The notes under the pieces were generated by a model that made no database searches, was not told the origin of the DNA, and saw only the letters and a program-made list of their open reading frames with translations. A stretch of 64,000 bases of DNA, taken from the NCBI RefSeq assembly GCF_001984035.1, contig NZ_CP019449.1, forward strand, positions 2,790,001-2,854,000. The letters run 5' to 3'. How positions within the stretch are numbered: the first letter of the stretch is position 1; each line of letters starts with the position of its first letter. Below, piece by piece: positions 1 to 64,000 of this stretch. The stretch is from Sphingopyxis sp. QXT-31 (lineage in GTDB: Bacteria > Pseudomonadota > Alphaproteobacteria > Sphingomonadales > Sphingomonadaceae). Made by a program: the position numbers and the translations under genes.

Positions 1-2999
1 ACCCGCGCGTCAGCCTCGACCGCGACGACGGCGGCTCGGGCGTGGACCGCATCTCGTGCCTCGGCGGCAACGACCGCGGCAACGCCTTCACCGTCGACGG
101 CATCAGCCAGGGCGACGTCTATGGCCTCAACGACACCGGCTTCTCGTCGCGCAGCTCGACCCCGCTGCCCTATGACGCGGTTCGCGAAACGCAGGTGCAG
201 TTCGCACCGTTCGACGTCGATTATGGCCAGTTCACCGGCTGCGCCGTCAATGTCGTCACCAAGTCGGGGACCAACGACTATCGCTTCGGCGGATTCTTCG
301 AATATTCGGACAACGGCATGCGCGGCGACAAACTGCCGGGCATCCCCAACGTCCCCCCGATCGAGCCCGACAAGCGCTGGGGCGTGTGGGCCGGCGGTCC
401 GCTGATCAAGGACAAGCTGTTCATCTTCGGTGCCTATGAGCATCAGGAAGCCGGCCAGTCGCAGGACAACAATCCGACGGGTCTTGGCACCGGCCAGACC
501 GGGATCAGCGTCGAGCAGTTCAATGCCATCTCCGACGTGCTGAGCAGCGTCTATGGCGTCGAAACCGGCCCGCTGGTCACCAACCGTCCGTTCAAGAACG
601 ACCGCTATTTCGTCCGCGCCGACTGGCAGATCAACGACCAGCACCGCCTGGAAGCGACCTATCAGCGGCTCGAGGAATCGGTGATTCGTCCCGACGACCT
701 GTTCACGGGCAACTCGCCGCAGGCGATCGGTCTCAACACCTATTATCTGAGCGGCACCAAATCGAACTATTATTCGGGTCGTCTCTATTCGCAGTGGAAC
801 GACGACTTCTCGACCGAAATCCGCTATTCGCGCTCGGAAGTGCAGGATCTGCAGGATCCGGTCGGCGGCGGCGAAGCGCAGTCGGCGAACCCGATCCCGC
901 GCATCATCGTCGGTATCGACAACCCGACCGGTATCGATGGCACCGTGCTGGCAGGGCCCGGCACATCGCGCTCGGCCAACGACCTGAAAACCAAGATCGA
1001 CCAGTATCGCGCTGTCGCCAAGCTGGAAGTCGGCGATCACACGCTGAAGGTTGGCGCCGAGCTGAACCGCGCCGACCTGTTCAACCTGTTCGTGCAGAAT
1101 GCGACCGGTACCCTGGTGTTCCGCAACATCGATGATCTGCGCGCCGGCCTGCTGTCGCCGGGCGTACGGCCCGCCGGTACGAGCCCGCTGTGCACCACCC
1201 CGACGACCACGACCACGCCGGTCAATGTCGTCAACGGCTGCACCTTCGGCGCCTTCGGCAACGTCACCGCGACGGGCGACATCAATAGCGCCGCCGCCGC
1301 CTTCACGCGCAGCCTTTATTCGATCTTCGCGCAGGACGAATGGCAGGTCACTGACGCGCTCAGCGCCGTCGCCGGTGTCCGCGTCGATTGGTACGACGGC
1401 GGGCGTCCGGACTATAATCCGGTGTTCCAGCAGCGGTACGGCATCCCGAACAACACCGGGTTCAGCAATCTCGACCCGATCGTTCTGCCGCGCCTCGCGC
1501 TGACCTATGATATGGACGATTTTGCGGTGTTCAGCCGGGCACAGCTGCGCGCCGGTGTCGGCATCTTCTCGGGCGGCGATCCGCTGGTTTGGTTCGGCAA
1601 TGCCTTCCAGAACGACGGCAGCGCCTTTGCGCAGGGAACGACCGGCGCCGCCGGCTGCCCGACCGGCCAGATCGACGTCGTCGTCAATGGCCAGTTCACC
1701 GGCGTTCCGTCCTGCTTCGTGCAGGCGGCATCGACTTCGGCCGCGCGCGGCCAGGGCTTCACCCAGTCGATCGATCCCGACATCAAGCTGCCGTCGGTGC
1801 TGCGCGCCAACATCGGCTTCTCGTCGGAACTGAACTTCGCCCCCTCGGGCTTCTTCAGCGGCTGGAACCTGAACGCCGACTATATCTACAGCAAATATCG
1901 CGATGCCTACACCATCGTCGACCTCAGCCAGGTCCCCGATCCGCGTACCGGCCGCGCGTCGTTCACTGTCGATGGACGTCCGATCTATGTCACGATCGAT
2001 CCGCTCAACACCGGTTGTACCGCGCAGCTGGTCGATATCACGCCGACCCCGATCTACACCGGCGTCAACAATGCGTGCTTCACCACGGCCCGCGAGGACG
2101 AGCTGATGCTGACCAATGGCGGCAGCTTCCGCAGCCATTCGGCGTCGTTCCTGCTGTCGAAGAATTTCGACGGCGGCCTCTTCACCGACGGCGGTTCCGC
2201 CTATTTCAGCTTCGGCTATGCTTTCTCGGACTCGCAGGATCGCCGGAACATGTATAATTCGACCGCGGGGTCGAACTACGACCAGACCGCCGCGTTCGAC
2301 CGCCAGAACCCCGCGGCTTCGCGTGGTTTCTTCAACAGCCGTCACAACATCACGCTGTCGACGTCGTTCGAGGAAACCTTCTTCGGCGATCTGGGCACCC
2401 GCTTCGGCTTTACCGCCGTTGCCCGGTCGGGCCGTCCGTACAGCCTGACCTTCACCGGCGGTTCGGTGTTCAACGATAATGCGTCGGGCACCGACAATGC
2501 GTTGGTCTATCTGCCCACCGGGATTAACGACCCCAACATCGCGCCGCAGGTAAGCGACGCGCTGGGCAATTACGTCAGCGGATCGCGCAATGCAGAAGTC
2601 CAGAAGCTTGTCGATTTTGCGAGCGGTCTCGGCTGCGCCAAGAAATATCTGGGTCAGACGATCGCGCGCAACACTTGCTCGAACGACTGGTACTTCGACG
2701 TCGATCTGTCCTTCTCGCAGGAACTGCCCGGCCCGGGCCACCTGTTCGGCAAGAAGGACAAGATCAAGCTCTATGCCACGATGGACAATTTCCTGAACTT
2801 CCTCGACAAGGACTGGAACGTTCAGCGCCGCCGCGATTTTGCGGGTCGTCAGGATATCGCCACCGTCAGCGGCGTCGATGCACAAGGCCGGTACATCATC
2901 ACCAGCGCCGCTGGCACCGATACGTTCAACGCCGACAATCTGGTCAACATCAGTTCGTCGGTGTGGCGTCTGAAGGTCGGCGTGTCGTACGAATTCTGA
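1..2999 (+). CDS. TonB-dependent receptor, Oar-like (5' partial)
   Basis: The frame is open from base 3, so the gene begins outside the window; what remains is about 998 residues. The first part has plug-domain features (NAFTVDGISQGDVYGLND, then FDVDYGQFTGCAVNVVTKSG, typical of Oar/carboxypeptidase-regulatory-like TonB receptors), followed by a long beta-barrel rich in alternating aromatic residues. The protein ends KVGVSYEF, with a terminal Phe as in outer-membrane beta-barrels. The N-terminal signal, any CarboxypepD_reg domain and the TonB box lie upstream and cannot be seen. The substrate cannot be deduced. A terminator follows directly. Confident as a TonB receptor; the Oar subtype is inferred from the plug motif. 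Confidence 0.93.
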   Translation, partial: PRVSLDRDDGGSGVDRISCLGGNDRGNAFTVDGISQGDVYGLNDTGFSSRSSTPLPYDAVRETQVQFAPFDVDYGQFTGCAVNVVTKSGTNDYRFGGFFEYSDNGMRGDKLPGIPNVPPIEPDKRWGVWAGGPLIKDKLFIFGAYEHQEAGQSQDNNPTGLGTGQTGISVEQFNAISDVLSSVYGVETGPLVTNRPFKNDRYFVRADWQINDQHRLEATYQRLEESVIRPDDLFTGNSPQAIGLNTYYLSGTKSNYYSGRLYSQWNDDFSTEIRYSRSEVQDLQDPVGGGEAQSANPIPRIIVGIDNPTGIDGTVLAGPGTSRSANDLKTKIDQYRAVAKLEVGDHTLKVGAELNRADLFNLFVQNATGTLVFRNIDDLRAGLLSPGVRPAGTSPLCTTPTTTTTPVNVVNGCTFGAFGNVTATGDINSAAAAFTRSLYSIFAQDEWQVTDALSAVAGVRVDWYDGGRPDYNPVFQQRYGIPNNTGFSNLDPIVLPRLALTYDMDDFAVFSRAQLRAGVGIFSGGDPLVWFGNAFQNDGSAFAQGTTGAAGCPTGQIDVVVNGQFTGVPSCFVQAASTSAARGQGFTQSIDPDIKLPSVLRANIGFSSELNFAPSGFFSGWNLNADYIYSKYRDAYTIVDLSQVPDPRTGRASFTVDGRPIYVTIDPLNTGCTAQLVDITPTPIYTGVNNACFTTAREDELMLTNGGSFRSHSASFLLSKNFDGGLFTDGGSAYFSFGYAFSDSQDRRNMYNSTAGSNYDQTAAFDRQNPAASRGFFNSRHNITLSTSFEETFFGDLGTRFGFTAVARSGRPYSLTFTGGSVFNDNASGTDNALVYLPTGINDPNIAPQVSDALGNYVSGSRNAEVQKLVDFASGLGCAKKYLGQTIARNTCSNDWYFDVDLSFSQELPGPGHLFGKKDKIKLYATMDNFLNFLDKDWNVQRRRDFAGRQDIATVSGVDAQGRYIITSAAGTDTFNADNLVNISSSVWRLKVGVSYEF

Positions 3000-3022
3000 T
3001 CGCAGGACCAACAAAAGAATAT

Positions 3023-3054
3023 GGGCGCGGGAGGCAACTTCCGCGCCCTTTTCT
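3023..3054 (+). terminator. Rho-independent terminator after the TonB receptor
   Basis: A GGGCGCGG / CCGCGCCC stem with a 10-base loop is followed by a T-rich run (TTTTCTTT). It lies 24 bases after the receptor stop codon. Confidence 0.85.
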
Positions 3055-3103
3055 TTGCGGGACGGTCGATGGAGCACGTCCCGCGGCGACCGCGAACGCG
3101 GCG

Positions 3104-3514
3104 TCAGCCGGCGGCGAGACGCCGCGCGGTGTCCTGGACAAGCGCGATCATGTTGGGGACGCCCTGGGTGCGGTTCGACGACAGCTGGCGCGTGAGGTCG
3201 AAGGGGGCGAGCGCGGCGGCGACGTCCATCGCCGCGACCTCGGCAGCGGGCCGGTCCTGCACCGCGGCGAGGACGAGCGCGACGATGCCCTTGGTGATCG
3301 CGGCATTGCTGTCGGCGAGGAAGTGGAGGCGGCCGTCGGCTTGCGGCACCGGATAGACCCAGACGCTGGCGCTGCAGCCGCGGACCAGCGTGGCGTCGGT
3401 CTTCAGCGCGTCGGGCATAGGGTCGAGGCTGCGCCCGAGGTCGATCAGCAGGCGATAGCGATCGTCGCCGTCCAGAAAGTCATATTCTTCGAAGATATCG
3501 TCGAGGCTGCGCAT
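3104..3514 (-). CDS. sufE: SufE family sulfur-acceptor protein
   Basis: A 136-residue protein of the usual SufE length. SufE accepts persulfide sulfur from the cysteine desulfurase SufS and passes it on for Fe-S cluster assembly in the cytoplasm. The signature VRGCSASVW places the sulfur-accepting cysteine at residue 47, after a start MRSLDDIFEEYDFL typical of the family. No other suf gene is nearby, so it stands apart from the main SUF operon. It lies downstream of the psp gene array on the same strand, separated from it by palindromic repeats, so co-transcription with psp seems unlikely. Confidence 0.93.
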   Translation of the reverse strand: MRSLDDIFEEYDFLDGDDRYRLLIDLGRSLDPMPDALKTDATLVRGCSASVWVYPVPQADGRLHFLADSNAAITKGIVALVLAAVQDRPAAEVAAMDVAAALAPFDLTRQLSSNRTQGVPNMIALVQDTARRLAAG

Positions 3515-3552
3515 GGGCGCGCCAGTGACAGATTTGGGGAGGTCTGGAAAGG

Positions 3553-3665
3553 GCCCTTACCCTCTGCCTCCCGTCTTCCCCGCAAAAGCGGGGATCCGCC
3601 TTTTCCTGTCGGGCGATGTGGCCCCGGAGAAGGAAGGCGGGCCCCGGGTCGAGCCCGGGGTGACG
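3553..3665. repeat. REP-like palindromic intergenic element
   Basis: Two hairpins lie here: CCCCGC-aaaa-GCGGGG at 3578-3593, and CCCCGGG / CCCGGGG around TCGAG at 3642-3660, within sequence ending in GGGGTGACG. It fills the gap between the last psp-cluster gene and sufE, and probably ends or attenuates transcription of the psp operon. Similar GTCACCCCGG-type palindromes occur at 47935-47992. Confidence 0.6.
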
Positions 3666-3671
3666 CAGGTT

Positions 3672-3920
3672 TTAGAGATCCACCCCCGCCGCGATCGCTT
3701 CGAGTTTGCGCAGCCGTTCCTTGAGGTCGGCGATCTCGATGCGCGAGCCGGCGTGCGGGACGGTGGCGTCGTGCGCGACGGTGGCGACATGGCCGGCGGC
3801 GAGTTCGTCGCGCTTGAGCTGGATCCAGTCGCGCCAGCCGCGGAGCGCGACGAGGCTGACGATCGCCAGCGCGCTGAGCGCGACCGCGGCGGCGGTGAGG
3901 TCGGGAGTGATGAAAGCCAT
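3672..3920 (-). CDS. Small membrane/coiled-coil protein, last gene of psp array
   Basis: An 82-residue protein with an N-terminal hydrophobic segment (about residues 9-27, AAAVALSALAIVSLVAL), a charged middle, and a short C-terminal helix with LKERLRKLEAIA. That ending resembles, in weaker form, the ERIxVLERI ending of its upstream neighbours. It starts 30 bases after the preceding gene on the same strand and is the fifth small gene after pspC. Function unknown; probably a membrane-anchored partner in the phage-shock response. This is inferred from position and layout, not from a recognised domain. Confidence 0.7.
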   Translation of the reverse strand: MAFITPDLTAAAVALSALAIVSLVALRGWRDWIQLKRDELAAGHVATVAHDATVPHAGSRIEIADLKERLRKLEAIAAGVDL

Positions 3921-3950
3921 GAGCGTTGCTCCTTTGTCGGCGTTCGGGTC

Positions 3951-4214
3951 TTACGGGCGGTCGCGCAGCCGCTCGATCTGTTCGTCGAGGGTCGCGGCGC
4001 GGTTGCCGTCGGTGGCGATGCGTTCGAGCACCTGGATACGCTCCTTGAGCGCGCGGATTTCGGCGAGCAGGGCCTTGGTCTCTTCCTTGTCGGCGGCATT
4101 GCCGACGAAATATTCATTGCCCTTGTTGTCGCGGCGGATGCCATGCTTGGCCTTGATGATCCCGCCGATCGTCACGATGAGGACGATACCGATGACCATT
4201 TCAAACGGACCCAT
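3951..4214 (-). CDS. PspB-like small membrane protein (array member 4)
   Basis: An 87-residue protein with one N-terminal membrane helix (MVIGIVLIVTIGGII), then IKAKHGI, a hydrophilic linker, and a C-terminal coiled coil ALKERIQVLERIATD...LDEQIERLRD. The RI-x-VLERI-x-T/D motif is the hallmark of PspB C-termini, and the KHG piece recalls members 1 and 2 of the array. It starts 23 bases after its upstream neighbour and ends 30 bases before the next gene. Function not established; read as a PspB-derived paralogue co-transcribed with the psp operon. Confidence 0.78.
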   Translation of the reverse strand: MGPFEMVIGIVLIVTIGGIIKAKHGIRRDNKGNEYFVGNAADKEETKALLAEIRALKERIQVLERIATDGNRAATLDEQIERLRDRP

Positions 4215-4237
4215 GGGGGAGGCTCCTTTTCTTCGTT

Positions 4238-4501
4238 TCAGTTGAGCGGCGCGTCGCGCAGCTTTTCGATCTCGTCGGCGACATCAATTCCCTTGTCGGT
4301 AACGATGCGCTCGAGGACACGGACGCGTTGCTCCAGCCGTTCGGTCTGCGCCGCATATTGCGCTGCTTTCTCGGCCGTCTCGCTCGTGATGGCCTTGAAC
4401 TGCCGCTCCTTGAACTTGAGGTGGCGCTCATAGGCCGCGTAACCGATGCCGAGCGTGACGGGCAGCCCGACGACGATGAAGAGGATGAGAATCGTTTCCA
4501 T
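4238..4501 (-). CDS. PspB-like small membrane protein (array member 3)
   Basis: An 87-residue protein. It has an N-terminal membrane segment (ILILFIVVGLPVTLGIGYAAY), a long charged helix KERQFKAITSETAEKAAQYA, then LEQRVRVLERIVTDKG...VADEIEKLRD. The RVRVLERIVTD motif closely matches the PspB-type ending of the neighbouring genes. It begins 10 bases after the preceding gene. The predicted form is a single-pass inner-membrane protein with a cytoplasmic coiled coil. Specific role unknown. Confidence 0.8.
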   Translation of the reverse strand: METILILFIVVGLPVTLGIGYAAYERHLKFKERQFKAITSETAEKAAQYAAQTERLEQRVRVLERIVTDKGIDVADEIEKLRDAPLN

Positions 4502-4511
4502 GTCCGGTCCC

Positions 4512-4829
4512 TCAGTTCGCGGGGCGCCGCAGCGCCTCGATCTCGTGGCTCAGCCGGTTGCCTTCGTCGGTGACAATGCGTTCGATCACCGCGAGCCGGT
4601 CCTTGACCGAGCCCAGTTCGGCGCGGAGCTGGGCGTTTTCCTGGCTGATCAGCTTGACGCGTTCCATCGCCTCGTCGCTGGTCTTTGGATAGACCGCCTT
4701 GCCCCAGCTGTTCTCGAGCGGGTAGCCGTTCTTAACGCGGAGCCAGGTGGTGAAGACCCAGCCACCGACCCCGGCCAGGCCGACGATCGCGGCGACGGGG
4801 GCAAAGGCATTGAAGAAATCGAGATCCAT
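4512..4829 (-). CDS. PspB-like small membrane protein (array member 2)
   Basis: A 105-residue protein with one membrane helix near residues 8-30, then GGWVFTTWLRVKNGYPLEN, a linker, and a C-terminal coiled coil with KDRLAVIERIVTDEGNRLSHEIEALR. It is a clear paralogue of the gene immediately upstream: both carry GGW-(M/V)-FTTW-(I/L)-R-x-K-(H/N)-GYP-(V/L)-EN. It starts 11 bases after that gene and ends 10 bases before the next. The shared block after the membrane helix is not part of PspB or PspC as I know them and may define a separate small family. Confidence 0.82.
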   Translation of the reverse strand: MDLDFFNAFAPVAAIVGLAGVGGWVFTTWLRVKNGYPLENSWGKAVYPKTSDEAMERVKLISQENAQLRAELGSVKDRLAVIERIVTDEGNRLSHEIEALRRPAN

Positions 4830-4840
4830 GATGTGTCCCC

Positions 4841-5140
4841 TCAGCGCAGGCGGTCGATCTGGTCGGCGAGCTGCGCGGCCTGGCCGTTGGTTTCGGTCGC
4901 GATGCGTTCGAGCACCGAAATCCGTTCCTCGAGCCGGCCGATCTGGCTGGCGAGCTTGGCATTGTCGTCGGTCAAGAGCTTGATTTTTCGATCAGCGTCG
5001 GGGTCGGTTCGATGAACCGTGCCGCCCCATTCATTCTCGACCGGATAGCCATGCTTGGCGCGGATCCAGGTGGTGAACATCCAGCCGCCGATCGACAATG
5101 CGATGATGGCGAGGACGAAACCGGTTCCACCGAAATTCAT
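4841..5140 (-). CDS. PspB-like small membrane protein (array member 1)
   Basis: A 99-residue protein with an N-terminal membrane helix (GFVLAIIALSIGGWMF), the block TTWIRAKHGYPVENEWGG, then a coiled coil reaching LEERISVLERIATETNG...LADQIDRLR. The ending combines the PspB-type VLERI motif with the ADQIDRLR tail, which is close to the ADEIDSLR at the end of the PspC in this operon. It is the first of five small genes after pspC, with a 31-base gap. Probably a duplicated and diverged phage-shock membrane component; function unknown. Confidence 0.82.
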   Translation of the reverse strand: MNFGGTGFVLAIIALSIGGWMFTTWIRAKHGYPVENEWGGTVHRTDPDADRKIKLLTDDNAKLASQIGRLEERISVLERIATETNGQAAQLADQIDRLR

Positions 5141-5171
5141 GTGTCTTCTCCCTGTTGCCCGTCAGCCGCGC

Positions 5172-5552
5172 TCAGCGCAGGCTGTCGATCTCGTCGGCGA
5201 GGCGACGGTTGTGGCTGGTGTAGTACATCTCGATGTCGGCGAGCCGGCGGTCGATGTCGCGGAAGCGCGAGCGGATATCGCGGGTCGAAGCGGCGGGGTT
5301 CGAGCGCACGCCCTGCCAGAACTTCGCTTCCTCCCTCGAGCCGTAGAGCGCGAAAGGCTTGGGCGTCCCCATCCAGGCGACCATCCAGTAAGCGATCAGC
5401 GTCCAGGGGAAGCCGCCCATCAGCGTGAGCAGGACGGCGCCGACGCGGACCCAGAGCACATCGACCCCGCTATAGTCGGCGATCCCCGCGCACACGCCGC
5501 TCCATTTGGCGTTCTGCTTGTCGAGGTAGAATTTGGTGCGGCTGGCAGACAT
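5172..5552 (-). CDS. pspC: Phage shock protein C (PspC-domain)
   Basis: A 126-residue inner-membrane protein. Residues 6-60 form a PspC domain: FYLDKQNAKWSGVCAGIADY, then VDVLWVRVGAVLLTL and a second hydrophobic stretch. In enterobacteria PspB and PspC sense inner-membrane damage and bind PspA, which frees PspF. The C-terminal part is a soluble coiled coil with RRLADIEMYYTSHNRRLADEIDSLR-type sequence, similar to the tails of the small proteins downstream. It starts one base after the pspB stop, so the two are probably translationally coupled. Confidence 0.93.
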   Translation of the reverse strand: MSASRTKFYLDKQNAKWSGVCAGIADYSGVDVLWVRVGAVLLTLMGGFPWTLIAYWMVAWMGTPKPFALYGSREEAKFWQGVRSNPAASTRDIRSRFRDIDRRLADIEMYYTSHNRRLADEIDSLR

Positions 5553-5553
5553 C

Positions 5554-5826
5554 TCAGTTCCTCCTGGTCATTTCGAGCTGCGCCAGATCTTCATCGCTGC
5601 GAACCGCGGGGCGGAAATCGGGATGGTCGGCGCTGATGATGCGTTCGACGGTGTGGAGCCGGTTCTCGAGCCGGCGGGCGGTGTCGTAGAGTTCGTCGAG
5701 CAGCTGCTCATCTTCTCCGGTCAGCGTCTTGGCCTGCTTCCACTTGGTGACATAGTGGAGGATCAGCCAGGGCAGACCGAGGAAGAGCGTGCCGATAACG
5801 ATCGGGACAATGATCACTTCTTCCAT
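5554..5826 (-). CDS. pspB: Phage shock protein B
   Basis: A 90-residue protein of near-usual PspB length. One membrane helix (about residues 4-25, IIVPIVIGTLFLGLPWLILHY) is followed by a cytoplasmic coiled coil with ARRLENRLHTVERIISADHPDFR, matching the PspB signature RxxTLERIL-x-x-HPxWR. PspB partners PspC in sensing envelope stress. It lies 12 bases after pspA and 1 base before pspC, an operon order pspA-pspB-pspC as in Escherichia coli. Confidence 0.93.
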   Translation of the reverse strand: MEEVIIVPIVIGTLFLGLPWLILHYVTKWKQAKTLTGEDEQLLDELYDTARRLENRLHTVERIISADHPDFRPAVRSDEDLAQLEMTRRN

Positions 5827-5838
5827 CGGTCCGACTCC

Positions 5839-6501
5839 TTAGTTCTTGCCCTGCGCGGCCTTCAGCGCGGCGAGTTCGTCGGCGACCTTGTCGGCGGCCT
5901 GCAGCTCGGCGATCTCCTCGTCGAGCGACTTCTTGTAGCCCAGGCCGAGCGCATCGGCACGGCCTTCGGCCTCGTCGACGCGGCGCTCGAGTATCTCGAA
6001 ACGCGAGAAGGCATCTTCGACGCGGTCGCCGTTGGTCATCTCGCGCAGCTTGTAGCGATTCTCGGCGCTTTCGAGGCGGTTGACGACGCTCGACTGGCGC
6101 GCGCGCGCTTCGCTGAGCTTCTTCTGCAGCTTGGCGATATCGGCTTCATAACCCGCGAGCGCCTCGTCGAGGACCGCGATCTCGCTCTTCAGCCGTTCGG
6201 CCATGTCGCCGGCCTTCTGCTTTTCGACGAGCGCGGCGGTGGCGAGGTCTTCGCGGTCCTTCGACAGCGCGAGTTCGGCCTTTTCCTTCCAGCTGTCCTG
6301 CAGGCTTTCGAGCTTGGCGATGTGGCGGCGCATTTCCTTCTGGTCCGCGATGGTGCGGGCGGCGGAAGCGCGAACTTCGACCAGCGTCTCGTTCATCTCG
6401 AAGATGATCTGGCGGATCATCTTTTCGGGATCCTCGGCGCGGTCGAGCAGGTCGGTGACGTTGGCGGCGATGATGTCGCGGGTGCGTGAAAAAATACCCA
6501 T
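5839..6501 (-). CDS. pspA: Phage shock protein A (PspA/IM30 family)
   Basis: A 220-residue, almost wholly helical coiled-coil protein of typical PspA length. It begins MGIFSRTRDIIAANVTDLLD, the family start with an amphipathic helix that binds membrane, and has the conserved EDPEKMIRQIIFEMNETL. PspA is an ESCRT-III-like membrane-stabilising protein and, when unoccupied, inhibits PspF. The start has a good ribosome site (AGGAG nine bases upstream). It lies downstream of a hairpin/T-run and of the sigma-54-driven 57-residue ORF, so its transcription probably involves read-through. Confidence 0.96.
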   Translation of the reverse strand: MGIFSRTRDIIAANVTDLLDRAEDPEKMIRQIIFEMNETLVEVRASAARTIADQKEMRRHIAKLESLQDSWKEKAELALSKDREDLATAALVEKQKAGDMAERLKSEIAVLDEALAGYEADIAKLQKKLSEARARQSSVVNRLESAENRYKLREMTNGDRVEDAFSRFEILERRVDEAEGRADALGLGYKKSLDEEIAELQAADKVADELAALKAAQGKN

Positions 6502-6542
6502 TTGACTAAACTCCTGTCGAAATATTCGAGACCTTGTTTGTT

Positions 6543-6594
6543 AAAAAATGCTGGTGCCGGGGCGGGGCAAGGGGGGAGAGTGCCCCGGCACCAG
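6543..6594 (-). terminator. Hairpin plus T-run (attenuator-like) ahead of pspA
   Basis: A perfect 13-bp stem (CTGGTGCCGGGGC paired with GCCCCGGCACCAG) encloses a C-rich loop and, on the minus strand, is followed by CATTTTTT. This is a textbook intrinsic-terminator form. It sits between the stop of the 57-residue ORF and pspA, downstream of the sigma-54 promoter, so it could limit how much psp transcript reaches pspA or mark the 3' end of a short abundant RNA. Confidence 0.75.
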
Positions 6595-6600
6595 TGCCGG

Positions 6601-6774
6601 TCAAGCCATCGGGCTGACCGCCGGGGTTGCTGCAGCGGCCGCCAGCGCCATCCCGCCCGGGGAAGCGGCGATGTCGAAGGCGACTTTGGGCTGGTCGATC
6701 ACGCCGACGAGGATCGCCAGAGCGCCGGTCGCGCTGAGCGCGAAGGTGGTGGCCTGGGCAAATATCGTCTTCAT
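6601..6774 (-). CDS. 57-residue hydrophobic protein, first gene of psp operon
   Basis: A small ORF that encodes a 57-residue protein starting MKTIFAQATTFALSATGALA and continuing ILVGVIDQPK, then an alanine-rich end. One hydrophobic segment spans about residues 9-25; it could be a membrane anchor or an uncleaved signal. The start has AGGGAC a few bases upstream. It is the first ORF after the predicted sigma-54 promoter and is separated from pspA by a terminator-like hairpin. I do not recognise the family. A stress-induced membrane micropeptide is a reasonable guess from position alone. Confidence 0.6.
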   Translation of the reverse strand: MKTIFAQATTFALSATGALAILVGVIDQPKVAFDIAASPGGMALAAAAATPAVSPMA

Positions 6775-6831
6775 GTCGGTCGTCCCTTTTTCGCTGCACC
6801 GGTGCGAGTTGCGCCGGTTCGCAAGACACTA

Positions 6832-6848
6832 TGCAGGGGGCGTGCCAA
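6832..6848 (-). promoter_or_regulatory. Sigma-54 promoter of the psp operon
   Basis: On the minus strand the sequence is TTGGCACGCCCCCTGCA, with GG and GC at the -24/-12 positions and near-perfect agreement with TGGCACG-N4-TTGCW. It lies 58 bases upstream of the 57-residue ORF and points into the psp operon, opposite to pspF, a sigma-54 activator gene. This is the arrangement known for psp loci. Confidence 0.88.
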
Positions 6849-6911
6849 TTGTCCGAACCCACGCGAAACTGCGCAACTTCACGCTGAAATCGCATCGACG
6901 GACAATTTCTC

Positions 6912-6948
6912 TTGCCAATCAGCGGGAAAATTTGCCAATCATTGGGAA
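6912..6948. promoter_or_regulatory. Putative PspF upstream activating sites (two repeats)
   Basis: Two direct repeats of TTGCCAATCANNGGGAA begin at 6912 and 6932, exactly 20 bp (two helical turns) apart. The second contains the perfect palindrome CCAATCATTGG (6935-6945). They lie 64-100 bp upstream of the sigma-54 promoter and run up to the pspF start codon, so PspF bound here could both activate psp and repress its own gene. A 9-bp inverted repeat (AATTGTCCG at 6847-6855, CGGACAATT at 6899-6907) lies between these sites and the promoter. Function inferred. Confidence 0.6.
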
Positions 6949-7979
6949 TGGAGCGCGAAACGCAATTTATCGGCCAGTCGGCGGCCTTCCAGGATGCGGT
7001 CGAACGCGCCAGCCTCGCGGCGTCGCTCGACCGGCCGGTCCTGATCATCGGAGAGCGCGGCACGGGCAAGGAGCTGATCGCCGAGCGCCTGCACCGGCTG
7101 TCGACGCGCTGGGACCGCCCCTATGTGATCATGAACTGCGCCGCGATGCCCGAGACGCTGATCGAGAGCGAGCTGTTCGGGCACGAGGCGGGCGCCTTCA
7201 CCGGCGCGACGCGGACGCGTGCGGGACGCTTCGAAGAGGCCGACGGCGGCACGCTCTTCCTCGACGAGCTGGCGACGATGTCGATGGGCGCGCAGGAGCG
7301 GCTGCTGCGCGCGGTCGAATATGGCGAGGTCACCCGCGTCGGCTCGTCGCGCCCGATCCGCGTCGACGTGCGCATCGTCGCGGCGACCAACGAACATCTG
7401 CCCGCGCTGGTCGACGACAATCGGTTCCGCGCCGACTTGCTCGACCGGCTGTCGTTCGAGGTCATCACCCTGCCCCCGCTGCGCGCGCGCGAGGGCGATA
7501 TCGAGGTGCTGGCCGAATATTTCGGGACGCGCATGGCGGCGGTGCTCGGCTGGGACGAATGGCCGGGCTTCGGCCCGCGCGCGCTTGCGGCGATGGAGGG
7601 GCACGACTGGCCCGGCAATGTCCGCGAGCTCCGCAATGTGATCGAGCGCGGCATCTATCGCTGGGCCGACCCGTCGAAGCCCGTCGATGCGCTGAGCTTC
7701 GATCCCTTCGCGAGTCCCTGGCAGCCGGCGGTGCGCAAGCCCACCGCCATGACCGAAGCGGCCAAACTGCCCGCGGGCACGCCTGCCGAAGCGCCCACGC
7801 CCGCCGCGCCGCCGTCGGGGGCGGTGACCGACCTCCGCGCGACGGTCGATGCCTATGAAAAGCAGATCTTGGCCGACACCATGGCGCGCTGCCGCTTCAA
7901 CCAGAAGATCGCCGCCGAAGCGCTGGGACTGAGCTACGACCAGATCCGCCATGCGCTCAAGAAGCATGGGCTGAATTGA
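6948..7979 (+). CDS. pspF: Phage shock operon transcriptional activator PspF
   Basis: A 343-residue sigma-54 enhancer-binding protein with no N-terminal receiver domain, as in PspF. It has Walker A GERGTGKE (about residues 35-42), the sigma-54-contacting loop GAFTGA (about 82-87), and a C-terminal Fis-type helix-turn-helix (KIAAEALGLSYDQIRHALKK). A proline/alanine-rich linker separates the AAA+ and DNA-binding domains. The ATG at 6948 is preferred because the homology begins there; the frame is open to a TTG at 6912 that has no ribosome site. It is divergent from the psp operon, which it should activate, and PspA should inhibit it. Confidence 0.95.
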   Translation: MERETQFIGQSAAFQDAVERASLAASLDRPVLIIGERGTGKELIAERLHRLSTRWDRPYVIMNCAAMPETLIESELFGHEAGAFTGATRTRAGRFEEADGGTLFLDELATMSMGAQERLLRAVEYGEVTRVGSSRPIRVDVRIVAATNEHLPALVDDNRFRADLLDRLSFEVITLPPLRAREGDIEVLAEYFGTRMAAVLGWDEWPGFGPRALAAMEGHDWPGNVRELRNVIERGIYRWADPSKPVDALSFDPFASPWQPAVRKPTAMTEAAKLPAGTPAEAPTPAAPPSGAVTDLRATVDAYEKQILADTMARCRFNQKIAAEALGLSYDQIRHALKKHGLN

Positions 7980-7983
7980 ACCA

Positions 7984-8134
7984 GATCCTCCCCACGCGAA
8001 GCGATGGGGAGGTGGCAGCGGCGCAGCCGCTGACGGAGGGGTCGACGCCGTCAGGCGTCGGTGCAAGGCCAGACCCCTCCACCACGCCCTACGGGCGCGG
8101 TCCCCCTCCCCAACGCTTCGCGATGGGGAGGATC
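7984..8134. repeat. Palindromic intergenic repeat between convergent genes
   Basis: A roughly 150-bp element begins GATCCTCCCC and ends GGGGAGGATC. Its ends form a long imperfect inverted repeat (GCGAAGCGATGGGGAGG against CCTCCCCAACGCTTCGC), with further internal palindromes (GACGCCGTCAGGCGTC). It fills the gap between the convergent pspF and lipoprotein genes and may act as a two-way terminator. Confidence 0.7.
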
Positions 8135-8135
8135 T

Positions 8136-8654
8136 TTACTCCCCCGGCAGCTGCTTGCTCAGCGCCTCGATCACCGCATCCTGCGCCGCGACCGTTTCGG
8201 CCAGGCGCTCGCGCAGTGCGTAGATGTCGGGGAGGCCGTCGATCGCTTCCGCGGTGGTGCGCTCGACATAAAGCCGGTCGATGTCCCCGAGCGCGGCGGT
8301 GATCGGCGCGCGCGCGGCGACGAGGCGCGAGATCGCCTGCTGCGCGACGACCCAGGATTCGCTCGCGACGGGCGCGCCCGCAGCAGCGGTGACCAGCGCC
8401 ACCGTCGAGCCGCGCTCCGCGGCAAAGGCTTGCTGCGCGGCGCTGCCGTCGGCGTCCCAGCGCGCGAGGCGTCCGGCGAGGTCGGCGGGCAGCGGCCCCG
8501 GCGGCGGCACCACGACCGCGGGCGGCGCGACGTTGAGCCGCCCCTCGATCGGGCGCTTTGCGAGCGAGGGCGCACCGCTGCTCTGCGCGGCGGCGCACGC
8601 CGAAAGCCCCAGCGACGCGACAAGGGCGGGAATGAGAAAGGCGATGCGCTGCAT
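8136..8654 (-). CDS. Putative lipoprotein, coiled-coil, unknown function
   Basis: A 172-residue protein. The chosen ATG at 8654 has AGGGG eight bases upstream and gives a lipoprotein signal MQRIAFLIPALVASLGLSAC with the lipobox LSAC; the frame is open further upstream, but without a signal. The mature part is proline-rich at first (PPAVVVPPPGPLP) and then helical, ending in RERLAETVAAQDAVIEALSKQLPGE. I recognise no family. It is likely anchored to a membrane facing the periplasm. It is convergent with pspF and divergent from rplU. Confidence 0.78.
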   Translation of the reverse strand: MQRIAFLIPALVASLGLSACAAAQSSGAPSLAKRPIEGRLNVAPPAVVVPPPGPLPADLAGRLARWDADGSAAQQAFAAERGSTVALVTAAAGAPVASESWVVAQQAISRLVAARAPITAALGDIDRLYVERTTAEAIDGLPDIYALRERLAETVAAQDAVIEALSKQLPGE

Positions 8655-8763
8655 AATATCCCCTGATATGGACCCCGCACCCAAGCGGCAAGCGCCGAAT
8701 CGGCAACGCGCGAGCGAATCGGGCGCAAGCCGCAAAAAGCCGCAAAAGCACGGGAATATGCGG

Positions 8764-8792
8764 TTGACAGCGCGGCCCGCGCTCGTTAGTGG
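8764..8792 (+). promoter_or_regulatory. Candidate promoter for rplU-rpmA
   Basis: A perfect -35 TTGACA (8764-8769) is followed after 17 bp by TAGTGG, a weak -10. It lies about 90 bases upstream of rplU. The sequence in between codes for no gene I can support. The -10 assignment is uncertain. Confidence 0.45.
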
Positions 8793-8881
8793 GCCTGACT
8801 TTCCCGCATGCCGGAAAAATCGCCTGCTTCGGCGGGTGACTGGCAGCGCGGGTGTTTTAGTTTCTGATTGGATGGAAGACC

Positions 8882-9388
8882 ATGTTCGCAATCGTGCGCA
8901 CGGGCGGCAAGCAGTATCGCGTCGCCGCTGGAGACAAGATCGCCGTCGAGAAGATCGCCGGTGAAGCTGGCGACACCGTGTCGCTGGGCGACATCCTGCT
9001 GGCCGGTGACGGCGGCGAAGTGAAGAGCGCCGAAGGCCTCGTCGTTTCGGCCGAGATCATCGCCCAGACGCGCGGCGAAAAGGTCATCGTCTTCAAGAAG
9101 CGCCGCCGGCACAACTACCGTCGCCGCAACGGTCACCGCCAGTCGCTGACGCTGCTGCGCATCCTCGCCGTCGGCGAAGCCAAGAAGGCCGCGCCGAAGA
9201 AGGAAGCCGCGCCGAAGGAAGAGGCTGCTCCGGCAACCGAAGCCAAGGCCGCTCCCGCCGCGGAAGCTCCCAAGAAGGAAGCCGCGCCCAAGAAGGCTGC
9301 TGCTCCCAAGAAGGAAGCCGCTCCCAAGGCCGAAGCCGCCGAAAAGAAGCCCGCTGCCAAGAAGGCAGCCCCCAAGAAGGAAGCCTGA
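8882..9388 (+). CDS. rplU: 50S ribosomal protein L21 with Lys/Ala-rich tail
   Basis: A 168-residue protein. Residues 1-100 are canonical L21 ([20 protein letters not shown], later [16 protein letters not shown]), a protein that binds 23S rRNA. The remaining 65 or so residues are a low-complexity extension of repeated KKEAAPK / KKAAAPK units, resembling histone H1-like tails. Ordinary L21 is about 100-105 residues long. The start has GGA a few bases upstream. It is followed 43 bases later by rpmA, the universal L21-L27 pair. Confidence 0.97.
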
Positions 9389-9431
9389 GCGCGAACCCGC
9401 GGCTCGGCCCAAGATTTAAGGAGCATCAGTC

Positions 9432-9701
9432 ATGGCACATAAGAAAGCAGGCGGTTCTTCGCGCAACGGTCGCGACTCAGCCGGCCGCCGCCTTGGCGTG
9501 AAGAAGTTCGGCGGTCAGGAAGTGATCGGCGGCAACATCATCGTGCGCCAGCGCGGGACCAAGGTGTACCCGGGCGTCAACGTCGGCATCGGCAAGGATC
9601 ACACCCTGTTCGCCACCGCCGACGGCCGCGTGCGATTCCACGACGGCAAGCTCGGCCGTAAATATGTCTCGGTCGACATGATGGCCGAAGCCGCCGAATA
9701 A
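9432..9701 (+). CDS. rpmA: 50S ribosomal protein L27
   Basis: An 89-residue protein of usual length beginning [20 protein letters not shown], the signature L27 N-terminus that reaches toward the peptidyl-transferase centre. It is co-directional with rplU, has AAGGAG upstream of the ATG, and is followed by an intrinsic terminator. Confidence 0.98.
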
Positions 9702-9780
9702 GGACGATCGCTAAAGGGTCGTCCCCAGGGATGACCCGGAGCTGTCCTTTCCGCCCCAAGCGGAAACCAGGTTCGAAAGA

Positions 9781-9813
9781 GGGAGACGGGTCACCCCCGG
9801 TCTCCCTTTTTTC
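9781..9813 (+). terminator. Rho-independent terminator after rplU-rpmA
   Basis: A GGGAGAC / GTCTCCC stem is followed by TTTTTTC, 80 bases after the rpmA stop. Confidence 0.88.
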
Positions 9814-9938
9814 TTGCCCGTTATCCATCACTTGGCAAACGGGCGCGAAAATCGGGCCGATCATCTCCCTCTCTATCGATTGTCGTCAAAGCGTCACCAT
9901 CTGGCGCCACGGCGACAGGCAATTGGGAGTGACAAAAT

Positions 9939-10532
9939 ATGTTCGCGCGTACCGAAAGACTGTTGCTGCGGCCCGGCTGGATCGAGGACGCCCCCGCGCT
10001 GGCGCAGGCGATCGGCGAGGAAAGCGTGGTGCGCAACCTCGCGACCGCGCCCTGGCCCTATCATGAGGCGCAGGCGATGGAGTTTCTCGCCAAGCCGATC
10101 AACCCCGCCGAGCCGCGCTTCCTGATCTTCAGCCGCACCGGCGGCGCGCCGCGCCTCGTCGGCGGTTGCGGCATTTCGCCCGCCCCCGAAGGCGGCCTCG
10201 AAATGGGTTACTGGATCGCGCGTCCCTATTGGGGGCTGGGCTTCGCGACGGAGGCCGGGCGCCAGCTGGTGCGCATCGCACGCGCGATGCAACTGCCCCG
10301 GCTCGCCGCGGGCCATTTCCTCGACAACCCCGCCTCGGGCGCGGTGCTGCGCAAGCTCGGCTTCAAGCCCACCGGGGCGGTCGCAAAGCGCTATAGTCTG
10401 GCGCGCGGCGGCGAAGCCGATTGTGCGCTGTTCGAGGAAGGTGACGCCGACGACGGCGCCGTCACCCCGATGCGTGATCGCATCGGGGTGGACGAGGATT
10501 TTCGTCAGGAGCTGCGGCTGCTGGCGGCGTAA
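9939..10532 (+). CDS. GNAT family N-acetyltransferase (RimJ/RimL-like)
   Basis: A 197-residue protein beginning MFARTERLLLRPGWIEDAPAL, the usual start of RimJ/RimL-type acetyltransferases, with the acetyl-CoA-binding region WGLGFATEAGRQLVRIA and the C-terminal motif NPASGAVLRKLGFKPTG. It likely transfers acetyl from acetyl-CoA to a protein N-terminus or a small amine; the substrate cannot be told. GGGAG lies nine bases before the ATG. The last 40 residues are acidic and not part of the conserved fold. Confidence 0.88.
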   Translation: MFARTERLLLRPGWIEDAPALAQAIGEESVVRNLATAPWPYHEAQAMEFLAKPINPAEPRFLIFSRTGGAPRLVGGCGISPAPEGGLEMGYWIARPYWGLGFATEAGRQLVRIARAMQLPRLAAGHFLDNPASGAVLRKLGFKPTGAVAKRYSLARGGEADCALFEEGDADDGAVTPMRDRIGVDEDFRQELRLLAA

Positions 10533-10535
10533 CGC

Positions 10536-10559
10536 TCCCCTCCCGCTTGCGGGAGGGGA
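10536..10559. terminator. Bidirectional hairpin between convergent genes
   Basis: TCCCCTCCCGC-TT-GCGGGAGGGGA forms a perfect stem immediately after the GNAT stop codon and just before the stop of the convergent DUF937 gene. Confidence 0.7.
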
Positions 10560-10564
10560 TTGCT

Positions 10565-11173
10565 TCACCCTCGCAATTTCCCAGCCATGCCGATGATGTC
10601 GTCGAGCGGGTTGCCGTCGCCGTCGAGGTCGAGGAGGCTGCCGAGCCCGCCCAGCGCCCCGCTGCCGCTGCCCGCCGCCGGCGCCGCGCCGCCGCCCATC
10701 GCACCGCCGAGCACATTGCCCAGCATGCCGCCGAAACCGCCGCCGCTATTCGTCCCGTCGCCCTGCTTCGCCATATAGCCCGCGACGAGCATCGCGAGGA
10801 TCGGCAGCATCTTCTTGAGCGTGCCCGCATCGATCCCGGTCTTCGCCGCGGCATCGCCCGCGACGCTGCGGCTGACCTCCTTGGTCCCGAAGATCTGGCC
10901 GAGCACATCGTTGCCCGCCTCGACCGGCGTCGGTTCGGGGCTGAGCACCGCGTCGAGCAGCCCGCCGCCGCCGAGCTGGCCGAGCAGGCCGCCGAGTCCC
11001 CCCAGGGCATCGCCGCCGCCGCTGCCGGCACCCTGCGCCTGCTTCTTGAAGCCGCCGAGGATCGCGGGGAGCAGCGCCTCGGCGCCCTGTTTCGCCATCG
11101 CGGGCGGGATGCCGAGGTCCTTGGCCATCGATTCGATGCCGCCGGTCTGGCTCAGGATTTCGGTCAGATTCAT
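10565..11173 (-). CDS. DUF937 domain-containing protein
   Basis: A 202-residue protein beginning MNLTEILSQTGGIESMAKDLGI, then MAKQGAEALLPAILGGFKKQ, which is characteristic of DUF937 (YidB-like). The central part contains GLGGLLGQLGGGGLLDAVL and a conserved segment GNDVLGQIFGTKEVSRSVA. It ends with a glycine-rich region and a short D-rich motif DLDGDGNPLDDIIGMAGKL, which resembles a calcium-binding loop. Biochemical function is unknown. It is divergent from the DUF3597 gene. Confidence 0.85.
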   Translation of the reverse strand: MNLTEILSQTGGIESMAKDLGIPPAMAKQGAEALLPAILGGFKKQAQGAGSGGGDALGGLGGLLGQLGGGGLLDAVLSPEPTPVEAGNDVLGQIFGTKEVSRSVAGDAAAKTGIDAGTLKKMLPILAMLVAGYMAKQGDGTNSGGGFGGMLGNVLGGAMGGGAAPAAGSGSGALGGLGSLLDLDGDGNPLDDIIGMAGKLRG

Positions 11174-11354
11174 GATCTTATGCTCCCACTGCGGCGCGCG
11201 GATCGAAAGGCGGCACCGGGCGTTATCATAGCAGCGTGCGGGCGGGGGACGAGCCGTTCATTGGGCTGTCATCTCCCCATGCGCAAGCCTAGGCTGCGGC
11301 CGCGCGACTCCGCCCCCGGAGCCTGCGCCGCCGCATCAATGTGGGAGCATCACC

Positions 11355-11750
11355 ATGGGTATTTTCAGCAAGATCAAGGACGCGATTTTCGGCAAGAAGG
11401 CGGAGGCCGCGACGCCTGCTCCCGCCGCCCCCGCGACGACCGCCGCGCCCGCCGCGCCGCAGCCCGTCCCCGCCGCGCCCGTCGCGATCGGCGAGGTCGA
11501 TGTGGAGGCGATCCTGTCGGCACAGGCCGCGAACGCCGGGCAGGATCTCAACTGGCGCACCTCGATCGTCGATCTGATGAAATTGCTCGACATCGACCCG
11601 AGCCTCGCCAACCGCAAGGAGCTCGCGACCGAGCTCGGCTACACCGGCGCACTCGACGGCAGCGCCGAGATGAACATCTGGCTGCACAAGGCGGTGATGC
11701 GCGAGTTGGCGGCGAACGGCGGCACGGTGCCCGCCGACCTCACGGACTGA
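11355..11750 (+). CDS. DUF3597 domain-containing protein
   Basis: A 131-residue protein. It starts MGIFSKIKDAIFGKKA, followed by an Ala/Pro linker (residues 18-45). The conserved C-terminal domain has VDVEAILSAQAANAGQDLNW, then SIVDLMKLLDIDPSLANRKELA and MNIWLHKAVMRELAANGG, matching DUF3597 (LysM-associated, near peptidoglycan-related genes in some bacteria). Function unknown. A clear intrinsic terminator follows the gene, so it is probably a single-gene unit. Confidence 0.88.
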   Translation: MGIFSKIKDAIFGKKAEAATPAPAAPATTAAPAAPQPVPAAPVAIGEVDVEAILSAQAANAGQDLNWRTSIVDLMKLLDIDPSLANRKELATELGYTGALDGSAEMNIWLHKAVMRELAANGGTVPADLTD

Positions 11751-11773
11751 CCAACGCGCGATAATTTTCGACT

Positions 11774-11809
11774 GGGGCCGGGCAAGCTTGAGCTTCCCCG
11801 GCCCCTTTT
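11774..11809 (+). terminator. Rho-independent terminator after the DUF3597 gene
   Basis: A GGGGCCGGG / CCCGGCCCC stem with a 13-base loop is followed by TTTTC. Confidence 0.87.
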
Positions 11810-11876
11810 CGTTGACCGCCGCGCGCGCGCGCCTAGACAGGTTTCAACCGAAACAAGTCGCGCAAGGGAGCCGCCC

Positions 11877-13730
11877 GTGTCCAATCCGCTTTCCGCCCCG
11901 ATCAGCCGCCGCCAGACGCTCGCCGCGCTCGGCGCGGGGACCGTGAGCTTCGCCGTCGCCGGCCCGGCCGCTGCCGAGACGATCGTGACCGGTCCGCGCA
12001 CCAGCCCCGCCGACGCGCTGCTCCAGTCGATCGCCGACAATCTGCTGGCGCAGTCGCCCGAGGGCGCGACCTCGCTCGGCATCGATACCGGCGACCGCGC
12101 CGCCGCGCGCGCCAAGCTCGGCGACCGCTCGGCCGCAGGGATGCGGGCGCTCGCCGACACGCTGAAGGCCGATGTCGCGCGCGTGCGCGCCTTCGACAAG
12201 AGCGGGCTCGACCACAAGACGCGCACCAGCCTGGCGGTGGTCGACAGCGCGTACAGCGTGGCGCTCGACGGCTTTGCCCTGCCCTATGGCGACGTCGCGG
12301 TCGGCGGCTGGCGCAACACGCCCTATGTCGTGATCCAGAATGTCGGGGCCTATCTCGACATCCCGAAATTCCTCGACAGCGATCATCCGGTGAAGAATGC
12401 CGCCGACGCCGAGGCCTATCTCTCGCGCCTCAATGCCTTCCCCGGCGTGCTCGACGGCGAGACCGAGCGCCTCAAGGCCGCGGGCGGCATGGGGCTGATC
12501 GCCCCTGCCTTCCTGATCGACAAGGCGGTCAAGCAGATGGAGGCGAGCCTGGCCGACGCCAAGGCCGGCGGATCGATGGTCGAAAGCCTCGTCCGCCGCA
12601 CCGGCGAGGCGAAGATCGCCGGCGACTGGAATGCGCGTTCGGCGAAGATCGTCCAGGGCCCCGTCGCCGCGGCGCTCGAACGCCAGCTCGCCGAACTCAA
12701 GGCCCAGCGCCCCAAGGCGACGATGGACGCTGGAATGTGGGCAAGACCGGGCGGCGACGAATGGTACGCCTGGGGCCTCCGCGCGAGCACGACGACGCGC
12801 ATGACCCCCGACGAGGTCCATGCGATGGGGCGCGAGGAACTCGCCGCGCTGCACGGCCAGATGGACCCGATCCTCCGCAAGATCGGCTATACCGAGGGCT
12901 CGGTCGGCGACCGGATGGTCGCGCTCGCCAAGGACCCGAAGTATAAGTTCCCCGACAATGACGCCGGCCGCGCCGAGATCGTCGCCTATATCCAGACCTG
13001 GCTCGGCAAGATCCGCGCCGAGCTGCCGCGCGCCTTCCGCACGCTCGTGAAGGGCAATGTCGAGGTAAAGCGGCTGCCGCTGGCCGAGGAACCCGGCGCG
13101 CCCGCGGCCTATGGCGGCGCGGGATCGATCGACGGCAGCATCCCGGGACGCTTCTGGATCAATCTCCGCACCACCGAACTGCACAGCAAATATTCGCTGC
13201 CCGACCTGACGATGCACGAGGCGATCCCTGGTCACGCCTGGCAGGGCGAATATGCGCATGCGATGCCGCTGATCCGCACGATGCTGGCGTTCAACGCCTA
13301 TTCGGAAGGATGGGCGCTCTACGCCGAACAGCTTGCGGACGAACTCGGCCTCTACGACGATTTCGAGGTCGGGCGGCTGGGCTATCTGCAATCGCTGGCG
13401 TTCCGCGCCTGCCGCCTGGTCGTCGACACCGGCCTCCACGCCAAGCGCTGGACGCGCGAGCAGGGCGTCGAGTTTTTCGTCAAGGAAAATGGCTCGAACC
13501 CGCTCGAGGTCGCAAGCGAGGTCGACCGCTATTGCAGCTGGGCCGGGCAGGCCTGCGGCTACAAGGTCGGGCATAGCGAGATCGTGCGGCAGCGCGGCCT
13601 TGCGCAAAAGGCGCTGGGCGCGAAATACGACCTCCGCGATTTCGACGATGTCGTGGTCAAGGGCGGCAATGTGCCACTCGACGTGCTGGCGCAGAATGTC
13701 GAAGAATATGTGAAGGGCGCGAAGGGCTGA
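11877..13730 (+). CDS. DUF885 family metallopeptidase, Tat-exported
   Basis: A 617-residue protein. The start is GTG with AAGGGAG eight bases upstream. The N-terminus carries a twin-arginine-type signal (ISRRQTLAALGAGTVSFAVA) ending near AAA, so it is probably exported to the periplasm. The family marker is MHEAIPGHAWQ (HExxxGHxxQ, a putative zinc site) in the C-terminal half, followed by YSEGWALYAEQLADELG, as in DUF885 proteins related to M32-like carboxypeptidases. The substrate is probably peptides, not shown. It ends one base into the start of the next gene, so the two probably form an operon. Confidence 0.9.
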   Translation: MSNPLSAPISRRQTLAALGAGTVSFAVAGPAAAETIVTGPRTSPADALLQSIADNLLAQSPEGATSLGIDTGDRAAARAKLGDRSAAGMRALADTLKADVARVRAFDKSGLDHKTRTSLAVVDSAYSVALDGFALPYGDVAVGGWRNTPYVVIQNVGAYLDIPKFLDSDHPVKNAADAEAYLSRLNAFPGVLDGETERLKAAGGMGLIAPAFLIDKAVKQMEASLADAKAGGSMVESLVRRTGEAKIAGDWNARSAKIVQGPVAAALERQLAELKAQRPKATMDAGMWARPGGDEWYAWGLRASTTTRMTPDEVHAMGREELAALHGQMDPILRKIGYTEGSVGDRMVALAKDPKYKFPDNDAGRAEIVAYIQTWLGKIRAELPRAFRTLVKGNVEVKRLPLAEEPGAPAAYGGAGSIDGSIPGRFWINLRTTELHSKYSLPDLTMHEAIPGHAWQGEYAHAMPLIRTMLAFNAYSEGWALYAEQLADELGLYDDFEVGRLGYLQSLAFRACRLVVDTGLHAKRWTREQGVEFFVKENGSNPLEVASEVDRYCSWAGQACGYKVGHSEIVRQRGLAQKALGAKYDLRDFDDVVVKGGNVPLDVLAQNVEEYVKGAKG

Positions 13731-14642
13731 TGCGTTTCCTCGCAACCGCGCTGGGCGCGCTCTTGATGGCCGCGCCCGGCACGGCGGAAAATTCCCCGCC
13801 GCGCGTCCAAATCGTGACGAGCGACGTCGAGCGATTCTATGCGCTGTACGACGACCCCGCGCTCACCGCCGATCCAGATGCGCTCGCGACGCGCTATCTC
13901 GCCGATGCCTCGCCGGGGCTCGAGGAGTTCATGGTCATGCGCCGGATCACGCCCGAACGCGTTGCGAAGGCGCTGCGCGAAAAACCGGAGCTCTTTGCCG
14001 ACGCGCGCGGCTGTGCCGCCACGCTCGGCAACGTCCGCGGCCGGTTGACCGCGGCCGCCGATCGGTTGGCGGAGCTTTATCCGCCGGCGATCTTCCCGCC
14101 GATCACCATCGCGATCAGCCGCGGCACGCCTGTCGCCGCAGCGAACGGCAAGGGGCTGTACGTCTCGCTCGAAGCGCTTTGCGCGGCGAAATTCTTCGAG
14201 GCCGACGACGAGGATCGTTTCGTCCATGTGAGCGCACGAATATGTCCATGCCCAGCAACCGCTGGCGCAGGTCGAAAGCGAGAATGACACGGTGCTCCAC
14301 GCCGCGCTCGTCGAGGGGGCTGCGGAGTTTGTCGCCGAACAGATCAGCGGATCGGTCGCTGCCACCCATTTGCACCGCTGGGCGGCTGGACGCGAAAAGG
14401 AAGTGGAGACCGCCTTCCTCGCCGAAAAGGACGGCAAGGCGAATGATTCGCGCTGGGTCTACAACCAGCTCGGCACCGAAGACTGGCCCGGCGACCTCGG
14501 TTACTGGGTCGGGTATCGCGTCGCGAAGGCCTATTATCAGCGCAGCCCCGACAAGCAGGCGGCGATAAAGGCCATCATCGAGATGAAGGACCCGGCCGCC
14601 TTTCTCGTCGAAAGCGGCTGGACGCCGGGGATGACACTCTAG
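13730..14642 (+). pseudogene. DUF2268-type Zn-protease gene, frameshifted at HExxH
   Basis: Two frames together give one coherent protein of about 303 residues. Frame 1 (13730-14287) starts with a signal peptide MRFLATALGALLMAAPGTAE and runs through PPAIFPPITIAISRG to DRFVHV. Leaving out one base near 14231 restores AHEYVHAQQPLAQVESEN, followed by LVEGAAEFVAEQISGS and DLGYWVGYRVAKAYY, all typical of DUF2268 putative zinc proteases. HEYVH is the catalytic zinc motif. As written, translation ends at 14287 without the active site. Either a real one-base insertion or a sequencing error; the flanking codons show no further decay. Confidence 0.85.
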
Positions 14643-15088
14643 GCCGGCAGTGGCGCCAGATCGGGCGCGACGAACCCGCGCCGCGCCGGCACCGAGAAGA
14701 GCAGCTCGCGGCTGTAGAAGCGCAAGGGCCAGTCGCGGCGGCCGACGTCGGAACGCAGCATCGCGTTGACGCGCGCCGCCAGCCCCGTCTCTTCGGTCTC
14801 GGACAGGAACAGCCGCACCCCCGCAACATAAGCTCGCGTAATGCTGTCGTGATAGCCGCCATGGTCGTCGTTCACGCCGCCGACGCTTTCGTTGAAGCGG
14901 CTGATGATCGCCGCGATGTCGGCGTCGATGTCGATATCGGGGCGCTCGCTGAGCAGCCACAGGCACGCGCCGAGATGCGCCTCGTGCGTCCAGGCTTCGC
15001 GCGGCAGGGTGCGTGCGAGCAGGCCCTCGCCGATCGCGCGGATGTCGGAATCGCGCTCGATCAGGCGCGGCGAAAAATCGGTAGTCAT
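14639..15088 (-). CDS. Conserved hypothetical protein, HExH-containing
   Basis: A 149-residue soluble protein I cannot assign. Visible motifs are WTHEAHLGACLWLL near residue 34 and NDDHGGYHDSITRAYV near residue 75; the histidines could bind metal. There is no signal or membrane segment. It is convergent with the DUF2268 gene and the two stop codons overlap by four bases. The ATG at 15088 has GGAC/AAGGACC upstream. The consistent amino-acid composition supports a real gene. Confidence 0.78.
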   Translation of the reverse strand: MTTDFSPRLIERDSDIRAIGEGLLARTLPREAWTHEAHLGACLWLLSERPDIDIDADIAAIISRFNESVGGVNDDHGGYHDSITRAYVAGVRLFLSETEETGLAARVNAMLRSDVGRRDWPLRFYSRELLFSVPARRGFVAPDLAPLPA

Positions 15089-15135
15089 CGGTCCGGTCCT
15101 TCCGGGTGAATGCCACCCGGAAGTTTCCGGGTCAA

Positions 15136-16737
<1,602 letters not shown>

Positions 16738-16814
16738 GACTCAAGCCTTTCCCAAACTTTCGTCCGCCTTTGCATACCTATGCAGCGCGTGCCAAGCGAA
16801 AGCGCTGGGCCCGC

Positions 16815-16922
16815 ATGAACATGGGTGCCGACGGGACGTCGAATTCCGAAATTGCGGCCGCGTTAGCGAGGTTGGAGGATGAGGTCAAAAGATTAAAACC
16901 CGGTTCGGCGCCCGCGCCCTAA
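16815..16922 (+). CDS. Possible 35-residue coiled-coil microprotein
   Basis: An ATG-started 36-codon frame encodes MNMGADGTSNSEIAAALARL, then EDEVKRLKPGSAPAP. The helical part has heptad character. No clear ribosome site precedes it. It lies in the pckA-chvI gap just ahead of a palindromic repeat. Supported only by its plausible composition, so it may not be a gene. Confidence 0.3.
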   Translation: MNMGADGTSNSEIAAALARLEDEVKRLKPGSAPAP

Positions 16923-16944
16923 GGGAACCGGTGGCAAGCACACT

Positions 16945-17123
16945 CGCCCCTTCCCCCTCGATGGGGAAGGATACGGAGCCTTGGCCGCAGAGCGGCCTAG
17001 GCGGAGTTGGATGGGGGTGAAGGTGCGTCCTTCGGCCTTCGTGTCAGGCCGAGAGCGCACCCCCTCCGCTGCGACTAACGAACAAGTTCGTAAGTCTCGC
17101 TGCCTCCCCCATCGAGGGGGAGG
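16945..17123. repeat. Palindromic intergenic repeat, copy 1 of a 4-copy family
   Basis: A roughly 180-bp element. The left end CCTTCCCCCTCGATGGGGAA and right end CCTCCCCCATCGAGGGGGAG are each palindromic and are inverted copies of each other. Inside is GATACGGAGCCTTG, then GGCGGAGTTGGATGGGGGTG and CTGCGACTAACGAACAAG. The same layout recurs at 31394, 41383 and 61649. The rest of the 16738-17212 gap must also hold the pckA and chvI promoters, which I could not place. Confidence 0.75.
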
Positions 17124-17212
17124 AACTGTGGGGAACCCCATGGGACCGCGCGATGTTGTGACCGGGCGGCACATCGGCTAGTTGCCTGGACGTCCGCCCA
17201 ACTGGAAAGAGC

Positions 17213-17923
17213 ATGACGGCAACCATCGCGCTGGTCGACGACGACCGCAACATCCTGCAATCCTTGTCGATCGCGCTCCAGGCCGAGGGCTTCGTCACGC
17301 GCGTCTATTCAGACGGCGAGGCAGCGCTGAAGCCGCTGATCGACAATCCGCCCGACCTGGCGGTGTTCGATGTCAAGATGCCGCGCATGGACGGGCTCGA
17401 ACTGCTGCGCCGTCTGCGCGAAAAGAGCCAGCTGCCGGTGATCTTCCTGACCAGCAAGGACGACGAGATCGACGAGGCGCTGGGGCTCGCGATGGGCGCC
17501 GACGATTATATCGCCAAGCCCTTCTCACAGCGACTGGTGATCGCGCGCATTCGCGCGATCCTCCGCCGCGTCGAGCTCAACAAAAATGCGCCGGGCGACG
17601 AGGACGAGCCCGTCGCCGACCCGATCACCCGCGGGCGCCTCAGCATGGACCCCGCAAGGCACAAGGTCGAATGGGACGGCAAGGACGTGACGCTGACCGT
17701 CACCGAATTCCTGATCCTCGAAACGCTGGCGAGCCGCCCGGGCATCGTGCGCAGCCGCAACCAGCTGATGGACGCGGCCTATCAGGACGACGTCTATATC
17801 GACGACCGCACGATCGACAGCCACATCAAGCGCCTGCGCCGCAAGTTCCGCGAGGTCGACCCCGAATTCGACGCGATCGCGACGCTCTATGGGGCGGGCT
17901 ACCGTTTTGCCGACGAAGGCTGA
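17213..17923 (+). CDS. chvI: Two-component response regulator, ChvI/OmpR type
   Basis: A 236-residue regulator. The N-terminal receiver domain has the phosphoacceptor Asp53 ([11 protein letters not shown]), an acidic pocket (DDD at 9-11) and the conserved K near 105 (IAKPFSQR). The C-terminal winged helix of the OmpR family has [18 protein letters not shown]. ChvI with ChvG controls envelope, acid and symbiosis/virulence functions in alphaproteobacteria. GGAAAGAG precedes the ATG. The stop overlaps the kinase gene start by 35 bases, which indicates coupled translation. Confidence 0.95.
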
Positions 17924-19502
17924 TCTGGCGCGCGACGCCGAGGACCAGCCTTTGGTCTGGTCGGCGCGCTGGTCGCTGACGACGCGCATCCTGGCGGTCA
18001 ATATCGTCGCGATCGCGCTGCTTGCGGGCGGCTTTTTTTACCTCGACACCTATCGCAGCCGGCTGGTCGATACGCGCGTCGGGGTGATGGAGGATCAGCT
18101 CGCGCAGCTCGACGACGCGCTCGAGGCGGCGCGCCCCGACCAGCGCCAGCGACTGATCGACGCTTTCACCCGCGCGACCGCGTCGCGGCTGCGCTTCTAC
18201 GCCGCCGACGGCACGCGCCGCTACGACAGCTTCGACCATGGGCCGCCGACCTATACTTTGCGCGATCCCAATATCCAGCCGTGGAAGCGCGACGCCGCGC
18301 GCGCGATGGACCGCGGCATCGACTGGATCGTCGGCGCCCCCAATTATCCCGATTTCGAGGAGCCCGAAGTCGATCGCGGCGCCGCCTGGCCCGAGGTCGT
18401 GCAGACGCTGAAGAGCGGCGCCGGCACGACGCGCTTCCGCTACGCGCCAGAACGCACGCCTTTGCTGACCGCGACGCGGATCGTCGACCTCGACACGCCG
18501 CAGGTGATGCTGATGACGCTGAACGCGCGCGACATCACGCGCACCGTGCGCGCCGAGCGCTTCCGCCTCGCGGTGGTCGTCGCGATCGTGCTGCTGACCT
18601 CGGTGCTGCTCTCGCTCTTTCTCGCGCGCACGATCGTGCGGCCGCTGCGCAAGCTCGCGCGCGCCGCGGTGCGCGTGCGGCTGGGGCGCGCGCGCGAGGT
18701 CGTCGTGCCGCGCCTGCCGAGCCGCCGCGACGAGATCGGGACGCTCGCGCGTGCGCTCAGCGACATGACGCAGGCGCTGCGCGAACGCATCGACGCGGGC
18801 GAGCATTTCGCCGCCGACGTGACGCACGAGCTCAAGAACCCGATCGCTTCGGTGCGCTCGGCGATCGAGGGGCTGGGCCGCGTCAAGACCGACGAACAAC
18901 GCGCGCAATTGCTGGCCATTGCGGACGAGGATGTAAGGCGGCTCGACCGGCTGGTCACCGACATCAGCGACGCGAGCCGCATCGACGCGCAATTGTCGCG
19001 CACCAGTTTCGAGCCGATCGACGTCGGGCTGATGATCGAATCGATGCTCGCCTCGCGCGCGGCGCGGGCCGAGAGCAAGGACGTGCCGCAACCGCGCATC
19101 GCCTTCGCGCGCCCGCGCAAGGGCACGACGATGGTGATGGGTGATGGCCATCGGCTCGAACGCGTGATCGACAATGTCATCGACAATGCGATCAGCTTCT
19201 CGCCCCCCGGCGGGCTGGTCTGCGTGCGCGCGACGCGGCTGGGCAGCGACGTCCATATCGGGGTCGACGACGATGGCCCCGGCATCGAGCCCGCGCAGCG
19301 CGACGCCATTTTCCGCCGTTTCCACAGCGAGCGCCCCGACGGCGCCTTCGGCCGCCACAGCGGGCTCGGCCTCGCGATCGCGCGGACGATCGTCGAGGGG
19401 CACAGCGGCCATATCGCCGCGCGCGACCGTGACGACGGCCAGCCGGGCGCGAGCCTGCTGATCACCCTGCCCGCGGCGGAAGCGGCGAGTGGAGAGAATT
19501 GA
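17889..19502 (+). CDS. chvG: Sensor histidine kinase, ChvG type
   Basis: A 537-residue membrane kinase. It has membrane helices near residues 36-54 and 225-245 flanking a periplasmic sensor region, then a HAMP segment and the H-box [19 protein letters not shown] with phosphoacceptor His313. The ATPase domain contains [18 protein letters not shown] (N-box), DDDGPGIEP (G1) and [16 protein letters not shown] (G2). It phosphorylates ChvI. It begins inside the end of chvI, and hprK follows 45 bases after its stop, so all the genes to ptsH may be one unit. Confidence 0.95.
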
Positions 19503-19547
19503 TCGTCGGCTTGCAGCCGTGCTGACACGCCGGTAAGCCTCTCCGCC

Positions 19548-19994
19548 ATGCTGCCGCGCCGGACCGCACTCGATATCGTCAATATCCACGCCAGCTGCGT
19601 CGCAGCGGGCAGCCGCGGCATCTTGATCCTCGGCGCGTCGGGACAGGGCAAGTCCGACCTCGCGCTGCGGCTGATCGACCGCGGCGCGCGGCTGGTCGCC
19701 GACGACCGCTGCGACATCTGGTTCGACCGCGGCCGCCTGTGGTGCCGCCCGCCCGCGAAGCTCGCGGGCAAGATGGAGGTGCGCGGGATCGGCATCGTCG
19801 ACCAGCCCTTCGTCGCGCCGGTCCCGCTCGCGCTCGCGGTGCGCCTCAGCGAGCGCCCCGAGCGCATGCCGCCTGCGAACCAGAGCGAGACGGTCGCGGG
19901 GCATGCCCTGCCCGCGCTGCTGCTCGCGGGATTCGAGGCGTCGGCGCCGATCAAGGTGCTGATGGCGCTCGACCGACTGGGTATGGCATCATGA
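19548..19994 (+). CDS. hprK: HPr kinase/phosphorylase (short, C-terminal domain form)
   Basis: A 148-residue protein with only the catalytic C-terminal domain of HprK, as is usual in alphaproteobacteria; Gram-positive HprK has about 310 residues. The P-loop GASGQGKS lies at residues 29-36, and GKMEVRGIGIVD is the HprK signature. It phosphorylates the regulatory serine of HPr using ATP. The stop overlaps the rapZ start (ATGA). Located between chvG and the PTS genes. Confidence 0.95.
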   Translation: MLPRRTALDIVNIHASCVAAGSRGILILGASGQGKSDLALRLIDRGARLVADDRCDIWFDRGRLWCRPPAKLAGKMEVRGIGIVDQPFVAPVPLALAVRLSERPERMPPANQSETVAGHALPALLLAGFEASAPIKVLMALDRLGMAS

Positions 19995-20929
19995 GCGACG
20001 ACGGCCAGCGCCTGCTGCTCGTCACCGGCCTCTCGGGCGCGGGCAAGTCGACGGTGCTGAAAGTACTCGAGGATCTGGGCTGGGAGGTCGTCGACAATCT
20101 GCCGCCCGCGCTGCTCGACGCCTTGCTCGCAGCGCCCGCGGGAAAGGGGCGCGAGGGCCGCCCGCTCGCGATCGGCATCGACAGCCGGAGCCGCGGCTTC
20201 AAGCCCGCGCCGCTGGTCAAGCGGATGAAGGAATTGCGCGAGGCGGGCGGGCGCGACATCGACACGCTCTTCCTCGACTGCGCGGGCGCCGAGCTCGAAC
20301 GCCGCTTCTCCGAGACGCGGCGGCGCCATCCGATGGCCGAGGACCGTCCCGCCGCCGACGGCATCGCGCGCGAGCGCGAGACGATGGAGCCGCTCCGCCG
20401 CTGGGCGCAGCACGTCATCGACACCACCAATTACTCGAGCAACGATTTGCAGCAGGAAGTGCGGCAGCGCTTCGGCGAGGCAGGGACCGACGAGCCCGTG
20501 CTGAGCGTGCTGAGCTTCGGCTTCGCGCGCGGGTTGCCGCGCAACGCCGACCTGGTGTTCGACATGCGGTACCTGCGCAACCCGCATTGGGACCCGGCGC
20601 TCAAACCCGGCACCGGGCTCGACCCTGCGGTCGCCGCCTATGTGATGGCCGACCCCGCCTATGCGGCGACCATCGCGCAGATCGAGTCGCTGCTGCTCGC
20701 GCTCCTCCCGCGCTACCGCGCCGAGGGGAAGAGCTATGTCACCATCGCCTTCGGGTGCACCGGCGGGCGCCACCGCTCGGTCCATGTCGCCGAACGTGTG
20801 GCCGCTACGCTACGCGCAGCGGGTCATGCGCCGACGGTGACCCACCGCAACCTTGACTCCGCCCCGCAAGATGGGCTTGAGGGCAAGCCCCCGTCCGCGT
20901 CTCCCGCATCCGGCGGCAAACAGATATAA
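19991..20929 (+). CDS. rapZ: RNase adapter protein RapZ (YvcJ family)
   Basis: A 312-residue NTP-binding protein. The P-loop GLSGAGKS lies at residues 13-20; then LEDLGWEVVDNLP, DTTNYSSNDLQQEV and the C-terminal FGCTGGRHRSVHVAERV, all RapZ/YvcJ signatures. In Escherichia coli RapZ guides RNase E to GlmZ; in alphaproteobacteria the role is less known, but it is genetically linked to the PTS as here. The ATG at 19991 overlaps the hprK stop by four bases, which settles the start. Confidence 0.95.
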   Translation: MSDDGQRLLLVTGLSGAGKSTVLKVLEDLGWEVVDNLPPALLDALLAAPAGKGREGRPLAIGIDSRSRGFKPAPLVKRMKELREAGGRDIDTLFLDCAGAELERRFSETRRRHPMAEDRPAADGIARERETMEPLRRWAQHVIDTTNYSSNDLQQEVRQRFGEAGTDEPVLSVLSFGFARGLPRNADLVFDMRYLRNPHWDPALKPGTGLDPAVAAYVMADPAYAATIAQIESLLLALLPRYRAEGKSYVTIAFGCTGGRHRSVHVAERVAATLRAAGHAPTVTHRNLDSAPQDGLEGKPPSASPASGGKQI

Positions 20930-20942
20930 GGGTCTCGACTGC

Positions 20943-21371
20943 ATGGGCACCGACAAGGCATTGCCGCTTCTTGGAATGGTATTGGTGACCCATGGCCGCC
21001 TCGCCGAGGAAATGGTGACCGCGATGGAGCATGTCGTCGGGCCGCAGCGCGCGATCGCGACGGTGTGCATCGGCCCCAACGACAATATGGAGATGCGGCG
21101 CAAGGAAATCGCCGACGCGATCCATAAGGTCGACGAGGGCCGCGGCGTCATCATGCTGACCGACCTGTTCGGCGGCACGCCGTCGAACCTCGCGATCAGC
21201 CTGCTCGACGCCGGGCGCACCGAGGTGATCGCGGGCGTGAACCTGCCGATGCTGATCCGCCTCGAAAGCGCGCGCAAGACCATGGAACTCCGCCCGGCGG
21301 TGATCGCCGCGAAAGAGGCGGGGCAGAAATATATCTCCGTCGCATCCGAAATGCTGGGGGTGGGCCCATGA
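20943..21371 (+). CDS. PTS system EIIA component, mannose type
   Basis: A 142-residue phosphocarrier. The phosphoacceptor is His17 in MVLVTHGRLAEEM, and the family motif LTDLFGGTPSNLAI follows. No EIIB, EIIC or EIID partner is nearby, so this is probably a regulatory rather than transport EIIA (often called PtsM or ManX in alphaproteobacteria). Start at the ATG at 20943, 13 bases after the rapZ stop; the longer upstream frame lies within rapZ. Its stop overlaps the HPr start by four bases. Confidence 0.94.
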   Translation: MGTDKALPLLGMVLVTHGRLAEEMVTAMEHVVGPQRAIATVCIGPNDNMEMRRKEIADAIHKVDEGRGVIMLTDLFGGTPSNLAISLLDAGRTEVIAGVNLPMLIRLESARKTMELRPAVIAAKEAGQKYISVASEMLGVGP

Positions 21372-21646
21372 ATGAAACGAGCGAGACGGTCGAGATCACC
21401 AACCAGCGCGGCCTCCACGCGCGCGCGAGCGCCAAGTTCGTGACCTTCGTCAGCCGCCTGCCCGAGACCGTGTCGGTCGAGGTCGAAAAGGGCGGGTCGC
21501 GGGTCAACGGCACCTCGATCATGGGGCTGATGATGCTGGGCGCCGCGAAGGGCGATTCGATCACCATCCACACGAAGGGCGACGGCGCCGACGCGGCGCT
21601 GCTCAAGCTGGTCGGGCTGGTCAAGGACAGCTTCGGCGAGGATTGA
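21368..21646 (+). CDS. ptsH: Phosphocarrier protein HPr
   Basis: A 92-residue HPr. The EI-dependent phosphorylation site is His17 (NQRGLHARASAKFV). The regulatory serine, Ser50, lies in VNGTSIMGLMMLGAA and is the target of the HPr kinase encoded 1.4 kb upstream. It begins with ATG overlapping the EIIA stop. Enzyme I is not in this window. This completes a regulatory phosphorelay in one operon. Confidence 0.96.
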   Translation: MNETSETVEITNQRGLHARASAKFVTFVSRLPETVSVEVEKGGSRVNGTSIMGLMMLGAAKGDSITIHTKGDGADAALLKLVGLVKDSFGED

Positions 21647-21650
21647 CGGC

Positions 21651-22469
21651 ATGACCCAGACGGGCCGCCGCTCCCGCATCGAGAGTTTTTCCAACCCGCT
21701 GGTCAAGCGGATGCGGCTGCTGCGCGAAAAGCGGCATCGCCGCGCCGAGGGGCTGTTCCTCGCCGAGGGGCTGCGCATCGCGACCGAGGCGCGCGACGCG
21801 GGGGTGCTGCCGAAGTGGCTGTTCCTTGCCGAAGAGGGCGCTGCGCATCCGCTGGCGCAGGCGCTGGTGAGCGCGACGCTGGCGAGCGGCGGCGAGGTGA
21901 TCGACACCACGCCCGCGATCCTGTCGAAGCTGTCGGGCAAGGAAAACGCGCAGGCGATCGTCGCGATCTACGCCGAGCCGAAGACCTTGCTGACCGACCT
22001 CGACCGCAATACCGCGCCGATCTGGCTGGTCGCCGAGCGGCTGCGCGATCCGGGCAATCTCGGCACGATGCTGCGCACCGGCGACGCGGTCGGCGCGGGC
22101 GGGCTGATCCTGCTAGGCGAATCTACCGACCCCTATGGCGTCGAGGCGGTGCGCGCCAGCATGGGGGCAATCTTCACTCAGCGGCTGGTGCAGGCCGAGT
22201 GGGACGATTTCCTCCCCTGGCTGCGCGGCGGACCGGGACAGCTCGTCGCGACCTGGCTGGGCGAGGATACGGTCGACTATCAGGCGGTGCGCTACGCGGC
22301 GCCGACCTTCGTCCTCGTCGGCAACGAATCGCAGGGCATGCCCGAGGCCTATGCCGCGGCCGCCGATATGCGCGTGAAGATGCCGATGATGGGCAAGGCC
22401 GACAGCCTAAACGCCGCAGTCGCGGCGGCGGTGATGGCCTATGAGGTGCTGAACCAGCGGCGGAACTGA
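21651..22469 (+). CDS. TrmH family (SpoU) RNA 2'-O-methyltransferase
   Basis: A 272-residue protein. The N-terminal substrate-binding part (NPLVKRMRLLREKRHRRAEG) precedes the SPOUT domain, whose knot motifs are LRDPGNLGTMLRTGDAVGA, LVGNESQGMPEAYAAAAD and MPMMGKADSLNAAVAAAVMA. It uses S-adenosylmethionine to methylate a ribose in rRNA or tRNA; the exact target cannot be told. It starts five bases after the ptsH stop. Confidence 0.93.
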   Translation: MTQTGRRSRIESFSNPLVKRMRLLREKRHRRAEGLFLAEGLRIATEARDAGVLPKWLFLAEEGAAHPLAQALVSATLASGGEVIDTTPAILSKLSGKENAQAIVAIYAEPKTLLTDLDRNTAPIWLVAERLRDPGNLGTMLRTGDAVGAGGLILLGESTDPYGVEAVRASMGAIFTQRLVQAEWDDFLPWLRGGPGQLVATWLGEDTVDYQAVRYAAPTFVLVGNESQGMPEAYAAAADMRVKMPMMGKADSLNAAVAAAVMAYEVLNQRRN

Positions 22470-22541
22470 ACGGCAGCCACGGGGCGCATTCAGCATAGCG
22501 CCAGCAGCGCGCAACTACACCGTCCCCTCTTCCGTTCGTGG

Positions 22542-22595
22542 CGAGCGAAGTCGAGACACGCGAGCACCGCGCCAGACGCATCTCGACTGCGCTCG
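22542..22595. repeat. Short inverted repeat (CGAGCGAAGTCGAGA type)
   Basis: CGAGCGAAGTCGAGA at 22542 pairs with TCTCGACTGCGCTCG at 22581 across about 25 bases. It lies in the 153-bp gap upstream of the META lipoprotein gene. It resembles the dispersed intergenic palindromes common in sphingomonads. Confidence 0.6.
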
Positions 22596-22622
22596 ATGCA
22601 AAGGGGTTTTGGAGAGACGACC

Positions 22623-23333
22623 ATGTTCAAACCGCTCGCCGCACTGATGCTGAGCCTCGCCCTCGCCGCCTGCGTCCCGACCGCCGACGCGCCGCAGACC
22701 CCCGGCACCCCGCCCGCCGCGAGCTATTTCGCGCTCGGCACCGAGCCCGGCTGGACGCTCGAGATCACGCAAGGCCTGCTTAATTACGACGGCGACTATG
22801 GCGATACCAAGATTCTGGTCCCAAACCCGGGCGCGCGGCCGAGCTTCAACGGCGAGCGTTACGTCACCCAGCGGCTGACCGTCGACATCACGCACGGCGA
22901 ATGCAGCGACGGGATGAGCGACCGGCGCTATCGCGACAAGGTGACGCTAACCGCCGACGGCAAGACGGTGACGGGCTGCGGCGGCGGCATATTGCCGCCC
23001 ACCGAGCTTGCGGGCACCAACTGGAGTTTCGTGTCGATCGGCGGCGTCGCGGTGGCGAAGGACCGGCCGACGTCGTTGGTGTTCGAGGCTGGACGGCTGA
23101 GCGGCAGCGCGGGGTGCAACCGCTTTTCGGGCAGCTACGAGCGCGCGGATGGCATGCTGACCGCCGGACCGCTGATGGCGACCAAGATGGCGTGCCCGGG
23201 CGCGGGCATGACGCAGGAGAACGCCTTCTTCGAACTGATGCGCGGGCCGGTGAGCCTCGACTTCCCGAGCGACGGCACACTGATCCTGACCGGCGCCGAG
23301 GGACGCACGGCGGTGCTGAAGCGAGTGATCTAG
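22623..23333 (+). CDS. META-domain lipoprotein (HslJ-like)
   Basis: A 236-residue lipoprotein. The signal MFKPLAALMLSLALAACVP carries the lipobox LAAC, and the ATG at 22623 follows GGAGAG. The first half (YFALGTEPGWTLEIT...GKTVTGCGGG) resembles the COG3650-type domain. The second half is a META domain: LAGTNWSFVSIGG, AGCNRFSGSYERADGMLTAG, MACPGAGMTQENAFF. META/HslJ proteins are tied to heat shock, secretion and novobiocin resistance. Probably anchored in the outer membrane or the periplasmic face. Molecular role unknown. Confidence 0.88.
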   Translation: MFKPLAALMLSLALAACVPTADAPQTPGTPPAASYFALGTEPGWTLEITQGLLNYDGDYGDTKILVPNPGARPSFNGERYVTQRLTVDITHGECSDGMSDRRYRDKVTLTADGKTVTGCGGGILPPTELAGTNWSFVSIGGVAVAKDRPTSLVFEAGRLSGSAGCNRFSGSYERADGMLTAGPLMATKMACPGAGMTQENAFFELMRGPVSLDFPSDGTLILTGAEGRTAVLKRVI

Positions 23334-23371
23334 AAAGCGGCGATCTAGATCGTCGCATTTATCACAATGCC

Positions 23372-23550
23372 GTCATTCCCGCGAAGGCGGGAATCCAGCT
23401 TTCTCCTTCTTTGTGTTCTTTGCGCCTTTGCGTGAGATTATTTTGAGTCACGCAAAGGCGCAAAGAACGCAAAGGGTGTTGGGGTCAGCCGTCGGTGCCA
23501 AGCGGTCGACGAAACGAAGAAAGCTGGATTCCCGCCTTCGCGGGAATGAC
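23372..23550. repeat. Long nested inverted-repeat element
   Basis: A perfect 33-bp inverted repeat frames the element: GTCATTCCCGCGAAGGCGGG at 23372, its complement ending at 23550. A second, inner inverted repeat is built on TTCTTTGCGCCTTTGCGTGA and TCACGCAAAGGCGCAAAGAA. The outer arms themselves contain CCCGCgaaGGCGGG hairpins. It sits between the convergent META-lipoprotein and rmuC genes and probably ends transcription from both sides. Confidence 0.85.
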
Positions 23551-23559
23551 GAAGCGGGG

Positions 23560-24912
23560 CTACTCCCCGTCGTTGACCGCCGCCGGGGCGCTGGCCAGCT
23601 TGGCAAGCGGACGCGACGTCTGTTCGGCCACCGGCAGCACCGCGATCTCCTTGTCGCCGGTCTCGATATCGAGGGCCTCAAAGCGCCGCGCCTGCGTCAG
23701 CACTTGGCTTTCGAAGCTGCCGACGAAGGCGTTATACGCGCCCGTCGCCTGGTCGAGATTTTTGCCGACGCGGGCGATATGCGACCCCATCACCGACATG
23801 CGCGCATAAAGCTCTTTCCCAAGCGCGGCGATCTCGCGCGCCTGTCCGGCGAGCTTTTCCTGCCGCCACACCGCGGCGACGGTGCGCGCGATCGCGATGA
23901 GGTTGGTCGGGGTCGCGAGCAGTACCTTGCGGTCGAAGGCATAGTCCCAGAGGCCGGCGTCGTGGTCGAGCGCCGCGGCGAGGAAATGTTCGCCGGGCAC
24001 GAACATCACGACATAATCGGGGGTGTCGTCGAACTGGTTCCAATAGCTTTTGGCGCCGAGCGTGTTGACATGCGCCTTCATCGCCGCGGCGTGCGCGGCG
24101 AGATGCGCCGCCTTTTCGCTCTCATCGACCGCGCCGAACGCATCTTGGTACGCGTTGAGCGACACCTTTGCGTCGATCACCAGATTTTGCCCGCCGGGGA
24201 CGCGCACGACGACGTCGGGGCGGAGACGCCCGCCGTCGCCGTCCACGACGCTGACCTCGGTCTGGAAATCGGCATGTTCGGAAAGCCCGCAGCTTTCGAG
24301 CACGTTGCGGAGCTGCTGCTCACCCCAGCGCCCGCGTGCCTTGGGGGCGTTGCGCAGCGCATTGACCAGCTTCGCCGCCTCGCTCGACACGCGTTCGGTG
24401 CCCGCGCGCATCGATTCGATCTGGCCATGGAGGAGGCCGAAGGCGTCGCGCCGCTCGGCCTCGACCTTGCCGACCGCTTCCTCATATTTCTGGAGCCGCT
24501 CGTGCACGGGGTTCAGCAGCGCCTTCAAATTCTGCCCCGCGCTCTCCTCGCTCTGGCGGAAGCGCGCGTCGGCGCGTTCGAGAAAGGCCTTTTGCGCCTC
24601 GCCGAGCATCGTCTGGCCGACCTCGCGGAACTGCGCGGTGAGCGCGGCCTGCGCGTCCTTCAATTGTGCGATCTGCGCCGCATGCGCTTCATCGCGGGCG
24701 CGCTGTTCGCTGACCAGCCCCGCGAGCTGGAGATCGGCCGCCTTGCGCGCCTCGGCCTCGGCGGCGAGGTCGGTCACCGCACTCTTGAACCGCTCGGTCA
24801 GGCTGTCGCGCTCGGCCTTGAGCGCCCCCGCCTGCCGCCCCGCAAAAAGCCAGCCGATCAGCCCCCCGATTGCGAGGGCGGCAAGGGCGAGCAGAAGCGA
24901 GAGCGGGTCCAT
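23560..24912 (-). CDS. rmuC: DNA recombination protein RmuC
   Basis: A 450-residue protein. The N-terminal membrane helix (PLSLLLALAALAIGGLIGWLF) is followed by a long coiled coil (residues 30-170). The nuclease-like RmuC domain has RGRWGEQQLRNVLESCGL, RPDVVVRVPGGQNLVIDAKV and YVVMFVPGEHFLAAAL. RmuC limits certain DNA rearrangements in Escherichia coli. The ATG at 24912 was chosen because the family starts with this membrane helix; the longer frame runs into upstream non-coding sequence. The C-terminal 30 residues are variable. Confidence 0.94.
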   Translation of the reverse strand: MDPLSLLLALAALAIGGLIGWLFAGRQAGALKAERDSLTERFKSAVTDLAAEAEARKAADLQLAGLVSEQRARDEAHAAQIAQLKDAQAALTAQFREVGQTMLGEAQKAFLERADARFRQSEESAGQNLKALLNPVHERLQKYEEAVGKVEAERRDAFGLLHGQIESMRAGTERVSSEAAKLVNALRNAPKARGRWGEQQLRNVLESCGLSEHADFQTEVSVVDGDGGRLRPDVVVRVPGGQNLVIDAKVSLNAYQDAFGAVDESEKAAHLAAHAAAMKAHVNTLGAKSYWNQFDDTPDYVVMFVPGEHFLAAALDHDAGLWDYAFDRKVLLATPTNLIAIARTVAAVWRQEKLAGQAREIAALGKELYARMSVMGSHIARVGKNLDQATGAYNAFVGSFESQVLTQARRFEALDIETGDKEIAVLPVAEQTSRPLAKLASAPAAVNDGE

Positions 24913-24953
24913 GCGCGGAACATAGGACGAACGCCGGGCGCTTGACCAGCGGA

Positions 24954-25355
24954 TTATTTCTTGGCGAAGGGGTCGTCGCGGTCGGCCGTGAGAATGCCGT
25001 CGATCATCTTCGTCAGCGCGGCGACCTTCTTTTCGGGATGCGCCGGAGTCTCGCATGTGTTCGAAAGCCGCGTCTCGCTGCCGTCGGCGTTCGCCGCCTC
25101 GATCACCGTGTGGCAGAGATAGCCCGTGCCGCTGCCGTCATGGATGAACCACTGGACATGGTCGTCGTCCATCTCGCGCGCCTCGACCGTGCGGTCCTCG
25201 GCACCCTCGAGGCTGCCCGCCGGATAGCCGCGGTTGACGAGATGGCTGCGCACCTCGCCCGCGGTGAGCTTGTAGGTTGCCGGACTGCTCCCGGCTTCGC
25301 TGCTGCATGCGGTTAGCGTGGCAAGCGCAAACATCGCCAGCAAATGCGTTTTCAT
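24954..25355 (-). CDS. Small putative lipoprotein
   Basis: A 133-residue protein. The chosen ATG (25355) follows GGGGGA and gives the signal MKTHLLAMFALATLTAC with the lipobox LTAC; an ATG five codons earlier is possible. The mature part has TYKLTAGEVRSHLVNRGY and two further cysteines (GYLCHTV and SNTCETP). I recognise no family. It follows at 41 bases from rmuC, on the same strand and upstream of it. Confidence 0.75.
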   Translation of the reverse strand: MKTHLLAMFALATLTACSSEAGSSPATYKLTAGEVRSHLVNRGYPAGSLEGAEDRTVEAREMDDDHVQWFIHDGSGTGYLCHTVIEAANADGSETRLSNTCETPAHPEKKVAALTKMIDGILTADRDDPFAKK

Positions 25356-25421
25356 TTTCCCGTCCCCCATGAAAATGACGGGGACGGCCCTAGCGCATCG
25401 CGGTTAGCGCCGCGTTAAGCG

Positions 25422-25865
25422 TCAGGCGAAGTCGCTCGCGACGTCGAGCTCGCGCACGCGGCGCTTCTGCCGCGCGGCATCGACGAGGCGGCGCAGTTCC
25501 TCGCGCCGTTCGACCGCGCGCTCGATATAAGGCATGACGAGCGCGCCCTCGCGCGTCGTTTCGTCGGACGAATCCACGCTGATCGTGCCCATCCCCGCCC
25601 ATTGATTGACGAGCGTGAAGTCGAGTCGGATGTCCTTGACGCGGTAGAGTTCGATCTCGTCGATGCTCTTAACGAAAATGCCCTTGCGCAGGATCAGCCG
25701 GTCCTCGGTCACCTCATAGGTGACCATCAGATTGTGCACCCAGATCGCGGCGATGATGATGAGGCCGACCCCGACGAGGCAGAGCAGCAGGGTCAGCCAG
25801 CCGAGCAGGGTGCCGCGCAGCCAGCCCCAGGTCGAGGAACGGAAGCGGTCGAGGATTTCGGGCAC
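25422..25865 (-). CDS. Bacterial PH (YdbT-like) domain membrane protein
   Basis: A 147-residue protein. Two membrane helices near residues 14-45 (GWLTLLLCLVGVGLIIIAAI) precede a bacterial PH domain: YEVTEDRLILRKGIFVKSID, then EIELYRVKDIRLDFTL and GTISVDSSDE. The C-terminus is a charged helix. The GTG start at 25865 has AAGGAG eight bases upstream, which decides the start; the longer open frame reads through the neighbouring gene in another phase. Function unknown; such proteins are peripheral membrane factors. Confidence 0.85.
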   Translation of the reverse strand: MPEILDRFRSSTWGWLRGTLLGWLTLLLCLVGVGLIIIAAIWVHNLMVTYEVTEDRLILRKGIFVKSIDEIELYRVKDIRLDFTLVNQWAGMGTISVDSSDETTREGALVMPYIERAVERREELRRLVDAARQKRRVRELDVASDFA

Positions 25866-25888
25866 GGCACTCTCCTTCGATCGAAAAC

Positions 25889-26461
25889 CTATAGCAGGTA
25901 AATCACCACATAGCGCGCGACGAGCGCGGCGAGCAGCAGCGCGCTCCACCGCGGGCTCTTGACCCACATCGCCGCGACCATCAGCGCGACGAGGATCAGC
26001 GTCATGATCCACGCGAGCGGACGCGCGAGGTTCGCGGCGAGATCGGGCTGCGCGAGATAATAGCCGAGTTGCGCCGCGAGCAGGATCAGCAGCAGCCCGA
26101 GGACGATCCGCCGCACGCGGAAATAATGGACGTCGAGGTCGGCGAACCCCTCGGGGTGCGAGGGGAAGACCAGCCGAGCCGCGAGGAAATAGAGGCTGGC
26201 GAAACCCGCGACCGCCATCAGCGTCGTGTTCGACACTGCGATGTCGCCCCGCGCCGCCCACGCCGCGCTCCAGAAGGAGAGAAGGTCGAGCATCACGAAC
26301 ACCGCGAGCAGCGGGGTCAGCCAGCCGATCGCGAACCGTTCGCGCTCGGCCTCGGCGGCGAAGCGCGCCTCGATCGCGCGCCCGAGCCCGCCGAGCAGTT
26401 CGACCATCGAAAGGCCGAGCAGCAAGCTGTAGAGCGCAAAGACGAACTCGAAATCGCTCAT
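25889..26461 (-). CDS. Multi-pass membrane protein, unknown function
   Basis: A 190-residue protein with about five or six membrane helices, for example FVFALYSLLLGLSMVELLGG, LTPLLAVFVMLDLLSFWSAA, VLGLLLILLAAQLGYYL and WIMTLILVALMVAAMW. Conserved-looking polar bits are FPSHPEGFADLDVHYF and YFRVRR. ATG at 26461 with AGAGGT upstream. It precedes the PH-domain gene by 23 bases on the same strand, so they may be an operon. No domain recognised. Confidence 0.8.
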   Translation of the reverse strand: MSDFEFVFALYSLLLGLSMVELLGGLGRAIEARFAAEAERERFAIGWLTPLLAVFVMLDLLSFWSAAWAARGDIAVSNTTLMAVAGFASLYFLAARLVFPSHPEGFADLDVHYFRVRRIVLGLLLILLAAQLGYYLAQPDLAANLARPLAWIMTLILVALMVAAMWVKSPRWSALLLAALVARYVVIYLL

Positions 26462-26477
26462 GCCGACCTCTAACATC

Positions 26478-26951
26478 CTAATCCTTGACGGGGCGACGGT
26501 GGCCCGCCTGCTTCATTATGGGCCGCAGTTCTTCCAGCACCTGCGAAGTATCGAAATTGCGGCACGCATCGAGATCCAAGCCCTCGCAATTCAGCGGCGA
26601 ATCTTTTTCCATTTTTCCGACGGCCACAAGATAGGCCTTTTGGCCCTTGCTCGTCATATAGCCAACCGATGTTGAGGTTGCGATGGCGTGGGTACTGAAG
26701 AAGACGCTACCACTGACGACCTGAAAATAGGGATATCCATCGGCTTTCGCGAGTTCGGCAGCGCGATAGAGCGCCGCCTGTTCCGCAAAACCCACACTCG
26801 AAGCTACGTTGGAGATAAATCTGATCTCCCACCGGCCCGGCGCCTTGGTCTTATCCGAGTAGCCGCCGCCTACGCCCAGCTTTTGATATGGCGTGCCGGC
26901 GCACCCCGACAAAACGCTCGTGACTGCGACGAGCCCTATCCATATCTTCAT
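26478..26951 (-). CDS. CC0125/CC1285-like lipoprotein
   Basis: A 157-residue lipoprotein with signal MKIWIGLVAVTSVLSGCAG (lipobox LSGC). The mature start TPYQKLGVGGGYSDKTKAPG, then RWEIRFISN and ALYRAAELAKADGYPYFQVV, resembles the small CC0125/CC1285-type lipoprotein family of alphaproteobacteria. Base composition is visibly less GC-rich than the neighbours, and codons such as AAA, TTT and GAA are common, which suggests recent acquisition or relaxed expression. Function unknown. Confidence 0.72.
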   Translation of the reverse strand: MKIWIGLVAVTSVLSGCAGTPYQKLGVGGGYSDKTKAPGRWEIRFISNVASSVGFAEQAALYRAAELAKADGYPYFQVVSGSVFFSTHAIATSTSVGYMTSKGQKAYLVAVGKMEKDSPLNCEGLDLDACRNFDTSQVLEELRPIMKQAGHRRPVKD

Positions 26952-27013
26952 AATCCCCCCTGAAAATTAAATAGGAAAACAAGGCGACGCGAACAAACGC
27001 GTCGAATCAAGTT

Positions 27014-27523
27014 TTACGGTGCTGGCGCGATGGCGTCGCCGGTGAATGGCAAAATAGCGCGATAAGCCTCGAGGCCGGGCGCGCCGCCTATCGTCATGCC
27101 TTCCTTGAGCATCCAGTAATGGCGCACAATCTCGGCCTGCTGTTCGAGGCCGTAGCGGTGGAGCGGCCAGCCGGGTTTGAGGCTGTAGTCATAGGTCGCG
27201 AAGGGGTGGCGCATCAGGACGAGGTACCAGCGGCCGCGCTGCTGCGCCTGCCAGACATGCGTCATCTCGTGGATGAACAGCCCCTTGGCGCCGAGTTCGT
27301 CCTTCGCCGGGCAGGAGAAGTCGTCGCAATAGACGTCGCCCCGAGGGTGGAAATGAAGATGCCCCATCGGCGCCATCACGATCTGGCGCGGCTGGAAGAA
27401 GATCCATTTGCGGTGGCGGACGCGCACCGCATCATAGTCGATCGCGTCGCCGAAGACGCTGCGCGCCAGCGCGATTTCGCCGTCGGTCAGCCGACGTCCG
27501 TCGCGGTCTCCGCCCCCCGTCAT
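27014..27523 (-). CDS. Putative zinc peptidase-like protein (HEMTH)
   Basis: A 169-residue soluble protein. It contains LFIHEMTHVWQAQQ, an HExxH zinc-binding motif, followed by a conserved stretch ending GLEQQAEIVRHYWML, where a glutamate could be the third zinc ligand. Relatives in sphingomonads are sometimes labelled vgr-related, but nothing here indicates type VI secretion. The ATG at 27523 was chosen because it clears the upstream gene; a start at 27562 would overlap that gene by about 30 bases. Activity is unproven. Confidence 0.75.
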   Translation of the reverse strand: MTGGGDRDGRRLTDGEIALARSVFGDAIDYDAVRVRHRKWIFFQPRQIVMAPMGHLHFHPRGDVYCDDFSCPAKDELGAKGLFIHEMTHVWQAQQRGRWYLVLMRHPFATYDYSLKPGWPLHRYGLEQQAEIVRHYWMLKEGMTIGGAPGLEAYRAILPFTGDAIAPAP

Positions 27524-27530
27524 GTCCGGC

Positions 27531-28070
27531 TTATTTCTTCGCCGCGTCCGCCGGTTCGCCATGCCCCATCGCGCTATGGTCCATCGCGGCGGGCGCGGTC
27601 GCGGCGCTGCCGTCGGCGCCCGCGGCCGATGCTTGCTTGATCGGCATGTCGAACAGGATGCGCTCGTTGTTGTTGTTGGTGAAGACGAAGGCCATCGGCA
27701 GCTTGCCCGCGCGCACCGCGGCGGGGTTGATGTTCCAGATCATCAGATGCTTGCCGCCCTGCTTGAATATCAGTTCGCCCTTGGCGGGCACGTCGGCACG
27801 GAACAGCGGCTTCATCGTCACCACGCCGTTTTCCTTGACGCTTTCGTGCATCTCGACGCGCTGCGCGAGGTCGGCGGTCACCGCGACGAGTTCGACCGGC
27901 ACCGGGCCGCCTTCGACGCGGAAATAGCCGACCGCGGGACGGTCGGGCGTCGCGCCCATCACGATATGCCCGCTGACGACGTTGAGCGGCTGGCCCTTGC
28001 CGAGGTTTTCTTCGCATGCGGTCAGTGACAGTGCGGTCGCAGCGAGGGCGGCGATCAGGAACGGCTTCAT
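27531..28070 (-). CDS. PCuAC-type copper chaperone lipoprotein (DUF461)
   Basis: A 179-residue protein with signal MKPFLIAALAATALSLTAC (lipobox LTAC). The domain matches PCuAC copper chaperones: AVGYFRVEGG, then MHESVKENGVVTMKPL and GKHLMIW, which hold the methionine/histidine copper ligands in the order M-x10-M ... H-x-M. Such proteins deliver Cu(I) to cytochrome oxidase in the periplasm. The C-terminus is His/Met-rich (MDHSAMGHGE), which may bind extra copper. It is divergent from dnaK. The ATG at 28070 fits the signal peptide. Confidence 0.88.
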   Translation of the reverse strand: MKPFLIAALAATALSLTACEENLGKGQPLNVVSGHIVMGATPDRPAVGYFRVEGGPVPVELVAVTADLAQRVEMHESVKENGVVTMKPLFRADVPAKGELIFKQGGKHLMIWNINPAAVRAGKLPMAFVFTNNNNERILFDMPIKQASAAGADGSAATAPAAMDHSAMGHGEPADAAKK

Positions 28071-28127
28071 GGCATCGGTCTCCGTAAACAGGCGTAATTT
28101 TCCTGTTCCCGATAAGCCCATTGAGTC

Positions 28128-28158
28128 CTTGTGCCAAGGATTAGCGCACCTATATCGC
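28128..28158 (+). promoter_or_regulatory. RpoH-type heat-shock promoter of dnaK
   Basis: CTTG at 28128-28131 and CCTATAT at 28149-28155 with a 17-bp spacer match the alphaproteobacterial sigma-32 consensus CTTG-N17/18-CYTATNT. It lies about 65 bases upstream of the dnaK start, the expected place. Confidence 0.78.
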
Positions 28159-28223
28159 GGCCTGAAACCCATAAGCGGCGTGCCTTTTCAGGGCGCCCAA
28201 CAGGCAACAAGGACGAGTAGAAT

Positions 28224-30131
28224 ATGGCCAAAGTGATCGGGATCGACCTCGGCACCACGAACAGCTGCGTCGCGGTGATGGAAGGCGGCAAGCCCAAGGT
28301 TATCGAAAATGTCGAAGGCACGCGCACCACGCCCTCGATCGTCGCCTTCGCCAAGGACGGCGAGCGCCTGATCGGCCAGCCGGCGAAGCGCCAGGCGGTC
28401 ACCAATCCCGAAAACACCATCTTTGCGGTGAAGCGCCTGATCGGTCGCCGCTTCGACGATCCCATGACCAAGAAGGACATGGAACTCGTCCCCTATACCA
28501 TCGCCAAGGGCGCCAACGGCGACGCGTGGGTCAAGGCGGGCGGCGAGGATTATTCGCCGTCGCAGATCTCGGCCTATATCCTCCAGAAGATGAAGGAAAC
28601 CGCCGAGGCCTATCTGGGCGAGAAGGTCGAGCAGGCGGTGATCACCGTTCCCGCCTACTTCAACGACGCCCAGCGCCAGGCGACAAAGGATGCCGGCAAG
28701 ATCGCGGGCCTCGAAGTGCTGCGCATCATCAACGAGCCGACCGCGGCCGCGCTGGCCTATGGCCTCGACAAGACCGAGAACAAGACGATCGCGGTCTATG
28801 ACCTTGGCGGCGGCACGTTCGACATCTCGATCCTCGAAGTCGGCGATGGCGTGTTCGAAGTGAAGTCGACCAACGGCGACACCTTCCTCGGCGGCGAGGA
28901 TTTCGACTCGAAGCTCGTCGAATATCTCGCCGACGGCTTCAAGAAGGACGAAGGCATCGACCTGCGCGGCGACAAGCTGGCGCTCCAGCGCCTGAAGGAA
29001 GCCGCCGAAAAGGCGAAGATCGAACTGTCGTCGGCCGCGACGACCGAGGTCAACCTGCCCTTCATCACCGCCGACGCCAACGGGCCGAAGCATCTGGTCA
29101 AGACGATCACGCGCTCGGACCTCGAGAAGCTGGTCGAGGACCTCGTCAAGCGCACGCTCGAGCCGTGCAAGAAGGCAATCAAGGACGCCGGCGTCAGCGC
29201 CAGCGAGATCGACGAAGTCGTGCTGGTCGGCGGCATGACGCGCATGCCGCGCGTGCGCGAAGTCGTGAAGGATTTCTTCGGCAAGGAACCGCACACCGGC
29301 GTGAACCCCGACGAAGTCGTCGCGATCGGCGCCGCGATCCAGGCGGGCGTGCTGCAGGGCGACGTCAAGGACGTGCTGCTGCTCGACGTGACCCCGCTGA
29401 GCCTCGGCATCGAGACGCTGGGCGGCGTGTTCACGCGCATGATCGACCGTAACACTACCATCCCGACCAAGAAGTCGCAGGTCTACTCGACCGCCGACGA
29501 CAACCAGTCGGCGGTGACCATCCGCGTGTTCCAGGGCGAGCGCGAAATGGCCGCCGACAACAAGGCGCTCGGCCAGTTCGACTTGGTCGGCATTCCGCCG
29601 GCGCCGCGCGGCGTGCCGCAGATCGAGGTGACCTTCGACATCGACGCCAACGGCATCGTGTCGGTCCACGCCAAGGACAAGGGCACCGGCAAGGAACAGC
29701 AGATCAAGATCCAGGCCTCGGGCGGCCTCAGCGACGCGGACATCGACCAGATGGTCAAGGACGCCGAGCAGTTCGCCGAAGAGGACAAGAAGCGCCGCGA
29801 GGCGGCCGAGGCGAAGAACAACGCCGAAAGCCTGATCCACTCGACCGAAAGCCAGCTCCGCGAGCATGGCGACAAGGTCGACGAGGCGCTGAAGTCCGAG
29901 ATCGAGGCCGCGGTCGCCGAAGCCAAGACCGCGGTCGAGGGCGGCGATCCCGCCGCCATGACCGAAAAGGCACAGGCGCTCGCGCAGGTCGCGATGAAGC
30001 TCGGCCAGGCGATCTACGAGAAGGAACAGCAGGCCGCGGCGTCCCCCAGCGCCGATGAAGCCGGCGAAGCCAAGGCCGACGAAGACGTCGTCGATGCCGA
30101 ATTCTCGGAAGTCGAAGACGACAAGAAGTAA
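28224..30131 (+). CDS. dnaK: Chaperone protein DnaK (Hsp70)
   Basis: A 635-residue Hsp70 of usual length. It has [19 protein letters not shown], the phosphate-binding [29 protein letters not shown], the linker [18 protein letters not shown] and the substrate domain with [12 protein letters not shown]. The C-terminus is acidic and ends [15 protein letters not shown]-driven folding chaperone in the cytoplasm that works with DnaJ (next gene) and GrpE (not in this window). Preceded by an RpoH-like promoter. Confidence 0.98.
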
Positions 30132-30154
30132 GACATGCGCGCACCGCCGCGGTC

Positions 30155-30252
30155 ATAAATAGGGAGGCGGTAGCCCCCTATTTATCGGGCGCGGCGGCAG
30201 CGGCGAATTTTGGAACAGGGGATAAATAGGGGGCTACCGCCTCCCTATTTAT
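30155..30252. repeat. Perfect 31-bp inverted repeat between dnaK and dnaJ
   Basis: The arm at 30155-30185 begins ATAAATAGGGAGGCGGTAGC; its exact reverse complement occupies 30222-30252. Each arm is also nearly self-complementary (ATAAATAGGG...CCCTATTTAT). The 36-base spacer is GC-rich. The right arm ends 12 bases before the dnaJ start, so the folded RNA would lie against its ribosome site. Confidence 0.9.
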
Positions 30253-30264
30253 GGATGAAACGCC

Positions 30265-31389
30265 ATGTCGCTCGACATCGATTATTACCAACTGCTCGAA
30301 GTCGAGCGCAGCGCCGACGATGCGACGCTGAAGGCGAGCTATCGCAAGCTCGCGATGAAATACCACCCCGACAAGAATCCGGGATGCGGCGACAGCGAGG
30401 CGCGCTTCAAGGCGATCAGCGAAGCCTATGACTGCCTGAAGGACCCGCAGAAGCGCGCGGCCTATGACCGCTTCGGCAAGGAAGGCGTGCGCGGCGCGGG
30501 CGGCTTCGGCGGCGGCAATGGCGATTTCGGCGACATCGGCGACATCTTCGAGTCGATCTTCGGCTCGGCTTTCGGCGGACGGCAGCAGCAGCGCGGCCCC
30601 GCACGCGGCGCCGACCTCCGCTACGACATGGAGATCAGGCTCGAGGACGCCTTCACCGGCATCAGCCGCGAGATCCAGGTCGACGTCGCCGCGCGCTGCG
30701 AGACGTGCGACGGATCGGGCGCAAAGCCCGGCACCTCGACCCACCGCTGCACCACCTGCGCCGGCCACGGCAAGGTGCGCGCGCAGCAGGGCTTCTTCAT
30801 GGTCGAGCGCACCTGCCCGCAGTGCCAGGGTTCGGGCGAGGTCATCGCCGACCCGTGCAATACATGCCATGGCGAGGGCCGCGTCGACCGGCGCAAGACG
30901 CTGACCGTCAACATCCCTGCGGGGGTCGACGAAGGTACGCGCATCCGCCTGTCGGGCGAAGGCGAGAGCGGCGCGCGCGGCGCGGCACCGGGCGACCTCT
31001 ATATCTTCCTGCACATGGCGCGGCACAAATTGTTCGAGCGCGAGGGCACGACGCTGTTCACCCGCGCGCCGATCAGCTTCACCACCGCGGCGCTCGGCGG
31101 CTGCATCACCATCCCCGGGCTCGACGGCGAGAAGCACGAGATCAGCATCCCCGCGGGGCTCCAGTCGGGCAAGCAGCTCCGCCAGCGCGGCGCGGGCATG
31201 CCGGTGCTCAACGGTCGCGGCCACGGCGACCTCGTGATCCAGGTCGATGTCGAGACGCCGACCAAGCTCAGCGCACGCCAGAAGGAATTGCTCGCCGAGT
31301 TCCGCGAGACCGAGACCGGCGACGAATGCCCCGCGAGCCAGGGCTTCTTCTCGAAGATCAAGGATATGTGGGACGATCTGACCGAGTAA
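30265..31389 (+). CDS. dnaJ: Chaperone protein DnaJ (Hsp40)
   Basis: A 374-residue class A Hsp40. The J domain (residues 5-70) carries HPD at 34-36. A G/F region with GGFGGGNGDFGDIGDIF follows, then four zinc-finger repeats CxxCxGxG (CETCDGSG, CTTCAGHG, CPQCQGSG, CNTCHGEG) and C-terminal substrate-binding domains. It stimulates the ATPase of DnaK, encoded just upstream. The gap holds a perfect inverted repeat, so translation or message stability may differ from dnaK. Confidence 0.97.
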   Translation: MSLDIDYYQLLEVERSADDATLKASYRKLAMKYHPDKNPGCGDSEARFKAISEAYDCLKDPQKRAAYDRFGKEGVRGAGGFGGGNGDFGDIGDIFESIFGSAFGGRQQQRGPARGADLRYDMEIRLEDAFTGISREIQVDVAARCETCDGSGAKPGTSTHRCTTCAGHGKVRAQQGFFMVERTCPQCQGSGEVIADPCNTCHGEGRVDRRKTLTVNIPAGVDEGTRIRLSGEGESGARGAAPGDLYIFLHMARHKLFEREGTTLFTRAPISFTTAALGGCITIPGLDGEKHEISIPAGLQSGKQLRQRGAGMPVLNGRGHGDLVIQVDVETPTKLSARQKELLAEFRETETGDECPASQGFFSKIKDMWDDLTE

Positions 31390-31393
31390 CCAG

Positions 31394-31576
31394 CTCCCCT
31401 CTCCCCTTGTGGGAGAGGGTTGCGAAGACTTGGCGGCTTTGCCGCCTAGTCGAAGCTGGGTGAGGGGTAGCGGTCCAAAGGACCGCGCGAGCCCGAGACC
31501 CGCAGACCCCTCATCCAAGTCCGCCTAGCCAGCAAGCTGGCAAGGCTTCCTATCCTTCTCCCACAGGGGGAGAAGG
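31394..31576. repeat. Palindromic intergenic repeat, copy 2 of a 4-copy family
   Basis: The left end CTCTCCCCTTGTGGGAGAG and right end CTTCTCCCACAGGGGGAGAA face each other. Inside are TTGGCGGCTTTGCCGCCTAG, GAAGCTGGGTGAGGGG and, at the other side, CCTCATCCAAGTCCGCCTAG. It follows dnaJ and could serve as its terminator. Confidence 0.75.
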
Positions 31577-31635
31577 ACATTGCATCCCGCGGCGCCTCCG
31601 GTAACCTTCGCGCGATCCTCCGCGAAAGGCCTTTC

Positions 31636-32598
31636 ATGATCCGCGCCGCCCTGTTCGCCTCGGCCCTGCTCGCCGCCCCGCTGCCCGCGCTCGCGCAGAC
31701 CGACTGGTCGAAGGTCGAGATCAAGACCGAAAGCGTCGCCCCCGGCCTAGCGGTGCTCTTCGGCGCCGGCGGCAACATCGCGGTCAGCCACGGCGCCGAC
31801 GGGACGATACTGGTCGACGACCAATATGCCCCGCTCACCCCCAAGATCGAGGCGGCGATCAAGGCGCTCGGCGCGCCGCCCGCCAAATGGCTGATCAACA
31901 CCCACTGGCACGGCGACCATAGCGGCGGGAACGAGAATTTCGGCAAGGCGGGCGCGATGATCATGGCGCACGACCATGTCCGCGAACGCATGGCCAGCGA
32001 CCAGGTCGTGCGTGGCAAGCCCGTGCCACCGAGCCCGAAGCAGGCGCTCCCCGTCCTCACCTATCATGACGGAATCACGCTTCACCTCAACGGCGACACG
32101 ATCAAGGTCATGCACGCGCCGCACGCGCACACCGACGGCGATTCGATCCTGCACTGGCAAAAGGCGAATGTCTTTCACATGGGCGACCTCTTCTTCCACA
32201 AGGTCAGCCTGCCTTTCATCGATCTCGACAGCGGCGGGTCGGCCTATGGCGTGCTCGCCGCCGCCGACAAAGTGCTCGCGCTCGCCGACGAGAAGAGCGT
32301 GATCGTCCCCGGCCACGGCCCGCTCGCGACCAAGGCCGACCTCGCCGCCTATCGCGCGATGCTCGCCGACGTGATCGCCGCGGTCGAAAGCGCCAAGGCC
32401 GCGGGCAAGACGCAGGACGAGGTCACCGCGATGAACCTCGCGGCGAAATATGAGATCAAGGGCGGCTTCATGCCGACCGACGGCTTCGTCGCGTCGATCT
32501 TCAACAGCGAGAAGGGTCACCCGCGCGGGCACCGGCCGGACCGGTCGCTCGACGTGATGGGCGAGCACGACCATGGCGACGGGCCGCATTCGCACTGA
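31636..32598 (+). CDS. Metallo-beta-lactamase-fold hydrolase, exported
   Basis: A 320-residue protein with a signal peptide (MIRAALFASALLAAPLPALA, cleavage after ALA). The metal-site motif HWHGDH lies at residues 90-95, with further ligands in PHAHTDGD, VFHMGD and VPGHGP. The fold is that of metallo-beta-lactamases and related hydrolases (cyclase-like group); the substrate is unknown and it is not evidently a resistance enzyme. The C-terminus is His-rich (EHDHGDGPHSH), perhaps for metal loading. It converges on the patatin gene with a 6-base gap. Confidence 0.87.
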   Translation: MIRAALFASALLAAPLPALAQTDWSKVEIKTESVAPGLAVLFGAGGNIAVSHGADGTILVDDQYAPLTPKIEAAIKALGAPPAKWLINTHWHGDHSGGNENFGKAGAMIMAHDHVRERMASDQVVRGKPVPPSPKQALPVLTYHDGITLHLNGDTIKVMHAPHAHTDGDSILHWQKANVFHMGDLFFHKVSLPFIDLDSGGSAYGVLAAADKVLALADEKSVIVPGHGPLATKADLAAYRAMLADVIAAVESAKAAGKTQDEVTAMNLAAKYEIKGGFMPTDGFVASIFNSEKGHPRGHRPDRSLDVMGEHDHGDGPHSH

Positions 32599-32604
32599 CC
32601 CCGG

Positions 32605-34923
32605 TCAAGCCGGACCGATCTCGCCCCGAAGCTCGGCGATCAGCGCCGCGATCTTGGGCAGCCGCCCTTCCTCCTCGTCCAATATCGCATGGAAGGCGCG
32701 GCGCTTGATCGCGGCCAGTTCCTCGCCCGCCAGCGCGCCCTCGGCGGTGACGCTCGACGCGACGATGTCGATCAGCCGGTCGGCGCCGTGGAGGCGGCCC
32801 CAGAGATAGTCGTTTTCGCGGTAGGCGCGGCTGAAGAAGGCGCCGAAAGCGTTGAACTCGATCCCCTTGAGCATCGCCGCTGCGCCGCCGGTGCGGATCG
32901 CGGTCGCGTCGGAGGGTGAGATGCGGTCGATCTTGATCGGGTCGAACTCGTCGAACCCCTCGCCCTGCAGCAGCGGCAGCGTCGCGATATCGTAAAAGGG
33001 ATAGCCGAGATAGGCGAGCAGCAGCGCGCGCCGGTCGTCCTTGGGCAAGGCGCCCAGTCCCTCGGCGATCAGCGCGTCGGCCGCGGCATCGGCGCCGATC
33101 AGGTCGCGCCGCGCACCGATCGCCTCGATCCATTGCCCGGCATCGGCGTCGGCCGGCACGTCGAGATCGGCGAACCAGCGGTCGCCCTCGCGCTCGAGAT
33201 AGAGGCCGAGCGCGGCGTAGATGGTGTCGCGCATCGCGTCGCAGGCAGGGTCGCGGGCATCGCGCTTGGCCTCGACCACGCGGTCGAGTTCGCGCGCGAG
33301 AAAGCGCAGGCGGCGGACGCGAAAGCCAAGGTCGTGGGTGCGGAAGAAGGTAGCCGCGTCGCCGCTCGCCCCCGCGCCGCGCTTGCCCGAGATACGGTCG
33401 AGCCCGCGCGCGCGCACTTCGTCCCAGAATTGCTGGCGGCGGATGGTGCGGTGGATGTCGCCCTCGGGCGGCGCGAGCCGATCGACGATGCCGACGAGTT
33501 CCTCGACCATCGCCGACAGCTTGAGATGGCCATAAGGCGAGAAGGCGAAACCGGCGCGTTCGGCGGCCTGCTCCTGCGCCCTGGCGCGCCATTTGGCGAG
33601 GCGGGCGGTGGTCGGCGTGTCGAGGAAGAAGGTGTTGCCGAACAGTGCCGCCACCTGCTCTTCGACCTCGACCTTCATCGCGTCGACGATATGCTGCATG
33701 CGGCGGATGCGCCGCGACATGCCCTCGATCGCCTCGACATTGTCGCGGATCGGCTGTTCGCGCGGGATTTCGGACATCGCGCCGAGGATCGTCGGCAGGA
33801 AGCCGGGGAGGCGCGCCGCCTCACTCTCGGCGACCTCGCCCGACTTGCCGATGCTGATCGCGCGGTAATCGGGCTTGGGGTCGATATAGATGAAGCGGCG
33901 GTCGATCTCGCGCCGCGCCGGGCGCTGCTTGAGCGCCGAGATCGCCGGGCGGAAGGGCGCGTTGGCGAGCACCGAACCGTCGATCAGCACGCGGTCGGCG
34001 GGATCGCCCTCGCCGCCCGCTGGAAGCTGCGTGCGGATGAAGGCATCGCGCCCAGGCCAGGCGACCCCACGCTTTTCGAGCACGGCGTCGAGCTCGCGCA
34101 GCGTGAAGGGCGGGAAGGCGCCCGGAAAGCTCGCCGTGGCGCGCGCCGCCGCGGCAAGGCTTGGGACATCGTCGAGCGGCTTGGCCGAGCGGCCGTCGGC
34201 GCGGAAATGGAGGACGAGGCGGTGCTCGTCCTCGGTCACCCGCGGCGGGCTGTTGAGCGACAGCGTCACGCGGTGCCCGGCAAAGTCGGTGACCGATACG
34301 AACAGGTCGACCGGCTGGCCCGCGGGGACCAGCGGCGGCCCCTGCGGCCCCGCCTCCATCGCGTCGAAGGCATCGAGCAGCAGGTGAGAGAAGGTCGCGC
34401 CGCCGAAGGGCGGTTCGAACCAGCGCGCGCGCACGAAGCGCGACAGCTTCGCGCGTACCTCGTCCTGCGCGCCCTCGCCGACGGTGCGGTCGATGACGTT
34501 GCCGCGCTTCTTCATCATCCAGCCGGCGATCGGCACCGCCCAGAATTTGGTCGCCGCCGACAAGGGGCGCGCATCGGGGTCGAGCAGGCTGTCGACGTCG
34601 GCGTCCTTCAGCCACAGCTCGGTCAACGGGTCGAGCGACTGCCCCGTCGCGAGTGCGCGCGCGAGGAAGACGCCGTTGATCCCGCCCGCGCTCGCCCCCG
34701 CGACGATGTCGGGCAAGACGCGCAGCCGCGTGCCGCCGCGCTCGGCGATCGCGATGAGCAAGTCGCGATAGACCGCGCCCGATCCATGCTGCCCGCCGCC
34801 GTCGTGGAAGGCGCGCGACGCGGCGGCGAGGCGCCAGATCTCCTTGGTGACGCCGTGCATATAGACCGCCAGGCTGATGCCGCCGTAGCAAATCAGGGCG
34901 AAGCGCAGTTCCTTTTCCCGCAT
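32605..34923 (-). CDS. Patatin-like phospholipase family protein, large
   Basis: A 772-residue protein. The N-terminus has the oxyanion region CYGGISLAVYMHGVTKEIW and the nucleophile motif GASAGG with Ser78; the catalytic Asp lies in VLIDGSVLANAPF. The remainder is a long helical region typical of the patatin-related family known as TIGR03607. Expected to hydrolyse acyl esters of lipids, but the substrate is unknown. There is no signal peptide, so it is probably cytoplasmic or membrane-associated. Start at the ATG at 34923, where homology begins. Divergent from priA. Confidence 0.9.
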   Translation of the reverse strand: MREKELRFALICYGGISLAVYMHGVTKEIWRLAAASRAFHDGGGQHGSGAVYRDLLIAIAERGGTRLRVLPDIVAGASAGGINGVFLARALATGQSLDPLTELWLKDADVDSLLDPDARPLSAATKFWAVPIAGWMMKKRGNVIDRTVGEGAQDEVRAKLSRFVRARWFEPPFGGATFSHLLLDAFDAMEAGPQGPPLVPAGQPVDLFVSVTDFAGHRVTLSLNSPPRVTEDEHRLVLHFRADGRSAKPLDDVPSLAAAARATASFPGAFPPFTLRELDAVLEKRGVAWPGRDAFIRTQLPAGGEGDPADRVLIDGSVLANAPFRPAISALKQRPARREIDRRFIYIDPKPDYRAISIGKSGEVAESEAARLPGFLPTILGAMSEIPREQPIRDNVEAIEGMSRRIRRMQHIVDAMKVEVEEQVAALFGNTFFLDTPTTARLAKWRARAQEQAAERAGFAFSPYGHLKLSAMVEELVGIVDRLAPPEGDIHRTIRRQQFWDEVRARGLDRISGKRGAGASGDAATFFRTHDLGFRVRRLRFLARELDRVVEAKRDARDPACDAMRDTIYAALGLYLEREGDRWFADLDVPADADAGQWIEAIGARRDLIGADAAADALIAEGLGALPKDDRRALLLAYLGYPFYDIATLPLLQGEGFDEFDPIKIDRISPSDATAIRTGGAAAMLKGIEFNAFGAFFSRAYRENDYLWGRLHGADRLIDIVASSVTAEGALAGEELAAIKRRAFHAILDEEEGRLPKIAALIAELRGEIGPA

Positions 34924-35018
34924 GGATGGGGTGATAGCGCGCTTTGCCGGGCGTGGCGACGTCCTTGCCCGCAAGCGCTTTCCTATTTACCCCGCCGCCC
35001 TATATCCTGCGCAGTCCC

Positions 35019-37187
35019 ATGACCCGCGCCCGCGTCCTCCTCCTGACCGCCGCCCTCGGCCCGCTCGACTATCGCGTGCCCTATGGCAGCGAGGCGCCGC
35101 TCGGCAGCGTCGTCGTCGCGCCCTTGGGGCCGCGCAAGATGGGCGGCGTGGTGTGGGAGGACAGCGCCTTCGGCGCGCCCGAAGCGGTCGGCGACAATCG
35201 CCTGCGCAACCTTTACGAGGTCGTGCCGGTGCCGCCGGTCCCCGCGCCGCTCCGCCGCCTCGTCGAATGGACGAGCGATTATTATCTTGCCCCGCCCGGC
35301 GCGGTGCTGCGAATGGTGCTGCCCGGCGCCGCCTTTTCCGACGCGCGGCGCCCGATCGTCGAATATCGCGCCACCGGCGAGCTGCCCGCACGCATGACAC
35401 CCCAGCGCATCGTCGCGCTCGAAAAGATCGGCGAGCGGCAGGGCATGGTGCGCGAACTCGCGGCGCTCGCCGAGGTCAGCGACGCGGTGATCCGCGGGCT
35501 GGTCCAGACGGGCGCACTCGAGGCGGTGAGCGTGTCCGCCGACGCGCCTTATCCCGAACCCGACCCGGCCTTCGCGCCGCCCGAGCTTTCCGATGAGCAG
35601 ACCGCGGCGGCGGCGGAGCTCCGCGACGCCGTCACGGCGGCGAAATTCGAGACGCTGCTGCTCGACGGCGTCACTGGGTCGGGCAAGACCGAAGTCTATA
35701 TGGAGGCGATCGCCGCCGCGGTCGACGCGGGGCGGCAGACGCTCGTGCTGCTCCCCGAGATCGCGCTCACCGAGCCGATGCTGACGCGCTTTGCGGCGCG
35801 CTTCGGATGCGAGCCGGTGCCCTGGCATTCGGGCCTCCGCGCGACCGAGCGGCGCCGCGCCTGGCATGCTATCGCCAATGGGGAAGCAAAGATCGTCGTC
35901 GGCGCGCGCTCGGCCTTGTTCCTGCCCTATGCCAATCTCGGCCTGATCGTCGTCGACGAGGCGCATGAGACCAGCTTCAAGCAGGAAGACGGCGTCCATT
36001 ATCATGCGCGCGACGTCGCGGTGATGCGCGGACATTTCGAGGGGCTGCCGGTAGTGCTCGCAAGTGCGACCCCAGCGCTCGAAAGCCTCGCGATGGTCGA
36101 GGCGGGGCGCTATCGCCATATCAAGCTGCCCGCGCGCTTCGGCGGCGCGACCCTGCCCGATCTCGCGGCGATCGACATGCGTCACGACCCGCCCGACCGC
36201 GGCACCTGGCTCGCGCCGCCGCTGGTCGATGCACTCGCCGACCGCCTCGCCAAGGGCGAGCAGAGCCTGCTGTTCCTCAACCGCCGCGGTTTTGCGCCGC
36301 TGACGCTCTGTCGCACCTGCGGCCATCGCATCCAGTGCCCCAATTGCACCGCATGGATGGTCGAGCACCGGCTGGTCCACCGCCTCGCCTGCCACCATTG
36401 CGGGCACGTCATGCCGCCGCCGCGGCTGTGCCCCGAATGCGAGGACGAGGACAGCCTGGTCGCCTGCGGCCCCGGGGTCGAGCGCGTCGCCGACGAGGTG
36501 GCGCTGCGTTTTCCCGAGGCGCGCGTCGCGATCGTCACCTCGGACACGCTCTGGTCGCCCGCGAAAGCGGCGGAGTTCGTCGACAATGTCGAGGGCGGGC
36601 TGGTCGACATCATCATCGGGACGCAGCTCGTCACCAAGGGCTATCATTTCCCGAACCTCACGCTCGTCGGCGTGGTCGATGCCGACCTCGGCCTCGACGG
36701 CGGCGACCTCCGTGCCTCGGAGCGCACCTTCCAGCAGATCGCGCAGGTCGCGGGGCGCGCGGGGCGCGGGGTCAAGCCCGGGGAGGTGCTGATCCAGACG
36801 CGTGTTCCCGACGCTCCAGTCATGGCGGCGCTGGTCGCGAACGACCGCGACGGTTTTTACGCCGCCGAGGCCGCGGCGCGGAAGTTCGCCGGCGCCCCGC
36901 CCTATGGCCGCTTCGCCGCGCTGGTCATCTCGTCCGAAGATATCGAGGTCGCGCGCGGCGTCGCCAAGAGGCTCGGCGACAAGGCGCCCGTCGCCGAGGG
37001 CCTCGCCGTATACGGCCCTGCGCCAGCCCCGCTCGCGATGTTGCGCGGCCGCCATCGCTTCCGGCTCTTGCTCCACGCGCCGCGCAGTTTCGACCTGCAG
37101 GGCACGATCCGCGAATGGGTCGGGCGGATCGACTGGCCGAGCAAGGCCCGCCTCGCGATCGACATCGACCCCTATAGCTTCGTCTGA
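35019..37187 (+). CDS. priA: Primosomal protein N' (replication restart helicase PriA)
   Basis: A 722-residue helicase of usual length. The N-terminal DNA-binding domain is followed by Walker A GVTGSGKTEVY, the Walker B VDEAHE, and the zinc-binding cysteine clusters CRTCGHRIQCPNC and CHHCGH...CPEC. The helicase C-terminal motif GTQLVTKGYHFPNLTLVGVV and QVAGRAGRG are present. PriA restarts stalled replication forks. Start at the ATG at 35019, as the segment upstream is short, non-homologous and shared with the patatin promoter region. Confidence 0.96.
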   Translation: MTRARVLLLTAALGPLDYRVPYGSEAPLGSVVVAPLGPRKMGGVVWEDSAFGAPEAVGDNRLRNLYEVVPVPPVPAPLRRLVEWTSDYYLAPPGAVLRMVLPGAAFSDARRPIVEYRATGELPARMTPQRIVALEKIGERQGMVRELAALAEVSDAVIRGLVQTGALEAVSVSADAPYPEPDPAFAPPELSDEQTAAAAELRDAVTAAKFETLLLDGVTGSGKTEVYMEAIAAAVDAGRQTLVLLPEIALTEPMLTRFAARFGCEPVPWHSGLRATERRRAWHAIANGEAKIVVGARSALFLPYANLGLIVVDEAHETSFKQEDGVHYHARDVAVMRGHFEGLPVVLASATPALESLAMVEAGRYRHIKLPARFGGATLPDLAAIDMRHDPPDRGTWLAPPLVDALADRLAKGEQSLLFLNRRGFAPLTLCRTCGHRIQCPNCTAWMVEHRLVHRLACHHCGHVMPPPRLCPECEDEDSLVACGPGVERVADEVALRFPEARVAIVTSDTLWSPAKAAEFVDNVEGGLVDIIIGTQLVTKGYHFPNLTLVGVVDADLGLDGGDLRASERTFQQIAQVAGRAGRGVKPGEVLIQTRVPDAPVMAALVANDRDGFYAAEAAARKFAGAPPYGRFAALVISSEDIEVARGVAKRLGDKAPVAEGLAVYGPAPAPLAMLRGRHRFRLLLHAPRSFDLQGTIREWVGRIDWPSKARLAIDIDPYSFV

Positions 37188-37229
37188 TCGCGCGAGCCCA
37201 GTCGGCCGCCTTCGACCGCCAAATGACGC

Positions 37230-37988
37230 TCAATAGTCGGGTTCGGCGCCGCCCAGAACCTGCGCCGCCTGCTGCTGCAGCCACGCCATCGCGGCGGCCC
37301 AAGGCTGGTGCCCGTGGCTGATCCGCGCGACGCCGAGTTCGGCGAGTTCCTGGTGCGTCGGGCCGCCCTTGCCGCGCAGGATGTTCACCGGCAGCGGCGA
37401 GCCCTCGCAGATCGCGCCGATGCATTTGGGGTCGAGCAGAAAAGGCACGAACAGCGACCCCGCCCCCGCATCGGCATAGGCACGCGCGCGTTCGAGCGTG
37501 TCCGCGACGAGCGCGTCGCCGTCCTTCGCGATATCAGCGCCGCGGAAGGTGTCGCAGCGCGCGTTGACGAAGATGCCGGTGTCGGCGGCGGTCCGGTAAC
37601 GCGCGACCGCCTCTGCGACCGGCAGCAGCGCGCTCTCACCCGGCAGCCGGTCCTCCATGTTGATCCCCGCCGCGCCGGCTTCGCGGGCCCGGCCGATCGA
37701 CACCGCGACTGCGGCCGGATCGGCGCCATAGCCCGATTCCATGTCGATCGTGACCGGCAGGTCGGTGACCGCCAGGATGCGCGCCAGATTTTCGAACACA
37801 TCCTCGAGCGGGAAATCCTCGCCGTCATTCCGCCCCTGCGCCCCCGCGACGCCATAGCTGCCGGTCGCGATCGCCCTGGCGCCTGCCGCGGCGACCGCCT
37901 TGGCGCTCCCGGCATCCCAGATGTTGACGAGAATCAGCGGGTCGCCGGGGACGTGCAGCGCGCGAAAGGCGGCGATCTTGTCGGTCAT
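37230..37988 (-). CDS. Isocitrate lyase/PEP mutase family protein
   Basis: A 252-residue TIM-barrel protein. It has VNIWDAGSAKAVAAAGARAI, DLPVTIDMESGYG and GAAGINMEDRL, a set of motifs of the ICL/PEP mutase superfamily, with Asp and Glu residues that bind Mg2+. It lacks the KKCGH motif of true isocitrate lyase, and the substrate is not known; carboxyvinyl-carboxyphosphonate-mutase-like annotations are common for this group. Start at the ATG at 37988 with the strong ribosome site AGGAGGAGA. Confidence 0.9.
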   Translation of the reverse strand: MTDKIAAFRALHVPGDPLILVNIWDAGSAKAVAAAGARAIATGSYGVAGAQGRNDGEDFPLEDVFENLARILAVTDLPVTIDMESGYGADPAAVAVSIGRAREAGAAGINMEDRLPGESALLPVAEAVARYRTAADTGIFVNARCDTFRGADIAKDGDALVADTLERARAYADAGAGSLFVPFLLDPKCIGAICEGSPLPVNILRGKGGPTHQELAELGVARISHGHQPWAAAMAWLQQQAAQVLGGAEPDY

Positions 37989-38109
37989 GGTCTTGTCTCC
38001 TCCTGGGGTACCCCGGCTGGGGCGGTCGATGAATCGGCCGTTGTCAGCCAGTTGATGCATTTGTTTCGGTTGATATAGTCGCCCAGCGAAAATTTACCGG
38101 GGAAAACAA

Positions 38110-39708
38110 ATGATCGCATATCTGAGAACCGCGTTGCGCGGCGGCCTTGTCGCTGCGCTCCTTGCCTCGAGCAGCGCCGCCCACGCCGAATGGTGGGAAG
38201 CCGAGACAAATCATTTCATCATCATCGCCGAAAGCGACAAGGCCGATGCCGAGCGCTTTGCGTCGCGGCTCGAACGCTTCGACAATGCGCTGCGCTTCCT
38301 GCAGCGGCTTCCCATTCCCGGCCCCGACGTCGGCCCGACGAACAAGGTGCGCGTCTACCGGTTCGGTGACCCTTTCGAGATCGGCGAGCTGGCGACCAAC
38401 GGCGGCGGCCGGGCGGGGATCAACGGCTTTTATGTCGGGCGTGCCGGCGCCTCGGTCGCCTTCGCGCCGACCGAGGCCGACGACAGCATGCGGTTCGACC
38501 GCAACCTCGACCGGCGGCAGCTGATCCAGCGCACCGCACTGACGCCCGAAGGCACATTGTTTCACGAATATGTGCATCATTTCATGCTGCAGCGTTTCAA
38601 CACCACCTATCCGCACTGGTATGTCGAGGGGTTCGCCGAACTTTATGGAACGATCCAGTTGCTCGACGGCGGCGCCTTCAAGGTCGGCGACGTGCCGCAG
38701 CATCGCGGCCCCGACTTGGCGCGGTTCGGCGACGTCAAGCTGACCAAATTGTTCGATCACAGCAAGAAGCTGAGCGTTCAGGAAAGATATCAGTCCTATT
38801 CCTTCGGCTGGCTGCTCGCGCACTATCTGAATTTCAGGAAGGAACGGCAGGGCCAGCTTCGCGACTATCTGAAGGCGCTCAACACCGGCGAAGACAGTTT
38901 GGCTGCGGCGACGCGCGTTTTCGGCGATCTCGACATATTGCAGAAGGAGCTGCAGAAATACAGAAACGGCCCCTTCCCCGGCTATGAGGTGATCCCGGCC
39001 GATTATGTCGAGCCGGTCGTCAAAATGCGCCGCCTGACGCCCGGCGAGGAGGCGGTGATCGAGGGGCAAATCCGCAGCGAACGCGGGGTCGATCGAAGCG
39101 GCGCGCGCCGCGTGGTCCACAGCATCGGCGGCAAGGAAACCGTCTATCCCGACAATCTCGCCGTGCAATTGGCCGTCGCCGAAGCCTATTCCGACGCGCG
39201 CGAATTCGACAAGGGCGAAGCGGTGCTCAAGCGCGCGCTGGCGATCGATCCGGATTCGCAGAAGGCGCATGTCCTGATGGGATCGCTGATTTCCGCGCGC
39301 GCCCAGGCGCAAAAGGAGCCCGCGCTCTATGCCAAGGCGCGCACCTGGTTCGCGGATGCCGTCCGGCTCGACCCGAAGGATCCGCGCGCGGCGATGGGTC
39401 TCTACATGAGCTATTACGAGGCGCGCGAACCGATCCCCGAATCGGCGCTGCTGACGCTGGAGGCGGTTTTCGATCATTCCTCGCACGACCCGAATTACCG
39501 GTTGATCCTGGCGCGGCAATTGCTCGACGAAAACCGCGGCAAGGCCGCGCGCTCGGTGCTCGCTCCGCTAGCATTCTCCGCGCACAAGCAGGAGGAGGCG
39601 AACAAGATCGCTACCATCGTCGAAGAGATCGACGCCGGAAAGATCCAGGAAGCGCGCACAACGATGGCGGCGATCTTCGCCGAAGCCAAAAAGGAGGCGG
39701 GCGACTGA
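38110..39708 (+). CDS. Exported TPR protein with HEYVHH metallopeptidase motif
   Basis: A 532-residue protein with signal peptide (MIAYLRTALRGGLVAALLAS, then AAHA). The N-terminal third includes FHEYVHHFMLQRF with H152, E153 and H156 and, downstream, YVEGFAELYG, the pattern of a gluzincin zinc site (HExxH...E), similar to DUF1570-type peptidases. The C-terminal half has tetratricopeptide-like helices (EAYSDAREFDKGEAVLKRAL, IDPDSQKAHVLMGSLIS). Predicted periplasmic. Possible peptidase with a protein-binding tail; no substrate known. Single gene by context. Confidence 0.8.
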   Translation: MIAYLRTALRGGLVAALLASSSAAHAEWWEAETNHFIIIAESDKADAERFASRLERFDNALRFLQRLPIPGPDVGPTNKVRVYRFGDPFEIGELATNGGGRAGINGFYVGRAGASVAFAPTEADDSMRFDRNLDRRQLIQRTALTPEGTLFHEYVHHFMLQRFNTTYPHWYVEGFAELYGTIQLLDGGAFKVGDVPQHRGPDLARFGDVKLTKLFDHSKKLSVQERYQSYSFGWLLAHYLNFRKERQGQLRDYLKALNTGEDSLAAATRVFGDLDILQKELQKYRNGPFPGYEVIPADYVEPVVKMRRLTPGEEAVIEGQIRSERGVDRSGARRVVHSIGGKETVYPDNLAVQLAVAEAYSDAREFDKGEAVLKRALAIDPDSQKAHVLMGSLISARAQAQKEPALYAKARTWFADAVRLDPKDPRAAMGLYMSYYEAREPIPESALLTLEAVFDHSSHDPNYRLILARQLLDENRGKAARSVLAPLAFSAHKQEEANKIATIVEEIDAGKIQEARTTMAAIFAEAKKEAGD

Positions 39709-39720
39709 CCGCCTAACCGC

Positions 39721-39744
39721 GCCGGGCTCCGTCGGGAGTCCGGC
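39721..39744. terminator. Hairpin between convergent genes
   Basis: GCCGGgCTCC-gtc-GGGAGtCCGGC forms a stem with one mismatch in the 47-bp gap between the TPR peptidase gene and ada. No long T-run is seen. Confidence 0.5.
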
Positions 39745-39755
39745 GACGGCTGCGG

Positions 39756-40790
39756 TCAGCATCCCTCGCGCTTCAGCAATTCTTCCTTGATCGGCAGGCC
39801 ATAGGCATAGCCGCCCAATGACCCGTCGCTGCGCACCACACGGTGGCACGGAATCAGCACCGCCACGTTATTGGCGCCATTGGCGCTGCCCGCGGCGCGC
39901 ACCGCCGTGGGCTTGCCGACCGCCGCGGCGATGTCGGTGTAGCTGCGCGTCTCGCCCGCGGGAATTTTCCTGAGTTCGCGCCACACCGCTTCCTGGAAGG
40001 CGGTGCCCTTCACGTCGATCGGGATATGGTCGAAGCCATGAACCGGTGCCTCGACTGCGGCGACGACTTCTTTCAGCAGCGCTTCGAAATCCTCGCCGCC
40101 CTCGACCAGCTCGGCCGCGGGAAAGCGCTCCTCGAGCGCCTCGCGCCCCTCGGCGAAGCTCAGGCGGCACACGCCCTTGGCGGTCGCCGCTACGAGCATG
40201 TCGCCGAGGCTGGTCGGCACCACCGCCCAGTGGATCGTCGCACCCTTGCCGCCGCTCACCCATGCCGAAGCCGTCATGCCCATGCGTCCCTCCATATTCT
40301 CATAAAAGCGCGACGGCCCCGAAAAGCCCGCATCGTAAATGGCGTCGGTCACCCGGCGGCCGCCGCTCAGCGCAGCCCGTGCGCGCTCCTCGCGCAAGGC
40401 GCGGGCATAAGCGGCGGGCGACAGCCCGGTGTGGCGGGTGAAGACGCGCTGGAAATGCGTCGGCGAATAGCCCGTGCGCGCGGCGAGATCGGCGAGCGCG
40501 AGCGGCTCTTCGCTCGCCTTGATCGCGGCGATCGCCTTGATCACCGCGCTTTCGTCGCGCGCGACATCGTCGGGCAGGCAGCGCTTGCACGGGCGCAGCC
40601 CCGTCGCGCGCGCCGCGGCGCCGTCGGGAAAGAAGCGGACGTTCGACCGCAACGGATGGCGCGCGGCGCAGCTTGGGCGGCAATAGATGCCGGTGGTGAG
40701 TACTCCGGTGACGAAGCGGCCGTCCTGCGCCTTGTCGCGCGCCTGCACCGCTTCCCAGCGCTCGTCGTCGGTCATGGTCTCGAACGCCAT
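39756..40790 (-). CDS. ada: Ada: DNA methyl-phosphotriester/O6-methylguanine repair regulator
   Basis: A 344-residue bifunctional repair protein. The N-terminal zinc domain holds Cys37 and Cys41 (GIYCRPSC) and LRPCKRC, where the first cysteine accepts methyl from phosphotriesters. A middle AraC-type helix-turn-helix follows (LADLAARTGYSPTHFQRVFT). The C-terminal methyltransferase has the active cysteine in LIPCHRV. Methylated Ada switches on alkylation-repair genes, including itself. AGAGGA precedes the ATG. It starts two bases after the DUF1203 gene, so they form an operon. Confidence 0.96.
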   Translation of the reverse strand: MAFETMTDDERWEAVQARDKAQDGRFVTGVLTTGIYCRPSCAARHPLRSNVRFFPDGAAARATGLRPCKRCLPDDVARDESAVIKAIAAIKASEEPLALADLAARTGYSPTHFQRVFTRHTGLSPAAYARALREERARAALSGGRRVTDAIYDAGFSGPSRFYENMEGRMGMTASAWVSGGKGATIHWAVVPTSLGDMLVAATAKGVCRLSFAEGREALEERFPAAELVEGGEDFEALLKEVVAAVEAPVHGFDHIPIDVKGTAFQEAVWRELRKIPAGETRSYTDIAAAVGKPTAVRAAGSANGANNVAVLIPCHRVVRSDGSLGGYAYGLPIKEELLKREGC

Positions 40791-40792
40791 GG

Positions 40793-41257
40793 TCAATTCC
40801 TCTCGATCCGCGCGGCGAAGCAGCCGTTCGTCGCATATTGCGCATGGATATAGGCAACCGCCGGGTCGGCGAACAGGTCGCGGATCGCGCCGTCGCCGTC
40901 CTCGCCCGGCACGAGACGCGCTGCCGCGAGCATGCCCGCGCCGTCGAAGCCGCGAAACGCCATCATCCGTCCGGCAAAGGCCGGCGGCAGGCTGTCGTCG
41001 CAGGTCAGCGGGTGGACCCCTTCGCGCACATAGATCGCGTAAGCGCTGCGAAACGGGGTATCGACGTCGTGGCTGACATGGTGGAGCAGGATGAGTTCCT
41101 CGCCCTGCCGCGCATCTTCCAGACTGATGCGGCACGGGAAGCCGCGGTCGGCGGTGGCGGTGACGCGGCGCGCGCCATGCGCCGCGAGGCCGGCTTCGTC
41201 CATCGCGAAATAGGGGGCGAAGGGGTCGGGATCGAGCCCGGTGATCCGGTAGGTCAT
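40793..41257 (-). CDS. DUF1203 domain-containing protein
   Basis: A 154-residue protein with the DUF1203 core: RRVTATADRGFPCRISLEDA, ELILLHHVSHDVDTPFRSAY and YIHAQYATNGCFAARIER. The conserved cysteine near residue 42 follows the family. Function is unknown. It overlaps closely with ada (2-base gap), which hints at a role in alkylation damage, but this is only context. AAAGGACCC precedes the ATG. Confidence 0.88.
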   Translation of the reverse strand: MTYRITGLDPDPFAPYFAMDEAGLAAHGARRVTATADRGFPCRISLEDARQGEELILLHHVSHDVDTPFRSAYAIYVREGVHPLTCDDSLPPAFAGRMMAFRGFDGAGMLAAARLVPGEDGDGAIRDLFADPAVAYIHAQYATNGCFAARIERN

Positions 41258-41382
41258 AAGGGTCCTTTCATTGCGTTGGAGCCCTTATGGCCGCGTGGGG
41301 CGAAGCCTGCGTCCCGATGCTTGCGTTCAAAGTTTGGGGAGTGGCGGATGGGTGATTTGGGGTGGGAAGCTGCCGTAAAGCC

Positions 41383-41542
41383 CTCTCCCCTTGAGGGGAG
41401 AGGATAGCGCAGCTTGCTCCGTCAGGAGCTAGCGAAGCTTGGAGAGGGGTGCTTGGACGCCTCTGGCGGTCGGAAACCCCTCTCAACTCCGGCTAGGCAG
41501 CAGGCTGCCAAGCCTGCGTATCTCTCCCCTCAAGGGGAGAGA
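41383..41542. repeat. Palindromic intergenic repeat, copy 3 of a 4-copy family
   Basis: The left end CTCTCCCCTTGAGGGGAGAG and right end TCTCTCCCCTCAAGGGGAGA are each self-complementary and inverted to each other. Inside are GATAGCGCAGCTTGCTCC, CGAAGCTTGGAGAGGGGT and AACCCCTCTCAACTCCGGCT. It fills most of the 417-bp gap between the DUF1203 and DUF2306 genes. In the remainder I see only an AT-rich palindromic stretch (TGTATTATAACATTG at about 41606-41620). Confidence 0.77.
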
Positions 41543-41674
41543 GCATAACCCTGCGAACGGCAACTAACGCCCGAAAGCCGCCTTTCACGCCCCACAACCG
41601 TATCACTGTATTATAACATTGACACACCAATATCGATCCGCCACCCTCCCCACCTAACCAGGGGAGTCGGCAGC

Positions 41675-42496
41675 ATGGCGACCATCGACGCATCTTTCGC
41701 GACCACCAGACCCGCGCGCGGTGCCGACTGGCTCGGACGCGCGGCGACCTTCTGCTACCTCGCCATCGCGGCGGGGCAATTGCTGTTCACCGCCTTCATC
41801 CTGCTCTTCTATTATCCCTCGTCGCTGTCGGGCGATTTTGCGGCGTGGAACGCCAAGCCGCTGATCAAGGGCTTCGTTCCCGGCGACACCGCAGGCAATC
41901 TCTTCTTCGCCGTGCATGTGCTGATGGCGGCGGTGATCACGCTGGGCGGCCTCGTCCAGCTGATCCCAGCGATCCGCGGCCGCTGGCCGGCGGTGCACCG
42001 CTGGAACGGGCGACTCTATCTTATAAGCGCGCTGGCGCTCGCGCTTGGCGGGCTGTGGCTCACCTGGGGACGGGGCACCTGGCTCAACCTGACCGGCGCG
42101 GTCGGCATCACGCTCGATGCGCTGCTGATCCTGACCTTCGCCGCCCTCGCGTGGCGCGCCGCCCGCGCGCGCCGCTTCGCCGAGCATCGCCGCTGGGCGA
42201 TCCGGCTGTTCGTTGTCGCGAGCGCGGTATGGTTCATGCGCGTCGGTTATATGGTGTGGGGGCTCGCGACCGGCGGCGCGGGGATCGGCAAGGCGATGGA
42301 CGGCCCCTTCGACCTGTTCCTTGCCTTCGCCAATTCGCTGCTGCCGCTCGCGGTCGCCGAGCTCTATCTGCGCGCCGGGGCGCATGGCACGCCGCTCGCC
42401 AGAAGGAGCACCGCGGCGCTGCTCGGCCTGTCGGGCCTCATCATCCTCGCGGGCAGCGCGGGGGCGTGGATGATGATGTGGAGCCCCTATATTTAG
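41675..42496 (+). CDS. DUF2306 family membrane protein
   Basis: A 273-residue integral membrane protein with seven or so helices, for example ATFCYLAIAAGQLLFTAFIL, LFFAVHVLMAAVITLGGLVQ and ALLILTFAALAWRA. The histidine-bearing pieces AVHVLMAA, PAVHRWNGRLYL and AEHRRWAIRLF are typical of DUF2306/YfiP-like predicted membrane proteins and could bind haem. Function unknown. The gene upstream region includes AT-rich DNA, the only promoter-like sequence in this gap. Confidence 0.87.
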   Translation: MATIDASFATTRPARGADWLGRAATFCYLAIAAGQLLFTAFILLFYYPSSLSGDFAAWNAKPLIKGFVPGDTAGNLFFAVHVLMAAVITLGGLVQLIPAIRGRWPAVHRWNGRLYLISALALALGGLWLTWGRGTWLNLTGAVGITLDALLILTFAALAWRAARARRFAEHRRWAIRLFVVASAVWFMRVGYMVWGLATGGAGIGKAMDGPFDLFLAFANSLLPLAVAELYLRAGAHGTPLARRSTAALLGLSGLIILAGSAGAWMMMWSPYI

Positions 42497-42544
42497 GGCA
42501 GACTCCCGCTTGTCTTCGCGTCGCCAGCGGCTAGGTTCGCCGCC

Positions 42545-44092
42545 ATGACCCGCCTCCTCGCGCTGCTGCTCGCCTTCTTCGCCCTCACCATGCCCGCGCG
42601 CGCCGACGATATCAGCGCCGCGTCGCGCAGCGTCGTGCGCGTCGTCACCGTCGCGATGGTCGACGGCGAGGTCGTCGGCTTCGGCCATGGCAGCGGCATC
42701 GCCATCTCGCCGACGCGCATCGTCACCAACGCGCATGTCGTCGAATCGGCGGCGCGCTATCCCGACAATGTCGCGCTGGGCGTCGTGCCGTCGGAGGGGC
42801 AGAAGAGTTATGCCGCCAAGCTGATCGCGATCGACACCAAGCGCGACTTGGCGCTGCTCGAGATCACCGAGGGGCGCGTGCCCGCCGCCGCGATCTATTC
42901 GGGGCCGTTCGAATCGGGCGCCGACGTCGTCGCGCTGGGCTATCCGGGCAATGTCGATGCCGCGACCGCGCGCGGCGCCGCCGACTATATCACCCCGCGG
43001 ACCCCGGTGCGCAGCGAGGGGAACCTCTCGAACACGCAGGGCGTCGACGGCGTCGCGATGCTGGTCCACACCGCGCAGATCGCGCGCGGCAATTCGGGCG
43101 GGCCGCTGGTCGACCAGTGCGGGCGCATCGTCGGCATCAACAATGCGATGACGCGCGCCGACGACGGCGATTCGCCCTTTTCCTTCGCGATCGCCAATCG
43201 CGAGCTGACGCGCTTCCTGACCGATGCGGGGCAGAGCTTCGGCAGCATCGGCACGCCGTGCCTGACGCTGGCCGAGGCCGACGCGCGCGACCGCGCCGCG
43301 CTCGACGCCGACGCGCGCGCCAAGGCCGCGGCGAACGCCGACAAGGACGCCGCCGCCGCGCTCGACCGCGAACTGCGCGAAACGCGCGCCGACGAGGCGG
43401 CGCAGGCCGCGCGCGAGAATCGCATGGCGCTGGCGGGGGTGCTCTTCGTGATCGGTGCGCTCGCCGCGGGGGCGGGGCTGATGTTCTATAATCAGAAGAA
43501 TCTGAAGAACGCCAAGATCGCGGGCGGCGCGGGCGCGGCGCTGATGCTGGTCGCCGCGATCCTGTTCGTCACCCGGCCCAGTGGCCATGGCGATCTGCCC
43601 GCCGAGACCAAGGCCGGAACCGGCGGCGCCGACCTGCCCCCCGCGCTGGCCGAGGGCAATCTGCTCTGCACGATCCGCCCCGAGCGCAGCCGCATCACCG
43701 TGTCCGAAACCCCCGATGTGCCGGTCGCGATCGGCAAGGACGGCTGCATCAACGGCCGCACCCAATATGCGCAAGGGTCCGACGGCCGCTGGCAGCGCAT
43801 CCTGGTCCCCAATGAGGAAGCGACGGTGACGATCGCGTCGATCGACGGCGCGGGGACCGACTACCGCGTCGACCGCTATCTGCTTGACGCCGAGACGATG
43901 GCGAAGGCGCGCGAGGTGCGCGCCGGCGTCGAGGTCAAGGGCTGCAGCGTCGCGCCCGACCAACTCGCCGCCCTTGCGACACAGCAGGACGCGATCCGCG
44001 CGGTGCTGCCGCCCAGCCCCAACGAGCGGCTGGTCTATTCTTGCCAGAAGCTGGCGAAGGGCGCCGCGGTCACCCCTGCGGCGGCGCCTTGA
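42545..44092 (+). CDS. Trypsin-like serine protease (S1) with mid-protein membrane helices
   Basis: A 515-residue protein with signal MTRLLALLLAFFALTMPARA. The protease domain has catalytic His64 (TNAHVVE), Asp101 (KRDLALLE) and Ser184 (GNSGGPLV). A coiled-coil alanine/aspartate-rich stretch (about 250-290) and two hydrophobic segments (ALAGVLFVIGALAAGAGLMF, AGGAGAALMLVAAILFV) follow, then a 150-residue soluble C-terminal part. The layout suggests two domains joined by a membrane hairpin. Perhaps an envelope quality-control protease; not assigned to DegP. The end overlaps the convergent hydrolase gene by 23 bases. Confidence 0.85.
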   Translation: MTRLLALLLAFFALTMPARADDISAASRSVVRVVTVAMVDGEVVGFGHGSGIAISPTRIVTNAHVVESAARYPDNVALGVVPSEGQKSYAAKLIAIDTKRDLALLEITEGRVPAAAIYSGPFESGADVVALGYPGNVDAATARGAADYITPRTPVRSEGNLSNTQGVDGVAMLVHTAQIARGNSGGPLVDQCGRIVGINNAMTRADDGDSPFSFAIANRELTRFLTDAGQSFGSIGTPCLTLAEADARDRAALDADARAKAAANADKDAAAALDRELRETRADEAAQAARENRMALAGVLFVIGALAAGAGLMFYNQKNLKNAKIAGGAGAALMLVAAILFVTRPSGHGDLPAETKAGTGGADLPPALAEGNLLCTIRPERSRITVSETPDVPVAIGKDGCINGRTQYAQGSDGRWQRILVPNEEATVTIASIDGAGTDYRVDRYLLDAETMAKAREVRAGVEVKGCSVAPDQLAALATQQDAIRAVLPPSPNERLVYSCQKLAKGAAVTPAAAP

Positions 44093-44900
44093 GGCCAGAC
44101 GGGCGAGCCAAGCTCTCGACCCAGCGCGTCAATACCGCCTGCGCCGGTGCGGTGTAAGCGAGCTCGTGCCCCGTACCCGCGACCAAGGCGACGGTCGCAT
44201 CGGGCCGCGCCGCCTTGAGCCTGTCGAGATTGTCGGGCTTGACCAGCGTGTCGGCGTCGCCGTGGAGCAGGAAGACCGGCGCCGCGACCCGGCCGAGCTT
44301 CGCCGCATTGTCGAAGCGGTCGCGCACCAGCCAGCGCGGGATGAGCGGCACCTGGCTCTGCACCACCGCGGGCAGGTCGGAGAAGCCCGAGACGAGGATC
44401 AGCGCGGCGACCTTATGGCGCCGCGCCATCTCGGTCGCGGGCCCCGAGCCGATCGAGTTGCCAACGACGACGATATCGTGCGGCGCCACCCCCGCGTCGG
44501 CCAGCCAGCGCATCGCGGCTTCGCCGTCGCGATAGAAGCCCGCCTCGCCCGGCGATCCCGGATTGCCGCCATAGCCGCGATATTCGGCGAGCAGCAGGCC
44601 ATGGCCAGCTCCCGCGGGTCCGCGGGTCGCTTCGATCGCGCCGAGCATATTGTCGCCATTGCCGTGAAAGAAGAGCAGGGTCTTTTTGCCCGGCGCCGCG
44701 GGCCGGTAGAAGGCCGACAGACGCAGCCCGTCGTCGGTCGCCGTATGGACGAGTGCGAAACCCGGCGGCGGTTCGGCTGGATATTGGCCGGGGGCCGGAA
44801 AGAGCAGGCGGCGCTGCTGCGTATAGAGGATCGCGGTCGCCGCGAGCGCGAAGACCAGCAGGAACAGCAGCCCATTCGCCGCGATTTTCACCCCCCGCAC
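44070..44900 (-). CDS. Alpha/beta hydrolase, membrane-anchored
   Basis: A 276-residue protein. An N-terminal membrane helix (ANGLLFLLVFALAATAILY) is followed by an alpha/beta-hydrolase fold: LLFFHGNGDNM, AEYRGYGGNPGSP and the nucleophile motif VVGNSIGSG, with the catalytic Asp and His in LLHGDADTLV and GTGHELAY. Similar to the BEM46/YfhR group. Substrate unknown. Its 5' end overlaps the dienelactone hydrolase stop by 13 bases, indicating co-transcription. Confidence 0.88.
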   Translation of the reverse strand: MRGVKIAANGLLFLLVFALAATAILYTQQRRLLFPAPGQYPAEPPPGFALVHTATDDGLRLSAFYRPAAPGKKTLLFFHGNGDNMLGAIEATRGPAGAGHGLLLAEYRGYGGNPGSPGEAGFYRDGEAAMRWLADAGVAPHDIVVVGNSIGSGPATEMARRHKVAALILVSGFSDLPAVVQSQVPLIPRWLVRDRFDNAAKLGRVAAPVFLLHGDADTLVKPDNLDRLKAARPDATVALVAGTGHELAYTAPAQAVLTRWVESLARPSGLKAPPQG

Positions 44901-45565
44901 GCCTTGAACAGCATCAGCGTGCGTTCGCGCGCCAGCTCGCTCGACGGCTCGTGATAATCCTTGCGACGGTCGCTGTTGAAGCCGTGGTTGGCGTCATAGA
45001 CGAAGATCTGCGCGGTCGGATGGTCCTTCGCGATCAGCGCCTCGACCCCTTCCATTGGGATGCCCGCGTCGAAGCGGCCGAAATGGGCGATGGTCGCGCA
45101 AGCGGGCGCCTGGTCGGCGAACTGCGTGGGGACGAGGCTGCCGTAATAAGAGGATGCCGCGGCGAGGTCGGGGCTGATCTGCGCCATCCGCCACGCGACC
45201 GATCCGCCATAACAATAGCCGGTGATGAAGACGTGGCCGCGGCCCTTGAGCGCGTCGATGCAGGTTTGCGCATCCTTCAGGCTTTGCTCGAAGGGATGGA
45301 GTTCGCGCGCCAGCTGGACCGCGCGTTCGAACTGCGGCCCCGAATAGTCGCTCTCGAACCCCGGATGCTCGCGGTCGAAGATCGCGGGGGCGAGCACCTC
45401 ATAACCGTCGGCGGCATATTCGTCGCACAGGTCGCGGATATGGTCGGTGACCCCGAAGATTTCCTGGATCAGCACGAGCCCGCCGCGGCGTTCGCCTTCG
45501 GGCTCGGCATGATAGACCGCGATCTCGGCGCCGTCGTCCATCGTCATCCGGATCATCTCGCCCAT
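44888..45565 (-). CDS. Dienelactone hydrolase family protein
   Basis: A 225-residue protein. The signature motif GYCYGGSVAW has a cysteine nucleophile, as in dienelactone hydrolases; EIFGVTDHIRDLCDEYAADG is the family start, and FVYDANHGFNSD holds the catalytic His. Dienelactone hydrolase acts in chlorocatechol breakdown, but many members have other ester substrates. Start at the ATG at 45565 with GAGGGG upstream; longer frames run into a repeat. Confidence 0.92.
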   Translation of the reverse strand: MGEMIRMTMDDGAEIAVYHAEPEGERRGGLVLIQEIFGVTDHIRDLCDEYAADGYEVLAPAIFDREHPGFESDYSGPQFERAVQLARELHPFEQSLKDAQTCIDALKGRGHVFITGYCYGGSVAWRMAQISPDLAAASSYYGSLVPTQFADQAPACATIAHFGRFDAGIPMEGVEALIAKDHPTAQIFVYDANHGFNSDRRKDYHEPSSELARERTLMLFKACGG

Positions 45566-45580
45566 ATGCGTACCCCTCAT

Positions 45581-45670
45581 CCGTTTGGACTGAGCTTGTC
45601 GAAGTTCCGTCCTTCTGTCTCTCGATCTTTGAAGAAAGAACGGCCCTTCGACAAGCTCAGGGCGAACGGG
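45581..45670. repeat. Dispersed inverted repeat (GAGCTTGTCGAA type)
   Basis: CCGTTTGGACTGAGCTTGTC at 45581 and TTCGACAAGCTCAGGGCGAA at its other side form an imperfect inverted repeat with a 45-base centre. This type of intergenic palindrome is common in proteobacteria. The atp promoter should lie between here and 45822; I could not place it. Confidence 0.75.
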
Positions 45671-45822
45671 TTTTGGAGGGCAGTGGGATTCACCCCACCC
45701 TCGCCTTGCATTGCAGCACAATCGTTGCTACGCGCGCCGCGACTGTGCAGCGGGGGTGTTTTCGGACGCCATGAAATCCGCGCAGCCATCCCCCAAGGGA
45801 TCGTAGAAAAGGACTTTCGCGC

Positions 45823-46389
45823 GTGGAGAATTCCGGCGGCATTCAGGGCAACATCACGGCGGGCCTCGCGGGCCGCTATGCGGTCGCTTTGTTCGATCTG
45901 GCCCGCGAATCGAATGCGATCGACGCGGTCGCGGGGAGCCTCGCCGACCTCAGCGCAGGCCTCGCCGAATCGGCCGACCTGTCGGCGCTGATCGCGAGCC
46001 CCGTCGTCGGCCGCACCGACGCCGCGAACGCGATCGAGGCGGTCGCCAAGGCGATGAAGCTCGATTCGCTGACGACCAAGTTCCTCGGCGTGCTCGCCGA
46101 CAACCGCCGCCTGGCCGATCTGCCCAGGATGATCGACGCCTATGGCGCGATCGTCGCCGATCACCGCGGCGAAGTGACCGCCAAGGTCACCAGCGCGCAC
46201 CCGCTGACCGCCGAACAGCTGAAAGCGCTGACGGCGAACCTCAAAACCCGTGTCGGCCGCGATGTCGCGGTTGCCACCACCGTCGATCCCGCCATCCTCG
46301 GCGGCCTCGTCGTCCAGCTGGGCAGCCAGCTGATCGACGGGAGCATCCGTACCCGTCTCAATAGCTTCGCGACTGCGATGAAAGGCTGA
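45823..46389 (+). CDS. atpH: ATP synthase F1 delta subunit
   Basis: A 188-residue stalk protein of usual length (AAGLAGRYAVALFDLARE-like start, then TAHPLTAEQ and QLIDGSIRTRL at the end). It links F1 to the b subunits. The start is GTG at 45823 with AAGGA nine bases upstream. First gene of the alphaproteobacterial F1 operon; the F0 genes are elsewhere. Confidence 0.95.
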   Translation: MENSGGIQGNITAGLAGRYAVALFDLARESNAIDAVAGSLADLSAGLAESADLSALIASPVVGRTDAANAIEAVAKAMKLDSLTTKFLGVLADNRRLADLPRMIDAYGAIVADHRGEVTAKVTSAHPLTAEQLKALTANLKTRVGRDVAVATTVDPAILGGLVVQLGSQLIDGSIRTRLNSFATAMKG

Positions 46390-47922
<1,533 letters not shown>

Positions 47923-47934
47923 CCCACCCACCTC

Positions 47935-47992
47935 GTCACCCCGGCGAAGGCCGGGGTCTCGAAGGTGAGATCCCGGCCTTCGCCGGGATGAC
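47935..47992. repeat. REP-like hairpin between atpA and atpG
   Basis: GTCACCCCGGCGAAGGCCGG (from 47935) pairs with CCCGGCCTTCGCCGGGATGA at the other end to form a long stem within the 95-bp atpA-atpG gap. It could stabilise upstream mRNA or tune expression within the operon. Confidence 0.8.
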
Positions 47993-48017
47993 GACAAAAA
48001 GGTAAAAGACGGGACTT

Positions 48018-48893
48018 ATGGCCAGTCTGAAGGAACTCAAAGGGCGGATCGTCTCGGTCAAATCGACCCAGAAGATCACCAAGGCCAAGAAGATGGTCGC
48101 CGCCGCCAAGCTGCGCAAGGCGCAGGCGGCCGCCGAGGCCGCGCGCCCCTATGCCGAGCGTCTCGAGCGCGTCGTCGCCAGCCTCGCGTCGAAGGTCGGC
48201 GCGTCGGATTCGGCGCCGAAGCTGCTGTCGGGCACCGGGAAGAGCGACACGCACCTGCTCGTGGTGCTCAACAGCGACCGCGGCCTGGCCGGCGCGTTCA
48301 ATTCGAACATCGTCAAGGCCGCGCGCGACAAGGCGCTGGAGCTGCAGGCGCAGGGCAAAAAGGTCGTCTTCTTCCTGATCGGCCGTAAGGGCCGCCCGGT
48401 GATCAGCCGGCTCTTTCCCGGCCAGATCATCGAGCAGTATGAGACGACCGGCATCCGCGACATCGGCTTCGACCAGGCGAGCGACATCTCGGCAAAGGTC
48501 ATGGAGCTGTACGAAGCCGGCGCGTTCGACGTCGCGCATCTCTTCTATTCGAAGTTCCGCTCGGCGCTGCTCCAGATCGCGACCGGCCAGCAGATGATCC
48601 CGGTTCCGCCGCCCGCCGACGTCCCCGCCTCGAGCGGCGCCGCGGTCGAGTACGAGCCCGACGAGGAAGCGATCCTCGCCGACCTGCTCCCGCGCAACGT
48701 CACCATCCAGATCTTCAAGGGCCTCCTTGAAAACGCCGCGTCCGAACAGGGCGCGTCGATGACCGCGATGGACAATGCGACGCGCAACGCGGGCGACCTG
48801 ATCAACAAGCTGACCATCGTGTACAACCGTACGCGCCAGGCGGCGATCACCACCGAACTTATCGAGATTATCGCCGGCGCCGAAGCGCTGTAA
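48018..48893 (+). CDS. atpG: ATP synthase F1 gamma subunit
   Basis: A 291-residue rotor shaft subunit beginning [20 protein letters not shown] and ending [20 protein letters not shown], both typical. It transmits rotation to the catalytic hexamer. Located between atpA and atpD; 25 bases separate it from atpD. Confidence 0.97.
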
Positions 48894-50459
<1,566 letters not shown>

Positions 50460-50504
50460 TGAACCTGTGCACCTCCCCCGCGGGAGGGGCTCCAAGGAAG
50501 TGAA

Positions 50505-50762
50505 ATGGCTCTGAAATTCGAACTCGTCACCCCCGCCCGCCTCGAGCGGACCGCGGACGTCTATATGGTCACCGTACCGGGCAGCGAGGGCGACTTCTCG
50601 GTGCTCGAGGGCCATGCGCCCTTCATGGCGACGCTGCGAAACGGCCCGCTGACCATCTATGCCAAGCAGGGCGCCGAGCCCGAGACGATCGAGGTCGAAG
50701 GCGGCTTCGCCGAGGTCAACGAAGCGGGCCTGACCGTCCTCGCCGAGCATATCGCCGGCTGA
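50505..50762 (+). CDS. atpC: ATP synthase F1 epsilon subunit
   Basis: An 85-residue protein, shorter than the common 130-140 because it lacks most of the C-terminal helical domain; short forms are normal in many alphaproteobacteria. It has [36 protein letters not shown] and [21 protein letters not shown] lies upstream. Last gene of the operon, followed by a strong terminator. Confidence 0.95.
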
Positions 50763-50785
50763 TGCCTTAACCGCCCGATCCGGCA

Positions 50786-50822
50786 GAAAAACGCCCGCAT
50801 CCCCTCGATGCGGGCGTTTTTG
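50786..50822 (+). terminator. Rho-independent terminator of the atp operon
   Basis: AAAAACGCCCGCATC / GATGCGGGCGTTTTT forms a perfect stem with a T-run. It is symmetrical enough to work in both directions. Confidence 0.93.
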
Positions 50823-50959
50823 CGTCTGCCGCCCGGGCCCGCGCCACCCGGTCATTAGGACAATGTCAAAGTTTCCGCGCTATTCACCCTGTCGATTGGG
50901 GGTTCGTCCGCCTTGGCGGCGACACATCCATGGATATGATTCGGAAGCAGGACAGCATC

Positions 50960-52447
50960 ATGAGCGCATTCGGACGCCGCCCCGGTACCGCAGGACGCCC
51001 CGCCTTTGGCGTGGCGAAGCCGATGCAGGGCGGCGCGGGTAGTGGCGGCGGCCAGTTTCCGGCGCTGGACATGGCGCCGATGGCCGATCCGGGCGTAACG
51101 GCGCCCGTCCCCGAAATGGAGGCGATGGAGCGGCTCAACCAGCGCTCGACGGCCGAGGCGATGGAGCCCGAAAAGGCGCAGGGCTTCGAAGCCAGCGTCC
51201 ACAAGATCAAGGAACAGGTGTTGCCGCGCCTGCTCGAACGCGTCGACCCCGAGGCGGCGGCGACGCTCAGCAAGGACGAGCTGACCGAAGAATTCCGCCC
51301 GATCATCCTCGAAGTGCTCGCCGAGCTGCGCATCACGCTCAACCGCCGCGAGCAGTTCGCGCTCGAAAAAGTGCTGGTCGACGAGCTGCTGGGTTTCGGA
51401 CCGCTCGAAGAGCTGCTCGCCGATCCCGACATTTCCGACATCATGGTCAACGGGCCGTACCAGACCTATATCGAACGCAAGGGTCAGCTGGTCATCGCGC
51501 CGATCCAGTTCCGCGACGAACAGCATCTGTTCCAGATCGCGCAGCGCATCTGCAACCAGGTCGGCCGCCGCGTCGACCAGACCACACCGCTCGCCGACGC
51601 CCGCCTCAAGGACGGCAGCCGCGTCAACGTGATCGTCCCGCCGCTGAGCCTGCGCGGGACCGCGATCTCGATCCGTAAATTCTCGGCCAAGCCGATCACG
51701 CTCGACATGCTGTGCCAGTGGGGCGCGATGAGCCAGAAGATGTGCACCGCGCTGAAGATCGCGGGCGCCAGCCGCTTCAACATCGTCATCTCGGGCGGTA
51801 CCGGCTCGGGCAAGACGACGATGCTCAACGCGCTGTCGAAAATGATCGACCCCGGCGAACGCGTGCTGACGATCGAGGACGCCGCCGAACTCCGGCTGCA
51901 GCAGCCGCACTGGCTGCCGCTCGAAACGCGCCCCGCGAACCTCGAGGGCAATGGCGCGATCCACATGGGCGACCTCGTCAAGAACGCGCTGCGTATGCGC
52001 CCCGACCGCATCATCATGGGCGAGGTTCGCGGCGCCGAATGTTTCGACCTGCTCGCCGCGATGAACACCGGTCACGACGGGTCGATGTGCACGCTGCACA
52101 GCAACAGCCCGCGCGAATGCCTCGGCCGTATGGAAAATATGGTGCTGATGGGCGACGTGAAGATTCCGAAGGAAGCGATTTCGAAGCAGATCGCCGACTC
52201 GGTCGACCTGGTCATCCAGATCAAGCGCCTGCGCGACGGCTCGCGCCGCGTCACCAACGTCACCGAGGTGATCGGCATGGAAGGCGACGTCATCGTCACC
52301 CAGGAATTGTTCAAATTCGAATATATGGACGAGGACAAGGACGGAAAGATCATGGGCGAATATCGCTCAATGGGCCTGCGCCCCTACACGCTGGAAAAGG
52401 CGCGCCAGTTCGGCTTCGACCAGCCCTATCTCGAGGCCTGCCTCTAA
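50960..52447 (+). CDS. cpaF: CpaF/TadA-type secretion ATPase
   Basis: A 495-residue ATPase of the type II/IV secretion superfamily, with a glycine/alanine-rich N-terminus, PDISDIMVNGPYQTYIERKG, Walker A ISGGTGSGKTTMLN, LTIEDAAELRLQQPHW (Asp box), and the His box DGSMCTLHSNSPRE. It should power assembly of Flp/Tad pili, but no other tad genes are in the window. Start at the ATG at 50960, chosen for AGGA seven bases upstream; an ATG ten codons earlier (50930) lacks one. Confidence 0.93.
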   Translation: MSAFGRRPGTAGRPAFGVAKPMQGGAGSGGGQFPALDMAPMADPGVTAPVPEMEAMERLNQRSTAEAMEPEKAQGFEASVHKIKEQVLPRLLERVDPEAAATLSKDELTEEFRPIILEVLAELRITLNRREQFALEKVLVDELLGFGPLEELLADPDISDIMVNGPYQTYIERKGQLVIAPIQFRDEQHLFQIAQRICNQVGRRVDQTTPLADARLKDGSRVNVIVPPLSLRGTAISIRKFSAKPITLDMLCQWGAMSQKMCTALKIAGASRFNIVISGGTGSGKTTMLNALSKMIDPGERVLTIEDAAELRLQQPHWLPLETRPANLEGNGAIHMGDLVKNALRMRPDRIIMGEVRGAECFDLLAAMNTGHDGSMCTLHSNSPRECLGRMENMVLMGDVKIPKEAISKQIADSVDLVIQIKRLRDGSRRVTNVTEVIGMEGDVIVTQELFKFEYMDEDKDGKIMGEYRSMGLRPYTLEKARQFGFDQPYLEACL

Positions 52448-53436
52448 GGCAGATAGCGGAGCTGTTTCCCGGCGAGTTCGGGAAACACCTTGCCCACCTT
52501 GGCGATCAGATAGTCGCCGTAAGTGCCGCCCGCATCATGGACGTCGAGGCCGTCCCAGCGCGGCAGCAGCCGCGCCGTCGCCGGAATCGGCAACGGATCG
52601 ACCGACGCCGCAAAATCGGGATCGTAGAACAAGGGCCACGACAGCCGCTCCTGCCCCGATTCGTTGATCACGCGGTGCGGCGCCGAACGGAAGCGCCCGC
52701 GCGTCAGCCGCTCGAACATGTCGCCGATATTGATCACCAGGCTGCGCCCGCGCGGCGGCACCGCGATCCAGCTGCCGTCGGCCGCGCGCACCTCGAGCCC
52801 GCCGTGCCTGTCCTGCCCGAGCAGGGTGAGCAGGCCGTAATCGCTATGCTCGCCGACGCCCAAGTCGTCGGCCGCGCCGCCCGGCGGATAATGGAAGATA
52901 CGGAACAGCAGGGTCGGACGCCGCGTAATCCCCGTCGCGAAATGATCGGCGGCGAGGCCCAGCGCGAGCGCCATCCCGCGCATCAGCGCCCCGGCCGCCG
53001 CGACCGCCGCCGCCAGATAATCCTCGACCGCACCACGCAGTTCGGGAAGCGCCGCGGGCCACAGATTGGCCCCGTGCAGCGGCCAGCCCGCTGCGACGCG
53101 CGCATCGCCCGGTCCCAGCTCCTCGCCCAGATACAGCCCCTCCTTGCGGTCGGGCCGCCCCGAGGTCAGTTCGCCGCCCAGCGGAAACCAGCCGCGCCAG
53201 GCGGTGCCGCCATAGGCCATCGCGATCGCCGCCTTCTCGGCTTCGGGCAGCGCGAAGAAGGCGTGGCTCGCCGCCTCGAGCCGCTCGGACAGGCCGTCGG
53301 CGATGCCGTGACCCTCGGCATAGAAAAATCCGAACTCGGCGCTCGCCGCGCCGATCGCTTCGGTGGTGCGCCGGACCGCGGCGACATCGTCCATCGCCCG
53401 CAGCGGCGCGATATCGATGACGGGCAGCGTGGTCAT
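52444..53436 (-). CDS. 2OG-Fe(II) oxygenase, isopenicillin N synthase-like
   Basis: A 330-residue enzyme with the usual N-terminal DIOX_N (PVIDIAPLRAMDDVAAVRRT, FGFFYAEGHGI) and a 2OG-Fe(II) domain. The metal ligands are the His and Asp of GEHSDYGLLTLL and the His of SAPHRVINE; RLSWPLFYDPDF holds the 2-oxoglutarate-binding Arg. Substrate unknown. Its stop overlaps the end of cpaF by four bases (convergent). The start overlaps the small upstream gene by ATGA. Confidence 0.92.
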   Translation of the reverse strand: MTTLPVIDIAPLRAMDDVAAVRRTTEAIGAASAEFGFFYAEGHGIADGLSERLEAASHAFFALPEAEKAAIAMAYGGTAWRGWFPLGGELTSGRPDRKEGLYLGEELGPGDARVAAGWPLHGANLWPAALPELRGAVEDYLAAAVAAAGALMRGMALALGLAADHFATGITRRPTLLFRIFHYPPGGAADDLGVGEHSDYGLLTLLGQDRHGGLEVRAADGSWIAVPPRGRSLVINIGDMFERLTRGRFRSAPHRVINESGQERLSWPLFYDPDFAASVDPLPIPATARLLPRWDGLDVHDAGGTYGDYLIAKVGKVFPELAGKQLRYLP

Positions 53437-53627
53437 GCGCGCCCCTGATGCACCCAGAAGGCGAGCGCGAAGATCGTCACGCACGCCGACGCCAGCGCGA
53501 TCCCGCGCCAGGGCATGAAGCCGACCTTGTCGACGTCGCGCCGATTGTTGCGGCGCCAGTTCGCCCATTCGGAGACGGCGCACAATATCGCGGCGCCGAT
53601 GCTCACCGACAGCATGGACACTTGCAT
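53433..53627 (-). CDS. Small two-helix membrane protein
   Basis: A 64-residue protein with hydrophobic segments VSMLSVSIGAAILCAVSEWA and GIALASACVTIFALAFWV. Its stop overlaps the oxygenase start by four bases (ATGA) and AAGGGAAGGG lies ahead of its ATG, which supports a real, coupled gene. No family recognised. It may be a membrane partner of the oxygenase. Confidence 0.72.
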   Translation of the reverse strand: MQVSMLSVSIGAAILCAVSEWANWRRNNRRDVDKVGFMPWRGIALASACVTIFALAFWVHQGRA

Positions 53628-53708
53628 CTACGCCCTTCCCTTCGCACTATGGCCGTCCCCCAACCGGGCCGGCACCGACCGGCCCGTTCCCCAAGAGAGG
53701 TGCCCGAT

Positions 53709-54536
53709 ATGCGTCATTTCCATGCCGTTGCAAGTGCAGCGCTGATCGCCGTTGCCGCGTGCAGCGCGCCCACATCGAACGCCACCGCCAGCGAAGCCGC
53801 CAAGCCCGGCGACGCGATCGCGGCCGCGGTCGCCGCGCCGACGCGCACCCCGGCGAATGTCGCGCGCGACCAATATCGCCACCCCGCCGAAACGCTCGCC
53901 TTTTTCGGGGTGAAGCCCGGCGACACCGTGGTCGAGCTGTGGCCCGGCGGCGGCTGGTACACCGAAATCCTCGCGCCTTTGGCCAAGAGCGGCGGCGGCA
54001 TGCTCTATGTCGCGGCGCCGTGGGAGAAGGGACTCAACCGCTTCAAGGCCAAGCAGACCGCCGATGCCGCGACCTATGGCGCGGCCAAGCTCGCCGAATT
54101 CCCGCAGACGGGCGCGAATCCCAAGGTTCCCGACGGCAGCGCCGATGTCGTGCTGACCTTTCGTAACGTCCACAACTGGCGCTTCGACGGCACCGACAAC
54201 ACCGCCAATGCCTTCAGGCAGATCTTCGCAATGCTCAAACCCGGCGGCGTGCTCGGCGTCGTCGACCACCGGCTGAACGAGAGCGACGATGCGGCGAAGG
54301 AGGAAAAGTCGGGCTATATGAAGGAAAGCTCGATCATCGCCTTTGCCGAGGCCGCGGGCTTCAAGCTCGCCGCAAAGAGCGAGATCAACGCCAATCCGAA
54401 AGACACCAAGGATTATGAGAAGGGTGTCTGGACGCTGCCGCCGGTGCTGACCGAGGGCGAGAAGGACCGCGACAAATATGTCGCGATCGGCGAATCGGAC
54501 CGCATGACGCTCAAATTCGTGAAGCCCGCGAGCTGA
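53709..54536 (+). CDS. Class I methyltransferase-like protein with export signal
   Basis: A 275-residue protein. The start at 53709 has AGAGGTG upstream and a lipoprotein-like signal [18 protein letters not shown] (lipobox VAAC). The body has a Rossmann methyltransferase pattern ([46 protein letters not shown]). This is the COG4798-type group found in the periplasm. S-adenosylmethionine is not expected there, so the reaction is unclear. Its stop overlaps the CTG proposed as the aat start. Confidence 0.85.
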
Positions 54537-55315
54537 AGCCGTTTGAGACCATAGACCCCGCGCTGCTGCTCAGCGCCTATGCGCAGGGGCTGTTCCCGAT
54601 GGCCGACGCGGCGGACGACCCGTCGGTCCATTGGGTCGAGCCGCGGCTGCGCGCGATCCTGCCCTTGGACGGCTTCCGCCTGTCGCGCCGGCTGAAAAGG
54701 ACCATCGTCGGCGAGCATTTCCACGTCACCACCGACCGCGCCTTCGCCGACATGATGGCGCTGTGCGCCGAGCCCGCCGCCGACCGCCCGACGACGTGGA
54801 TCAACCCGGTGATCAAGGCAAGCTACGAGCGGCTCTTCCGCCTCGGCCACGCGCATAGCGTCGAATGCTGGCAGCAGGGCGCGCTGGTCGGCGGCCTCTA
54901 TGGCGTGACGCTGGGCCGCGCCTTTTTCGGCGAATCGATGGTCAGCCGGGCGCGCGACGCGTCGAAGGTCGCGCTCGCGCATCTCGTCGCGCGGCTGATC
55001 GCGGGCGGCTGGCAATTGCTCGACTGCCAGTTCATCACCCCGCATCTCGAATCGCTCGGCGCGATCGAGATCAGCCAGGCCGATTATCTGGCGCGACTTT
55101 ATTCGGTGTTGGCGGGGGCCGGCACGGTCGGCGCGGGCGCCGGCGCCGCGGCGGGCGCTGCTGGCGGAGTGCCTTCGCCACCGTTCGCGGCGGGCGACTG
55201 GGGGGCGCTGGACGCCTTGGGCGTAGCGGCACCTGACTCGGACTTGGGCACCGCGCGCGCGACGGGTTCGCCGCCCGGATATGTCATCGCGCAGCTTTTG
55301 ACGAACACGTCGTAG
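54533..55315 (+). CDS. aat: Leucyl/phenylalanyl-tRNA-protein transferase
   Basis: About 260 residues. It moves Leu or Phe from tRNA to N-terminal Lys/Arg of proteins (N-degron pathway). Family motifs are [61 protein letters not shown] and [19 protein letters not shown]. No ATG, GTG or TTG lies in frame before the conserved N-terminus; the first ATG (54599) would cut off [13 protein letters not shown] propose CTG at 54533, in a CTGA overlap with the previous stop. The 3' end overlaps the antisense DUF2155 gene by 217 bases; its last residues ([11 protein letters not shown]) seem genuine. Confidence 0.88.
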
Positions 55316-55755
55316 ATCGGGTGCTGGATCACGTTGCGCTCGGGGCGCTCGCGAAAGATCCAGCCCGAAAAGACGCGGTACCACTGGTCGTCGCGCTGGT
55401 CCTGCACCGTCAGCTGGACGAAGGCGCCGGTCTCGGGCGGATCTTCCCACGGCGCGGTCGTCTCGCAGGCGCGCAGGCGAACGATCGCGCGGCCGACGCG
55501 CGCGCTGTCGCCGGGCTTCATCTCGAGATCGCGGACGAGGCCGTTGCGCTTGTTGAGCAGGCCGACCACCGCGACACGCTCGGCCATCGGGGTGGCGCCC
55601 TCGATGCCGCCCACTTCGGCAGGCACGCGCTCGGACTTGGCGATCGTCTGGACGGTCGCGCTGCCCTTGCCCTTGGGCGCGCTGCGGTCGCAGCCGGCGA
55701 GCGCCGTCGCGGCGAGCAGCGCGACCAGCGCGGTCGGGATCGGGCGCACGCGCAT
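55099..55755 (-). CDS. DUF2155 domain-containing lipoprotein
   Basis: A 218-residue protein with signal [21 protein letters not shown] and lipobox LAGC. The DUF2155 core has [58 protein letters not shown] and IYDVFVKSC. The tail is an Ala/Pro-rich region. The last 217 bases run antisense to the 3' end of aat. In alphaproteobacteria it often sits between aat and the complex-I-related gene that follows here, so the gene order agrees. Function unknown. Confidence 0.9.
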
Positions 55756-55760
55756 GCGGT

Positions 55761-56147
55761 TCACTCGGCGCCGGGGCGCCACGCCTCGTAATCGCCGGTC
55801 GCGGCGGCGCGGCGGCCGCCGCGTTCGAGCGCGCCCGCGGGGCGATAGGCGCCCGTGCTGCCGGTCAGGTTCGCGGTCGGATCCTTCTCCCACGCGCGCG
55901 GCGCGGGCAGGACGTCGGCGGGAAGCTCGTCGAAGGTGCCGTGCAGCCAGCCGTGCCATTCGGGCGGCACGCGGCTCGCGTCATTGGGTCCGTTGTAGAT
56001 CACCCAGCGGCGATTGCCCTTTTTCGCGCGGTGATAGGTGTTGCCGAGGCTGTCCTCGCCGACCTTCTCGCCGCTCGCCCAGCTGTTCAGCAGCGTGCCG
56101 ACGGTCGCGCCGTCCCACCAGGTGAAAATCTTGCCTAAAATGCCCAT
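55761..56147 (-). CDS. NDUFA12-like protein (complex I 17.2-kDa subunit family)
   Basis: A 128-residue protein with MGILGKIFTWWDGATVGTLL, then GEDSLGNTYHRAKKGNRRWV, IYNGPNDASRVPPEWHGWLH and GTFDELP, matching the NDUFA12/B17.2 family. In mitochondria this accessory subunit sits on complex I; bacterial relatives are widespread in alphaproteobacteria. It precedes DUF2155 by five bases on the same strand. A role in NADH dehydrogenase assembly is likely. Confidence 0.94.
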   Translation of the reverse strand: MGILGKIFTWWDGATVGTLLNSWASGEKVGEDSLGNTYHRAKKGNRRWVIYNGPNDASRVPPEWHGWLHGTFDELPADVLPAPRAWEKDPTANLTGSTGAYRPAGALERGGRRAAATGDYEAWRPGAE

Positions 56148-56210
56148 GGCCGCGCGTTTACAGGCAAGCGGAGCGGTCGCGCAAGCGCCAAACCGCCTCG
56201 CCGCGCCCGA

Positions 56211-56666
56211 TCATTTGTCTTTCCAGGTCACCGTCGCGCTTTCGTCGATGCCGAGCCGCGCCGCGGTGCCGCCCGCGAGCTCGAGCACCGCGCTCACCTC
56301 GCCGCCGCTGACCACGGGTTCCAGATTCTCGGGAATGGTGTTTTCGGCGATGCGGTCGATGCTGCCGTCGCTGCGGACGAAGATCATGTCGAGCGGGATC
56401 AGGGTGTTCTTCATCCAGAAACTGGCGAATTTAGGCTTCTCGAACGGAAAGAGCATGCCGCCGTCTTCGGGCAGGCTGGTGCGGAACATCAGCCCCTTTT
56501 CCTGTTCTTCGGGCGTCCGCGCGACCTCGACGTTGAAGACATGCGCCTTGTCGGCCATCTTCACCGTCACCGCGGTCGACGAACTTTCGGCCGCCGCCTC
56601 GCCGCCGGAACAGCCGGCGAGCGGCGCGGCCATGATCAGCGCTAGGGCGGGAAAAAGCGCACGCAT
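56211..56666 (-). CDS. DUF192 domain-containing lipoprotein
   Basis: A 151-residue protein with signal MRALFPALALIMAAPLAGC (lipobox LAGC) and the DUF192 fold: FNVEVARTPEEQEKGLMFRT, GMLFPFEKPKFASFWMKNT and LIPLDMIFV. AAAGGA precedes the ATG at 56666. DUF192 proteins are small beta proteins of unknown function, often exported. It lies 63 bases upstream of the NDUFA12 gene start and co-directional. Confidence 0.92.
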   Translation of the reverse strand: MRALFPALALIMAAPLAGCSGGEAAAESSSTAVTVKMADKAHVFNVEVARTPEEQEKGLMFRTSLPEDGGMLFPFEKPKFASFWMKNTLIPLDMIFVRSDGSIDRIAENTIPENLEPVVSGGEVSAVLELAGGTAARLGIDESATVTWKDK

Positions 56667-56700
56667 CGGCATTCCTTTCGCCGGTTGGGACGTCCCAGCC

Positions 56701-57273
56701 CTAATCGCGCGCCGCTTCTTCGTCCAGCGCCGCCAGCGCCTCGTCGTCGCCGGGGCGAATCGCGAGGATGCGCCGCGCGAGGCCGAGCGAATGGCCCGCG
56801 CGCGCAAAGGCCGCGACCTGCCGCTCGCGCTTCGCCGGGTCGTCGACCGCCATAGTAGCAAAGGGCCCGAAACGACGCCGCCGCGCAAAGCCCAGCGCCG
56901 AAGACAGTGCCGCGCTCTCAGCGCTCTCGACCGCTTCGCCCGCATCATCGGGCGCGATGCCGTCAACGAAAAGCTGGGCCTTCACGCGCCGTACCCCCAG
57001 CCCACGCCGGGTCATCGCGGCGCCGCGCATCGCGGCATATTGCCGGTCGTCGACGAAGCCCAGCCGCTCGACCTTCGCAACCAGCGCCTCACACACCGCG
57101 ACCGGATCGGCGTCGTCGCTCCATTCGGATTCGCGTATCTTTCTCGACAGATAGCGCATCAATTTGGCACGGCTGGTGGCGAATCGCGCCACATAGGCCA
57201 GCGCCAGCTCGCCGAGCCGCGCTGCGTCCAGGGGTTTTCTGGCCCGGTCGGATCGCGCGCGGGAGTTGACCAT
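56701..57273 (-). CDS. recX: Regulatory protein RecX
   Basis: A 190-residue protein of slightly large RecX size. It has ALAYVARFATSRAKLMRYLS, KVERLGFVDDRQYAAMRGAAM and LGVRRVKAQLFVDGI, the helical repeats of RecX, which modulates RecA filaments. The ATG at 57273 has a poor ribosome site; other starts are possible, but the homology supports it. recA is not adjacent in this window. Divergent from the fatty acyl-AMP ligase gene. Confidence 0.88.
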   Translation of the reverse strand: MVNSRARSDRARKPLDAARLGELALAYVARFATSRAKLMRYLSRKIRESEWSDDADPVAVCEALVAKVERLGFVDDRQYAAMRGAAMTRRGLGVRRVKAQLFVDGIAPDDAGEAVESAESAALSSALGFARRRRFGPFATMAVDDPAKRERQVAAFARAGHSLGLARRILAIRPGDDEALAALDEEAARD

Positions 57274-57449
57274 GCCATGTTTATGCCACAGTCGGGCCCG
57301 ATTGAGAACGACCAGCGCCGCCATATCGGGCACCAATGCCTGAAAATAGGCGATTTGTTCCAACGATAAGGGATCGCGCAGCACGTATGGCCCAGAAAGA
57401 TGACATGCTTGTTGCCGCGCGCCCCGCATCGCGGGATGCCGGAGCTCCT

Positions 57450-59201
57450 ATGAACGATACAAAGATTGACGCGGCGGACGCGCTCGTGCCGACGCCGACC
57501 GAATGCGCACAGCCGCGCCGTTTTTCGGACTTCGCCACCGTCGGCGAAGCGCTCGACTATGCCGCCAGCGGCACCCGCGGGCTCAATTTCCACGATCCGC
57601 GTGGGCGTCTGGTGCGGCCCTATCCGTACAGCGAGCTCAAGACCGATTCGCTCGCCACCGCCTGGCGCCTGATCGCGGCGGGGGTGAAGCCCGGCGACCG
57701 CATCGCGCTGATCGCCGAGACCGGCGCCGAATTCGCCGCGCTCTTCTTCGGCACGATCTACGCGGGCGCCTGGCCGGTGCCGCTGCCGCTGCCGACCAGC
57801 TTCGGCGGGCGCGACAGCTATGTCGGCCAGCTCGTCGTCCAGCTGACCAGCTGCGATCCGACGATGCTGTTCTTCCCGCCCGAAATCGCCGCGATGGCGA
57901 TCGAGGCGGCCGAGAAGCAGAATGTCGCGCCGATGGACTGGAACGAATTTGCCGCGCGCCCCGCGACCGAGGTGGCGTTGCCCGAACAGAAGTCGGACGA
58001 GACCTGCTACCTCCAGTACAGCAGCGGCTCGACGCGCTTCCCGCACGGCGTCGCGGTGACCCATGCCGCACTGCTCAACAATCTCGCCGCGCATTCGCAC
58101 GGCATGAACGTCCAGGACAGCGACCGCTGCATCAGCTGGCTGCCCTGGTATCATGACATGGGCCTCGTCGGCTGCCTGCTCTCGCCGGTCGCGAACCAGG
58201 TGTCGGTCGATTACCTCAAGACCGAGGATTTTGCCCGCCGCCCGCTCGCCTGGCTCGACCTGATCAGCCGCAACGCGGGCACGACGCTCAGCTATTCGCC
58301 GACCTTCGGCTACGATATCTGTTCGCGCCGCGTGTCGAGCCAGACGCATGTCGCCGACCGTTTCGACCTGTCGCGCTGGCGCGTCGCGGGCAATGGCGCC
58401 GACATGATCCGCCCCGACGTGATGCAGCATTTCGTCGATGCCTTCGCCGACGCGGGTTTCAAGGCGAGCGCCTTCCTGCCGAGCTACGGCCTCGCCGAGG
58501 CGACGCTCGCCGTCAGCATCATGCCGCCGGGCGAGGGCATCGTCGTCGAACTGGTCGAGGAAACCGAGCTGTCGGGCGCCGCCAACGACAGCGGCCGCCC
58601 CACCCGGTATCGCGCGATCGTCAACTGCGGCAAAGCCGCGCGGGACATGCTGATCGAGGTCCGCGACGAGGCCGGCAACAGCCTGCCCGACCAGACCGTC
58701 GGCAAGGTGTGGTGCAGCGGCCCGTCGCTGATGACCGGCTATTACCGCGACCCCGAAGCGACCGCCGCCTGCCTCGTCGACGGCTGGCTCGACACGGGCG
58801 ATATGGGTTATTTGTCAGATGGTTACATCTATATCGTCGGCCGCGCCAAGGACATGATCATCATCAACGGCAAGAACCACTGGCCGCAGGATATCGAGTG
58901 GGCGGTGGAGCAGCTGCCCGGCTTCAAGTCGGGCGACATCGCCGCTTTCGCGATCACCGCGCCGGGCGGCGAGGAGACCCCCGCGGTGCTCGTCCAGTGC
59001 CGCACCAGCGACGACGCCGAGCGCGCCGCGCTGCGCGAGACGATCCGCGACCGCGTCCGCGCGATCACCGGTATGAACTGCCTGATCGAGCTGATCCCGC
59101 CGCGCACCCTGCCGCGCACCAGTTCGGGCAAGTTGAGCCGGTCGAAGGCGCGCGCACAATATCTCGCCGGGGAAATCCAACCCTTTGCAATTGCAGCCTG
59201 A
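57450..59201 (+). CDS. Fatty acyl-AMP ligase/acyl-CoA synthetase-like
   Basis: A 583-residue adenylate-forming enzyme. It has the AMP-binding motif YLQYSSGSTRFPHGVAVTH, SWLPWYHDMGLVGCLLSPV, the template YGLAEATLAVS, DTGDMGYLSDGYIYIVGRAK and the C-terminal DMIIINGKNHWPQDIEW. Several features resemble fatty acyl-AMP ligases that load acyl chains onto carrier proteins. No carrier or polyketide gene is nearby. Start at the ATG at 57450 with GGAG upstream; the preceding ATG (57387) would add 21 residues. Confidence 0.92.
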   Translation: MNDTKIDAADALVPTPTECAQPRRFSDFATVGEALDYAASGTRGLNFHDPRGRLVRPYPYSELKTDSLATAWRLIAAGVKPGDRIALIAETGAEFAALFFGTIYAGAWPVPLPLPTSFGGRDSYVGQLVVQLTSCDPTMLFFPPEIAAMAIEAAEKQNVAPMDWNEFAARPATEVALPEQKSDETCYLQYSSGSTRFPHGVAVTHAALLNNLAAHSHGMNVQDSDRCISWLPWYHDMGLVGCLLSPVANQVSVDYLKTEDFARRPLAWLDLISRNAGTTLSYSPTFGYDICSRRVSSQTHVADRFDLSRWRVAGNGADMIRPDVMQHFVDAFADAGFKASAFLPSYGLAEATLAVSIMPPGEGIVVELVEETELSGAANDSGRPTRYRAIVNCGKAARDMLIEVRDEAGNSLPDQTVGKVWCSGPSLMTGYYRDPEATAACLVDGWLDTGDMGYLSDGYIYIVGRAKDMIIINGKNHWPQDIEWAVEQLPGFKSGDIAAFAITAPGGEETPAVLVQCRTSDDAERAALRETIRDRVRAITGMNCLIELIPPRTLPRTSSGKLSRSKARAQYLAGEIQPFAIAA

Positions 59202-59287
59202 TTCCGTTCCCATCGCGGGACGGAAAAAGCGATTTGCGGTGGGTGCATAGTTACTTTCGGGTAACCTCATTTCGCTAAACCGGGTCG

Positions 59288-61642
59288 GTGACCAGGGTGG
59301 CGAACGATCCGATTCCGACCGACGATATTCCCGTGCTTGCGCTACTCGGGCTGAACCCGCGCGACCAGGACATCGGCGACCTCAGGCAACTCCAGCTCGC
59401 GCCGCTCAAAGGGCGCGGCAAGCTGCGCCTGCTGATGGGGCTCGGCATGACGATCGTCGCGGTGCTGGCGATGCTCAGTACGGTACCCGGCGCGATCGTC
59501 GGCGGCTGGGCCGCCGCCGCTATCCTCTTCACCCTGTGGTCTTGGCATATGGTCTCGCGCCTACCGCTCGGCGAACTTCATCACTCGGCTGCCGCGGAAT
59601 TCGCGCTCTGCCAACGCCACGCCGCCTATTCGGCGATCGTTTGGGCGGCGCCCTTCTGGCTGCAGGGCCTGTCGCCCTCACCCGACCATATCCTGTCAAT
59701 GTGGAGCGTCGCGCTGCTGATGATGCTGACACTGGCGATCGTCGCGCACACGCTGCCGATGGCGTGCCTGCTGTTCATCATCCCCGTCAGCCTGTCCGCG
59801 GCGGCGGCACTGGTCGTCGCCGGCGCCCCGGCGCAGGCGGGGATCGCGGTGGCCGCGGGCGCCTTGCTCTCGGGCTTCTGCATCCGCTTCGCGCAGAGCC
59901 ACGTCCGCTTCCGCCGCGCCGAGGAAGTGCTGCACGAAAAGACCGAGACGGTCAGCCTGCTGCTGCGCGAGTTCGAGGAAACCTCGGCCGACTGGCTGTG
60001 GCAGACCGACAACGCCCGCCGCCTTATCCATGTGACGCCACGACTCGCCTTCGCGGTCGGCTCGCCTGCGGACCAGCTCGAGGGGACCCCTCTGCTCCAG
60101 GCCTTGTCGGGCGATGCGTGGGAGACGGGCAATTTCCCCAAGAGCCTGCACGACATGGCCGAACGGATGAAGCGGCGCGAGAGCTTCTCGAACCTCATCG
60201 TTCCGGTGACAATCGACGGCTCCCCGCGCTGGTGGGAACTGTCGGCCTCGCCGCGTCTCGACGAGGCGGGCAAGTTCCTCGGCTTCCGCGGCGTCGGATC
60301 CGACGTCACCGAACAGCGCGCCTCGGCCGAGCAGATCGCCAAGATGGCGCGCTTCGACAATCTCACCGGCCTGCCCAACCGCCTCAGCCTGAACGAGGAT
60401 CTCGAACGCGCGCTGACCCATGCGATCGAGGCCAAGACGCGCTGCGCGCTGCTGATGATCGACCTCGACCGCTTCAAGGCAGTGAACGACACGCTCGGCC
60501 ACCCGGTCGGCGACAAATTGCTCGCGCAGGTCGCCGCGCGGCTGCGCAGCATGATGGAGCACAGCATGACCTGCGGGCGGCTCGGCGGCGACGAGTTCGG
60601 CGTCGTGCTCCACAATTTGCCGTCGGCGCAAGAGGCGGAGGGGCTGGCGCGCCGCATCATCGCGACCCTCAGCCGGCCCTATGTCGTCGATAATCATCAA
60701 TTGTTCGTAGGCGCCAGCATCGGTTATGCGATGGGCCCGCAGGACGGCGCGACGGTCGAGACGCTGACGCGCAACGCCGACCTCGCGCTCTACAAGTCGA
60801 AGGACAAGGGCGGCAACGTCGTCGCCGGCTATGTCGCATCCTTGCATGCCCAGGCCGAAGAACGGCGCGTGATGGAACAGGAGCTGCGCGGCGCGCTCGA
60901 TCGCCGCGAGTTCGAACTCTATTACCAGCCCGTCGTCACCGCCGCGGACGGCACGCTCAACGGGTTCGAGGCGCTGATCCGCTGGAACAACCAGACGCTC
61001 GGCAACGTCTCGCCGGGCCGCTTCATTCCGCTCGCCGAGGACAGCCGCCTCATCTCGCCGATCGGCGAATGGGTGCTGCGCACCGCGTGCCACGAGGCGA
61101 TGAAATGGCCCTCGAACCTCAAGGTGGCGGTCAATGTCTCGGCCGAACAGCTCACCGATCCGGCCTTTGCCTCGGTCGTCGTCTCGGCGCTCGCGCAGAG
61201 CGGGCTGCCGCCGCAGCGGCTGGAGATCGAGGTCACCGAAAGCGTGTTCCTGCGCGACGGCGGCGGCGCGGCGCAACTGCTCGACCAGCTGATCAGCCTC
61301 GGCATCCGACTCAGCCTCGACGATTTCGGCACCGGCTATTCTTCGCTCGGCTATCTTAGGAAAACGCAATTCTCGACGATCAAGGTCGACCGCAGCTTCG
61401 TCGTCGGCGCCGCGAAGGGGGTCACCGAATCGATCGCGATCATCCGCGCCGTGGTGGCACTCGCCGACAGCCTCGGCATGTCGACGACCGCCGAAGGCGC
61501 CGAGAGCGAAGTCGAGGTCGAGACGATTCGCAGCCTCGGCTGCAGCAATATCCAGGGCTATTATTACGGTCGCCCGATGCCCGCGGCCGACGTGCTCACG
61601 CTCTTCCGCCCACCCGCGGGACAGGCCGTCGCCGCCGCCTGA
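59288..61642 (+). CDS. GGDEF/EAL cyclic-di-GMP protein with membrane sensor
   Basis: A 784-residue protein. The N-terminal half has about six hydrophobic segments in pairs (MGLGMTIVAVLAMLSTVPGA, ILFTLWSWHMVS, LLMMLTLAIVAHTLPMACLL), then a PAS-like region (residues 230-345), a GGDEF domain with GGDEF intact at 433-437, and an EAL domain with EAL at 561-563. Both domains look catalytically intact, so it could make and break cyclic-di-GMP. The start is GTG at 59288; a nearby GTG is also possible. Confidence 0.95.
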   Translation: MTRVANDPIPTDDIPVLALLGLNPRDQDIGDLRQLQLAPLKGRGKLRLLMGLGMTIVAVLAMLSTVPGAIVGGWAAAAILFTLWSWHMVSRLPLGELHHSAAAEFALCQRHAAYSAIVWAAPFWLQGLSPSPDHILSMWSVALLMMLTLAIVAHTLPMACLLFIIPVSLSAAAALVVAGAPAQAGIAVAAGALLSGFCIRFAQSHVRFRRAEEVLHEKTETVSLLLREFEETSADWLWQTDNARRLIHVTPRLAFAVGSPADQLEGTPLLQALSGDAWETGNFPKSLHDMAERMKRRESFSNLIVPVTIDGSPRWWELSASPRLDEAGKFLGFRGVGSDVTEQRASAEQIAKMARFDNLTGLPNRLSLNEDLERALTHAIEAKTRCALLMIDLDRFKAVNDTLGHPVGDKLLAQVAARLRSMMEHSMTCGRLGGDEFGVVLHNLPSAQEAEGLARRIIATLSRPYVVDNHQLFVGASIGYAMGPQDGATVETLTRNADLALYKSKDKGGNVVAGYVASLHAQAEERRVMEQELRGALDRREFELYYQPVVTAADGTLNGFEALIRWNNQTLGNVSPGRFIPLAEDSRLISPIGEWVLRTACHEAMKWPSNLKVAVNVSAEQLTDPAFASVVVSALAQSGLPPQRLEIEVTESVFLRDGGGAAQLLDQLISLGIRLSLDDFGTGYSSLGYLRKTQFSTIKVDRSFVVGAAKGVTESIAIIRAVVALADSLGMSTTAEGAESEVEVETIRSLGCSNIQGYYYGRPMPAADVLTLFRPPAGQAVAAA

Positions 61643-61648
61643 TCTATT

Positions 61649-61823
61649 CCTTCTCCCTTCTTGGGAGAAGGATACGCAGCCTTGTCGCGAAGCGATTAGG
61701 CGAAGTTGGATGAGGGTGATGGCGCGTCCTTGCACCGCTCGTTTCCGGCCGAGACCACACCCTCCACCGCTGCGACTAGCGAGCAAGCTCGCAAGTCTCG
61801 CTGCCTCTCCATCAAGAGGGAGG
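61649..61823. repeat. Palindromic intergenic repeat, copy 4 of a 4-copy family
   Basis: The left end CCTTCTCCCTTCTTGGGAGA is palindromic and the right end CCTCTCCATCAAGAGGGAGG mirrors it. Internal pieces GATACGCAGCCTTG, GGCGAAGTTGGATGAGGGTG and CTGCGACTAGCGAGCAAG agree with the copy at 16945. It occupies the first half of the 357-bp gap after the GGDEF/EAL gene. In the second half (61824-61999) I see only ordinary non-coding DNA. Confidence 0.77.
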
Positions 61824-61999
61824 AATCGCCGGTTCGCGGCGGGTTGAGCCATCCCATCGACGAATCGAGCGGCCTTTCAAAAGGTTCCCCGGCTCACCCC
61901 GCCAAAGATGCGCTTCGTCGCGCGGCGGGTGGTTTGTTCCGCCCGCCGTGGCAGAGACACTCCAACGCTTGAAGACAAGCCAAACGGGGGTCGCTTTCC

Positions 62000-62575
62000 A
62001 TGTCAGCCAGCCGCTTTTCAGCAGCCATCGTCGCATGCGTCATGCTGCTTGCCACGATGCTGACCGCCACCCCCGCCGCCGCCGCTTCCTACCTCCAGTG
62101 CGTTCCCTTCGCGCGCGCCGAATCGGGCGTCGAGATCCGCGGCAACGCCGGGACCTGGTGGGCGCAGGCCGCGGGCCAATATGAGCGCGGCGACGAACCG
62201 CGCGAGGGCGCGGTCATGGCCTTCGCCGGCACCCGCGCCATGCCGATCGGCCATGTCGCGGTGGTCAAGAAGATCGTCGGCGACCGTGAAATCCTGATCG
62301 ACCATGCCAACTGGTCGCCGATCAACGGCCGCCGCGGCCAGATCGAGCGCAACGTCCGCGTCGTCGACGTCAGCGCCGCCGGCGACTGGAGCTCGGTCCG
62401 CGTCTGGTACGCCCCGATCGGCGACCTCGGCCTTCGCCCCAATCCGGTGCAGGGCTTCATCTATGCGAGCGGCACGCCGCGCAAGGCGCCGAGCTTCGAA
62501 GCGCCGGTGTGGGCCAAGAGCGACTGGCAGCCCGGCAACGGCCTCGAACTGATCGCCGCGTCGCTCGGCCAGTAA
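62000..62575 (+). CDS. CHAP-domain peptidoglycan hydrolase-like protein
   Basis: A 191-residue protein with signal MSASRFSAAIVACVMLLATM, then AAAAS. The CHAP domain follows: Cys34 (SYLQCVPFAR), the tryptophan-rich NAGTWWAQAAGQYERG, PREGAVMAF and His85 (IGHVAVVKKIV). Such NlpC/P60-related enzymes cut amide bonds in peptidoglycan or glutathionylspermidine. Predicted periplasmic. No operon partner is seen. Confidence 0.9.
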   Translation: MSASRFSAAIVACVMLLATMLTATPAAAASYLQCVPFARAESGVEIRGNAGTWWAQAAGQYERGDEPREGAVMAFAGTRAMPIGHVAVVKKIVGDREILIDHANWSPINGRRGQIERNVRVVDVSAAGDWSSVRVWYAPIGDLGLRPNPVQGFIYASGTPRKAPSFEAPVWAKSDWQPGNGLELIAASLGQ

Positions 62576-62667
62576 ATTGCCTGGCGCCGCAGGCGCTATT
62601 CCATACGTCCGACAATTCGGCAAAGCCGACGGTCGGCTCTCGGGCGAAATGCGACATCTATAGCATC

Positions 62668-62769
62668 GTCATCCTGAACTTGTTTCAGGATCCATTGCCT
62701 GCCGTTTCCTTTGGCGCTGCGCCGGACGAGAGCTTCGGCCATGGATGCTGAAACGAGTTCAGCATGACG
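62668..62769. repeat. Dispersed inverted repeat (GTCATCCTGAACTTG type)
   Basis: GTCATCCTGAACTTGTTTCA at the left and TGAAACGAGTTCAGCATGAC at the right form an imperfect inverted repeat across about 60 bases. It lies between the convergent CHAP and DUF3297 genes. Confidence 0.75.
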
Positions 62770-62831
62770 AGATTAGAGGGCAACTATGCACACCGCCATC
62801 GCGGCGCAGGCCCGCAGCCTACCCGGCCGCC

Positions 62832-63116
62832 TCAGTCTTCCGACGCCTCGCCGGCGTCCTCGCCGCCATCACCCTCGGCCACGTCCTCGAACCAGGCCTC
62901 GACTTCGCCCGACAGCTTGATCGTCATCGGCTGGCCGAAGCGGTCCTTCGACTTGCCCGCGGCGACGCGGATCCAGCCTTCGGAGATCGAATATTCCTCG
63001 ACGTCGGTGCGCTCCTTGCCCTTGAAGCGGATGCCGATGCCGCGCTGGAGCACGTCCATGTCGAAATGCGGCGAGCGCGGGTTGGTCGACAGATGGTCGG
63101 GGGGCGTGTCGGTCAT
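62832..63116 (-). CDS. DUF3297 family protein
   Basis: A 94-residue protein with MTDTPPDHLSTNPRSPHFDM, GIGIRFKGKERTDVEEYSIS, and a Gly/Asp-rich acidic tail, matching DUF3297. It is short and soluble, with no known function. The ATG at 63116 fits the family start; one five codons earlier is possible. Confidence 0.92.
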   Translation of the reverse strand: MTDTPPDHLSTNPRSPHFDMDVLQRGIGIRFKGKERTDVEEYSISEGWIRVAAGKSKDRFGQPMTIKLSGEVEAWFEDVAEGDGGEDAGEASED

Positions 63117-63197
63117 GATGGCAATTCCCATAAAAAGATGGCGCGGCCCTAGGGAGCCGCGCCATGCTCGTCAATCGCGAAGCGGGTTCGCGCCGCG

Positions 63198-64000
63198 TCA
63201 GAAGTCGCCCTTCAGCGTCACGAAGAACTGCTGCGGCGCCCCGGCGAGCAAGGTCTGGCTGTCGCCGCGGTTGGAGAAGCCGTTGGTGCCGATCGTCGAG
63301 ATATATTCCTTGTCGAACAGGTTCGTCGCATTCGCCTGGATCGTCAGGCCGTTGAGCGCGCCTTCGGTGAAGCGATAGCCGATGCTGGCGTCGACGATCG
63401 CAAAACCGCCGACCTCGGCGTCGTTCTCGAACGAATAATAGCGCTTCGAGGTATAGTTCACGCCGCCGCGCAGGAAGAGATTGCCATTGTCCCAGGTCAC
63501 CTCGCCCTTGGCGAGATGCTTGGGCGTGTTGACCACCGTCTTGCCCGCGGTCGCCGCGATCACGACATTCGCGGCGTTGACGACATCGTCCTGATATTCG
63601 GCGTCGTTATAGGCGTAGGAACCGAACAGCGAGAGTTCGGGGGTGACGCGGAAGGTGCCCGCGGCCTCGATGCCCCACGAGCGCACGTCGCCGACATTCT
63701 GCAGGATCGCGGGATTGCCCTGGATGCCCGAACCATTGGCGAAGGCGATGATGCGGTCCTTGAAGTCGACATAATAGCCCGCGACCACGCCCTGGAAGAC
63801 GGGCGACTTGGTGCGGAAGCCGAGTTCGTAGGTGGTCGAGGTCTCGGGCTTCAGGTCGAGCGCGTCGAAGCCCGCCTGCGTCGTCGCGAAAGGCCCGCCG
63901 GTCGCCGAGCTTTCGAACGCGCGCATATTCTGGGTGAAGCTCGCGAAGACCTCATTGTCGTCGTTCAGGCGATAGAGCAGCCCCGCCTGCGGCAGGAACC
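63198..64000 (-). CDS. TonB-dependent receptor, C-terminal part (partial)
   Basis: The frame is open to the right edge of the window; about 267 residues are visible. The C-terminal beta-barrel has alternating aromatic residues: AGLLYRLNDDNEVFASFTQN, LKPETSTTYELGFRTKSPVF and VAGYYVDFKDRIIAFANGSG, and it ends FFVTLKGDF with a terminal Phe. This pattern is typical of siderophore-type TonB receptors. The plug and signal lie beyond the window, so the substrate is not known. Confidence 0.94.
   Translation of the reverse strand, partial: FLPQAGLLYRLNDDNEVFASFTQNMRAFESSATGGPFATTQAGFDALDLKPETSTTYELGFRTKSPVFQGVVAGYYVDFKDRIIAFANGSGIQGNPAILQNVGDVRSWGIEAAGTFRVTPELSLFGSYAYNDAEYQDDVVNAANVVIAATAGKTVVNTPKHLAKGEVTWDNGNLFLRGGVNYTSKRYYSFENDAEVGGFAIVDASIGYRFTEGALNGLTIQANATNLFDKEYISTIGTNGFSNRGDSQTLLAGAPQQFFVTLKGDF

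Follow-up and report, generated by a model that had tools for sequence, protein, structure and literature searches.

What are the five short genes that follow pspA, pspB and pspC in the phage shock (psp) operon of Sphingopyxis sp. QXT-31, and what could their products do there? To our knowledge, it is still an open question how PspB and PspC signal membrane damage to PspA. The five genes, here called g1 to g5, lie in the window, the whole stretch of 64,000 nucleotides that was analysed. A sequence-only reading of the window had proposed that duplication of a PspB-type sensor module produced a multi-sensor array for envelope stress. In this study, the array itself was confirmed, and it is wider in occurrence than that reading could tell.

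Gene organization of the psp locus

The host genome is a single contig of 4.285 Mb; ranked by the identity of g2, the closest named genomes are Sphingopyxis, the best at 96%. Open reading frame (ORF) calls and profile matches gave the minus-strand order pspA-pspB-pspC-g1-g2-g3-g4-g5 and placed sufE after this run and pspF ahead of it in divergent orientation. The features are as follows, with single transmembrane (TM) segments given as predictions.

6912..7979, plus strand: pspF, divergent sigma-54 activator (TIGR02974, 472.2 bits; cut-off 443.55)
6832..6847, minus strand: sigma-54 -24/-12 site TGGCACGCCCCCTGCA, ahead of the whole operon
6601..6774, minus strand: small leader gene (ORF), 57 aa, one hydrophobic segment, first after the promoter
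6551..6594, minus strand: 13-bp GC-rich hairpin then T6, attenuator-like, in the leader/pspA interval (fold z-score -1.57)
5839..6501, minus strand: pspA (TIGR02977, 272.4 bits, above the cut-off of 242.95)
5554..5826, minus strand: pspB (PF06667, 98.3 bits, above the cut-off of 25.6)
5172..5552, minus strand: pspC (PF04024, 56.8 bits, and TIGR02978, 117.8 bits, both above cut-off)
5175..5261, minus strand: tail of PspC, residues 98-126
4841..5140, minus strand: g1, 99 aa, single TM segment, PspC/PspB-like tail at about 4844-4930
4512..4829, minus strand: g2, 105 aa, single TM segment, GYPLEN linker, tail at about 4527-4604
4238..4501, minus strand: g3, 87 aa, single TM segment, tail at about 4256-4333
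3951..4214, minus strand: g4, 87 aa, single TM segment, tail at about 3963-4046
3672..3920, minus strand: g5, 82 aa, single TM segment, C-terminal end ADLKERLRKLEAIAAGVDL, last of the run
3104..3514, minus strand: sufE-like gene, outside the array, 157 nt past g5 (PF02657, 114.3 bits)

The intergenic gaps were 31 nt between pspC and g1 and then 11, 10, 23 and 30 nt through g5, so that the description of five small co-directional genes downstream of pspA-pspB-pspC, with gaps of 10-31 bases, was borne out by gene order and spacing. All five genes start with ATG, each preceded by a purine-rich stretch, and their third-position GC was 0.78-0.89, compared with 0.79-0.91 in pspA, pspB and pspC. Between the window and a same-genus genome, the dN/dS values of g1 to g5 were 0.09, 0.22, 0.52, 0.40 and 0.13, respectively.

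Neither the sigma-54 site nor the leader gene at 6601-6774 had been part of the sequence-only description. A sigma-54 promoter, an adjacent pspF and tightly spaced co-directional genes behind the site give the locus the make-up of a PspF regulon and support the earlier view of an operon-like unit, and we believe that g1-g5 are probably co-transcribed with the psp genes. At the psp loci of the family surveyed below, a sigma-54 site with a score of at least 13 (maximum 15.2) stood ahead of pspA in 104 of 109 cases, compared with 1 of 108 for an equal-length stretch after pspC; with a threshold of at least 12, the counts were 105 and 19. An ORF with a Shine-Dalgarno sequence was present between this site and pspA at 94 of the 109 loci, 93 of them with a hydrophobic 19-mer, and its length was 39-74 aa in 83 loci and 121-173 aa in 11. 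At E 0.1, Pfam gave no match for the leader gene of the window. One of the long forms (locus L126) was tested, and it carried TonB C-terminal domains above the Pfam cut-off. A similar terminator-like hairpin with T6 was seen in a same-genus locus (L112) and is not general. A conserved attenuator between the leader gene and pspA was rejected, a scan having found any hairpin at 19 of the 109 loci, many of them weak.

Four of the five proteins had been said to carry a PspB-like ending, and the motif is indeed found in g1 (ERISVLERIAT), g2 (DRLAVIERIVT), g3 (QRVRVLERIVT) and g4 (ERIQVLERIAT); g5 is without the ERI-x-T motif, and its C-terminal end is ERLRKLEAIAAGVDL. Two other details held as well: GGWxFTTWxRxKxGYPxEN is shared by g1 (GGWMFTTWIRAKHGYPVEN) and g2 (GGWVFTTWLRVKNGYPLEN), and the tail end LADQIDRLR of g1 has its counterpart in PspC, RLADEIDSLR. 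From hydrophobicity and charge, all classes of array protein are predicted to have a single N-terminal TM segment and a C-terminal cytoplasmic helix, and positive charges were in the majority after the TM segment in 426 of 433 classified proteins. Among g1-g5, AF2 support for this architecture comes from g2, modelled as helix 3-34, a loop and helix 52-104 (mean pLDDT 84, pTM 0.39). The PspC tail was modelled as helices 86-114 and 116-125 (mean pLDDT 79).

Distribution and paralogue classes in the sphingomonads

A sample of 119 genomes of the family (sphingomonads) was searched with PF06667, and 109 had a PspB above the cut-off. Matches to pspF, pspA, pspB and pspC were found in all 109 psp regions, and sufE in 97. 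Array genes were called at 106 of the 109 loci and thus stand next to pspA in nearly all relatives. This count is a lower bound, because the array of locus L060 (G068) was missed by the caller, the g4 profile giving five matches in that genome and making it the 107th, and because at L129 the contig breaks off within pspC. The third locus with a zero count, L052, is the one clear exception that has the psp genes without the array, with 57 nt from pspC to sufE. The array comprised 0 genes in 3 loci (including the caller miss), 1 in 6, 2 in 7, 3 in 15, 4 in 35, 5 in 27, 6 in 9, 7 in 6 and 8 in 1; the median gap was 14 nt, and overlaps made up 126 of 337 gaps.

Of the 456 small genes called after pspC, 433 were classified (g1 57, g2 73, g3 108, g4 101 and g5 94) and 23 were left out of the class counts. 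The order was regular: g5 was the final classified gene at all 94 loci that have it, g4 stood immediately before it in 88 of these, and the g4 class occurred at 99 of the 106 loci where at least one gene was classified. A tree was built from 179 array proteins together with seven relatives from outside and was rooted on g5; in it, the clades of g2 (34/34) and g5 (34/34) were complete, 39 of 40 g4 proteins fell in a clade of 41, and the clades of g1 (30/36) and g3 (29/35) were partial. The support values, listed after the clades of g2, g5, g4, g1 and g3, were 0.998, 0.473, 0.879, 0.744 and 0.868; the deep branching is unreliable because the alignment is short.

In its own genome, the g4 profile found g1, g3 and g2 at E 2e-12 to 6e-11, followed by g5 (0.185), an unrelated place (0.208) and pspC (0.40), and pspB was not listed at E 10. 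A single g3 sequence listed pspB at E 0.009, behind g2, g1 and g4, and the only significant match of the g5 profile was g5 itself. The matches among g1-g4 are beyond chance, and these four are old paralogues; g5 stays outside in these searches.

Similarity to PspC and PspB

The profiles were compared by hhalign, each pair being set against 100 column shuffles that preserve the heptad pattern, and 24 FtsB proteins served as the control. Against PspC, g1-g4 scored 35.6-47.2 with a probability of 85-95%, and the top shuffle of any pair was 33.3. Against PspB, the scores of g1, g2, g3 and g4 were 37.8, 31.8, 33.1 and 28.2 (probability 64-91%) and the top shuffles were 29.8, 25.1, 32.9 and 27.4, respectively, which leaves narrow margins for g3 and g4. 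No shuffle out of 100 reached the real score in any pair of g1-g4 with PspC or PspB. Comparison of the FtsB control with g1-g5 gave scores of 16.5-24.4, with a probability of 2-26% for g1-g4, and a generic coiled coil as the source of the likeness was weakened by the shuffles and this control. By profile comparison, the tails of g1-g4 are most like the C-terminus of PspC and second most like PspB. The aligned stretch was short in several comparisons (24-35 columns), and PspB aligned with PspC at a score of 24.7 (probability 21%) through the TM part, not the tail.

The result for g5 was different. It did not rise beyond the shuffles against PspB (25 of 100 reached its score) or PspC (84 of 100), whereas its score with g3 and with g4 was 39.6 in both cases (top shuffles 35.0 and 29.3); by these profiles it joins the group solely through these two. 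Profile similarity to PspB is thus present in g1-g4 and absent in g5.

None of g1-g5 reached the curated PspB cut-offs (25.6 and 51.7 bits). PF06667 gave 18.4 bits for g3 and 11.4 for g4, with no match for g1, g2 and g5 at E 1, and TIGR02976 gave 13.5, 18.4 and 16.2 bits for g1, g3 and g4. With TIGR02978, g3 had 22.6 bits (E 7.6e-5) against a cut-off of 104 and g2 (E 0.014) was also far below, and the PspC domain PF04024 had no match in g1-g5. Likeness to the PspC tail, which g1-g4 have and g5 lacks, does not define the family by itself. Because none of the five reaches a PspB or PspC cut-off, we regard them, from these profile scores, as relatives and not members of the two families. When members of the classes were scanned one by one, the commonest Pfam match of the g3 set was PF06667 (7 of 35 at E 0.01) and the commonest NCBIfam match of the g4 set was TIGR02976 (12 of 40); g5 members matched only LapA_dom (3 of 34). 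In other genomes, second copies exceeded the PF06667 cut-off in G058 (27.5) and G031 (26.2), and that of G080 scored 25.4 alone and 26.1 with its frame neighbours.

Relatives outside the family and outside psp operons

Within the order, the g4 profile had matches in 77 of 99 genomes, comprising 26 of 26 in the family (at least two matches each) and 51 of 73 in other families (one or two). In the searches of the class and the phylum, at most 18 candidates were scored per genome, and the counts are lower bounds: the g4 profile matched at least 7 of 289 genomes of the class, four of them of the family, and a profile of 16 outside proteins, run on 299 genomes of the phylum, matched at least 27 (13 from the family, 2 from elsewhere in the class and 12 outside the class).

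Some of these relatives accompany psp genes and others do not. For example, four loci of family f8 have the order pspA-pspB-pspC-short PspC-g4-like, and three more loci of f8 and the loci of f2, f5, f6 and f7 carry g4-like genes and show no psp gene in the stretch examined. Relatives of g4 outside psp operons thus occur in other families of the order, and they also occur in some genomes of another class. In four loci (L324, L326, L327 and L335), a gene for a tail-less PspC-like protein of 75-84 aa lies between pspC and the g4-like gene. An orphan gene in G079 (L336, 1785-2174) encodes a protein whose N-terminal part resembles a zinc ribbon (DUF6487, slightly under the cut-off) and whose tail is g1-like, with no psp gene in view, and outside the class a tandem pair of tail proteins stands next to unrelated genes (L354, 1185-1734). 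Before 16 relatives outside the family array, one sigma-54 site was clearly above shuffles (L325, 3/200). The stand-alone profile has 120 listed relatives, and five of them (P0164, P0175, P0188, P0226 and P0235) carry a precomputed Pfam PspB assignment. The array proteins have so far been largely invisible because the source names given among the listed relatives are mostly 'hypothetical protein'. In view of the stand-alone relatives, a separate small-protein family may have been recruited into the psp operon.

Association with PspA

Ten of the 119 family genomes had no PspB above the cut-off, and PspA (PF04012) was found in two of them, G040 and G065, the match in G065 being of 42.4 bits on a separate contig. 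The ten genomes were searched for the array with the g3 profile, which a lone g5 would escape, and array members were found in three (G040, G065 and G082). By this profile, no array match was obtained in seven of the eight family genomes without detected PspA; the eighth, G082, had six array matches, no PspA was found in it, and the genome is 66% complete. Across the 119 genomes, the array was present in 108 of 111 with PspA compared with 1 of 8 without (Fisher p 1.7e-8). The locus of G040 (L337) contains pspA, a tail-less PspC of 88 aa, g3 and g4, with no pspF within the 8 kb searched and no PspB above the cut-off in the genome.

Possible roles of the array

The putative leucine zipper of PspC has been identified as a determinant of its interaction with PspA (PMC3068692), and in E. 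coli and Yersinia the binding of PspA has been linked to the C-terminal region of PspC. In this study, we believe, with a probability of about one half, that g1-g4 are additional PspA-docking anchors or adaptors that have PspC-like tails, with a membrane and linker part particular to each. The psp operon would then yield a set of inner-membrane proteins, old paralogues that cross the membrane once, from the PspF/sigma-54 promoter common to PspA, PspB and PspC, with the N-terminus out and the C-terminus cytoplasmic, as predicted by the positive-inside rule. The cytoplasmic end of g1-g4 would be a helical tail resembling the PspC C-terminus; this common tail would contact PspA (or the PspB-PspC coiled coil), and the differing membrane segments and linkers may carry it to different membrane states or partners. 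Some role may also fall to g5. We favour the anchors because the published tie between the PspC tail and PspA goes together with the tail on g1-g4, and because the promoter of PspA is shared and the array is missing in seven of eight genomes without detected PspA. The G040 locus, with array genes and pspA beside a tail-less PspC and no PspB above the cut-off, also supports the anchors. Counted against them are the narrow PspB margins of g3 and g4, the PspB-PspC alignment through the TM part, the short aligned stretches, the failure of the g4 profile to list pspB and its match to pspC at no better than E 0.40, the scores of g5 within the shuffles against PspB and PspC, the fast change of g3 and g4 (dN/dS 0.52 and 0.40), the exception L052, the array matches of G082 and the g4 relatives outside psp operons.

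We considered other explanations. Each protein could detect its own envelope signal and switch PspA-PspF, which would widen the inputs of the Psp response. In E. coli, PspB and PspC have been described as detecting signals (PMC9239133), and a common tail with different TM and linker parts in lasting paralogue classes would suit such a multi-sensor array. However, the genes lie behind PspF's own promoter, and the amounts of their products should rise after sensing; G040 retains pspA, PspC and the array genes g3 and g4, and the 8 kb searched there contain no pspF; and Pfam and NCBIfam scans recognised no ligand-binding domain in g1-g5 of the window. We consider this explanation rather unlikely.

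The tails could instead form a mixed coiled-coil bundle that sets the size or stability of the PspB-PspC complex, with no contact to PspA. PspB of E. coli self-associates and binds PspC (PMC3068692), and g1-g4 resemble helical segments of both proteins. Such structural subunits seem quite unlikely to us, given that G040 has array genes without a PspB above the cut-off and with a tail-less PspC, and that the array varies from 0 to 8 genes (one zero being the caller miss) despite constant PspB and PspC.

It is similarly improbable that the genes are co-regulated bystanders, a separate family under the psp promoter with another membrane role or other partners, whose tail likeness is remote or convergent. 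The stand-alone relatives, the orphan L336 with its tail of like kind, the lack of any family cut-off reached by g1-g5 of the window and the g4 profile that does not recover PspB in its own genome would fit bystanders; the absence of the array in seven of eight genomes without detected PspA, the similarity beyond the shuffles and the FtsB control, and the five relatives with Pfam PspB speak against them. Duplication of a PspB-type sensor module, as first proposed, is too simple because single relatives stand outside psp operons, and it was rejected as the whole story, since the PspC tail is closer to g1-g4 (35.6-47.2 against 28.2-37.8 for PspB) and g5 matches neither protein directly.

More tentatively, the docking anchors may be taken further to a plug-in Psp system, in which one PspA would be served by many interchangeable PspC-tail anchors tuned by their TM and linker parts to membrane states, the tail being portable; we hold this to be possible and still doubtful. 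If it is true, PspA would be steered to different kinds of damage, and the docking tail would also occur alone and behind a zinc-ribbon-like N-terminus. Operons with up to eight small anchors, the few natural losses and the genome with a tail-less PspC offer natural variants for mapping the part of the tail that meets PspA.

Comparison with known systems

'PspB duplicates' in the psp operon appear in one phrase of Ravi et al. 2024 (PMC11237479) and may be this same array; where that paper speaks of them, it gives neither a number nor a taxon, and it describes no tail analysis and no ordered array. The parts of Popp et al. 2022 (PMC9239133) that bear on Psp proteins do not mention the array, and the literature search found, in the parts of the sources covered, no description of such an array beyond the phrase of Ravi et al. 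Among solved structures, sequence-based profile searches turned up neither PspB nor PspC.

PspD and PspG of E. coli are also small and connected with psp, and PspG is a target of PspF encoded outside the psp operon (PMC9239133). Pfam and NCBIfam matched neither of these families in g1-g5. Outside the order, 18 PspB-positive psp regions were compared, and 17 had no extra tail or PspB genes at E 0.01 in the stretch examined. The remaining one, G376 (L299), encodes, downstream of pspC, an 80-aa PspC-tail-like membrane protein and another PspB. Unlike g1-g5, this second copy is a PspB by Pfam (37.5 bits, above the cut-off), and the operon looks like an independent, smaller enlargement.

PspB (PF06667, TIGR02976) and g1-g4 share the operon and an N-terminal TM segment followed by a helix with R-x(2,3)-(L/I/V)-E-R-I, and more positive charges follow the TM segment in 94 of 109 PspB proteins, as in the array proteins. 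PspB differs in its HY-x-T-K-W, which is missing from g1-g5, and in the end (E/Q/D)I-x-x-L, which is found in 2 of 109 PspB proteins compared with 327 of 339 g1-g4 proteins. PspC shares this end in 108 of 109 proteins, and its tail (about 65-121 of TIGR02978) is, like that of g1-g4, a helix with T-(S/D) and L-x-x-E-I-x-x-L-R. The difference is that PspC has the PF04024 domain, whereas in the array proteins the tail rides on a single predicted TM segment.
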